Shown here piece by piece: positions 1-37,401 of a stretch of 37,401 bases of DNA. Each line of letters begins with the position of its first letter. Position 1 is the stretch's first letter. Source of the stretch: an uncultured bacterium (lineage in GTDB: Bacteria; Bipolaricaulota; Bipolaricaulia; RBG-16-55-9; DRJF01); assembly GCA_913053845.1 (NCBI GenBank), contig CAJXGD010000020.1:1-37401 (forward strand), in the 5' to 3' direction. The notes beneath the pieces were generated by a model, which saw only the letters and a list, made by a program, of their open reading frames with translations, searched no databases and had not been told where the DNA came from. The position numbers and the translations under genes were made by a program.

Positions 1-306
1 GGTTACAAGCGGTCTCTCGAACACCAGCCTCGTAAGGCCCCGTGGTTTTACATAGTCTACACTGTTATGCTGGTAATAGGAGGCGCTGTGGTGGTTTCAG
101 GGGTCAACCTGGTCAACCTGAGCGTGGCCGTACAAGTGATGAACGCAGCACTGCTGCCGATTGTGCTGGGGTTTCTCTACCTGCTGGCGCTCAAGGCCCT
201 GCCAAAACCGTACCGCCTGCATGGGAGCTACTCCGTGGTGGTAGGTGTGGTAGTGGCAATGACGAGCATTTTAGGGGTGTACGCTGCGGTCAGCCTGTTC
301 TTTTAG
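1..306 (+). CDS. NRAMP-family divalent metal transporter, C-terminal fragment (cut by window edge)
   Basis: The reading frame is open from base 1 to a TAG at 304-306 and is cut at its 5' end, leaving about 101 residues. It holds a short basic cytoplasmic stretch and then three hydrophobic segments. The middle one carries the pattern VNLSVAVQVMNAALLPIVLG, which fits the late membrane segments of NRAMP/MntH transporters, where a conserved Gln-x-x-Asn and Leu-Leu-Pro lie in TM10. A polar loop (KPYRLHG) separates it from the last helix, also as in that family. NRAMP proteins co-transport Mn2+ or Fe2+ with protons across the inner membrane. The metal-binding DPGN motif would lie upstream of the window, so substrate cannot be judged. 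The internal ATG at 67 is in frame but is probably not a start. Confidence 0.6.
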   Translation, partial: GYKRSLEHQPRKAPWFYIVYTVMLVIGGAVVVSGVNLVNLSVAVQVMNAALLPIVLGFLYLLALKALPKPYRLHGSYSVVVGVVVAMTSILGVYAAVSLFF

Positions 307-433
307 ACGCGCATACATACCCGGCAAGGTGACCTATGTCGAGTCTCGTTTCAAGCGGGTGGCAGATATTCCAGAATGATGGTTGACAAAACTGTTGCCC
401 TGACTGTGGGTCGCTAAATGATTGGAGATGGGC

Positions 434-1801
434 ATGAATCGAAATGAAGGAGCAGCGAGTGAATTACTTGAATTTGCAAGCTACCGTGCTATCCGCTACC
501 TCACTGAGATAAGCAATCGAGCAGTTGAACCTTCGACAGAAGCGGTAGAGCGCCTCTCTGCTTTGGAGGGGCCGTTGCCAGAAGAACCATCGGACCCCGC
601 CGAAGTCATCAGAGTGCTGGATGAGATCGGCTCGCCAGCTACGATGGCTACGGCCGGGCCCCGGTTCTTCGGATTTGTGGTTGGGGGCGCGATGCCCGTC
701 ACCGTTGCGGCCAACTGGCTCGCTGCCGCATGGGATCAGAATGCGCCCGTCAGCCTATTGTCGCCCATTGGGACCGTCTGCGAGAGAATTGCTCTCGGCT
801 GGCTCATCGATCTTCTGGGTTTACCGCGAGGGACCTGGGGAGGGCTCGTCACCGGAGCGACAGCAGCCAACTTCACGGGTCTGGCTGCTGCACGCCAAGC
901 GATCTTACAAGGCCAGGGGTGGGATGTAGCAGCCAAGGGAATCTTCGGCGCTCCAGCACCACGGGTCGTTGTTGGTGAAGAAGCGCATGTAAGTGTTCTA
1001 TTGGCGCTCCGAACGCTTGGCTTTGGCCATGAAGGTCTGATTCGCGTCCCGGCTGACGGTCAAGGCCGGATGCGATTGGATGCTTTGCCCGATCTGGATT
1101 CAAAGACAATAGTGTGCATTCAGGCTGGTAATGTCAATAGCGGCGCATTCGATCCTGCGCAGGAGATCTGCAGGCGGGCGCATGAAGCCGGGGCCTGGGT
1201 TCACGTTGATGGCGCTTTCGGGCTATGGGCAGCTACCACTCCAGAACGCAATCACCTGACGGCTGGAATGGCCGAAGCGGATTCATGGTCGCTGGATGCT
1301 CATAAATGGCTGAACGTTCCATACGACTGCGGAATTGCGCTGTGTCGGGAACCAAAGTTTTTAGCGGCGGCAATGTCCCTAGATCCTGCCGCCTATATTG
1401 ATGAGTACACGGGAGACCAGGAACCACACGACTTCACACTTGAGATGTCTCGTCGCGCCAGGGGTTTAGAGGTATGGGCCGCACTGCGGACATTGGGACG
1501 TTCCGGTTTGGCGGAACTGATCGAGCGTACCTGTCGGCATGCCCAGGTTTTCTCACGAAGGCTCGCTGATGCGGGGTTCGAGATTCTGAACGACGTCGTC
1601 CTTAATCAAGTGCTCGTCTCTTTTGGCGCTGATGACCAAACTCGACGCGTTATTGCGAGAGTACAGGAAGAAGGTACCTGCTGGGTTAGCGGAACGAAGT
1701 GGCACGGGCGACAGGCCATGAGGATTAGTATCTCTTCTTGGGCGACCACTTCCAGAGATGTTGATCGGAGTATTGAGGCCATACTGCGCGTTGCTGGCTA
1801 G
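434..1801 (+). CDS. Pyridoxal-phosphate-dependent group II decarboxylase family protein
   Basis: This 455-residue protein is of the AAT-like fold type I (aromatic amino acid / glutamate / diaminobutyrate decarboxylase family). The PLP-binding lysine is Lys291 in SLDAHKWLN, the typical D-x-H-K-W of group II decarboxylases. Upstream are an HVDGAFGLWA block, where the Asp contacts the pyridine nitrogen, and EEAHVSVLLALRTLGFG, where the His stacks on PLP. The reaction would be amino acid alpha-decarboxylation, but the substrate cannot be read from the sequence, and some family members are aldehyde synthases or sulfinate-using enzymes. I chose ATG 434 because GGAG at 424-427 sits 6 nt before it; in-frame TTG 422 and ATG 428 are worse placed. 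The gene is less GC-rich than the operon that follows and stands alone, so recent acquisition is possible. Confidence 0.8.
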   Translation: MNRNEGAASELLEFASYRAIRYLTEISNRAVEPSTEAVERLSALEGPLPEEPSDPAEVIRVLDEIGSPATMATAGPRFFGFVVGGAMPVTVAANWLAAAWDQNAPVSLLSPIGTVCERIALGWLIDLLGLPRGTWGGLVTGATAANFTGLAAARQAILQGQGWDVAAKGIFGAPAPRVVVGEEAHVSVLLALRTLGFGHEGLIRVPADGQGRMRLDALPDLDSKTIVCIQAGNVNSGAFDPAQEICRRAHEAGAWVHVDGAFGLWAATTPERNHLTAGMAEADSWSLDAHKWLNVPYDCGIALCREPKFLAAAMSLDPAAYIDEYTGDQEPHDFTLEMSRRARGLEVWAALRTLGRSGLAELIERTCRHAQVFSRRLADAGFEILNDVVLNQVLVSFGADDQTRRVIARVQEEGTCWVSGTKWHGRQAMRISISSWATTSRDVDRSIEAILRVAG

Positions 1802-1871
1802 AGGAACAGCCGAGTCCAACGCTTCCTGCCGCGTGGTATGCGTCCAGGTGCATTTTGGCAAAAGAACCTGG

Positions 1872-1900
1872 TTGAACTCCTCAGCCGGACCTGCTATACT
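1872..1900 (+). promoter_or_regulatory. Sigma-70-type promoter of the regulator-btu operon
   Basis: TTGAAC (1872-1877) and TATACT (1895-1900) are separated by exactly 17 nt, and TG lies one base before the -10 (TGCTATACT), giving an extended -10. Transcription should start near 1907, about 38 nt before the ATG at 1945. Confidence 0.7.
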
Positions 1901-1914
1901 GAGCTCAGATCGAG

Positions 1915-1933
1915 GTGGGATACAATATCCCAC
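1915..1933. promoter_or_regulatory. Perfect palindromic operator candidate (8 bp arms, 3 nt centre)
   Basis: GTGGGATA-CAA-TATCCCAC is a perfect inverted repeat lying between the predicted transcription start (about 1907) and the Shine-Dalgarno AGGGAGG (1934-1940) of the HTH gene at 1945. A dimeric regulator bound here would block transcription, so autoregulation is the simplest reading. The transcript could also fold into a hairpin directly against the ribosome-binding site. I saw no second copy elsewhere in the window. Confidence 0.6.
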
Positions 1934-1944
1934 AGGGAGGTTAA

Positions 1945-2526
1945 ATGCTGAGCCCGATTCAATCTGCGCTGATCTACGCCCTGCGCCAGGGCCCGTTGGG
2001 GCGCCGCACCCTGGTCTCTCGTCTTGGCATCGGCGAGAGCACCGTGCGCACCCAACTGGAAAAGCTGCGTGCCGCCGGCTATATGAGCATGGCCAAGGCT
2101 GGCACCTCACTGACTGCGGCGGGCCAGGAGCTGTTGCAGGGGCAACTGAGAAAAATCTCTCAGGTGGGACCCTTGCAACTCTCGGAGCTGGCGCTCGACC
2201 GGTGGAACTCCGCGGCGCTCATCGCCGAGGCTCAAGACAGTTTGAGCGAGGTCTGGCGCTATCGTGATCTGGCGGTGCGCGCCGGGGCCAGCGGGGCGCT
2301 CTTCCTGGTCCGTGGGCCAAGCTATTGGCACTTGAGCGACGACGCCCGCTCGCTGGAGCAGCATAATCCCCGGGACGCGCGGGAGATCGAGGCGCGCTAC
2401 CCCGCTCGGCCGGGCGATGGACTGGTGATCACCTTCAGCGACCGCGTCGCGCCGGCCGGTCTGGCCCTCTGGGAGATACTCACCGCCCTCATCGGCAACC
2501 TGCCTACCGTAAGGAAAAGGAGTTGA
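1945..2526 (+). CDS. HTH transcriptional regulator with C-terminal DUF4443-like domain, predicted regulator of the btu operon
   Basis: The protein has 193 residues and a strong SD (AGGGAGG, 4 nt spacing). Residues about 1-65 form a winged helix-turn-helix: short helices, LVSRLGIGESTVRTQLEKLRAAG as recognition region, then a small wing. The C-terminal part contains RDLAVRAGASGALFLV and a later GDGLVITFSD, followed by a helical end. This layout resembles archaeal DUF4443 regulators, in which an RD-x-A-x-RAGA-x-GA-x-x-L block follows an HTH; I rate that match as tentative because it is from memory of the family. It is the first gene behind its own promoter and palindrome and overlaps the transporter reading frame, so it probably senses the transporter's substrate or product and represses the operon. 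No kinase or receiver domain is present. Confidence 0.6.
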   Translation: MLSPIQSALIYALRQGPLGRRTLVSRLGIGESTVRTQLEKLRAAGYMSMAKAGTSLTAAGQELLQGQLRKISQVGPLQLSELALDRWNSAALIAEAQDSLSEVWRYRDLAVRAGASGALFLVRGPSYWHLSDDARSLEQHNPRDAREIEARYPARPGDGLVITFSDRVAPAGLALWEILTALIGNLPTVRKRS

Positions 2527-2531
2527 CAGTT

Positions 2532-3500
2532 TTGCATCGTTGGTCCAAGTACTTGCTGCTCTCTCTGATACTCTTTGCCGCCTTCACCCTGCTGCTCGCC
2601 ACTCCCGGTCCCTCGCTGAGCGCTCGGCAGCCCCTAGCTACATCAACTGTTGAGACGACCGCCTGTCCCAGCCCGACCGTCTATCCCCTGACGATCAGTG
2701 ACGATCGCGGCCGGGTGATCACCATCCCCCAGCGCCCCATGCGCATCGTCTCCGGGGCGGCCCTCTTCACCGAAGTTCTTTTCGATATCGGTGCCGGCAG
2801 TCGGGTCGTCGGCGTGGCCGCTTCGCCGGACAACCCGGCCGAGGCCTCCGGCTTACCCCAGGTCGGTCCCTCTTTTCAGCCCAATGTGGAAAAGATCATC
2901 GCCTTGAAGCCTGACGTCATCTTCGATGTGATGGGTCAAGCGCGCGATGCGCTCGAAAACGCGGGTCTCATCGTCGTCACCCCCGTCGGCTTCATCTCGC
3001 ATGTCTCCGATATTCTGGATATTACCGACGCGGTCGGCCGGGTGACCGACAATTGCTCCCAGGCCCAAGTGCTGGCCGGCCAACTCTCAGAGGCAATCGT
3101 GCGCCTGGAGAGCCGGGTGCTCGATCTGGAGCGAGTCAGCTCAGCCTTCATCTACGCCTCTCAGGATAGTCCGCCTTTTTTTGCCGCCGGGCGGGGCGCC
3201 ATCGAGAGCGAATTGCTGGCCCGCGCCGGTGGGCGGAACGTTTTTGCCGATATTCAAGGCGTCCAGCAGGTGGGTCTCGAGTCGCTGATCAACCGCGACC
3301 CCGACTTCATCTTTACCGATCCCAGTCAGGTAAAATACTTCACCGGTAATAAATTATTGGCCAATCTGAAAGCGGTCAAGTCCGGCCAAGTCATCGGCAT
3401 CAAGGCCAGCTCAGTCACCTCCACTCGCGTGGCCGAGGCGCTGCGTGCGATGGCCCAGGCGCTGCACCCGGATGCCTTTCCCCCCAAGAGCCACAAGTGA
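2532..3500 (+). CDS. btuF: Periplasmic cobalamin/iron-chelate-type ABC transporter substrate-binding protein
   Basis: The BtuF/FhuD-type (cluster A-II) binding protein has about 322 residues. An N-terminal signal sequence (WSKYLLLSLILFAAFTLLLA) is followed by a Thr/Pro-rich linker and PLTISDDRGRVITIPQRPMRIVS, the characteristic opening of this family. Two lobes follow (VLFDIGAGSRVVGV; VEKIIALKPDVIF) joined by a long helix. There is no convincing lipobox, so it is probably soluble in the periplasm. Translation can start at TTG 2523, which overlaps the upstream stop, or TTG 2532; I prefer 2532 because GGAG (2519-2522) is 9 nt away. The permease, ATPase and a cobalamin adenosyltransferase follow directly, which makes cobalamin or a corrinoid the likely ligand, although an iron chelate is possible. 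Confidence 0.8.
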   Translation: MHRWSKYLLLSLILFAAFTLLLATPGPSLSARQPLATSTVETTACPSPTVYPLTISDDRGRVITIPQRPMRIVSGAALFTEVLFDIGAGSRVVGVAASPDNPAEASGLPQVGPSFQPNVEKIIALKPDVIFDVMGQARDALENAGLIVVTPVGFISHVSDILDITDAVGRVTDNCSQAQVLAGQLSEAIVRLESRVLDLERVSSAFIYASQDSPPFFAAGRGAIESELLARAGGRNVFADIQGVQQVGLESLINRDPDFIFTDPSQVKYFTGNKLLANLKAVKSGQVIGIKASSVTSTRVAEALRAMAQALHPDAFPPKSHK

Positions 3501-4534
3501 CCCCTCACCTGCGGCGCGCCCGACCGATGGTGATCTTCCCCACGCTCGCCGTGGGGCTGTTGGCCAGCCTCGCGGTGGGCGTCGCCGTCGGCCCGGTAGC
3601 CATCTCGCCGGGCGAGAGCCTGCGCATCATCCTGGCCCAACTGGGGCTGGGGGGAGTAGGGGCGCTAGACGCGGCTCATCGCCTGATCATCACCCAAATT
3701 CGTCTGCCACGGGCGCTGACCGGCGCGCTGATCGGTCTGATCCTGGGCCTCTCTGGCACGGTGATGCAAGGGATTTTTCGCAATCCGCTAGCTTCGCCCT
3801 ATCTGTTGGGCATAGCCAGCGGGGCCAGCGCCGGCGCAGCTTTAGTGATCGTGCTGCACTGGCAGCTAGGAGGAATGGGCCTACCCCTGGGAGCCTTCTT
3901 GGGCAGCACGCTGGCGGTCATCTCCGTCTATCGCTTGGGAATGCGCGCGGGTCGGACCTCTCCCTATGGGCTGATTCTGGCCGGCATTGCGCTGGGGGCG
4001 CTCTTTTCCGCCCTGACCAGCTTCTTGATCACCCTGAGCAGCGGGACCCAATTGCGCGAGATCGTCTTCTGGCTGATGGGTGGCTTGGGCCGATCAAATT
4101 GGCACTATCTACGCCTGCTGACCCCGGTGGCGCTGGGAGGGGCCGCGCTGGTCTTCGCGCTCTCACGCGATCTCAATGCCCTAGCCCTGGGTGAGACGGG
4201 CGCCCGCCATCTGGGCATCGAGCCTGAACAGTTGCGGCGATTCCTGCTGGCCCTGGTAACCTTGCTCACCGGGGCAGCGGTGGCCATCTCTGGGACCATC
4301 GGCTTCGTGGGCCTGATCACCCCGCACGCCTTGCGCCTGATCGTGGGTCCCGATCACCGGCTGCTCTTGCCGGCGACGGCGCTGGCTGGGGCCGCTTTCC
4401 TGGTGCTCTCCGACACTCTGGCCCGCACGCTGCTCTCGCCGGTCGAGCTGCCGGTGGGAATCATTACTGCGTTTGTAGGCGCGCCCTTCTTTCTCTATTT
4501 GCTGGTGAGCTCCCGGCCGGAAGGGTCAATATGA
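3497..4534 (+). CDS. btuC: FecCD/BtuC-family ABC transporter permease
   Basis: The 345-residue inner-membrane permease has about ten hydrophobic segments. Family hallmarks are RLPRALTGALIGLILGLSGTVMQG near residues 75-95, NPLASPYLLGIASGASAGAAL, and a late GFVGLITPHALRLIVGPDHR coupling loop that docks with the ATPase. The GTG start overlaps the stop of the binding protein (GTGA), so the two are translationally coupled; an in-frame ATG at 3527 is an alternative. The 3' end overlaps the ATPase start by four bases (ATGA). With its neighbours it forms a type II importer for cobalamin or a related metal chelate. Confidence 0.9.
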   Translation: MTPHLRRARPMVIFPTLAVGLLASLAVGVAVGPVAISPGESLRIILAQLGLGGVGALDAAHRLIITQIRLPRALTGALIGLILGLSGTVMQGIFRNPLASPYLLGIASGASAGAALVIVLHWQLGGMGLPLGAFLGSTLAVISVYRLGMRAGRTSPYGLILAGIALGALFSALTSFLITLSSGTQLREIVFWLMGGLGRSNWHYLRLLTPVALGGAALVFALSRDLNALALGETGARHLGIEPEQLRRFLLALVTLLTGAAVAISGTIGFVGLITPHALRLIVGPDHRLLLPATALAGAAFLVLSDTLARTLLSPVELPVGIITAFVGAPFFLYLLVSSRPEGSI

Positions 4535-5331
4535 ATGATAATATAGCTATCGAATCGCTGAGCTTTGCCTATAATGGCCAACGCGTCCTACGAGATATTG
4601 ATCTGGAGGTCAAGCCTGGCGAGCTGTTGGCGCTCATCGGTCCCAACGGCTCCGGCAAGACGACCTTATTGCGCCAGATCTCCGGCGCGCTGCGCCCGGC
4701 CCGAGGTGCGGTTTATCTGGACGGTCAGGAGGTAGCTCGGCTCAAGCCGGCCGAGCTGGCCCGGCGGCTGGCGGCCCTGGAGCAGGAGCAGAGCGTGGGC
4801 TTCGATTATACCGTGCGTGAATTGGTCTCTTTGGGGCGCATCCCTCACCGTGGCCGGCTGAGCCGCTGGCGGCCTGAAGATGAGAGCGCTGTAGAGCGAG
4901 CGCTGAAGAGCACCGGTCTCCAAGAGCTGGCCCGGCGTTCGCTGCAGCAGCTCTCCGGAGGCGAGCGTCGGCGGGTCTTTTTGGCTATGGCGCTGGCGCA
5001 GGAGCCGCAAGTGCTCTTACTAGATGAACCCACGGCGCATCTGGATCTGAAATATCAGTTGGAGCTGTTGGGACTGGTGCGCGGTCTGGTCGCGCGTGGC
5101 CTGACGGTGATCGCCGCGTTCCACGATCTCAATCTGGCCGCGCGCTACTCCGACCGGGTGGCCGCGCTCTCCAGAGGCCGTCTGGTGGCACTGGGGTCGC
5201 CGCGCGACGTCCTAACCGCAGATTTGATCGAATCGGTCTGGGAAGTACAGGTCCAGGTGTTGGAAGATCAGGAGAGCTTTTGGATCATCCCGCGAGCTAG
5301 ATATTCCGGACGATTGCTGGTATCGTCTTGA
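4531..5331 (+). CDS. btuD: ABC transporter ATP-binding protein of the BtuD/FecE type
   Basis: This 266-residue ATPase powers the importer encoded by the two preceding genes. Walker A is GPNGSGKTT at residues 37-45, the signature LSGGE is at 141-145, Walker B LLLDE is at 162-166 and the switch histidine is H198. The region VRELVSLGRIPH between Walker A and the signature is typical of the FecE/BtuD subfamily. The ATG overlaps the permease stop (ATGA). The last 30 residues extend slightly past the core fold, as is common in this subfamily. Confidence 0.9.
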   Translation: MNDNIAIESLSFAYNGQRVLRDIDLEVKPGELLALIGPNGSGKTTLLRQISGALRPARGAVYLDGQEVARLKPAELARRLAALEQEQSVGFDYTVRELVSLGRIPHRGRLSRWRPEDESAVERALKSTGLQELARRSLQQLSGGERRRVFLAMALAQEPQVLLLDEPTAHLDLKYQLELLGLVRGLVARGLTVIAAFHDLNLAARYSDRVAALSRGRLVALGSPRDVLTADLIESVWEVQVQVLEDQESFWIIPRARYSGRLLVSS

Positions 5332-5349
5332 TATTCAGGGAGGTTAAAC

Positions 5350-5886
5350 ATGGTGCGCATCTACACCCGCAGCGGCGACCGCGGCGAGACGGGGCTCCGG
5401 GGAGGGAAACGTGTCAGCAAGGCGTCCGGGCGCATCGAGGCCTATGGCACGGTGGACGAGTTGAACGCCTGGCTGGGTCTGGTGGGCGCCGAGAGTGAGG
5501 ATGCCCAGATAACGGAGCTGGTGCATGCCATCCAGAACGAGCTACATATCGTGGCCGCCAAGCTGGCCAATCCCGGCGGGCGGGAGGGACCGCAGATCGA
5601 GGCCGCCCAGGTCGGCCGGCTGGAGGCACATTGCGACCGGCTGAGCGAGGAGTTGCCACCTCTCAAGCAGTTCATCCTGCCGGGCGGCAGTCGGGTGGCG
5701 GCGCTGCTGCAACTGGCACGCACAGTCGCCCGCCGGGCGGAGCGACGCGCGGTGGCGCTGGCGGCCGCTGAAGAGGTCAGTCCTGAATTGATCAGGTATC
5801 TCAACCGGCTCTCCGATCTGCTATTCCTGATGGCCCGCGCGGTCAACCATCGCTCCGGCACGCCGGAGATTCATCCCAGCTATTGA
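5350..5886 (+). CDS. pduO: PduO-type cob(I)alamin adenosyltransferase
   Basis: The enzyme transfers the adenosyl group of ATP to cob(I)alamin to make coenzyme B12. The 178-residue protein begins with IYTRSGDRGETGL, the ATP-binding N-terminal motif of the PduO/MMAB family. RVSKASGRIEAYGTVDELNAWLGL follows at about 21-44. RYLNRLSDLLFLMARAVN near the C terminus carries the conserved Arg, Asn and Asp residues of the trimer interface and active site. An SD (AGGGAGG) precedes the ATG with the same AGGGAGGTTAAA context seen before the regulator at 1945. The gene lies 18 nt after the transporter ATPase, which strongly suggests that the importer brings in corrinoids. Confidence 0.93.
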   Translation: MVRIYTRSGDRGETGLRGGKRVSKASGRIEAYGTVDELNAWLGLVGAESEDAQITELVHAIQNELHIVAAKLANPGGREGPQIEAAQVGRLEAHCDRLSEELPPLKQFILPGGSRVAALLQLARTVARRAERRAVALAAAEEVSPELIRYLNRLSDLLFLMARAVNHRSGTPEIHPSY

Positions 5887-5902
5887 GGAACTCTCTGGTC
5901 TC

Positions 5903-6820
5903 ATGCCCATGTCAACCGACACCGCGCTCGCGGAAATTCGTCAGGACAATCGCTCCGGCGCCACCCGGCTGACCGAACGGGCCGGTCAGGCCCTGCTGAC
6001 TTGGCTAGCGGCAATACCGGCCGAGCAATCTTTGGGGAAAGCCCAGCAGAACTTGAGTCGCTTCACCCGTGAGCTGGCCAAGGCCAAGCCGGCGATGGCC
6101 TCGATGCGCAATCTGGCCAATCAGGCGCTGCTGGCATCCGAGCTGGTCGGCTCGCCCGCCGAGCTGCGTCGGCATGTCGCCCAGACGGTCCAGAGATATA
6201 TTCAACAGCTCGGCGAGAGCACGGACCTGATCGCTGCCCAGGCCGCCCGGCTCATCCGGCCCGGCGCTACGGTGATGACTATCTCTTATAGCTCAGTCGT
6301 TCTAGCTACGTTCAAGCGGGCTTTGAGCGCCGGCAAGCATTTTCGGGTTATCTGTCCTGAGTCACGGCCCATCTGCGAGGGTCGGGTGCTGGCCCAGGAG
6401 CTGGCCCGGCTGGGCCTGAGGGCGGAATTGGTGGCCGATGCCGCCGCGCCGGCGCTGGTGAGCAGGAGCGAGCTGCTGTTGCTCGGCGGGGACGCTCTGG
6501 CTCCGGAAGGGCTGGTCAACAAGATCGGCAGCTATCCCCTGGCGCTAGCCGCCCAGGCTGCCCAGCGGCCGGTTATCGCTCTGGTAAGCAGGCAGAAATA
6601 CCTTCCACTCTTTCGCCGGGCCTGGCTGCCCCAGGAGCCGCCGCAGGAGCTCTGGCCTGAAGGCGAGATGCCGGCCAAGCTGACGATACTGAATAGCTAT
6701 TTTGAGCCGGTGCCCTTGGCATTGCTGGGCCAGGTCATCTCGGAGGCCGGAGCGCTGGCACCCGAGCAGTTGCTGGGCCGTTTGCAAGCGCTGCGGCTAC
6801 TGCCCATACTAGCGGCGTGA
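5903..6820 (+). CDS. eIF2B alpha/beta/delta-related protein lacking the isomerase catalytic cysteine
   Basis: The protein has 305 residues and the two-part architecture of the family: a helical N-terminal half (1-115) and a Rossmann-like C-terminal half. Family blocks are ESRPICEGRVLAQEL (153-167), GGDALAPEGLVNKIGSYPLALAA (195-217) with Asp197 and Lys207, and a late NSYFEPVP segment. Related enzymes include MtnA (methylthioribose-1-phosphate isomerase) and archaeal ribose-1,5-bisphosphate isomerase, which use a cysteine in a T-x-C-(N/H) motif and an aspartate. Here the cysteine position reads MTISYSS (125-131), with Ser/Tyr, as in eukaryotic eIF2B alpha. The aspartate is kept. An isomerase by the known mechanism is therefore doubtful, and ligand binding or regulation is possible. 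It lies 16 nt after pduO and overlaps the CinA-like gene. No good SD is visible; ATG 5909 is an alternative start. Confidence 0.72.
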   Translation: MPMSTDTALAEIRQDNRSGATRLTERAGQALLTWLAAIPAEQSLGKAQQNLSRFTRELAKAKPAMASMRNLANQALLASELVGSPAELRRHVAQTVQRYIQQLGESTDLIAAQAARLIRPGATVMTISYSSVVLATFKRALSAGKHFRVICPESRPICEGRVLAQELARLGLRAELVADAAAPALVSRSELLLLGGDALAPEGLVNKIGSYPLALAAQAAQRPVIALVSRQKYLPLFRRAWLPQEPPQELWPEGEMPAKLTILNSYFEPVPLALLGQVISEAGALAPEQLLGRLQALRLLPILAA

Positions 6821-7701
6821 TGGGCTATCAAGAACGGACAAGCGCAGGGGCCGAGAGCGGGCCGGTTGAGATCGAGCTGTTGGCCATCGGCAACGAGCTG
6901 CTGCGCGGCCTGGTGCAAGACACCAGCAGCTACTGGCTCTGCCGCCAACTGACCGGCCGCGGCGGCCAGGTGGAGCAGGTGCTGATCATTCCCGATGAAA
7001 TCGAAATAATTGCCCAGTCGTTGCAGCGGGCGCTCCGGGCAAAGCGGGCGCTGATCATCACCACCGGCGGTCTGGGCCCGACCCACGATGACCTGACGCT
7101 TCAGGCTGTCGCCCAGGCCAGCGGCTGCCCCTTACAGCTTCACCCGCAGGCCGAGCAGATGGTCGTTGACTGCTACCGGCGCTTGGCCCAGGCCGGGCGG
7201 GTGCATGCTGGTGAGCTGAGCGCCTCCAGGCGTAAGATGGCCCTGCTGCCGCAGGGCGCGGTGGCCTTGGCCAATCGAGTGGGAGCCGCGCCGGGCGTGC
7301 TGCTCAAGCAGCGAGCCAGCTTGATCGTCTCGCTGCCCGGCGTGCCCCCGGAGATGCGCGATATCTTTGCAAACTCCCTCCAGCCTTATTTAGCAACTCT
7401 CTTCGGGGATCGCGCTTATCTGGAACGCGAGCTGGTCAGCTCGGTCAACGATGAGTCGGAGATCGCACCCTTGCTCCAAGCAGTACAGATGCGCTGGCCC
7501 CAGGTCTATCTCAAGAGCCGGGCGCACAGCTTCGCCGAGGGCATGCGCATCCAGATCACTCTGACCATCAGCGGCCGGGCTGCGACTGTGCGCCAGACCT
7601 TGCTGCAAGCATTGGACGATCTGCAAAGGACGCTGGCGCAGGCGGGGGTCTCCACCCGCCCGCTGGAGGAGGGGCCGCCTCGCCCGCCGGAAACCGGTTA
7701 G
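6820..7701 (+). CDS. CinA N-terminal domain protein (COG1058, MoCF-biosynthesis fold)
   Basis: The opening ELLAIGNELLRGLVQDTSSYWL and TTGGLGPTHDDLTLQAVA are the hallmark blocks of the CinA amino-terminal domain (MoaB/MogA-like fold). VSLPGVPPEMRDIF follows, completing the family pattern. The protein stops at about 293 residues, so the C-terminal nicotinamide-nucleotide amidase domain of full-length CinA (usually about 410 residues) is absent. In stand-alone COG1058 proteins this domain has been linked to ADP-ribose or related pyrophosphatase activity in pyridine-nucleotide recycling; the reaction here is inferred from family only. ATG 6820 overlaps the upstream stop as TGATG; in-frame GTG 6817 is also possible. 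Its tight coupling to the eIF2B-like gene hints at a shared ribose-phosphate or nucleotide role. Confidence 0.85.
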   Translation: MGYQERTSAGAESGPVEIELLAIGNELLRGLVQDTSSYWLCRQLTGRGGQVEQVLIIPDEIEIIAQSLQRALRAKRALIITTGGLGPTHDDLTLQAVAQASGCPLQLHPQAEQMVVDCYRRLAQAGRVHAGELSASRRKMALLPQGAVALANRVGAAPGVLLKQRASLIVSLPGVPPEMRDIFANSLQPYLATLFGDRAYLERELVSSVNDESEIAPLLQAVQMRWPQVYLKSRAHSFAEGMRIQITLTISGRAATVRQTLLQALDDLQRTLAQAGVSTRPLEEGPPRPPETG

Positions 7702-7704
7702 ATT

Positions 7705-8526
7705 ATGAGAGGGCCTGAGCTGAAAGCGGCAGATCGGGATAGATTCTTCGCCCGGCTGGGCCGGAGCGGCCTGGGGCTGCTGGAGTACAGCGGCGGCGCG
7801 ACGCTGCTCTTGGGGCAGACGCTGCGCGGGGTGCTCTCCAGCCCTGCGCGCCGCTGGGGCCAAGCTTTGCAGCAACTGGAGCGGGTCGGCTGGCAGAGCC
7901 TGCCGGTCGTGGCCTTCATGTCCTTCTTCATCGGCATGGCCGTCGCCTTTCAGATCTCCTATCAGATGCACAAGCTGGCCTTCGCTGCCGATCTGTACCT
8001 GCCCAGCTTCGCCGCGCTGATGATCCTGCGCGAGATCGGGCCGGTCTTGACCGGGCTGATCATCGCCGGCCGGGTGGGAGCGGCCAGCGCCGCCGAGCTG
8101 GGCACGATGCGCATCTCTGGTCAGATAGACGCTCTGCGGGCGTTGGCCTCCAACCCGGTGCGCTATCTGGTCGTCCCGCGCCTGGCTGCCCTTTGCCTCG
8201 GCCTGCCGCTCTTGACCCTCTATGCCGATGCCATCGGCCTGGCGGGCGGCTATCTGGTGGGTACGACCCAACTGGCGCTGAGCCCGACGCTCTATTGGCA
8301 GATGAGCGCTCGGCTCATTACTTCGCCTGATCTGTTCACCGGCCTGATCAAAGCGTTGGTCTTCGCGGTGATCATCGCTACGATCAGCTCGTTTGAGGGA
8401 CTGCGGGCGCGAGGTGGAGCCAAGGGGGTGGGGCGGGCGACCACGCGGGCGGTGGTGATCTCCTTCGTGCTGATCATCGCTGCCGATGCGCTCTTCACCG
8501 CCGCTTTCTATGCCATCGGTGGCTGA
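7705..8526 (+). CDS. mlaE: MlaE-family permease of a lipid-transport ABC system
   Basis: This 273-residue integral inner-membrane protein is of the MlaE/YrbE family. After an amphipathic N-terminal helix it has VVAFMSFFIGMAVAFQISYQM, then LMILREIGPVLTGLIIAGRVGAASAAELGTM, the most conserved block of the family (REIGPVLT, GR-x-GAA-x-AAELGTM). ALASNPVRYLVVPR follows, with more membrane segments to the end. MlaE dimers work with MlaF ATPase and a ring of MCE proteins to move phospholipids between the inner and outer membranes. The ATPase and MCE protein follow directly. The gene lies 3 nt after the CinA-like gene and its SD is weak. Confidence 0.93.
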   Translation: MRGPELKAADRDRFFARLGRSGLGLLEYSGGATLLLGQTLRGVLSSPARRWGQALQQLERVGWQSLPVVAFMSFFIGMAVAFQISYQMHKLAFAADLYLPSFAALMILREIGPVLTGLIIAGRVGAASAAELGTMRISGQIDALRALASNPVRYLVVPRLAALCLGLPLLTLYADAIGLAGGYLVGTTQLALSPTLYWQMSARLITSPDLFTGLIKALVFAVIIATISSFEGLRARGGAKGVGRATTRAVVISFVLIIAADALFTAAFYAIGG

Positions 8527-9286
8527 GCCGGAGCAGGTGATCGAGGTGCGCGCGCTGCACAAAGCGTTTGGGGGCCAGGCGGTGCTGCGAGGGGTTGATC
8601 TGCAGGTGCGCCCCGGCGAGACGCTGGGCATCTTGGGCGCCTCCGGCAGTGGCAAGACAGTCCTGCTCAAGCATCTGAACGGCCTGCTGCGGCCCGATGC
8701 CGGTCAGGTCTGGATCGCAGGCCAGGAGATCACCCGGCTGAGCGAAGCGCGGCTGGGCCCAATCCGGTTACAACTGGGCATGCTATTTCAGGAGGCGGCG
8801 CTGTTCGATTCGCTCAGCGTGGGCCGGAACGTGGGCTTTGCCCTCTACGAGCACACCAAGTTGAGCCGGGAGCAGATCGAGCGGCGGGTGCGGGACTGCC
8901 TGGCCCAGGTGGGGCTGGCAGGGAGCGAGCAACTACGGCCGGTGGAGCTCTCCGGAGGGATGAAGAAGCGGGTGGGACTGGCCCGCGCGCTGGCCTTGCA
9001 ACCCCGGATTCTGCTCTACGATGAGCCGACCTCCGGACTCGATCCGGCGGGACGGGCTCAGATCAACGGCTTGATTCGGCGCTTGCAGCGTGAGCTGGAG
9101 GTGACCGCAGTGCTGGTGACCCACGATATCGAGAGCGCCCGGCAGGTGTCCGATCGCCTGGCCTTGCTCCATCGAGGGAGGATCGTGCTCAGCGCGCCTC
9201 CCCAGGAGTTCTTCCGCTCCGCCGCGCCGGAGCTGCGCGAGTTTTGGGGGGAAAGGGAGCAACCGTGGAATATAATCCAAGCCTAG
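8519..9286 (+). CDS. mlaF: MlaF-family ATP-binding protein of the lipid-transport ABC system
   Basis: The cytoplasmic ATPase of the Mla-type transporter has about 255 residues. Walker A is GASGSGKT, the signature block is LSGGMKKRVGLARAL, Walker B is ILLYDEPTSGLDP and the switch histidine lies in VTHDIES. LSGGM followed by K/R-K-R, in place of LSGGQ-Q-R, is typical of MlaF-like ATPases. I took GTG 8519, which overlaps the MlaE stop by 8 nt, because the protein then begins MAEPEQVIEV as relatives do. In-frame ATG 8510 and ATG 8486 are alternatives and none has a clear SD. The 3' end overlaps the MCE gene start. Confidence 0.9.
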   Translation: MAEPEQVIEVRALHKAFGGQAVLRGVDLQVRPGETLGILGASGSGKTVLLKHLNGLLRPDAGQVWIAGQEITRLSEARLGPIRLQLGMLFQEAALFDSLSVGRNVGFALYEHTKLSREQIERRVRDCLAQVGLAGSEQLRPVELSGGMKKRVGLARALALQPRILLYDEPTSGLDPAGRAQINGLIRRLQRELEVTAVLVTHDIESARQVSDRLALLHRGRIVLSAPPQEFFRSAAPELREFWGEREQPWNIIQA

Positions 9287-9978
9287 CCTGGAAGGTCGGT
9301 GCCTTCGTATTAGGTGGTCTGCTGCTGGTCGGCCTGTTGATCTTCGGCTTGCAGGGCTACCGACCGTTCGCGGCGGGCTATACTATTCAGGTGGTTCTGC
9401 ACTCTGCCGCCGGCATCGCTCGCGGGGCACCGGTGCAGTTCGCCGGGGTGAAAGTGGGCCAAGTGCAATCGGTGACGATCAGCCGCTCGGCCCGCGCCGC
9501 GCAGCCGCAAGTCATTCTCTCGATCTGGCTGCCGGCCGATCTGGTGATTCGCGCCGACGATCGGGCCCAGATTGGCCTGCTGGGCTTGCTAGGCGAGAAA
9601 TATCTGCAGATCGAACCGGGAGCCGGCCGGGGCGCGATCATCAAGCCGGGGGGCCGGCTGTCAGGCGAAGAGCCCCTGAACGAGTTGGCGCTGATGCGCC
9701 AGGCTCAGCGGACGCTGCAGCAGCTGGATGAGGCGCTGACCCGCGCCAACGCCTTGCTGGCACCCAGGACGGTCCCCGAACGACTGGGTCAAATGCTGGC
9801 CGATGCCGATCGGCTCAGCCTGGAGCTGCAACAGAGCGCCCGCCAGGCGCAAGAGCTGATGCAGCCCTGGCAGAAGCTGGGCAGGCGCGCTAACGCCCTG
9901 TTGGATGGGCTAGCGCGGCGCGCCGGGTTGATCGCGGCTGCGCTCGCCGGGCTGATCGCGGTCCTGCTGATATTCTAG
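9265..9978 (+). CDS. mlaD: MlaD-like MCE-domain protein with an extra C-terminal membrane anchor
   Basis: The protein has 237 residues. An N-terminal transmembrane helix (VGAFVLGGLLLVGLLIFGL) is followed by an MCE domain (YTIQVVLHSAAGIARGAPVQFAGVKVGQV, then DRAQIGLLGLLGEKYLQI). A helical region about 80 residues long follows (LMRQAQRTLQQLDEAL, RLSLELQQSARQAQEL). The chain ends in a second hydrophobic segment (GLIAAALAGLIAVLLIF). MCE proteins form hexameric rings that carry lipids across the periplasm. The hydrophobic C terminus is unusual for MlaD and could insert back into the inner membrane. GTG 9265 was chosen because GGGAG (9255-9259) is 5 nt upstream; a longer frame to TTG 9244 lacks an SD. 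Confidence 0.87.
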   Translation: MEYNPSLAWKVGAFVLGGLLLVGLLIFGLQGYRPFAAGYTIQVVLHSAAGIARGAPVQFAGVKVGQVQSVTISRSARAAQPQVILSIWLPADLVIRADDRAQIGLLGLLGEKYLQIEPGAGRGAIIKPGGRLSGEEPLNELALMRQAQRTLQQLDEALTRANALLAPRTVPERLGQMLADADRLSLELQQSARQAQELMQPWQKLGRRANALLDGLARRAGLIAAALAGLIAVLLIF

Positions 9979-9986
9979 CCCCGCCA

Positions 9987-10015
9987 TTGAAGCGGCCCGG
10001 TGCAGGGCTTATGAT
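9987..10015 (+). promoter_or_regulatory. Sigma-70-type promoter of the phasin-ubiB-mscS operon
   Basis: TTGAAG (9987-9992), 17 nt, TATGAT (10010-10015). It lies directly after the mlaD stop and about 40 nt before the next start codon. It allows the downstream three genes to be expressed apart from the long upstream operon. Confidence 0.6.
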
Positions 10016-10054
10016 CAACCGAGGAGCTTTCATCATCCGGAGGAGGAGATGCTC

Positions 10055-10363
10055 ATGACGCTGACATCGCTGATTCGCAAGGGGCTGCTGATCGGGCTGG
10101 GCGCGGCCGCGCTGACCAAGGAGCGGGCCGAGGCGTTGATTGACGAGCTGGTGCGCCAGGGTGAGGTCGCGCAGCAGGACCGTCCTGAAGCTCTCAAAGA
10201 ACTGTTGGATTGGGCCGAGGAGCAGGAGCGGTCGCTGCAGCGCCAGGCGGCGCAGGCGCTGGCCCAAGTGATCGCCGAGCTGCACCTGCCGACCAAAGAG
10301 GACCTCGCCCGTCTGGAGGAGAAGCTGGAACGCTTGGAGCGGCGTCTGAGCCAGCAGGACTGA
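10055..10363 (+). CDS. Phasin-like small coiled-coil protein
   Basis: This 102-residue protein is very rich in Leu, Ala, Glu and Gln. A short hydrophobic start (TSLIRKGLLIGLGAAAL) is followed by TKERAEALIDELVRQGEV, the opening pattern of PF05597-type poly(hydroxyalkanoate)-granule/phasin-family proteins. A helical middle leads to a clear heptad coiled coil (LARLEEKLERLERRL) at the C terminus. Such proteins coat polymer granules or act as small scaffolds. No PHA synthase is in the window, so a granule role is not supported by context. ATG 10055 has AGGAGG 8 nt upstream; ATG 10049 would be only 2 nt from the SD. It is 3 nt from the UbiB gene, a frequent partner of such proteins. Confidence 0.65.
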   Translation: MTLTSLIRKGLLIGLGAAALTKERAEALIDELVRQGEVAQQDRPEALKELLDWAEEQERSLQRQAAQALAQVIAELHLPTKEDLARLEEKLERLERRLSQQD

Positions 10364-10366
10364 CCG

Positions 10367-12037
10367 ATGGCCTTCCGACCGCTGCGTCGGCTGCGCCAAC
10401 TGCGCCGCTCGCGGGTGATCGTGACCGTGCTGGCCAAGTACGGCCTGCAGGATCTGTTCAGCGCGCTGCGCACCTCCCGCCGCCGGCGGCGGGCGCTGCT
10501 CGAGGGTCAGATCGAGGGCACACGGGCCGTCAGGCTCACCCACGCTTTGGAGGAGCTGGGGCCAACGTTTATCAAACTGGGTCAACTGCTCAGCGTGCGG
10601 CCCGACCTGATCCCGCCGGAGTACGCCCAGGCGCTGGCCAGCCTGCAAGACGCCGTCCAGCCGGTGCCCTTCTCCGAGATTGAGCAGGTTTTGCAGGCTG
10701 AGCTGGGGCCCGATTGGCCGGAGCGGTTGCCCCAGCTGGAGCGAGAGCCGATCGCCTCGGCCTCGATCGCCCAAGTCCATCGGGCCCGCACCCCCCAGGG
10801 CCAGGAGGTGGCGGTCAAGGTGCAGCGGCCCAGGATCAGGCAGATCATCGCCGCCGATCTGGAGATATTGGAGGACCTGGCCGAGCTCTTGGCGCGCCGC
10901 CTCAGCGAAGGGGAGCTCTATGATCCGGTGGGCATGGTGCAGGAGTTCGAGCGCACCATCCGCCGCGAGCTGGACTTCGAGGAGGAGGGCCACAGCATGG
11001 AGCGCTTTCGCCAGGCTTTTGCCGGGGACCCTACGGTGTATATCCCTCAAGTTTATTGGGAGCTGAGCAGCACGCGGGTGCTCACGCTGGAGTATATTCA
11101 TGGGATCAAGATCTCCGAGCTGGAGCAGCTCCGCGGGGCCGGGCTCGACTTGAGCCGCATCGCGCGCCGCGGCGCCCGGCTAGTGCTCAAACAGGCGTTT
11201 GATCTCGGTTTTTTCCACGCCGATCCCCATCCGGGCAACCTGCTGGTCCTGCCCCAGGAGGTCCTGGCGCTGCTCGACTTTGGCATGGTGGGCTACCTGG
11301 ACCGCAGCCTGCAAGAGGCCCTGGGCGACCTGCTCATCGCCCTGATCCGCCGCGACGCCGAGGGGATCATCCGGGTGCTGGTGCGCTTGGACCTGGTCGA
11401 GCGACCTTCGCAGGCCGGCCCCCTGCGGCGCGACCTGACGGAGCTCTTGGCCCGCTACTGGGGATTGCCCTTGGAGCAGCTCAGCTTGGATCATTGGCTG
11501 AACGATTTTCTCTGGGTGGTGCGCACGCATCATCTGCGCCTGCCGGCCGAGCTGGTGATGATGGGTAAGGCGCTCACCCTGATGGAAGGGATCGGGCGCC
11601 GCTTGGATCCCAGCTTTGTCATCGTGGAGCAGGCCAAGCCCTACGTGCGCCGCCTGCTGCGCCGGCGTTTGAACCCACTGCGCCAGCGCGAGCAACTGCC
11701 CCAGTGGCTGGAGACGCTGCGCGATTCAACTCAGCTGCTCCAGGCTGCGCCCGGTGACCTGCGGGCGATCCTGGCCCAGATACGCGAGGGCCGGCTGAAG
11801 ATCCAGTTCGAGCATCGCGGCCTGAAGCGTCCTTTGACCGAGTTGGACAGGTCCTCCAACCGGCTGTCGCTGGGCTTGATCACCGCCGCGCTGATCTTGG
11901 GCTCCTCTTGGGTGCTGCAATCCGGCCAGGGCCCTCGGCTCTGGGGATTGCCGGCCGTGGGGCTGGTGGGCTTCGCCCTGGCGGCGATCTTGACCCTCAG
12001 GCTGCTCTGGGCCATCTGGCGCTCGGGGAGGCTTTAA
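10367..12037 (+). CDS. ubiB: UbiB/ABC1/AarF-family protein kinase-like ATPase
   Basis: This 556-residue member of the atypical kinase-like UbiB family supports isoprenoid-lipid (ubiquinone or menaquinone) metabolism in other organisms. The KxGQ signature appears in GPTFIKLGQLLSVRPDLIP. The A-rich nucleotide loop with IASASIAQVHRA follows, then the VKVQRPRI lysine. The catalytic/metal block is FFHADPHPGNLLVL...LLDFGMVG. Two hydrophobic helices end the protein (SLGLITAALILGSSWVL; LPAVGLVGFALAAILTLRLLW), which anchor it in the inner membrane. No quinone biosynthesis gene is adjacent. It starts 3 nt after the phasin-like gene and ends 1 nt before mscS. Confidence 0.9.
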   Translation: MAFRPLRRLRQLRRSRVIVTVLAKYGLQDLFSALRTSRRRRRALLEGQIEGTRAVRLTHALEELGPTFIKLGQLLSVRPDLIPPEYAQALASLQDAVQPVPFSEIEQVLQAELGPDWPERLPQLEREPIASASIAQVHRARTPQGQEVAVKVQRPRIRQIIAADLEILEDLAELLARRLSEGELYDPVGMVQEFERTIRRELDFEEEGHSMERFRQAFAGDPTVYIPQVYWELSSTRVLTLEYIHGIKISELEQLRGAGLDLSRIARRGARLVLKQAFDLGFFHADPHPGNLLVLPQEVLALLDFGMVGYLDRSLQEALGDLLIALIRRDAEGIIRVLVRLDLVERPSQAGPLRRDLTELLARYWGLPLEQLSLDHWLNDFLWVVRTHHLRLPAELVMMGKALTLMEGIGRRLDPSFVIVEQAKPYVRRLLRRRLNPLRQREQLPQWLETLRDSTQLLQAAPGDLRAILAQIREGRLKIQFEHRGLKRPLTELDRSSNRLSLGLITAALILGSSWVLQSGQGPRLWGLPAVGLVGFALAAILTLRLLWAIWRSGRL

Positions 12038-12038
12038 G

Positions 12039-13106
12039 ATGAGTTGGGAATCTCTGCTAGATTTAATAAATCAGCCCTATATCAGGGCACTGCTGGCCCT
12101 GGCCGGCTTTACCCTGCTGGCCTTCGTCGTGCGCTGGGTGTTTCAGACGGTGATGAGCCGCCTGGCCAGGCGCACCGCTACCAAGATAGATGACCAGATC
12201 ATCGCCGACCTGCGCGGGCCGGTCACGCTGAGCATTCTCTTCTGGGGGGTCAGCGTCGCCCTGCAGATCGCCCCACTGCCGGGCCAGCTCTCGCGCTACG
12301 TTGCCATACTGATCAACTCGGCGATCATTATTATCTGGTCGGTCGCGGTGTTGCAGATCTCGCGGCTACTGCTCCAGACCTGGGAGCGCCATTCGGAGGC
12401 GCTCACCCGTCAGCGCCTGCTGCCGCTGTTCGAGAACCTGATCAAGCTGACGGTGGTGCTGCTGGCCCTCTTGACCTTGCTGCCGCTCTGGGGAGTGCCG
12501 ATCACCGGCCTGCTCACCTCGGCGGGTCTGGCCGGGCTGGTGCTGGGCTTGGCCGCCCAGAGCACCTTGGCCAACATCTTCGGTGGGGTGGCCCTCACCA
12601 TTGATCGCACCTACAAGATCGGCGATTATATCGTCCTCGATGATGGTCGGCGCGGCCGAGTGAGCGAGATCGGCCTGCGCAGCACGCGCATCCTCACCCG
12701 TGATGAGGTGGAGATCACTATCCCTAACGCACTGATCGCCAACAGCAAAGTGATCAATCAGACCGGACGACGCTCGCCCAAGATGCGCATCCGCGTGCCG
12801 GTGGGGGTGGCCTACGGCTCGGACATCGAGCGGGTGCGTCAGATACTTTTAGAGATACCCGGAGACTGTCAACATACGGTCGCGCAACCGGAGCCGCGGG
12901 TGCGCTTCCGCGCCCTGGGCGATTCGTCGCTCAAGTTCGAGCTGCTCTGCTGGATTCCGGAGCCGTCCTTGAGCGGCCGCACCCTTGACGAGCTGCTCTG
13001 CAAGATCTACCAGCGCTTCCAGGCCGAGGGGATCGTCATTCCCTTCCCGCAGCGCGACTTGCACCTGCGCGATTGGCCCGTGCAGCGAGGCGACTCAGGA
13101 GCTTAG
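12039..13106 (+). CDS. mscS: MscS-family small-conductance mechanosensitive channel
   Basis: The 355-residue inner-membrane channel protects against hypo-osmotic shock. Four hydrophobic helices precede the pore-lining helix, recognisable as GLAGLVLGLAAQSTLANIFGG, which has the Gly/Ala packing pattern of MscS TM3. It continues into the beta domain at TYKIGDYIVLDDGRRGRVSEIGLRSTRILT and the NALIANSKVINQT block. The C-terminal alpha/beta vestibule ends at QRFQAEGIVIPFPQRDLHL, the usual MscS ending. It is the last gene of the phasin-ubiB-mscS operon and converges on the M50 protease gene. Confidence 0.92.
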   Translation: MSWESLLDLINQPYIRALLALAGFTLLAFVVRWVFQTVMSRLARRTATKIDDQIIADLRGPVTLSILFWGVSVALQIAPLPGQLSRYVAILINSAIIIIWSVAVLQISRLLLQTWERHSEALTRQRLLPLFENLIKLTVVLLALLTLLPLWGVPITGLLTSAGLAGLVLGLAAQSTLANIFGGVALTIDRTYKIGDYIVLDDGRRGRVSEIGLRSTRILTRDEVEITIPNALIANSKVINQTGRRSPKMRIRVPVGVAYGSDIERVRQILLEIPGDCQHTVAQPEPRVRFRALGDSSLKFELLCWIPEPSLSGRTLDELLCKIYQRFQAEGIVIPFPQRDLHLRDWPVQRGDSGA

Positions 13107-13130
13107 CCTGCTCGCTGGTCGAGGCGGCGC

Positions 13131-13847
13131 TCAACCGGGCAGCGTCAGGTGGAACCACCAGTTGATCAGCGGGGTGAAAGCCTGAGCCAGAAGGTGAAAT
13201 TGCCTCAGGATCAAGATAACCGCGATGGCGATCAGCAGCGCGAAGCGCTCGATGCGGCCCATAAAGCGTCGCCCGGCCGGAGGCAGCAGGTAGGTGAGCA
13301 CCCGCGAGCCGTCCAGCGGCGGGATGGGCAGCAGGTTGAAGAGCGCCAGGATCAGGTTGATCAGTCCGAAGATGAATAGGAAATAAAAGAGAGCCAAAGC
13401 TAGCTGCGCGGACCAGCTTAGGCCGGGGATGAGCAGCAAGCTGCTCCCGGCGCTCAGTCGGGCCAGCCCTGGGTTGCCCCAGTCCAGCAAGCGCAGGGCT
13501 AGCAGCGATCCGGCGCTGAGAGCCAAGTTGCTGAAAGGCCCGGCCAAGGCCACCAGCATCATGCCCCGATAGGGCTCACGAAAGTAGCCGGGATTGATCG
13601 GCACCGGCCGGGCCCAGCCGAAGGGCGGCAAGCCCACCAGCGCCATCCCGATGGGCACCAGCAGCGTCCCAACGGGGTCTATGTGCGCCAGCGGGTTAAG
13701 GGTCAGTCGCCCCTGCTGCTGGGCAGTAGGGTCGCCCAGGCGAAGGGCGACGCGCCCGTGGGCGTTCTCGTGCAGTATCACCGCCATGAGCAGCGCCGCG
13801 AGGCTCAGCCCGATTTGCACCAGCGTATCCAGGCTAACTCCGAACAT
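13131..13847 (-). CDS. M50-family (site-2-type) membrane metalloprotease
   Basis: The 238-residue multispanning protein is of the compact M50B type. The zinc-binding HENAH motif is at residues 26-30, within the first hydrophobic segment (LMAVILHENAHG). The third ligand and substrate-loop block is LLPIPPLDGSRVL near the C terminus, and GRLTLNPLAHIDPVGTLLVP is the family's conserved linker. Such proteases cut transmembrane segments inside the membrane; the target is unknown. There is no PDZ domain, so it is not RseP-like. I chose ATG 13847, which begins 2 nt after the rhomboid stop. An upstream in-frame start at 13886 would overlap rhomboid. Confidence 0.88.
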   Translation of the reverse strand: MFGVSLDTLVQIGLSLAALLMAVILHENAHGRVALRLGDPTAQQQGRLTLNPLAHIDPVGTLLVPIGMALVGLPPFGWARPVPINPGYFREPYRGMMLVALAGPFSNLALSAGSLLALRLLDWGNPGLARLSAGSSLLLIPGLSWSAQLALALFYFLFIFGLINLILALFNLLPIPPLDGSRVLTYLLPPAGRRFMGRIERFALLIAIAVILILRQFHLLAQAFTPLINWWFHLTLPG

Positions 13848-13849
13848 GT

Positions 13850-14494
13850 TTAACCACCCAGCCGGCCGGAGAGTTGGCGCAGCCAACCGCGGCCCTTGAG
13901 ATAGACCAGCCCGAAGAGCATTCCACCCAGGTGGGCCCAGTTGTTAATCCCCGGTGTCAGGTTGCCCGCCTCAGAGAAGAAGGCGAAGGCCGCGGCCAGG
14001 ATCACAAAGTATTTGGCCTTAATGGGGAAGAGAAAGTAGAGATAGACCATCTGCTCCGGAAAGAGCAGTCCAAAGGCCAGCAGCACGCCATAGATGGCCC
14101 CCGAAGCGCCGATGGTCACCACGTACATCATCTCGGGCACCACGGTGAGGGCGAGCAGGATGACGATCAGGTTGGCCCCGATCCCGCTGACGAAATAATA
14201 GATAAAAAAACGCTTCATCCCCCAGACGCGCTCCACCGGCGGGCCGATGAACCACAGGACAAGCAGGTTGATCCCAATATGCATATAGCCACCGTGGAGG
14301 AACATGCCGGTCACCAACTGCCAGATCGCCCCTTGATAGACGACTTTATAGGGCATGAGGCCAAATTCCAAGAACATGCGATTTATCGGCCCCAGCAGCT
14401 CCAGAACGAAGATGACCAGATTAGCAACGATCAAGTATTGTACGGCGCTGGCCAGGGCCAACGGCGCCGCGAAACGCGAATAATTGGCTTTCAC
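13850..14494 (-). CDS. Rhomboid-family intramembrane serine protease
   Basis: The 214-residue, six-helix protease has its catalytic serine in GASGAIYG (Ser131) and catalytic histidine in NNWAHLGG (His188). The oxyanion-hole pair is in MHIGINLLVL (His72, Asn76), and the L1-loop motif is close to WR-like (VERVWGMKRF). All residues needed for activity are present. It starts with GTG, with AAGGGA upstream. It lies between RqcH and the M50 protease on one strand, so two intramembrane proteases of different chemistry are probably co-transcribed. Confidence 0.92.
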   Translation of the reverse strand: MKANYSRFAAPLALASAVQYLIVANLVIFVLELLGPINRMFLEFGLMPYKVVYQGAIWQLVTGMFLHGGYMHIGINLLVLWFIGPPVERVWGMKRFFIYYFVSGIGANLIVILLALTVVPEMMYVVTIGASGAIYGVLLAFGLLFPEQMVYLYFLFPIKAKYFVILAAAFAFFSEAGNLTPGINNWAHLGGMLFGLVYLKGRGWLRQLSGRLGG

Positions 14495-14532
14495 AGCTTC
14501 ATCCCTTCCGATTCGATCGTTTTGCTTTCATT

Positions 14533-16227
14533 TTAGCTTGCGGCAGGCGGTGGCAAAGGGACCACCAGCAAGCTGCCCAACTGATGGGCGAGCAGGACCG
14601 CGCCCGGCTTGGCCCCCTTGGGCTTGCGCAGGTACTTGATCTGGGTATAACTGACCGCCACCTTGGCCGAGCCCCGACCGGGGGAATAATACGCCGCCAG
14701 CCCGGCGGCACGCAACAGCACCGCGTGCGGGACTTTGCCCCGCTCTGGATTAGCGATGATCACATGGGCCCCCGGCCGATCCTGCACGTGCAGCCAGAAG
14801 TCCCAGCGGCCCGCCCGGCGGATCAGCGCATCGTTCTGGCGGCCGTTGCGTCCCACCAGCACGCGATAGCCGCCGATGAGATAGCGGCGCGGCCCACCTG
14901 GTCCCAGCGGCACCGCTGCGGCTTCCCCTCCGGAGGGGCGCAGCTCGCCGCCGAGCTCCAACTGCAAAGCTCGCAGCTCTTCCATGGTCTCAGCCTGCTC
15001 CAGCCGCCCTTGGGCCGCTTGCAGCTCGGCCAATTCGCGCTGCAAGCTCTGCCGGCGTCGCTCCAGCTTGAGGGCACCTCGCTTGAGTTTTTTATAGCGC
15101 GCATAGAGCTTCTGCGCATTGGCCACCGCGTCCAGCCGTGGGTCTAGGGCGATCAGCCGCTGGCCTCCCCGAAAGAAATCTTCCAGCTCCACCGTCGCTG
15201 TGCCCGGCTGCACCCGATGGAGCTGCGCCATGAGCAGATCTGCCTGTTCTTTATAGTCGGGATACTTTGCGGCTTGCGCTAGATCGCGCCCGACGCGCTC
15301 CAGCGCGCCGGAGCTCTTCTTGAGCCGCGCGGCGAGCAGCTTGCTCAGTGCCAAGCGGGCCTGAACGGCAGGCTCTTGGTGCTGCCGGTCGTAGCAGCGA
15401 TCGAGCGCGCTGGAGAGGCTGTCCAGCGGCAAAGCTTCCAGTTCGGCATAGCTGGCCATTGGCAGGGGAGCGCAGCCGTAGACCTGAGCGCCTTGCAGAT
15501 ATAGCTGGGGACTATAGTCGCCGCGCTCGACCCGGCGATAGAGCACCTCGATCGCGTTCCAGAGGCGCTCCAGCTCCCGATCATCCAGCAAGCTGACCGG
15601 CCGATCGGCATCGAGCTGGGCGCGCGCGGCCAGCTCAGTGCTCCAGCGCGGTCCCACCCCCTCCAGCGTGGCCAGCAGCGCCTGGCGCAACGAGAGCTCT
15701 GGCTGAGCGCTCAGGGCCTCGATCACCCGCGCGCTCCCGGCGGCCAACGGCAGCAGCTTGCCCTGAGCGGGCAGCGGCGGATAGAGCCCACCGGGCCGAA
15801 AGCTGCGCTTAGCCTCGCCGCGGCTGAGGGCACCCAGCACCCGTTCACCCTGGAGCAGGATGGCGTTGGAGCGGCGCCCTAGCAGTTCGCAGCGCAAGGT
15901 ATAGCGCTGGCCGCCGCGCTCGACCTCCAGATCAACCAGCCGTTCCAGGCCAGGCTGGCGAATATCAGTGAGCACGCCGCCCATCAGGTGTTTGCGCAAG
16001 AGCATACAGAAGGCCGGTGGCACCGAGGGGTTCTCAAACTGCTGGCCGGTGAGCTGCAGGCGTGCCTCCTCGGAGAGCGCACAGAGCAGGCGACGCCGCT
16101 GTCCGGTCCACAGCCCTAAAGTGAGCAGCCGGGGATCCGGCTGGTAGATCTCCTGGATCAGGCCACCCTTGAGCAAGGGCCGCAGCTCGGCGACCATGGC
16201 GGCCAGGGTGATCCCTTCAAAGGCCAT
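14533..16227 (-). CDS. rqcH: RqcH/NFACT-family ribosome quality control protein
   Basis: This 564-residue homologue of bacterial RqcH (Rqc2/NEMF) binds stalled large ribosomal subunits and recruits tRNA-Ala to add alanine tails. The NFACT-N block begins MAFEGITLAAMVAEL, then LLRKHLMGGVLTDIRQPGLERLV. Two HhH-like and coiled-coil regions follow (about residues 280-420). The NFACT-R domain near 470-540 has WDFWLHVQDRPGAHVII. The conserved Asp-Arg pair that follows Q-x-G-L in NFACT-N (D97/R98 in Bacillus subtilis RqcH) is Glu95-Arg96 here. The start lies 8 nt after an extended -10, so the message is probably leaderless. Confidence 0.92.
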   Translation of the reverse strand: MAFEGITLAAMVAELRPLLKGGLIQEIYQPDPRLLTLGLWTGQRRRLLCALSEEARLQLTGQQFENPSVPPAFCMLLRKHLMGGVLTDIRQPGLERLVDLEVERGGQRYTLRCELLGRRSNAILLQGERVLGALSRGEAKRSFRPGGLYPPLPAQGKLLPLAAGSARVIEALSAQPELSLRQALLATLEGVGPRWSTELAARAQLDADRPVSLLDDRELERLWNAIEVLYRRVERGDYSPQLYLQGAQVYGCAPLPMASYAELEALPLDSLSSALDRCYDRQHQEPAVQARLALSKLLAARLKKSSGALERVGRDLAQAAKYPDYKEQADLLMAQLHRVQPGTATVELEDFFRGGQRLIALDPRLDAVANAQKLYARYKKLKRGALKLERRRQSLQRELAELQAAQGRLEQAETMEELRALQLELGGELRPSGGEAAAVPLGPGGPRRYLIGGYRVLVGRNGRQNDALIRRAGRWDFWLHVQDRPGAHVIIANPERGKVPHAVLLRAAGLAAYYSPGRGSAKVAVSYTQIKYLRKPKGAKPGAVLLAHQLGSLLVVPLPPPAAS

Positions 16228-16235
16228 AATGCTTT

Positions 16236-16244
16236 ATTATAGCA
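16236..16244 (-). promoter_or_regulatory. Extended -10 promoter of rqcH, giving a leaderless message
   Basis: On the minus strand TGC directly precedes a perfect TATAAT (the complement of 16236-16241), with 8 nt to the ATG at 16227. The start site should fall at or within 1-3 nt of the start codon. No clear -35 is seen 17 nt upstream. A 7-bp inverted repeat (TAATGCT/AGCATTA, 16227-16233 and 16241-16247) overlaps the -10 and start codon. Confidence 0.6.
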
Positions 16245-16258
16245 TTAAGAACGGCTAT

Positions 16259-16287
16259 TTGCCCCTAGCGAAGCCCTATGCTATAAT
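16259..16287 (+). promoter_or_regulatory. Promoter of tRNA-Thr
   Basis: TTGCCC (16259-16264), 17 nt, perfect TATAAT (16282-16287) with an extended TGC before it. The predicted start is about 16294, 4 nt before the mature tRNA. It is divergent from the rqcH promoter and shares with it the sequence ATGCTATAAT. Confidence 0.75.
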
Positions 16288-16297
16288 TAAATCATCG

Positions 16298-16373
16298 GCC
16301 GGTGTAGCTCAGTTGGTAGAGCAGCGGTTTCGTAAACCGCAGGTCGGAGGTTCGAGTCCTCTCGCCGGCTCCA
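16298..16373 (+). tRNA. tRNA-Thr, anticodon CGT
   Basis: A complete 76-nt cloverleaf. The acceptor stem GCCGGTG pairs with CGCCGGC (one G-U) and the D arm is TAGCTCAGTTGGTAGAGCA. The anticodon stem GCGGT/ACCGC encloses the loop TTCGTAA, with anticodon CGT at 16331-16333 reading ACG. The T arm is GGAGG-TTCGAGT-CCTCT and CCA is encoded at 16371-16373. Confidence 0.96.
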
Positions 16374-16386
16374 GGGTCTAGACCCT
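16373..16386. repeat. Perfect 14-bp palindrome at the 3' end of the tRNA
   Basis: AGGGTCTAGACCCT is a perfect palindrome with no loop, beginning at the last base of the tRNA CCA. No T-run follows, so it is not a typical intrinsic terminator. It lies 17 nt before the -35 of the patatin-like gene and could be a protein-binding site. Its core TCTAGACCCTA also occurs at the end of serA (28533-28543). Confidence 0.4.
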
Positions 16387-16403
16387 AAGGGCGCTCAGCT
16401 CAG

Positions 16404-16432
16404 TTGACAATTGTGTTTTCTTAGCTCATACT
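16404..16432 (+). promoter_or_regulatory. Near-consensus promoter of the patatin-like gene, leaderless
   Basis: A perfect TTGACA (16404-16409), 17 nt, CATACT (16427-16432). The predicted start site near 16439 is 3 nt from the GTG at 16442. No Shine-Dalgarno precedes that GTG, so the message is probably leaderless. Confidence 0.7.
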
Positions 16433-16441
16433 CTTCTGACT

Positions 16442-17377
16442 GTGACTAGACCAACGGTGGGCTTGGCCCTCTCCAGCGGCGGAGCGCGTGGGGCGGCCCA
16501 TACCGGCGTGCTGCAAGTTCTTGCCGCCAACGACATCCCAATTGATCTGATCGTCGGAACCTCGATAGGCGCCATGGTCGGAGGGCTCTACGCTGCCGGC
16601 GTGCCGCTGGAGAGAATAGAGCAGGAATGGCTTAACACTGATCTGGTGCAGGTGGCCAAGAATCTCATGCCGACCTTCTCGCGTCACGGTTGGAGCAGCG
16701 GCAGCCGGGTCTCCCAGATGCTCCAACGTCTGGTAGGCGAGGCTCAGATTGAAGAACTGCCCCTCAAATTCGTCGCGGTGGCTGCCGACATCAACAGCGG
16801 AGAGGAGGTCGTCATCCAGCAGGGTCCCTTGGTCGAGGCCATCCGGGCCAGCGCTTCGATCCCTGGCCTATTCGTCCCGGCCGCTTTTCAGGGGCACTTG
16901 CTCGTGGACGGAGGTCTGGTCAACCCTCTGCCGGTTGATGTGGTCCGCCGCTTGGGTGCCCAACTGGTGATCGCGGTGGACCTGGGCTACTACCCCCAGC
17001 AGCCGGGTCGCAAGCCAGGCTTACAGCTTACCAAGCGGGCGATCCGCTTCATCGAGGGACACTTGGGCGGGCTGTTGCCCGATCGCTGGATGGCGCCGTT
17101 GAGAACGCTCAGCCATGCCGAGCGAGAGGAGCTGAGCCGCAATGCACCAGGGGTGATCAATACCCTCATCTTGGCCTCAGTCATTCTCCAACGGCGGATC
17201 GTCAAGTTGACCCAGATGCTCACTCCTCCGGAGATCGTCATCCACCCACGGCTGGCCGAGCACCCGCCACGTTACTACAGCGCCCGGCGGGGCATCGAGG
17301 CCGGCCGGCTCGCCGCCGAGCAGGCCCTACCCCAGATCAAGCGCCTGCTGCGCTCGGTCCCAGAAGATTCCCTGTAA
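16442..17377 (+). CDS. Patatin-like phospholipase (RssA-type)
   Basis: The 311-residue patatin-fold hydrolase has the oxyanion loop SSGGARGAAHTG at 11-22. The nucleophile elbow is GTSIG with Ser41 (residues 39-43) and the catalytic aspartate is in DGG (Asp156). All catalytic residues are present. No signal peptide or POTRA/barrel domain is seen, so it is probably a cytoplasmic, membrane-associated lipase of the RssA class and not a secreted one. Its physiological substrate is unknown. The GTG start lies 3 nt from the predicted transcription start. It faces dsbB tail to tail. Confidence 0.88.
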   Translation: MTRPTVGLALSSGGARGAAHTGVLQVLAANDIPIDLIVGTSIGAMVGGLYAAGVPLERIEQEWLNTDLVQVAKNLMPTFSRHGWSSGSRVSQMLQRLVGEAQIEELPLKFVAVAADINSGEEVVIQQGPLVEAIRASASIPGLFVPAAFQGHLLVDGGLVNPLPVDVVRRLGAQLVIAVDLGYYPQQPGRKPGLQLTKRAIRFIEGHLGGLLPDRWMAPLRTLSHAEREELSRNAPGVINTLILASVILQRRIVKLTQMLTPPEIVIHPRLAEHPPRYYSARRGIEAGRLAAEQALPQIKRLLRSVPEDSL

Positions 17378-17410
17378 ACCAGGACGCTCGCAGGGTTATA
17401 CGCCGCTCGA

Positions 17411-17839
17411 TTATGCTTGATCCGACCCAACCTGACGTATGAAGAACAAGAAGAGTGTGATCAGGCTAAAGGCCGTCAGCGACAGGAAGGGGATGGTGAC
17501 AAAGCCCCACAAGTTGATCCACTGCGTGGTGCACGGCACCCCCACCTGACAGAGGGCCTCGGCCCGGAAGCCTGGCACCTTCTGTTCCAGATACTGAAAG
17601 AGCGCGATGGAGCCCCCAATGATGCTCAGGGGAAGGACGTAACCCGCTATCCGTCGATCGTTCCGATAGCTGGCGATTCCTAGCAGGATGACCAACGGAT
17701 ACATGAAGATCCGCTGGAACCAGCAGAGCTGACAGGGGATGAAGTGCAACCCCTCGCTGAAGTAGAGGCTCCCTCCGGTAGCGACCATAGAGACCAACCA
17801 GGCGAAGTAGAGTCCGTAGGTCCGCAATAATCTCCTCAT
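17411..17839 (-). CDS. dsbB: DsbB-family disulfide bond formation protein
   Basis: The 142-residue, four-helix inner-membrane protein passes electrons from periplasmic thiol oxidases to quinone. The first periplasmic pair is in PCQLCW (Cys36, Cys39), the CxxC that reacts with quinone. The second pair is Cys97 and Cys103 in CQVGVPC. The short length and CxxxxxC second loop resemble BdbC/DsbB forms of non-proteobacterial lineages. No DsbA is in view. The ATG is preceded by GAGGTGG. The gene lies 93 nt after the metal ATPase on the same strand, so it may be co-transcribed with it. Confidence 0.9.
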   Translation of the reverse strand: MRRLLRTYGLYFAWLVSMVATGGSLYFSEGLHFIPCQLCWFQRIFMYPLVILLGIASYRNDRRIAGYVLPLSIIGGSIALFQYLEQKVPGFRAEALCQVGVPCTTQWINLWGFVTIPFLSLTAFSLITLFLFFIRQVGSDQA

Positions 17840-17932
17840 GGCTCAGTCCACCTCAGTATTTCTCCAATAGCCGATCTGGGATTCTTGTATGGTCAGCAAC
17901 GGTCCACCTCCGCTCGTCCGAGGCGATATCAT

Positions 17933-19987
17933 TTAGCTCCCTGCTTGTTCTTGTGTTTTCCCACTCCTAATAGCTCCTTTGTCGATCTTAGCTTCGGTCT
18001 CCTTGGGACTGACCCGGGCCAGGCGCATCGCGTTGCCTGTCACCGTCAAGGACATGCCCATATCGCCTACCAAGACGGCGATCACCAGCGTCACCCAGCC
18101 GGGAAAGACCCCTAGGCCCAGCGTGAGTTTCACCGCGATCGCACTCCAAATGTTCTGTCGGATGACACCACGTGCCATCCGACTGAGATACGTCACATAG
18201 GGCAATTTCGAGAGATCATCGGCCATCAGCGCGATATCTGCCGTTTCCAAGGCCGTGTCCGTCCCGGCCGCTCCCATGGCAATCCCCACGGTCGCCACAG
18301 CCAGCGCCGGTGCGTCGTTCACCCCATCGCCCACCATGGCAATACTCCCGTACTCTTCCAATAAATGCTGGATCTCATGCACCTTCTGGTCAGGCATCAG
18401 GCTGGCGTGGAAGTGGGTGATCCCCAACTCCCCAGCGATCGCCCGCGCCGTGCCCTCGTTGTCTCCGGTGATCATTATAATCTCTAAACCCATGGATTTC
18501 AGCTGCGCGATGGCCTGTTGGGCCTCGGGGCGCAGACGATCGGCTACCGCCACGATTCCCCAAAGCTCCCGCTCGCTGCCCACCAGCATCGTCGTCTTGC
18601 CCTCACCCTGAAGCCGAGCCAACTCCTCCCTGGGGATCTCAATGGAGAACTCTTCAAATAACTCGGGCGATCCTAGCAAGCAGACCGCCCCGTCGATCTG
18701 CGCCCGCACCCCCCGGCCGGTGATCGACTCGAACCCCTCGGCTGTCTTCGAGTCGATCCTCTGCTCAGCAGCGCGGCTCAGGATGGCTTGGGCGATGGGA
18801 TGCCCACTGGGGCGCTCCAACGAAGCAGCCAGCATGAGCAGTTCCTCATCGCTGTGACCGCCTAGGGGCATGACGTCGGTGACCTCGGGCCGCCCGCTGG
18901 TGAGAGTGCCCGTCTTATCGAAGGCGATGGCCTTGACTTGGCCCATCGCCTCCAGATATTTCCCGCCCTTGATCAGCACCCCGCCTCGGGCGGCGCTGGT
19001 GATGGCCGACACCACCGAGACGGGGGTGGAGATGAGCAGAGCGCAGGGGCAGGCGATCACCAGCAGCGTGATGGCCCGCAGGAACCAGGGATTGAAGGGA
19101 GCGGCAAAGAGGAGCGGAGGCAGCAGCGCCACGCCCACCGCGACCGCCACAACCGTAGGCGTGTAGTAGCGCCCGAATGTCTCGACAAACCGCTCGCTGG
19201 GGGCCTTTTGCGCCTCGGCCTCCTCAACGAGATGGACGATCTTGGCCAGGGTGGTGTCCTGAACGCGCTTAGTCACTTCAACCTCTACGTACCCCTCTTG
19301 GTTGATCGAGCCGGCGTAGACCCCGTCGCCCTCCTCTTTGTCGACCGGCATCGATTCGCCGGTGATCGGCGCCTGATCCACTGAGGAGCGTCCCCGGATG
19401 ATCAGGCCGTCCATGGCGATCCGCTCGCCCGGCCGCACCGCGATCAGATCGCCGATCTGAATTTCTTCCACTGGCAGAGTTTCTTCCCGACCATCCCGGA
19501 GCACGCGGGCCTGGTTGGGCGCCAGCTTCATCAGTTCTCGCAGCGAGTTACGGGCCCGGTCAACTGAGTATTCTTCCAATAGCTCGGCCAAAGAGAAGAG
19601 AAACGCCAAACTGGCGGCTTCCACATACTCGCCGATGGCGACCGCTCCTCCGATGGCGATGATCATGAGAAAGTTGATGTTGAGCGAGAGCGTGCGCACG
19701 GCTTCGAGGCCCTTGCGGGCGAAGTGATAGGCTCCAAAGAGGATCGCCGCCAAATACCAGAAGGCTGATGCCGCGATGCTGCGCCCAAAAATCACTGTCA
19801 CGGTCGGGTCGAAGCCGGATAAGCTGAGCAATAAGCCGACGGCCAGCAGCAGTCCTGCGATACCGGTGAAGAGCGCTTCGCGCCCCTTCCAGACCGATTG
19901 CCGCTCGTCTTTGGCCGCTAGGTCAGGGGCACAACTGGCGCAACGGGGGTCATTTACGGCCAGCTCTGGTGTCCGTTCGCCCTTCAT
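17933..19987 (-). CDS. zntA: P1B-2-type Zn2+/Cd2+/Pb2+-exporting P-type ATPase
   Basis: This 684-residue heavy-metal efflux ATPase has the metal-site CPC in helix 6 at Cys313-Pro-Cys315 and the phosphorylation site DKTGT at Asp357. The P1B marker GHP is at 395-397 and the hinge GDGVNDAP at 553-560. Lys620 in IAVKLTLG and Asp642 in VGDMGMSL match the helix 7 and 8 residues diagnostic of Zn/Cd/Pb transporters and unlike copper ATPases. There is no folded N-terminal HMA domain. A short tail with RCASC (15-19) remains and may bind metal. The ATG overlaps the stop of the ArsR sensor gene by 4 nt (ATGA), so the two form a sensor-exporter operon. Confidence 0.93.
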   Translation of the reverse strand: MKGERTPELAVNDPRCASCAPDLAAKDERQSVWKGREALFTGIAGLLLAVGLLLSLSGFDPTVTVIFGRSIAASAFWYLAAILFGAYHFARKGLEAVRTLSLNINFLMIIAIGGAVAIGEYVEAASLAFLFSLAELLEEYSVDRARNSLRELMKLAPNQARVLRDGREETLPVEEIQIGDLIAVRPGERIAMDGLIIRGRSSVDQAPITGESMPVDKEEGDGVYAGSINQEGYVEVEVTKRVQDTTLAKIVHLVEEAEAQKAPSERFVETFGRYYTPTVVAVAVGVALLPPLLFAAPFNPWFLRAITLLVIACPCALLISTPVSVVSAITSAARGGVLIKGGKYLEAMGQVKAIAFDKTGTLTSGRPEVTDVMPLGGHSDEELLMLAASLERPSGHPIAQAILSRAAEQRIDSKTAEGFESITGRGVRAQIDGAVCLLGSPELFEEFSIEIPREELARLQGEGKTTMLVGSERELWGIVAVADRLRPEAQQAIAQLKSMGLEIIMITGDNEGTARAIAGELGITHFHASLMPDQKVHEIQHLLEEYGSIAMVGDGVNDAPALAVATVGIAMGAAGTDTALETADIALMADDLSKLPYVTYLSRMARGVIRQNIWSAIAVKLTLGLGVFPGWVTLVIAVLVGDMGMSLTVTGNAMRLARVSPKETEAKIDKGAIRSGKTQEQAGS

Positions 19988-20370
19988 GCCGACTCCTGGA
20001 CGTGCTCCAGGCCCTGCTCGAAGAGTTTTTCGATGTGCCCATCGTCCAGCGAATAATAGACGATGCGCCCCTCTTTCCTGTACTTGACCAGTTGAAGCGC
20101 GCGCAGCAGCCGCAGATGATGAGAGACGGTGGAGTCGCGCATCCCCAAGAGGCTGCTCAGGTCGCAGACGCAGAGCTCGGCTTTGGAGAGCGCGTAGAGA
20201 ATTTTAACTCGCGTTGAATCGCTCAATATCTTGAAGGTCTCGGCCAACTGGAAGGCCACTTCATCGCCGATCATCTGCTCCTGAACGAGCTTGACTTGAG
20301 CCTCGTTGACGTATTTGACCTCGCAGACGTCGTCTTTGCTTCTCTCCGAGGATCGAGTTGTTTGAGTCAA
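19984..20370 (-). CDS. ArsR/SmtB-family metal-sensing repressor
   Basis: The 128-residue winged-helix repressor has LCVCDLSSLLGMRDSTVSHHLRLLRALQLV as the alpha3 and recognition helices. It carries both classic metal sites. The alpha3N site is Cys16 plus Cys67 and Cys69 (CVC, as in CadC) and the alpha5 site is Asp110, His112, His123 and Glu126, with exactly the SmtB/CzrA spacing. It should release DNA on binding Cd/Pb/Zn and so derepress the ATPase next to it. The start is TTG 20370 with AAGGAG 9 nt upstream; a nearby ATG is out of frame. Confidence 0.92.
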   Translation of the reverse strand: MTQTTRSSERSKDDVCEVKYVNEAQVKLVQEQMIGDEVAFQLAETFKILSDSTRVKILYALSKAELCVCDLSSLLGMRDSTVSHHLRLLRALQLVKYRKEGRIVYYSLDDGHIEKLFEQGLEHVQESA

Positions 20371-20389
20371 GATGCATCGCTCCTTATTA

Positions 20390-20429
20390 TCTATATCTGC
20401 ATAGCTATCGAATTGTTAAGTATATGCAG
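20390..20429 (-). promoter_or_regulatory. Promoter and candidate ArsR operator upstream of the sensor-ATPase operon
   Basis: On the minus strand TTAACA (complement of 20414-20419) and TATAGA (complement of 20390-20395) lie 18 nt apart, about 20 nt before the TTG. Overlapping them is an inverted repeat CTGCATA (20397-20403) / TATGCAG (20423-20429) with 19 nt between arms, and ATAGCTAT (20401-20408) inside. A repressor on this dyad would cover the promoter, the usual SmtB arrangement. Confidence 0.5.
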
Positions 20430-20531
20430 CTCGCTTCGGGATGTCAAATCTTAGAGTTGTCTCAGGCAAGATGAGCATGAGCGGGGGGATAGCTAACCAC
20501 AAACCGCCTTCACCTTCTTTTCACCCGCTCT

Positions 20532-20562
20532 CCACAAAATCTTCACGATTGTTGAGTATAAT
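20532..20562 (+). promoter_or_regulatory. Promoter of the Met-rich protein-ABC importer operon
   Basis: There is a perfect TATAAT at 20557-20562. The best -35 is weak (TTCACG at 20532-20537, 19 nt spacer). The predicted start site is near 20569, leaving a leader of about 107 nt. A weak -35 suggests need of an activator or control by a repressor. Confidence 0.5.
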
Positions 20563-20568
20563 TCAATT

Positions 20569-20586
20569 TGTCCGGCACCCCGGACA
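20569..20586 (+). promoter_or_regulatory. 7-bp hairpin/dyad at the predicted transcript 5' end
   Basis: TGTCCGG-CACC-CCGGACA is a perfect 7-bp inverted repeat with a 4-nt loop that begins at the predicted transcription start. It could be a repressor operator or a 5' stabilising RNA hairpin. It does not resemble the ArsR dyad or the usual AT-rich Zur box. Confidence 0.45.
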
Positions 20587-20676
20587 CGAGAGCCGGAGTG
20601 GCCGTACTCGTCAAGAACAGTTAAGATCAGATAGCTAGCGCAAGCATAGCTAATCCAGTTAAAGGGGGATGAGACG

Positions 20677-21543
20677 ATGAAGCGAACCAGCTTACTTATC
20701 GGACTAGGAGCATTGCTGCTGGCACTGGCCCTGGCGCAGCCGGGAGTCAGCCAGATGGGCAATCCACCTCCACCCACAGGGCAGAAGATGGCTCCAGCGC
20801 AAAACCCTGAGAAATTGCAACTGGAGATCCAACTGCTGCGGGCGCTGGATATGGCTGGCCTGAGCCCCACGCAGCTCAAGACACTGCATACTATCGTGAC
20901 CGGCTTGCAGGAAGCACAGTCTGGCGTGCAGCAGGCCCAACAGCAGTTGAAAGATTTCCTGGTCGGCTTCCCAGGAGACTCTAGCAAATTTGCGCAGGCC
21001 GTGGCACCCTACGACCAAAGGGTGACAGCGGCTCACCAGGCCTTGCGAACCGCCTTGACCCAAGCGGTCGACCAGGTAAAAAACCTGCTCACCATCAGCC
21101 AAGGCGAGGCCTTGCTCAAAGCGCTCAGGCCGCTGCAACGGCGGATGATGCATGGCCAGGCTGCCATGGCCAGCCCTGTCGCTTGCCAAACGCTGCGCTT
21201 TGACTTCAAGCCGCATCTCGCTCCTAAAGCTGAAACGAAGGACGAGCAGGAGCAGTCAATGATGCAAAACTGGCGGGAAAAGATACAGGCCCTGATGCAA
21301 TTCATGTCCAAGGAGACCATCATGACGCGCCGGCAGGGGCAATTCAGCGTTCAGAATATGCCCATGGAGCAAATGTTGCAGCAAATGCAACAGATGATGA
21401 GGCGGATGCATGCTACCTTCCGCAGCCAGTGTGCACCGGCTCAGGCGGAGTGGAGTCAATTGCTGGTGGGCCACCTGGAGCTCCTGCAGCAAGTCCTCCA
21501 GGAGAGGCTGGCCAAGTTGGCCCTGGCCCTGCCCCAGAGCTAG
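20677..21543 (+). CDS. Secreted Met- and Gln-rich Spy/CpxP-like protein
   Basis: The protein has 288 residues, a clean signal peptide (TSLLIGLGALLLALALA) and a predicted all-helical mature chain very rich in Gln, Leu and Met. Two LTxxQ-like motifs occur, LSPTQ (62-66) and LTISQ (138-142), as in periplasmic Spy/CpxP/CnrX-type proteins, which act as chaperones or metal-stress sensors. A dense methionine segment spans 228-244 (MPMEQMLQQMQQMMRRM), with seven Met in 17 residues, a pattern of soft-metal (copper-like) binding. Cys170 and Cys252 could form a disulfide. An SD (AGGGGG) is 8 nt before the ATG. It is the first gene of the importer operon and ends 15 nt before the binding-protein gene. 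I do not recognise a named family at full length. Confidence 0.6.
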   Translation: MKRTSLLIGLGALLLALALAQPGVSQMGNPPPPTGQKMAPAQNPEKLQLEIQLLRALDMAGLSPTQLKTLHTIVTGLQEAQSGVQQAQQQLKDFLVGFPGDSSKFAQAVAPYDQRVTAAHQALRTALTQAVDQVKNLLTISQGEALLKALRPLQRRMMHGQAAMASPVACQTLRFDFKPHLAPKAETKDEQEQSMMQNWREKIQALMQFMSKETIMTRRQGQFSVQNMPMEQMLQQMQQMMRRMHATFRSQCAPAQAEWSQLLVGHLELLQQVLQERLAKLALALPQS

Positions 21544-21558
21544 AGCTACGGCTGCCAG

Positions 21559-22461
21559 TTGAGATACCCAGAGCTGGCGGGAGGAGTCCGCACCGCTCTC
21601 GGCGTCGGGCTCCTCCTGTTGGTGCTCTCCGGCACCGGATGCAGCCGGCCACCGGCCGTCGGTGCTCAGCTCCTCGTCGTAGCCAGCATCGCCCCCTTGG
21701 GTGACTTCGCTCATCAGGTCGGTGGCAAGCTGGTGCAGGTCACGGTCATCCTGCCGCCGGGGATCAACCCCAAGACCTACGAGCCGACGCCAGAGCAGAT
21801 GCGCCTGATCTCCCGGGCGCGCCTGCTAGTGCTCAATGGCATCAGTTTGGAGTTCTGGGCGGACAAGGCGATCGCCGCCGCTGACAATTCCAAGCTAATC
21901 GTTGTCGACACCTCAAGTGGCCTGAAAGTGCTTGCTGGTGGTGCCGGTGAGCCTGGTGGTAACCCGCACGTCTGGCTCGACCCGCTCGATGCCATCGTGC
22001 AAGTCGAGCACATCCGTGATGGGTTGCTTCGTGCTGACCCTGGACACGCCAGTAGCTATCGCGCCAATGCCGCCGCCTATATCAAGCGTCTCCGGGCGCT
22101 TGACCAGCAGATCAGAACGCAGGTGGCCGGCTGGTCCCATCGGGAGTTCGTCGCCCTCCAACCAGCTTGGGCTTACTTCGCCAGGCGGTATGGGCTCGTT
22201 GAGGCGGGTGTGATCAACTCCTCTCCAGGCAGAGAGCCTACGCCGGCCGAGTTGGCCCAAATCATCGCAACAACCAAGAAAAATAAAATCAAAGCGATCT
22301 TTGCCGTGGTGCAGTTCTCACCCAAAGCCGCGGAAATCATCGCCGCTGAGACCGGTGCCCAGGTGGTGGAGCTCGATCCCCTGGGCGGCGTCCCCGGTCG
22401 GCAGAGCTACCTGGAGCTGATGCGCTATAATCTGGCTCAGATGGAGCGAGCCCTGCGATGA
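21559..22461 (+). CDS. ZnuA/TroA-like metal ABC transporter binding lipoprotein with altered ligand site
   Basis: This 300-residue cluster A-I solute-binding protein begins with a hydrophobic signal and a likely lipoprotein cysteine at 28 (LSGTGC). It shows the family fold: VVASIAPLGDFAHQVGG, VILPPGINPKTYEPTPEQM, GNPHVWLDPLDA, AYFARRYGLVEAG and VVELDPLGG. In ZnuA/TroA the metal is held by His in P-x-H-x-Y/P-H-x-Y-E-P, His in NPH, a third His, and Asp/Glu. Here the first is Lys72, the second is His137, the third position reads LQPAW (Gln201) and Asp273 is kept. Standard zinc or manganese coordination is therefore unlikely. No His-rich loop is present. The start is TTG with a weak SD, probably coupled to the upstream gene; the ATPase overlaps its 3' end. 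Confidence 0.8.
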   Translation: MRYPELAGGVRTALGVGLLLLVLSGTGCSRPPAVGAQLLVVASIAPLGDFAHQVGGKLVQVTVILPPGINPKTYEPTPEQMRLISRARLLVLNGISLEFWADKAIAAADNSKLIVVDTSSGLKVLAGGAGEPGGNPHVWLDPLDAIVQVEHIRDGLLRADPGHASSYRANAAAYIKRLRALDQQIRTQVAGWSHREFVALQPAWAYFARRYGLVEAGVINSSPGREPTPAELAQIIATTKKNKIKAIFAVVQFSPKAAEIIAAETGAQVVELDPLGGVPGRQSYLELMRYNLAQMERALR

Positions 22462-23246
22462 ACGAAGCCATTATCGAATTAGCGAAGGTCTCGGCGGCTT
22501 ACAACGGGGAGCTGGCGCTGCAAGAGGTCTCTCTGACCGTGCAGCGCGGCGAGTTCCTGGCGATCGTCGGTCCCAACGGCTCGGGCAAGACGACCCTGCT
22601 CAAGGTCGTGCTGGGCCTGCTGCGCCCGCTGGCCGGCCGGGTGCGCGTCTTCGGCCGCCCCCCTTGGCAGCTGGGGACCGAGCGATGGCGCATCGGCTAC
22701 GTGCCGCAGGTCCACCAGGCCGACCTGCGCTTCCCGGTCAACGCCTATCAGACGGTGCTGATGGGTCGCTACGGTCAGCTGGGGCTCTTCCACCGTCCAG
22801 GCCCTCGGGACCGAGCGGCAGCGGAGCAGGCGCTGGAGCGCGTCGCCCTCAGCGAGCTGGCTCAGCACCCCATCGGAAAACTCTCCGGGGGCCAGCGCCA
22901 GCGGGTCTACCTCGCCCGAGCCCTGGTAGCCCAGCCAGAGCTGCTCCTGCTCGATGAGCCGACCACCGGGGTGGATCCCGGCGCGAGCGAGAGTTTCTAC
23001 GAACTGCTCAGCTCACTCCACGCCGAGGGGCTGACCATCGTGCTTATCTCACATGATGTGGGTGTGGTGGCACAGCAGGTAGATCAGGTGGCCTGTCTCA
23101 ACCGGCGCCTGATCGTCCATGGACGCCCTCAAGAGGTCTTGAGCTCCGAGGCCTTGGCCCAGATGTACGGCTGCGAGGCGGTGCTCTTTTTGCATGGACG
23201 GGTGCCGCACATAGTCGTGGAGCGGCCGGAGGAGAATCGATCCTAA
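22458..23246 (+). CDS. znuC: ZnuC-type metal ABC transporter ATP-binding protein
   Basis: This 262-residue ATPase has Walker [10 protein letters not shown] (38-46), signature LSGGQ (142-146), Walker B LLLLDEP (162-168) and a SHD switch histidine. The region [29 protein letters not shown] between Walker A and the signature, with its PV-x-x-x-x-TV-x-MGRYG pattern, is typical of cluster A-I (ZnuC/MntB) ATPases. Its ATG overlaps the binding-protein stop (ATGA). The gene symbol follows family similarity; the true metal is uncertain because the binding protein is unusual. Confidence 0.88.
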
Positions 23247-23248
23247 CC

Positions 23249-24076
23249 GTGGAGATCTTCCAGTACGCCTTCATGCAGCGGGCACTGCTCGCCGGGGTGC
23301 TCATCGGAGCTATCTGCGCGGTGATCGGCGTCTATATGGTGCTGCGGGGACTCGCCTTCCTCGGTGCCGGGATCGCCCACGCGTCTTTCGGTGGGGTGGC
23401 TCTGGGCTTTCTGCTGAAGATCAACCCACTGCTCTCGGCGATCGTCTTCTGTCTGGCCACCGCCTGGGGCATCGGCTATACGGCCCGCAAGGGTCAGATC
23501 AAAGAGGACGTAGCCATTGGGATCCTCTTCGCCTCAACGTTGGCCTTGGGCATTCTGATCATCGGCCTGATGCCGAGCTACAACGTGGATCTCTTCGGCT
23601 ATCTCTTCGGCAGCATCCTGGCAGTGACCCCGTTTGATCTGCTCCTCACCGCCGGCCTGGGGGTGGGGGTGCTGCTGACCGTGGCCCTCTTCTACAAAGA
23701 ACTGCTCTATATCTCATTCGACCCGGAGATGGCCCAGGCGAGCGGGCTGCCGGTGAGCCGGCTCTACTTTCTGCTGCTCGGTTTGATCGCCATCACGGTG
23801 GTCATCTCGCTCAAGGTGGTAGGGATCCTGCTAGTCACCGCGCTACTGGTCACTCCAGCCGCCGCAGCCTATCAGCTCACGCAAGACATTCGCACCATGA
23901 TGTTCCTCGCGGTGCTGCTGGGCGTGGGGGCGGCCGTCGGGGGTGTGCTGCTCTCCTATGTGCTGAATACCGCCTCAGGGGCGACCATTGTGCTCCTCTC
24001 GACCCTGAGTTTTTTCCTAGCAGCGTCACTCTCACCCCAGCGCCGGCGGGCCAGGCGGCGAGATATGTCAGGCTAA
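23249..24076 (+). CDS. znuB: ZnuB-type metal ABC transporter permease
   Basis: The 275-residue inner-membrane permease has about eight hydrophobic segments. MEIFQYAFMQRALLAGVLIGAICAVIGVYMVLRGLAFLGAGIAHASFGGVALG is the standard opening of the family, shown here in outline by YAFMQRALLAG and GIAHASFGGVALG. SFDPEMAQASGLPVSRL is the cytoplasmic coupling loop, and LLVTALLVTPAAAAYQLTQDI is the conserved late block. The start is GTG, 2 nt after the ATPase stop. Its TAA stop overlaps the TAG stop of the cytochrome gene on the other strand. Confidence 0.92.
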   Translation: MEIFQYAFMQRALLAGVLIGAICAVIGVYMVLRGLAFLGAGIAHASFGGVALGFLLKINPLLSAIVFCLATAWGIGYTARKGQIKEDVAIGILFASTLALGILIIGLMPSYNVDLFGYLFGSILAVTPFDLLLTAGLGVGVLLTVALFYKELLYISFDPEMAQASGLPVSRLYFLLLGLIAITVVISLKVVGILLVTALLVTPAAAAYQLTQDIRTMMFLAVLLGVGAAVGGVLLSYVLNTASGATIVLLSTLSFFLAASLSPQRRRARRRDMSG

Positions 24077-25269
24077 CTGCCGGGTTTGGGACAGCCCTCC
24101 AGGGGAAGCAGCTCGGCGGGCGTGGTGACCTGTTGAGCCCTGGTCTGGACCTGCGCCTCGGCGACGAGTAGCTCAAAAATTCCCCAGATCCGTGGGTCGG
24201 CCATGTTGCGCAGCGCGTTGGCGCAGGCGATCTTGCGTCCGCGGCCGATCAGTTTTGCTGCCTCGTCTTTGCGACCCTGAAACTGCAAGGCCAATCCCTT
24301 CATCATCAGCTTGGCATACTGACTTCCCGGACCGTGACAGGCCTCGCAAGTTAGATCCATCGTCTTGAGCAATCCCTGATCGATGAAGGGATGATTTTTG
24401 AAGGCCTCCGGGTGCACGCTGGTCATGAATTCCGGGCGATACCAACGCTCGACGTGCGCTTTATTGGAGGGCGGTATGTAGGAGGTGCCCCCCGGATGGG
24501 GCAGGGTATGACAGCCCAGACAACTGGTCGAGCCGATGAATTTGAGCGGATCGCCGGAGACGGTCACATCGGTGCGCTTTTCGATCAGCTTGGCTTTGGG
24601 GTTGACCGTCTTGAAGGGTGAGCTCCGCTCACCCAACCCCTCGGTCAAGAAGGTCCCCTTGTGCAGCTCCCACCACTGCTCGATGCTCCGGATCTCTTTC
24701 TGGCGCTTTTGGGGAGGACTGCTGAAGCTGAAGCCGAGGTCATCGCCGACCATCCAACGGATCTCCTCGATGCCCGCCTGGCGGGTCATCCCTCGCGGGG
24801 AGCGCAGTTTGGCCAGACTGGCCTCGAAGACCGCCGCGAAGTTGTCGCGCAGCCCCTCATGCGCCACTTTGGCGTTGGTAGCACTGCCCACACCGCTATG
24901 ACAGGCTGTGCAGCCCACCTGGTCAAAGGGCAGTTGGCTAATGATCTTTTTCAGCTTAGCGTGCTCAGCGGTTAAATCCTTCAGAGGCTGGTGGTCGAAG
25001 CCGGACACCCCCGTATTGATATGACAGGCCATGCACAGGTCCGCACTGCGCCCGGCCTCGGTGACCACTTTGTGTTTGTCCAAGCTGAGCTGAGCCTCGA
25101 TGGCCAAGCGTTGAAGCGGGTTTAAGGGATGTCCCAGCTTGCGGACCTCTAACGTGGTGTAATATTCGCGTTGATAGGCGCGCCAGCTTTGATTGTAGTT
25201 GTCCAGGGCGATGGCCACGAAGACCAGCAGAAGCACCACGCTGCCGATAGCAAAATGCTTGCGCACCAC
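24073..25269 (-). CDS. Membrane-anchored tetraheme c-type cytochrome
   Basis: The protein has 398 residues and one N-terminal helix (FAIGSVVLLLVFVAIAL) that would anchor it to the inner membrane with the rest in the periplasm. Four CxxCH haem motifs are present: CMACH (79-83), CTACH (120-124), CLGCH (250-254) and CEACH (308-312). Many other histidines (H86-N-x pattern, HEGL, HPGG, HVERW, HPEAF, NHPF) could be distal ligands. The layout resembles cytochrome c554-like electron-transfer proteins, but no partner reductase or quinol dehydrogenase lies beside it. Two tandem GTG codons begin the frame (25269 and 25266); GGGGG lies upstream at a long spacing. Nothing in the sequence links it functionally to the convergent importer. 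Confidence 0.85.
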   Translation of the reverse strand: MVRKHFAIGSVVLLLVFVAIALDNYNQSWRAYQREYYTTLEVRKLGHPLNPLQRLAIEAQLSLDKHKVVTEAGRSADLCMACHINTGVSGFDHQPLKDLTAEHAKLKKIISQLPFDQVGCTACHSGVGSATNAKVAHEGLRDNFAAVFEASLAKLRSPRGMTRQAGIEEIRWMVGDDLGFSFSSPPQKRQKEIRSIEQWWELHKGTFLTEGLGERSSPFKTVNPKAKLIEKRTDVTVSGDPLKFIGSTSCLGCHTLPHPGGTSYIPPSNKAHVERWYRPEFMTSVHPEAFKNHPFIDQGLLKTMDLTCEACHGPGSQYAKLMMKGLALQFQGRKDEAAKLIGRGRKIACANALRNMADPRIWGIFELLVAEAQVQTRAQQVTTPAELLPLEGCPKPGS

Positions 25270-25340
25270 TTTGGTTCTGATCCCCCTTGATCTGCGTCGC
25301 TGACGTGATGAGGCCCTACTTTACCAGGCGGCACTCCGGA

Positions 25341-26513
25341 TTACCAGCCGGCGACCAGGCGTCGCGCCTGGGCATCGGCAGCCAGCAGCTCGGGGAGCGA
25401 AGGCTCCCGGTGGCTAGGAGTGGGGAGCTCTTGCAGCAGTCGTGCCAGCCCGGCGGCGATTTGAGTGAAAGCGATCTCGCCTCTCAGAAAGCGCTCAACC
25501 AGCACTTCATCAGCAGCATTGAGGGCCGCTGGAGCGCTGCCGCCGCGTCGCCCGGCCTCAACCAGAGTGAAAAAGGCCGGGTGGCGTTCGGGGTCTATCG
25601 CCTGGAGCTCCAAAGACAGTCCGGCCAGCGCCAGTCGGGGCCAAGGGTTAGCCTGACGCTCCGGGTAAGTGAGCGCATATTGCAGCGGCAGGCGCATGTC
25701 CGCCGCCCCCAACTGGGCCAGCAGCGTACCATCGCACAGCTCGATCAGCCCGTGCACCAGGCTCTGGGGCTGAATGATCGCACAGAGCTGCTCGTAGGGT
25801 AGGCCGAAAAGCCAGTGGGCTTCAATGATCTCTAGGCCCTTATTGACCAGAGTCGCCGAATCCACGGTGATCCGTTGGCCCATGTGCCAGTTGGGGTGAC
25901 GCAGCACCTGCTCAGGACGAGCCTGGGCCAGCTTGTCCAGGGGCCAGTCGCGCAAGGCCCCACCGGAGGCGGTCAAGATCAAGCTGGCGATCTCTTCCGC
26001 CGGCCGCCCGGCCAGCAACTGGAAGATGGCGCTATGCTCGCTGTCTACCGGAATCAGGCGCGCCCCGCCGCGCCGGCAGGCCTGCCGGATCAGTGAGCCC
26101 CCGATCACCAGCGACTCCTTATTGGCCAAAGCCACGTTAATCCCGGCTTCCAGTGCCGCGAGCGTGGGCCGCAGCCCCAGCGCGCCGACCAGCCCATTGA
26201 GCACCAGATCGGCGCTCGAACCGGTGGCTGCCCTCTCTAAGCCTGAAGCGCCGGCTAGCCATTCGATCTGTCCGGCGGCCCTGCCCAGACGCTCTTGAGC
26301 CGAGTCGAGCGCCTGCTCATCTGCCAGCGAGACGAACTGGGGTTGCCAGCGACGGATCTGGGCGAGCAAGCGCGTTAGATTATGCCCGGCCGCCAGGGCG
26401 ACGACCTCAAACTGCATACCCTGACGATTCAACTCGCTGATAACTTGGAGGGCTTGAGTGCCGATCGAGCCGGTCGAGCCGAGCAGGGCAACCCGTTTGG
26501 GGGAGGTGTGCAT
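25341..26513 (-). CDS. dxr: 1-deoxy-D-xylulose 5-phosphate reductoisomerase
   Basis: This is the second enzyme of the MEP isoprenoid pathway, converting DXP to MEP with NADPH. At 390 residues it is full length. The NADPH loop is LLGSTGSIGTQALQVI at 10-25. ANKESLVIGG and DSEHSAIFQLL follow, the latter with metal-binding Asp and Glu; then LTASGGALRDWP, and NWHMGQRITVDSATLVNKGLEIIEAHWLFG, shown here by key residues MG-x-RITVDSAT and NKG-x-E-x-IEA. All are family hallmarks. It follows ftsH by 18 nt on the same strand and is probably co-transcribed. Confidence 0.96.
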   Translation of the reverse strand: MHTSPKRVALLGSTGSIGTQALQVISELNRQGMQFEVVALAAGHNLTRLLAQIRRWQPQFVSLADEQALDSAQERLGRAAGQIEWLAGASGLERAATGSSADLVLNGLVGALGLRPTLAALEAGINVALANKESLVIGGSLIRQACRRGGARLIPVDSEHSAIFQLLAGRPAEEIASLILTASGGALRDWPLDKLAQARPEQVLRHPNWHMGQRITVDSATLVNKGLEIIEAHWLFGLPYEQLCAIIQPQSLVHGLIELCDGTLLAQLGAADMRLPLQYALTYPERQANPWPRLALAGLSLELQAIDPERHPAFFTLVEAGRRGGSAPAALNAADEVLVERFLRGEIAFTQIAAGLARLLQELPTPSHREPSLPELLAADAQARRLVAGW

Positions 26514-26531
26514 TAGCTGCCAGCCGTCGGG

Positions 26532-28406
26532 TTAAGCCGGCTGCAGGCTAGGCAGGTCCAGCAGTTGATCGAGCTGATCTTCCTCGATCACCTCGACCTC
26601 CAGGAGCTTATTGGCCAGCCTAGTGAGCAATTCCACATGCTCGCTGAGCAGCTCTTTGGCCTGCTGGTGGCAGGACTCGATGATCTTTTTGATCTCTTCA
26701 TCGATGATCGAGGAGAGTCGCTCACTATGCTCCTGATGGTTGAGCACCAGGTCTTCTCCTAAGAAGACGTTGCCGTTCTCGCGACCCAAGCTGAGTGGCC
26801 CGATGCGCTCGCTCATGCCGTAGCTGACCACCATGCGCTTGGCGATCTCGGTGGACTTCTTGAGGTCATCGTAGGCCCCGGTGCTCAGGTCGCCGAAGAC
26901 CACCTCTTCTGCGGCCCGCCCGCCCAGCATCCCGGTGAGCCGAGCGAGCAGCTCTTCTTTGGTGTAAATATACTTTTCTTCCAGCGGGATCTGCAGCGTG
27001 TAGCCCAGCGCCGACTCCCCGCGCGGTACGATGGAAATGCGATGAATGGGATCGGCCTTGGGCATCAGCTTGCCCACCAGCGCATGGCCGGCCTCATGGT
27101 AGGCGATGCGCTTCTTCTCCTCCTCGCGGATCAGGTGACCCTTGCGCTCGATGCCGGCGATTACCCGGTCAATGGAGTCCTCAAAATCCTTCATCTCGAT
27201 CTGAGATTTGTCCCGCCGCGCGGCCAGCAGGGCCGCCTCGTTGCAAAGGTTCTCCAGATCGGCTCCCACGAAACCGGGGGTGCGCCGGGCCAGCAGGGCT
27301 AAATCGACGTCGGGCCCCAGCTTCTTCTCCTTGGCATGGACCTGGAGGATCGCCTCGCGGCCCTTCATATCGGGCGGGGGGACCACGATGCGCCGGTCGA
27401 AGCGCCCCGGCCGCAGCAAGGCGGCATCCAAGATATCAGAGCGGTTGGTGGCGGCCAGGATGATCACGTGGTCGTTCTTCTCGAAGCCGTCCATCTCCGA
27501 GAGCAACTGATTGAGCGTCTGCTCCCGCTCGTCGTGACCCCCACCGATGCCGGCACCGCGCTTACGGCCCACCGCGTCGATCTCGTCAATGAAGACGATT
27601 ACCCCGTTCTTGCTCTTGGTCTCGTCCTTGGCCCGGCGGAAGAGGTCGCGCACCCGCGCTGCCCCCACTCCGACGAACATCTCCACAAAGTCGGAGCCGG
27701 AGATGGAGAAGAAGGGCACATCGGCCTCACCGGCGATCGCCCGCGCCAGCAGCGTCTTACCCGTGCCCGGCGCGCCGACGAGCAGCACCCCCTTGGGGAT
27801 CTGCGCTCCCAAGCGCACGAACTTCTGAGGATCTCTGAGATACTCAACGATCTCTTCCACTTCCTCTTTGACCTCGTCAATGCCGGCCACGTCCTTGAAG
27901 GTCACTTTGGAGTATTCTTTATTGAAGGTACGCGCCGGGCTGCGCCCAAAAGATAGCGCGTTGGTGCCCTCACCCTGCATGCGTCGCAGCATCCAGAGCC
28001 AGAAGAGAAAGATAAGCGCCATGGGCACGATGTAGAGCAGGGCGGTCCAGATGAAGGAACGGTCTTCTTGCTGCTTATAGACAACCTTGACGTTTTTTTT
28101 CTGCAATAATGGCGCCAGGCTGGAGTCGGGGGTGCCGGGGTTGGTAGGCAGCATGGTGGAGAATTTCTTGCCCGAGATCAGCATTCCCTTCACTTGAGAG
28201 CCGCGGATGGTGACCGATTGCACCTCGCCCTGCTGCAATTGGCTGACAAAATTGGTGTAGCTTATCTCGTTGTTGCTAGGATTGCTCCGGAAGGTTTGCA
28301 GCAAGATCAGCACAAAGATGCCTGCCACTACCAGCAAGATGATTGTGCGGAAGTTCCGGTTCTTCCGGCGTTGCTCATCGTCTTGAGGATTCAATGGGTT
28401 ATTCAC
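26532..28406 (-). CDS. ftsH: ATP-dependent zinc metalloprotease FtsH
   Basis: The 624-residue hexameric inner-membrane protease degrades misfolded membrane proteins and regulators. TM1 lies at about 20-36 and TM2 at about 120-140, with the periplasmic domain between. The AAA domain has Walker A GAPGTGKT (211-218), Walker B FIDE (272-275), pore motif FVG (244-246) and the second region of homology ending RPGRFDR. The protease domain has HEAGH at 437-441 and a later third zinc ligand in [12 protein letters not shown]. The start is GTG with AAAGGTGA 7 nt upstream. A good promoter lies 33 nt before the predicted leader's end. Confidence 0.97.
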
Positions 28407-28445
28407 AGATAGTCACCTTTCTCCGGCAGCTACACTAATGGGATT

Positions 28446-28474
28446 ATCTTACCATCCCGGAGGCCAGACGTCAA
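28446..28474 (-). promoter_or_regulatory. Promoter of the ftsH-dxr operon
   Basis: On the minus strand TTGACG (complement of 28469-28474) and TAAGAT (complement of 28446-28451) lie 17 nt apart. The predicted start near 28439 gives a leader of about 33 nt to the GTG of ftsH. No heat-shock (sigma-32) pattern is obvious. Confidence 0.65.
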
Positions 28475-28531
28475 ACGTTAGCCGCCTAGAGATGCTGCTT
28501 TCACTGTGACCGGGGTGGCGCAGGCATCCGG

Positions 28532-28546
28532 CTCTAGACCCTAGAG
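28532..28546 (-). other. Short hairpin spanning the serA stop codon
   Basis: CTCTAG-GGT-CTAGAG (minus strand) is a perfect 6-bp inverted repeat that contains the TAG stop of serA. It has no T-run, so it would be at best a weak terminator or an RNA-stability element. Its core is shared with the palindrome after the tRNA at 16373-16386. Confidence 0.3.
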
Positions 28547-29431
28547 GGCTTGCAAGGCAGTCAGCACCCGTCGGGCGATCTCCAGGCCAGCCCGCCGCTG
28601 GGCCTCGGGGGTCGAGGCGCCGATATGGGGGGTGAGCAGGGCGGCGGGGTGTCGCAAGAGGGGACTCTGCCGGCTGTAGATATCGGCGGCATAGCGATGG
28701 AGCCGCTTGGAGTCCAACGCACGCACCACTGCCACTTCGTCTACGATCTCGGCGCGCGCGGTGTTGAGCAGCGAGGCACCTGGAGCCATCTGCCCCAAAG
28801 TGTCGTCGTTGATCAGCCGCCGGGTCTCGTCGGTCAAGGGCAGATGGAGCGAGACGAAGTCGGAGCCGGCCAGTAATTCGGTCAGTTGGGCCAGTTGGAC
28901 GCCCAGTTCCTGGGCCAAGGCCCGCCGATCCACCAGATCATAGGCGAGGATCTTCATGCCAAAGGCCTTGGCCAGTTGGGCCACCCGCGCGCCCACTTGG
29001 CCGAAGCCGATGATCCCCAGGCGTTTGTCGGCCAGTTCCATGCCCAGGGATTTCTGCTGAGTGCTGAGGGCGCGCGGCAGGTCGCGGGCGATGGCCAACA
29101 AGAGCCCCAGGGTCAGCTCGGCGACCGCCGAGGCGTTGGCTCCGGGGGTGTTGAGCACGGTGATGCCCCGCGCCTGAGCGGTGGGCAAGTCTATATTGTC
29201 CAGACCGGTGCCCGCCCGTCCGATCACCCGTAAGCTGTCGGCCGCGGCCAGCTCTGCCGGCCCAATCCGGGTGCGGCTGCGCAGGATGAGCGCGTCGTAC
29301 TGCCCCAGCTCGTCCCGCAGCTCTTCAGGTGGGATCTCGGGGCGTACGTCAAGCTCCACCTCCGGTTGCTCCCTCAGCCAATCCAAAGCCTCGGGATGAA
29401 TCGGATCGCTGACCAAGATGTGATAATTCAT
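28541..29431 (-). CDS. serA: D-3-phosphoglycerate dehydrogenase, short form without ACT domain
   Basis: This 296-residue NAD-dependent 2-hydroxyacid dehydrogenase oxidises 3-phosphoglycerate to 3-phosphohydroxypyruvate, the first step of serine synthesis. GRAGTGLDNIDL, the Rossmann motif GIIGFGQVGARVA, LLNTARAEIVDE and the catalytic His in TPHIGASTPEAQ match SerA. It ends right after the catalytic core, so the ASB and ACT regulatory domains are absent and serine feedback of the usual kind is not expected. I chose ATG 29431 with GGAGG 11 nt upstream. A longer frame to 29479 would overlap the aminotransferase gene. A different 2-hydroxyacid substrate is possible, but the partner gene supports SerA. 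Confidence 0.87.
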   Translation of the reverse strand: MNYHILVSDPIHPEALDWLREQPEVELDVRPEIPPEELRDELGQYDALILRSRTRIGPAELAAADSLRVIGRAGTGLDNIDLPTAQARGITVLNTPGANASAVAELTLGLLLAIARDLPRALSTQQKSLGMELADKRLGIIGFGQVGARVAQLAKAFGMKILAYDLVDRRALAQELGVQLAQLTELLAGSDFVSLHLPLTDETRRLINDDTLGQMAPGASLLNTARAEIVDEVAVVRALDSKRLHRYAADIYSRQSPLLRHPAALLTPHIGASTPEAQRRAGLEIARRVLTALQAL

Positions 29432-29435
29432 CTGG

Positions 29436-30608
29436 CTATTTACCTCCGTCGCTGGCCGTGGCCGGCGTTGGCCCGGCATCTTCCAGCACTGTCAGCGCCT
29501 GAGCGACGCCGGCACCCAATCGGCAGGAGTAACCCAACTCGCGCAGTACCAGCTCCAGCACCCCCAGGGTGCCGATCAGCTCTTGCGGGGTGATGTCGCC
29601 CACGTGGGCGATGCGAATGATCTGCCCTTTGAGCTGCTGCTGTCCCCCGGCGACCCAGATGCCGTAGCGCTCACGCAGGAGCTCGACCACCTGGGTGGCG
29701 TCTACATTGGGGGGCATCTGCAAGGCGGTGCAGACCGCTCCCGGCCGGTGGCTAAAAACTTCCAGCCCCAGCGCCTGGGCGGCCGCGCGGGTGGCACGCG
29801 CATACCGCTCGTAGCGGGCACGGATACATTCCAAACCCTCTGCCAGCAGGCCGATGAGGCTCTCGTTGAGCTGCACCAAGAGCGAGACGGCTGGCGTATA
29901 GGGCGTAAAAAAGAGCTTCTCCTTGGCACGGCGAAAGTCCCAGTAATAGCTGGCCATACCCGCTCGCTCGACCTGCTGCCAGGCCCGCTCGCTGCTCAAG
30001 GCCACGAAGGAGAGTCCCGGGGGTGTTTGCAGCGCTTTGTGCGAAGCGCCAACCACCACATCGACTCCCCAGGCGTCGGTCTCCAGGGGGATCGCGCCCA
30101 GGCCGCTGATCGCATCTACCACCAGCAGCGCTCCCGCGGTGCGGCAGACCTGAGCCAGGGCCTCGATGTCATAGGCGGTGGCAGTTGAGGTCTCAAACAG
30201 GGCCGTAAAGACAGTACGTGCTTGGGGGTGCTGCGCCAGCAGCTCAGCTAGCTCCTCCGGACGGACGGCCTCACCCCAGGGCACCGCTAGGACATGAGCC
30301 TCGATGCCGAAGGCCTGGGCAAGCTCGTCCCAGCGCTCGCCGAACTTGCCGCCGGCGACGACGATGGCCTGCTCGCCGGGGCGCATCAGGTTAACCATGC
30401 AGGCCTCCATCGCCCCAGTACCGGAGGCCGCAAAATAGAGAATCGTTCCCTCTGTCCTGAAGACCTGTTTGAGCTTATGGTCAATCGAGCGTAACAGCTC
30501 GTTAAAATCCTGGCTGCGATGATGGGGGAACGGCCGCGCGCCGGCCAAGGCCACCGACCAAGGCACCTGAACCGGACCCGGCGTCAATAGAAGCTCTTTG
30601 CCTTTCAA
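29436..30608 (-). CDS. Class V aminotransferase (serine-pyruvate/alanine-glyoxylate type), probable serine-pathway partner of SerA
   Basis: The 390-residue PLP enzyme opens LLLTPGPVQVP, typical of the COG0075 family. It has ASGTGAMEAC for cofactor phosphate, VVDAISGLGAIPLE with the PLP-binding Asp, and the Schiff-base Lys191 in VVGASHKALQTPPGLSF. Family members are serine-pyruvate, serine-glyoxylate and alanine-glyoxylate aminotransferases. Some lineages use this family as the phosphoserine transaminase next to serA. The gene ends 4 nt before serA, so the pair is co-transcribed and a role in serine synthesis is likely. It starts at TTG 30608, with a strong AAGGAGG 9 nt upstream. Confidence 0.88.
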   Translation of the reverse strand: MKGKELLLTPGPVQVPWSVALAGARPFPHHRSQDFNELLRSIDHKLKQVFRTEGTILYFAASGTGAMEACMVNLMRPGEQAIVVAGGKFGERWDELAQAFGIEAHVLAVPWGEAVRPEELAELLAQHPQARTVFTALFETSTATAYDIEALAQVCRTAGALLVVDAISGLGAIPLETDAWGVDVVVGASHKALQTPPGLSFVALSSERAWQQVERAGMASYYWDFRRAKEKLFFTPYTPAVSLLVQLNESLIGLLAEGLECIRARYERYARATRAAAQALGLEVFSHRPGAVCTALQMPPNVDATQVVELLRERYGIWVAGGQQQLKGQIIRIAHVGDITPQELIGTLGVLELVLRELGYSCRLGAGVAQALTVLEDAGPTPATASDGGK

Positions 30609-30637
30609 CTTTGGACTCCTCCTTTGGCATTTCCCTA

Positions 30638-30666
30638 ATTTAACACGCGGAGCTTTGCGCCTGCAA
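30638..30666 (-). promoter_or_regulatory. Promoter of the aminotransferase-serA operon
   Basis: On the minus strand TTGCAG (complement of 30661-30666) and TTAAAT (complement of 30638-30643) lie 17 nt apart. The -35 abuts the -35 of the divergent outer-membrane protein promoter. Confidence 0.5.
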
Positions 30667-30683
30667 GCCGCAGCGGGTAAGAT
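30655..30683 (+). promoter_or_regulatory. Promoter of the outer-membrane propeller protein gene
   Basis: TTGCGC (30655-30660), 17 nt, TAAGAT (30678-30683). The start site should be near 30690, 7 nt before the ATG at 30697. Confidence 0.45.
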
Positions 30684-30696
30684 AGCTCGTTACATC

Positions 30697-33600
30697 ATGG
30701 GGATGAGTCATTTAAACGGCAGGAGAATGATCTATCGGGTGAGCGGGGCACTGCTGGCGGCCTTCGTCCTGCTGGGACTTTGGGGGGGCCTGGCTGCGGC
30801 TCAGACCCAGACACCCAGCTACAAGCTGGGGGCTTCCGGCCACTTTGGCTGGATCGTTCGCTATGGCCTGGGCGATGGGCGCGGCCTGGCCCAGGCCGGC
30901 TATGTTCATGGCCTGATGCTCTCGCAGCTGCTTTCCCTGAATCTGGATGCCTCGGTTGGCGTCCCTTGGCCGGCCGGAGGGCTGCTCTCCCTGAAGGCTG
31001 CCCTCAACAACCAGCAGGGCGGCAACCTCCAATCGTTCCGCATGGGGCTGACCTCCCAGACGCTGGATGGCCAGTTCGGCGACTTCCCCATGGGCCGACC
31101 GGACAGCCTCTTCGCCTCACCTCAGCGCCAACTTAAGGGCTTTCAGCTCGGCTGGCATCCCGACAAGCGCCTGAAGATCAGCGGGGTGCTCTCTCAGGTG
31201 GAAGGGCTCTTTCAATCGCGTACCTTCCGCGGGAATGCCGCCCACGAGGTGATCAAGTTCTCCTTCCCCCAGCCGGATCGCCCCTGGCTGCAGCCCCCCT
31301 CCTACCAGCGCGACCTCAAGGGTCTGGAATACTATCAGCTGGGTAAGAAGTTCGTCCAGGGCTTCACTCAGGTCAAACTGGACTTCTCCCTCACGGAGAA
31401 GCTAAAAAGCTTACTGGTCAACTATGGCCTCGGCTACCTGCAAAAGACGATCGCCAAAGATCCCGCTCGACCACTCGACCAGGCGACCTATCGGGTCGTC
31501 TTCAGCCGGCAGAGTTATTATTTGATCCTGCAGCAAGAGGCGTTCTCGCTGCTGCGCGACCGGCTGCAGAGTTACATCGACGCTTACAACCAGAGCCCCC
31601 ACGGGAGCAGCGCTCAGGCTCAAGAGTACCCCCTCAATGAGGGGACCGAGTATGAAAAGCAGTTCTTGGCTGCGCTCAGCCGCTTGGTCACCCTGAAGGT
31701 GGGGACGCTCAAGCTGGTGCTCTCCCCAGCCGGGCCCGATCAGCCTCAGGGCTACCGGCGCCAAAAGTTCTATGCGCTCGGCCAGGTCAAGCTGGTCGAG
31801 TCCTCCGTCGTCGTCCAGATCAAGATCGATAACCGCTTCACCTCGGTGAACGATCCCAGCCTACCCAATTATAGTTATCGGGTTTTTGCCGTGCAGGGGC
31901 TGATCGAGCTGGACTTCCCCTCTGACTTCTTCGACAACCCCCAGAGCGTGGTGCGGGTAGCCTACGACTATCAGGCGGCCCAAGGAACCTATCTCTTAGG
32001 ACTTTCGGTGCTGAAGGGCTCTGAAAAGGTTTATCTGAATGGCAAATTGCTCCAGGCGGGCATCGACTATTCCATCAGCTATGACAACGGCCTGCTGTTG
32101 CTTCTCAAGCCCATCAAGCCCTCCGACACGCTGCGCATCGACTACGAGGTCGCCCGCGGCGGCCTGGGAGGCTTCACCGAATACCAACGGCTCTTCAGCG
32201 GCCTGCGCGCCGACTATCAACCGCTGCCCGGTCTTAAGCTCACGCTAGCGCTGCTGCAAGCGCGCGACGGCGCAGCCAACGTGATCAGCCGTGATCAACT
32301 GAAAACCATGCCCAATCAGCATACGATCGTCGGCCTGAGCGGCCGGCTCGAGCTGGGAACGCTCAAGGGACAACTGGATCTGGGTTATGGGCTCGATCGT
32401 TTCCCCTTCGATGACAACGCCCGGCGGAACCTGCCCAACCGGATCAACGTGGTGCGGGTGATCTCGCTTGCCGGTCACCGGCTGGTCCTCTTTGGAGGGC
32501 AGAATGGGCTGACCCTCTACGACGTCCGGGCCAAGCGCTGGAGTCACTACGGTGTGGGCGAAGGGTTGGCCGGCCCCGAAGTGAAGGATATCGCCTATAG
32601 TGCAGCTCATCGTCTGCTAATCTTTGCCACCAATGGCGGCTTGAGCGTACTGCGTCTGGAGATCGGCCGCTCGCCGGCGACCAGCTTCGCCGTAGTCCGC
32701 AACTGGAAACGCTATTCCGGCAAAGAAGACGGCCTGCCGCAGGGGACGATCCACGCGGCACTCATCGCGGATAAGACGCTCTGGCTGGGCTCCGATGAGG
32801 GACTCACCCAAGTGTCACTTGATCAACTGGATCATCCCAAGAATTGGAAACAGCTGCGCCGCGCCCAGCACCCCGAGCTGCCCTCCGATCAAGTGCTCAA
32901 ATTGGCCCAGACCAAGGGGCGTCTCTACCTTGGAACCGACCAAGGATTGGCCTATCTCGATCTGGCCACCGGGGAGTTTGGGGCCATCCCAGACCTGGCA
33001 GGCACCCGCATCAACGATCTGGCGCTTGGTGAGGGGGACACGCTCTATGTGGCCACCGGCGTGGGCCTACGCTCACTCTCCGAGGGCGTGGGCGGCGGTT
33101 GGCTCATGCTGGGTCAGCCGGTTATCTCGGTAGCCCAGGGCCAAGGCACGATCTGGTATGGCACCTCGGCCGGACTCTACCCTCTGCCGGAGCAGGCACC
33201 AGGGCAGGGGGCGTTGCCCGCCACCGTGGGCCACCTGATCACGGCGATCGCCGCTGGGCCCGAAGGGACGGTCTGGGCCGGCGAGCAGGCCACTCCGATC
33301 AAAAATAGGCCGGAGAGCAGGTCACCAAATTATCAGTTGCTGATCTGGCAGGTGGGTCCGAGTAGAACGCGCCAATACCCCTCGGCGCAGACCGGGATCG
33401 ACGCGCGCAACGAGCATCAGTTCAGCGACGTGCCCGCCGCCGATCACACCGATTATGGCTGGATCAGCAGACTTTCCCTCAGCCAAAGCTTCGGAGCGCT
33501 GCAGCTCTCGGCGACGCTCTTCGGGATCTCGCCCAAGTATCTGACCATCGGTGAGCAGCAGCGTCAAGATGCCCTGAGGTTGGATCTGGGGGCCAGCTAC

Positions 33601-34872
33601 CCCATCAGTCCTGTCTTGAGCTTGAGCGCCGACCACCAAGAGAGCCTGACCGGTCTGACCCGTGTGCCGACGCGCTCCATTCGGGACTCGATCCGACTGA
33701 GTTGGGCCGGCGATCCCCAGTTGCAGTTGGGCTACCAGCTGAGCCGCACCGATGACAACCCCCAATATCCCGGCTTCGATCGCTTCCAGACCAGCTACTC
33801 GCTCAAGCTAGGGCAATCCTTTCTGGCCAATCGGCTGGCGACCCATCTGGGAGTGACTTTGCAGGACCATCGCCTGCTGGGCGCTACTCCCTTCACCTAT
33901 CAAGAGCTGCAGCTGAACGGCGATCTGCTCTTCCGGGTGATCAACGGGCTAACGCTGCACCTCAACATAGCTAATCCGCTTAGCTTCGGCTTCGCCGGCC
34001 TGCGGGGAGAACGTCGCCTGAACTGGAGCTTGGACTGGTTCCGCCCGCTCAGTCTGGCCGGACTGCCCGATATGACTCTCACGGCCAACTATTCCGGCAC
34101 CAGGCAGACGATCCTGCCCTTTGGCAGCGGTAATTTGGCCCAAAAAGGGCTGCTGAGCCTGCAACTGGCCTCCTGGCAACTGGGCCCGCTCTCCTTGACC
34201 CCTCAGGGGAATCTGTCGCTGGATCAGCTGACCGACCTGCGCGGCCGGGGCACCACGCGCACCCTGGGCGGCCAGGCCAGTTTGCAAGGCGCTTGGGGAC
34301 AGTGGAGCTCGCAGTTGAGCTATCAGCGCTCCGCCGCCCGGAGCAGCTTCAACCAGGTAGAGCAACTCAATGATAATCTCTCCGGCAGCCTCGGCTACGC
34401 TGGCCTGCCCGGCCTGAACCCCAGCCTGAGCTACTCGCTGACGCTCCAGACGCTGCGCCATCCCATTTTCGGCCAGAAGCAAAATGCCAACGATAGCCTG
34501 AGCCTCAGCCTGGATTGGCAACTCCCGGATAGCCCGCTGCAGGGTAGCTTCTCGCTGAGCCGCCAGGGCACCCGGCGGGAGCGCGAAAAGACCGTTGACT
34601 ATGGCTTACAAGCTAGCTGGAGCTATCAACTGACTCCCAAGATCAGCCCGCAGCTCCTGCTGAACACCGACTATACACTAGGTACGCAGGACGCTCAGCC
34701 GGTCAATCGGCTCAGCGGGGAGCTGGACTTGCGGCTGGACTGGCCGCTGCCCGGCGCCTGGGGCGCGACCTTCCAAGCGGGATATCTCTTCGGACTGGAC
34801 CGCCTTTCCGCCGCCGGCTCCTATCAGAGCTTGACCTTCTCGGCCGAGGCAGGGATGGATTTTAGTATCTGA
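30697..34872 (+). CDS. Giant outer-membrane beta-barrel-like protein with an internal seven-blade propeller
   Basis: The protein has 1391 residues. After a signal peptide (SGALLAAFVLLGLWGGLAAA) there is a beta-rich N-terminal region to about 440. A block at 445-486 (VYLNGKLLQAG, then DYSISY-x-NG and RIDYEV) resembles the repeat found in SprA-like surface proteins. A propeller spans about 583-870, with seven blade cores near residues 596, 640, 695, 743, 783, 819 and 859. Examples are LWLGSDEGL, LYLGTDQGL, LYVATGVGL and IWYGTSAGL, as in two-component-regulator propellers. From about 915 to the end, alternating amphipathic strands rich in Leu, Ser, Tyr and Gln suggest a barrel; the chain ends GMDFSI. 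I know no characterised relative. ATG 30697 suits the promoter; ATG 30703 and 30727 are alternatives. It could be a receptor, a transporter or a secretion-linked protein. Confidence 0.65.
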   Translation: MGMSHLNGRRMIYRVSGALLAAFVLLGLWGGLAAAQTQTPSYKLGASGHFGWIVRYGLGDGRGLAQAGYVHGLMLSQLLSLNLDASVGVPWPAGGLLSLKAALNNQQGGNLQSFRMGLTSQTLDGQFGDFPMGRPDSLFASPQRQLKGFQLGWHPDKRLKISGVLSQVEGLFQSRTFRGNAAHEVIKFSFPQPDRPWLQPPSYQRDLKGLEYYQLGKKFVQGFTQVKLDFSLTEKLKSLLVNYGLGYLQKTIAKDPARPLDQATYRVVFSRQSYYLILQQEAFSLLRDRLQSYIDAYNQSPHGSSAQAQEYPLNEGTEYEKQFLAALSRLVTLKVGTLKLVLSPAGPDQPQGYRRQKFYALGQVKLVESSVVVQIKIDNRFTSVNDPSLPNYSYRVFAVQGLIELDFPSDFFDNPQSVVRVAYDYQAAQGTYLLGLSVLKGSEKVYLNGKLLQAGIDYSISYDNGLLLLLKPIKPSDTLRIDYEVARGGLGGFTEYQRLFSGLRADYQPLPGLKLTLALLQARDGAANVISRDQLKTMPNQHTIVGLSGRLELGTLKGQLDLGYGLDRFPFDDNARRNLPNRINVVRVISLAGHRLVLFGGQNGLTLYDVRAKRWSHYGVGEGLAGPEVKDIAYSAAHRLLIFATNGGLSVLRLEIGRSPATSFAVVRNWKRYSGKEDGLPQGTIHAALIADKTLWLGSDEGLTQVSLDQLDHPKNWKQLRRAQHPELPSDQVLKLAQTKGRLYLGTDQGLAYLDLATGEFGAIPDLAGTRINDLALGEGDTLYVATGVGLRSLSEGVGGGWLMLGQPVISVAQGQGTIWYGTSAGLYPLPEQAPGQGALPATVGHLITAIAAGPEGTVWAGEQATPIKNRPESRSPNYQLLIWQVGPSRTRQYPSAQTGIDARNEHQFSDVPAADHTDYGWISRLSLSQSFGALQLSATLFGISPKYLTIGEQQRQDALRLDLGASYPISPVLSLSADHQESLTGLTRVPTRSIRDSIRLSWAGDPQLQLGYQLSRTDDNPQYPGFDRFQTSYSLKLGQSFLANRLATHLGVTLQDHRLLGATPFTYQELQLNGDLLFRVINGLTLHLNIANPLSFGFAGLRGERRLNWSLDWFRPLSLAGLPDMTLTANYSGTRQTILPFGSGNLAQKGLLSLQLASWQLGPLSLTPQGNLSLDQLTDLRGRGTTRTLGGQASLQGAWGQWSSQLSYQRSAARSSFNQVEQLNDNLSGSLGYAGLPGLNPSLSYSLTLQTLRHPIFGQKQNANDSLSLSLDWQLPDSPLQGSFSLSRQGTRREREKTVDYGLQASWSYQLTPKISPQLLLNTDYTLGTQDAQPVNRLSGELDLRLDWPLPGAWGATFQAGYLFGLDRLSAAGSYQSLTFSAEAGMDFSI

Positions 34873-34899
34873 GAGCTTAGATCAGAAGGGATCAGTATC

Positions 34900-37401
34900 A
34901 TGTCGCTGCAACGATTCTTGCACAGATTGCCCTCCTTGATTGAGCGAGCCCAAGGCATGTTTCGAGAAACCTGTCCCGGTAAACCAGAAGAAAATACCAA
35001 AGCTGATTTGTTAAATCCGTTTCTTGAGGCGTTAGGTTACGGGTCAGGATACCGAACCTTGGAGGGAAGCATTAAGAGCTTGCAGGGAACGACCACCTGG
35101 GTTGATTATTTTTTGCTGCCCGATGATCACCAGCATCCAGTCATAATGGTCGAGGCCAAGAGCTTGTGGGAGCGAGATATCTGGGAGAAGAACAAACAAC
35201 AGGTGCTAGACTATCTGCGTGACTACAAGTACATGATTGGTTCAGATGAGCCTGTCTTTTGGCTGGTGCTCAGCAACTTCCGCAAGTGGTACCTGCTGCG
35301 TCTGGAAGACCGTGAGCCTTTCTGGTCATTTACCATGGAGGATTTGGCCCAGCCGGCCTTTGCCACTGAGCTCTATGAGCGTCTCGCGCGCGAGAATCTT
35401 CCCCGTAACCGCTTGCAAGAGTTCTACACCGAATGTCAGCGTGAGGGGCTGGGAGCTCGCTTCTTGACAGACTTAAAGATCTGGCGGGTCATCTTGGCCA
35501 ATGGCATCCGGCGCAATTATCCCCAGCTCAGCCTCACTGAGATCAAAGAAGCCTCACAGACCCTGCTCAACCGACTGCTCCTCATTCGCCTACTGGAAGC
35601 CTACGGACAAGAATCATTCTACTCTCTGGCCCGACTCTACGATTATTGGCAGACCATGTTCAAGAACAAGCCCTTTGCTGAAGTTCTGCAGGACAAGTTT
35701 AGAGACACCTGGGCCAGCTACAACACCGAGCTATTCAGCGAGTCGCTGATTGATCAGCTTGAAATCCCGGCTGAATACCTGGAGCCACTGATTTTGCCCG
35801 ATCCCGTGCTGCAAGCTCCAGTAGCTCACACTATTGGCGGAGCGATGTTTGGCTACCGCTCGATTTACAACTACGACTTCACCACGATTACCCAAGATGT
35901 GTTGGGCACGGTATATGAGCAATTCCTGGCCCACGAGCTGAGAGAAGAGCGGGGAATGATCTCAGTGCTGGAGAATAAGCAAACCCGCAAACGAGAGGGT
36001 GTATACTACACACCCGAGTATATCGTTCGCCGGATCGTCCATCAGGCGTTAGAGCCCCAGGTCAGGCCCAAGATAGACCGCGCGATTGATCTCCTAGCGG
36101 AAGGAGAATTTGAGTCTGCTTACCAAGAAGCCAAAGGCGTTTTGCAGCTACGGATCGTTGATCCGGCCTGTGGGTCCGGCTCATTCTTGTTGGGTGCCTT
36201 CGATTATCTCTTGAGTGAGATCTATCGCTACAACAAGGCGGCCAAATCTGTCTCCAGAGAACGCGCCGCGAATAACGATCTAGGGGACCTGTTGACCAAC
36301 CAAGAGCGGCCCAAACCTCGTGAGATCGAAGAACCTGAGGAACAACTGCTGGTCCATGTCCTGCACGGGGTGGACCTCGATCCTCAAGCGGTCTCTTTGG
36401 CCAAGTTGTCGCTGTGGACCCGACTGCTGAGAGCCAAACCCGATCATTACGGTGCCCCACAGAGTAAGCCTACAGGTAAGAACAGGTCAAGCACAGAGCC
36501 TGAGTTCTATGTCCACCTCCCTGCCTTGACGCTGAATATCCGTTGTGGCAACAGCTTGATCCATTCGCCGGCCTCGCTTTCTCGCGTGAGCTCCCAACTC
36601 AAACGGGCTGCGGAATTAGCGCAGCGTGCCAAGGATCTGTCATTAGGCAACAAAGAACGGGCCGCATCGGCCACTGAGGCAGAAGCTCTCTTGAAGAGAG
36701 TAGAGAAAGAAGTCGCACCTTATCTCACTCCCTACTTCGCCTCAGACGAAAGCTTGCGTAGCGTGGTGAAATCCATTCGTGGTGAGCAGCTTGATGAAGA
36801 AGACCTAAAGGCACTGCGAGGTTATCTATTGCAATCGAGGCAGGCTCCGCCAGGATGGAGCGAGGCAGAGTTGACGCGCCTGCGTACTGAACTGATGTCC
36901 CTGGAGACGGCTCAGGGCGAGGTGTTGGTGAAACGCCCCTTCACTTGGCAAGTTGAATTCCCTGATTTGTTCGATTTCGCTCTGCCGGAGGAGCTACGAG
37001 GCTTCGATGTCGTCGTAGGCAATCCGCCCTACTTCAATGTAGACGCCACCTTCGGGAAGGGCGCTCCGGAATTGGCTTGGTTGCGATCGTCTTATCCGGA
37101 GATCTACACCGACAAGACAGATATACTCTTTTACTTCGTTCGCCGGGCCACGCAAATCCTGCGCTCCGGTGGGGAGTTGGCCTTTATTGTCTCACGAGCG
37201 TTTATCCAAGGGGACAAGGCAAAGGGACTACGGGGGTTCTTGGCCAAGAATACGACCCTCCTGGGAATTCTGGACTTTCTAGGGCACAAGGTGTTCAACG
37301 CCGGCATTGCCACCTGTATCCTGCACGCCCGCAACGCACCGCCGCCCGCAGGGCACCAACTGGAAATTGACAATGTGCTGAACTTCGATCAGGTGCGCAA
37401 G
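34900..37401 (+). CDS. Single-chain restriction-modification-like protein (nuclease plus N6-adenine methylase), cut by window edge
   Basis: The frame is open from ATG 34900 to the last base, giving 834 residues without a stop. The N-terminal nuclease module has a PD-(D/E)XK signature: Asp69 in WVDYFLL, then Glu85-Ala-Lys87 in VIMVEAKSLW, with QVLDYLRDYKY after. A helical linker (150-360) leads to a gamma-class adenine methylase: GVYYTPEYIVRRIV (367-380), motif I DPACGSGSFLLG (421-432), HGVDLDPQAVSLAKLSLW (489-506) and motif IV NPPYF (708-712). An insertion of about 150 residues lies before motif IV. A target-recognition domain would be past the edge. The layout fits type IIG (Eco57I-like) enzymes; BREX PglX-type proteins are related. 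An SD (AGAAGGG) is 9 nt upstream. G+C is lower than its neighbours (29 of 60 in one sampled line), which suggests transfer. Confidence 0.85.
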   Translation, partial: MSLQRFLHRLPSLIERAQGMFRETCPGKPEENTKADLLNPFLEALGYGSGYRTLEGSIKSLQGTTTWVDYFLLPDDHQHPVIMVEAKSLWERDIWEKNKQQVLDYLRDYKYMIGSDEPVFWLVLSNFRKWYLLRLEDREPFWSFTMEDLAQPAFATELYERLARENLPRNRLQEFYTECQREGLGARFLTDLKIWRVILANGIRRNYPQLSLTEIKEASQTLLNRLLLIRLLEAYGQESFYSLARLYDYWQTMFKNKPFAEVLQDKFRDTWASYNTELFSESLIDQLEIPAEYLEPLILPDPVLQAPVAHTIGGAMFGYRSIYNYDFTTITQDVLGTVYEQFLAHELREERGMISVLENKQTRKREGVYYTPEYIVRRIVHQALEPQVRPKIDRAIDLLAEGEFESAYQEAKGVLQLRIVDPACGSGSFLLGAFDYLLSEIYRYNKAAKSVSRERAANNDLGDLLTNQERPKPREIEEPEEQLLVHVLHGVDLDPQAVSLAKLSLWTRLLRAKPDHYGAPQSKPTGKNRSSTEPEFYVHLPALTLNIRCGNSLIHSPASLSRVSSQLKRAAELAQRAKDLSLGNKERAASATEAEALLKRVEKEVAPYLTPYFASDESLRSVVKSIRGEQLDEEDLKALRGYLLQSRQAPPGWSEAELTRLRTELMSLETAQGEVLVKRPFTWQVEFPDLFDFALPEELRGFDVVVGNPPYFNVDATFGKGAPELAWLRSSYPEIYTDKTDILFYFVRRATQILRSGGELAFIVSRAFIQGDKAKGLRGFLAKNTTLLGILDFLGHKVFNAGIATCILHARNAPPPAGHQLEIDNVLNFDQVRK

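Follow-up and report, generated by a model that had tools for sequence, protein, structure and literature searches.

The window, the whole 37,401-nucleotide stretch of DNA analysed, carries the gene for a Met-rich helical protein (denoted MET) ahead of a complete Znu/Tro-type importer, and gene order and gene overlaps indicate that the four genes, whose location agrees with the preliminary description, form a single operon (Table 1). MET and the gene for the metal-binding protein of the importer (denoted SBP) run in the same direction and are separated by 15 bp. We propose, at an even chance, that the operon serves metal homeostasis in the envelope under two-component control and that its importer operates with a weakened, faster-exchanging metal site.

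Table 1. Features of the MET–importer operon and of the divergent exporter unit in the window.
Feature	Position	Strand	Basis or remark
P1B-type heavy-metal exporting ATPase (Zn/Cd/Pb group), divergent	17933..19987	-	TIGR01525 617.6 bits (cut-off 346); TIGR01512 520.6 (cut-off 313.5)
ArsR/SmtB metalloregulator	19984..20370	-	NF033788 100.5 bits (cut-off 55)
Imperfect palindrome CTGCATA-N19-TATGCAG	20397..20429	none	sequence; over the ars promoter
Promoter-like TTGACA-17-TATACT for ars-P1B	20419..20447	-	11/12 consensus matches
Four 11-bp direct repeats, CTTCACCTTCT TTTCACCCGCT CTCCACAAAAT CTTCACGATTG	20508..20551	+	core TTCAC
-10 element TATAAT	20557..20562	+	begins exactly 5 nt downstream of the repeats
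MET (gene 1), Met-rich extracytoplasmic helical protein	20677..21543	+	signal-peptide-like N-terminus; putative CnrX/CpxP/ZraP-like fold
SBP (gene 2), ZnuA/TroA-type metal-binding protein	21559..22461	+	PF01297
ABC ATPase (gene 3)	22458..23246	+	Walker A, signature, Walker B and H-loop motifs
ABC-3 permease (gene 4)	23249..24076	+	PF00950 269.8 bits

MET comprises 288 residues and contains 19 methionines, seven of them within 17 residues (MPMEQMLQQMQQMMRRM), together with the two LTxxQ-like motifs LSPTQ (residues 62–66) and LTISQ (residues 138–142); the preliminary description had drawn attention to both features, and both were confirmed. Leu62, Gln66, Leu138 and Gln142 are invariant across 14 MET homologues. 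Searches against Pfam and NCBIfam profiles did not yield a name for the protein. The Pfam LTXXQ profile matched neither MET at E values up to 0.1 nor its homologues at values up to 1, PF13801 (Metal_resist) matched one homologue weakly (E = 0.0098), and a profile search of the PDB based on the alignment of MET homologues gave no useful match. An hhalign comparison with Spy/CpxP/ZraP aligned both LTxxQ motifs with an E value of 0.0046 but a probability of only 7.6%. The AlphaFold model of MET has a pLDDT above 90 over residues 51–150, and its core is a confident helical hairpin formed by residues 44–161. CnrX chains were the best-supported Foldseek matches of this model (probability up to 0.97, TMt 0.54–0.58; best E value 0.23). 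MET shares a periplasmic location, a helical structure and a pair of LTxxQ-like motifs with CpxP, ZraP, Spy and CnrX, the last being the best structural match; it differs from them by the missing LTXXQ match and conserved metal-binding His, and by its Met-rich tail and metal importer partner.

The His/Glu/Met metal site of the CnrX/Metal_resist type is not conserved in the MET family: His is absent from the invariant and nearly invariant columns of the 14 homologues, and the family alignment contains no conserved set of His or Cys ligands. The richness in Met, located in the C-terminal half, is variable; it is strongest in the members that face an ArsR-P1B unit and in L135 and is absent from many paralogues, and many members of the family that are not Met-rich lie distant from metal genes (e.g. 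L139–L143). With no conserved His and a widely varying Met content, a metal role for each member of the family is putative.

Among 100 genomes of the phylum, 45 contain a match to the MET family profile. In nine genomes, the window included, MET adjoins a Znu-type importer, so that the pairing, for which the preliminary description had suggested a co-occurrence search, does recur in the class. MET stands next to an intact SBP-ATPase-permease set in the window and in seven other genomes (G067–G070, G092, G093 and G095), all seven of which share the order regulator-kinase, MET on the opposite strand, SBP-ATPase-permease; in G074, the set is the same except for the SBP, a remnant of 96 residues next to an intact ATPase and permease. 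A response regulator/histidine kinase pair adjoins MET in 12 genomes, and in G078, G091, G094 and G001 it does so without an importer. The adjoining regulators combine Response_reg with Trans_reg_C and are thus of the OmpR/PhoB type. Like the proteins of the CpxP/CpxRA, ZraP/ZraSR and Spy/BaeSR systems, members of the MET family adjoin two-component systems and are probably regulated by one. By this neighbourhood, regulation is the ingredient that the preliminary description lacked. As two-component genes do not adjoin MET in the window, the regulator of its operon is assumed to act in trans; the host genome encodes two full-query kinase homologues (44% and 42% identity) that are not MET-linked, and regulators of 56% and 54% identity.

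A phylogenetic tree separates the window SBP from the other MET-linked SBPs. A single clade was rejected (AU p = 5e-34), so that the MET-linked importers do not all share one origin; on this topology, the MET–importer linkage was therefore made at least twice, with two unrelated importer lineages. The nearest relatives of the importer (50–58% identity) belong to other phyla and to another family of the class, and have neither MET nor the exporter; within the fetched flanks of the genome_contigs importer relatives, MET, ArsR and P1B genes are all absent. That relatives of the importer never carry the Met-rich gene is accordingly true of the nearest ones, but not of the class.

The region upstream of MET contains four direct repeats in an 11-bp phase, followed at a fixed distance by a -10 element. 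The repeat pattern was first spotted by eye, and the statistical tests followed that observation. None of 5000 shuffles produced three or more half-sites in phase, and three half-sites in a row are found at this locus only in the whole 2.3-Mb host genome. At least two phased half-sites are present at 27 of 50 MET family promoters, with 0.54 expected from shuffles, and at 2 of 492 upstream regions of other ORFs at the same loci, these control ORFs being mechanical calls and not all of them genes. A TANNNT element lies exactly 5 nt past the array in 23 of the 27 family promoters; any other offset is found at most once. Four families of the class have promoters with phased half-sites; in three of these (f1, f5 and f9) the -10 element stands at the fixed spacing, and the four f6 promoters have no such element in this register. 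Arrays of direct repeats in an 11-bp phase are typical of OmpR/PhoB-type regulators, and the GTTCACC repeats that make up Streptomyces PhoP boxes are similar in appearance. We infer that the array is a putative box for an OmpR/PhoB-type response regulator.

On the other side of the shared intergenic region, genes for an ArsR-family regulator and a P1B-ATPase are read away from the importer operon, behind a promoter that looks strong. The regulator contains the motifs ELCVCDL and D-x-H...H-x2-E, which we take to be those of CadC/SmtB sensors, and six order relatives have regulators of this exporter that are ~70–78% identical to it; exporter and ArsR are conserved in the order. The palindrome over the ars promoter is possibly the ArsR operator. 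When intergenic inverted repeats were sought as such an operator, the corresponding position in the order relatives, behind TTGACA-17-TATAAT, also proved to hold a palindrome, from which that of the window differs. The unit is like CadC/SmtB-P1B exporter operons in that an ArsR-family regulator is followed by a Zn/Cd P1B-ATPase, and unlike them in having an importer operon on the far side of a common intergenic region. Neither the two facing genes nor the promoter repeats had been mentioned in the preliminary description.

MET faces ArsR-P1B in the window and in two order relatives, G015 and G018, in which the divergent operon contains MET, a DUF302 protein and a YncE-like propeller, without an importer; all three MET members are strongly Met-rich. 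A tie of MET to the ArsR-P1B exporter alone was considered and dropped, as the phylum search showed a recurrent importer linkage. An insertion of the importer by horizontal transfer beside an unrelated ArsR-P1B-MET island, making the two chance neighbours, would agree with the importer-free islands of G015 and G018 and with the placement of the nearest importer relatives in other phyla and another family of the class. We regard it as improbable, because the adjacency of MET and importer was made independently in family f9 and the two are co-directional and almost abutting in the window.

The same neighbourhoods bear on what MET does. It could be an ordinary envelope chaperone or a feedback inhibitor of a stress kinase, as in the Spy/CpxP role, with the importer as another target of the regulon and no metal passed between them. 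The two-component linkage and the family members that are neither Met-rich nor near metal genes speak for this role, which we consider a credible if minority prospect; metal-transporter neighbours are, however, far commoner than random placement would give, the run of three half-sites is unique to this locus in its own genome, and a strongly Met-rich sequence is common to all three members opposite an ArsR-P1B unit.

The window SBP matches the ZnuA profile PF01297 with 267 bits over its full length (profile positions 1–263 of 263), and its structure model has a pLDDT of 89.5. The site positions are occupied by Lys72, His137, Gln201 and Asp273, with Val250 as a probable further member. As the preliminary description had claimed, the canonical His is replaced at two positions (Lys72 and Gln201), His137 and Asp273 being retained, and no alignment placed histidines back in the site; the His/His/His-or-Glu/Asp ligand set of cluster A-I SBPs is thus absent from the window SBP. 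Position 201 is His and position 250 Glu in 80 of 80 genome_contigs relatives and in Synechocystis ZnuA. Position 72 is His in the genome_contigs relatives except L053 (Glu) and L083 (Ala), with one row lacking coverage there. Class relatives L115–L120 (~52% identity) retain His, His, His, Glu and Asp. Position 250 is not a standard first-shell ligand; we count it as a probable site residue from its invariance and neighbourhood. At 39 columns, 90% or more of the relatives agree; the window SBP departs from them at four (72, 96, 201 and 250), three of which lie within the site (hypergeometric p = 0.0017); the other SBP sequences show a mean of 1.55 departures at these columns and two site departures in total.

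An alignment artefact behind Lys72 and Gln201 was ruled out, as the site motifs align in several separate alignments. A sequence error is unlikely, given an intact frame and three separately changed codons in the one genome, and a pseudogene was rejected, 35 of the 39 conserved columns being retained. All of the site changes are known from this genome only. The MET-linked SBPs examined in other genomes keep His72, His137 and His201, and because of this the ligand loss in the window SBP is, as far as the alignments go, lineage-specific. The pairing with MET therefore neither requires nor explains the lost ligands, contrary to the link between the two drawn in the preliminary description.

An SBP that no longer binds metal, with a salt bridge between Lys72 and Asp273 mimicking the bound metal or with the protein as a whole drifting, would leave the importer poor or ungated. 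The joint loss of two of three His and of the invariant Glu would fit such a protein, as would the reduction of the MET-linked SBP in G074 to a remnant beside an intact ATPase and permease. We hold this to be rather unlikely: the conserved columns, the intact frame and the confident model argue against it, and the window SBP is the sole member of its family found in the host genome (90.6% complete), so that zinc import would need another route. The co-encoded ABC ATPase and ABC-3 permease have intact motifs, with no departures at conserved columns in the ATPase and four minor ones in the permease, which bears out the earlier view of both as normal, and the permease is the single ABC-3 match in the host genome. 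Its GAG-x-AH motif, common to most relatives, presumably takes the place of PsaC Asp46 and His50 in the alignment. As in ZnuABC, TroABC and PsaABC of cluster A-I, SBP, ATPase and ABC-3 permease are encoded in one operon, the PF01297 and PF00950 matches are full-length, His137 and Asp273 are retained, and the permease is like its relatives; the window differs by the loss of two of three His and of the invariant Glu, replaced by Val250, and by the MET gene that heads the operon. The two PsaC residues are those of earlier work (PMC11779740).

The preliminary description had taken the atypical site, together with the Met-rich protein, to suggest a metal other than free zinc or manganese, or delivery of metal by that protein. 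No result points to a metal other than zinc or manganese. The AztC double mutant H138/204A still binds ~1 zinc with a Kd at or below 0.1 nM and releases it fast (PMC7463823), and ligand loss therefore need not imply a new metal. With two canonical ligands left, the SBP site would bind more weakly or exchange faster. The Azt system provides the precedent for a metallochaperone role of MET, in which the altered site would receive its metal, zinc or perhaps another, from MET, since AztD hands zinc to AztC (PMC7463823). The shared operon with its short gap and the recurrent pairing with importers add to this; nevertheless, the other MET-linked SBPs examined retain all of their His, so that an altered site is not needed for a handover, and MET lacks a conserved His/Cys ligand set, which makes the idea unlikely in our judgement. 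Still more doubtful is a dedicated two-component regulon across the phylum that controls Met-rich CnrX-like proteins loading or gating Znu-type importers directly, in which the partner of the window SBP would have taken over ligand provision and so allowed the loss of two His and the conserved Glu.

The window operon is like AztABCD in that an extracytoplasmic protein is encoded with a cluster A-I importer. AztD, however, is a beta-propeller and MET a helical hairpin protein, and metal transfer is demonstrated for AztD-AztC only. The window operon contains no AztD beta-propeller gene, and the YncE-like propeller of the G015 and G018 MET operons matches AztD weakly. The preliminary description had called the pairing unfamiliar; the principle of coupling an extracytoplasmic metal-binding protein to an SBP of this type has a precedent in AztD-AztC (PMC7463823), and what appears undescribed is the combination. 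Each part resembles a known system, and a limited literature search found nothing equivalent to their combination and shared promoter.

In the proposed metal-homeostasis operon, an OmpR/PhoB-type response regulator would activate the genes in trans on an envelope metal signal. MET would act as an extracytoplasmic buffer or sensor of divalent metal, and it may hold its kinase in check in the manner of CpxP or ZraP. The importer would take up a divalent metal, with Zn(II) as the simplest candidate, by way of an SBP site that retains two canonical ligands (His137 and Asp273), and the facing ArsR-P1B unit would export excess Zn/Cd and protect the cytosol, so that both sides of metal balance would sit at one locus. 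Metal might also pass from MET to SBP, and the metal might not be zinc.

Taken together, these data link an envelope protein family, so far uncharacterised, to metal import by neighbourhood, two-component genes and a conserved promoter, and name a regulator class and a candidate DNA site for testing. The window SBP is a naturally occurring cluster A-I protein in which two His are substituted; it parallels the AztC mutant H138/204A made in the laboratory and as such bears on how many ligands a cluster A-I importer needs.

The class of the host bacterium also has a second family of ZnuA-like substrate-binding proteins (SBPs; L167 and L168, with further members at L107, L108 and L112-L114), in which a CPxHYD motif replaces DPH, position 137 (numbering of the window SBP) lacks His and position 201 is Gln or Met. 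Its genes share operons with those of an ATPase and a permease; at L167, a gene for an FmdE-domain protein lies between those of the SBP and the ATPase. In two Gemmatimonadetes relatives of the window SBP (L053, L083), the first His position is Glu or Ala and the other ligands are kept.

The SBP of the importer linked to MET, the Met-rich CnrX/CpxP-like envelope protein, lacks its middle in genome G074, and the ATPase and permease are intact. Decay, an assembly error or real reduction could each account for the shortened protein.

Features at the relative loci
Feature	Locus and coordinates	Strand
SBP of MET-linked importer, ~96 residues	L185:5633-5920 (G074)	+
ZnuA-like SBP, second family	L167:5918-6778	-
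ZnuA-like SBP, second family	L168:5787-6689	+
Second MET paralogue in one genome, Met-poor	L143:8023-8802	-
Met/His-rich secreted protein, no Pfam match	L137:2441-3178 (G018)	+

The Met-poor paralogue adjoins a 1216-aa regulator-like ORF, and the repeat box of MET family promoters is absent there. The gene for the Met/His-rich secreted protein precedes MET in the G018 operon; an upstream start resembling its own occurs in G015 (L136).

Upstream of the ArsR gene at L202-L205 and L137, TTGACA-17-TATAAT is followed immediately by a conserved palindrome around ATGATTCAACAATT...AATCATT, which is probably an ArsR operator in the order.
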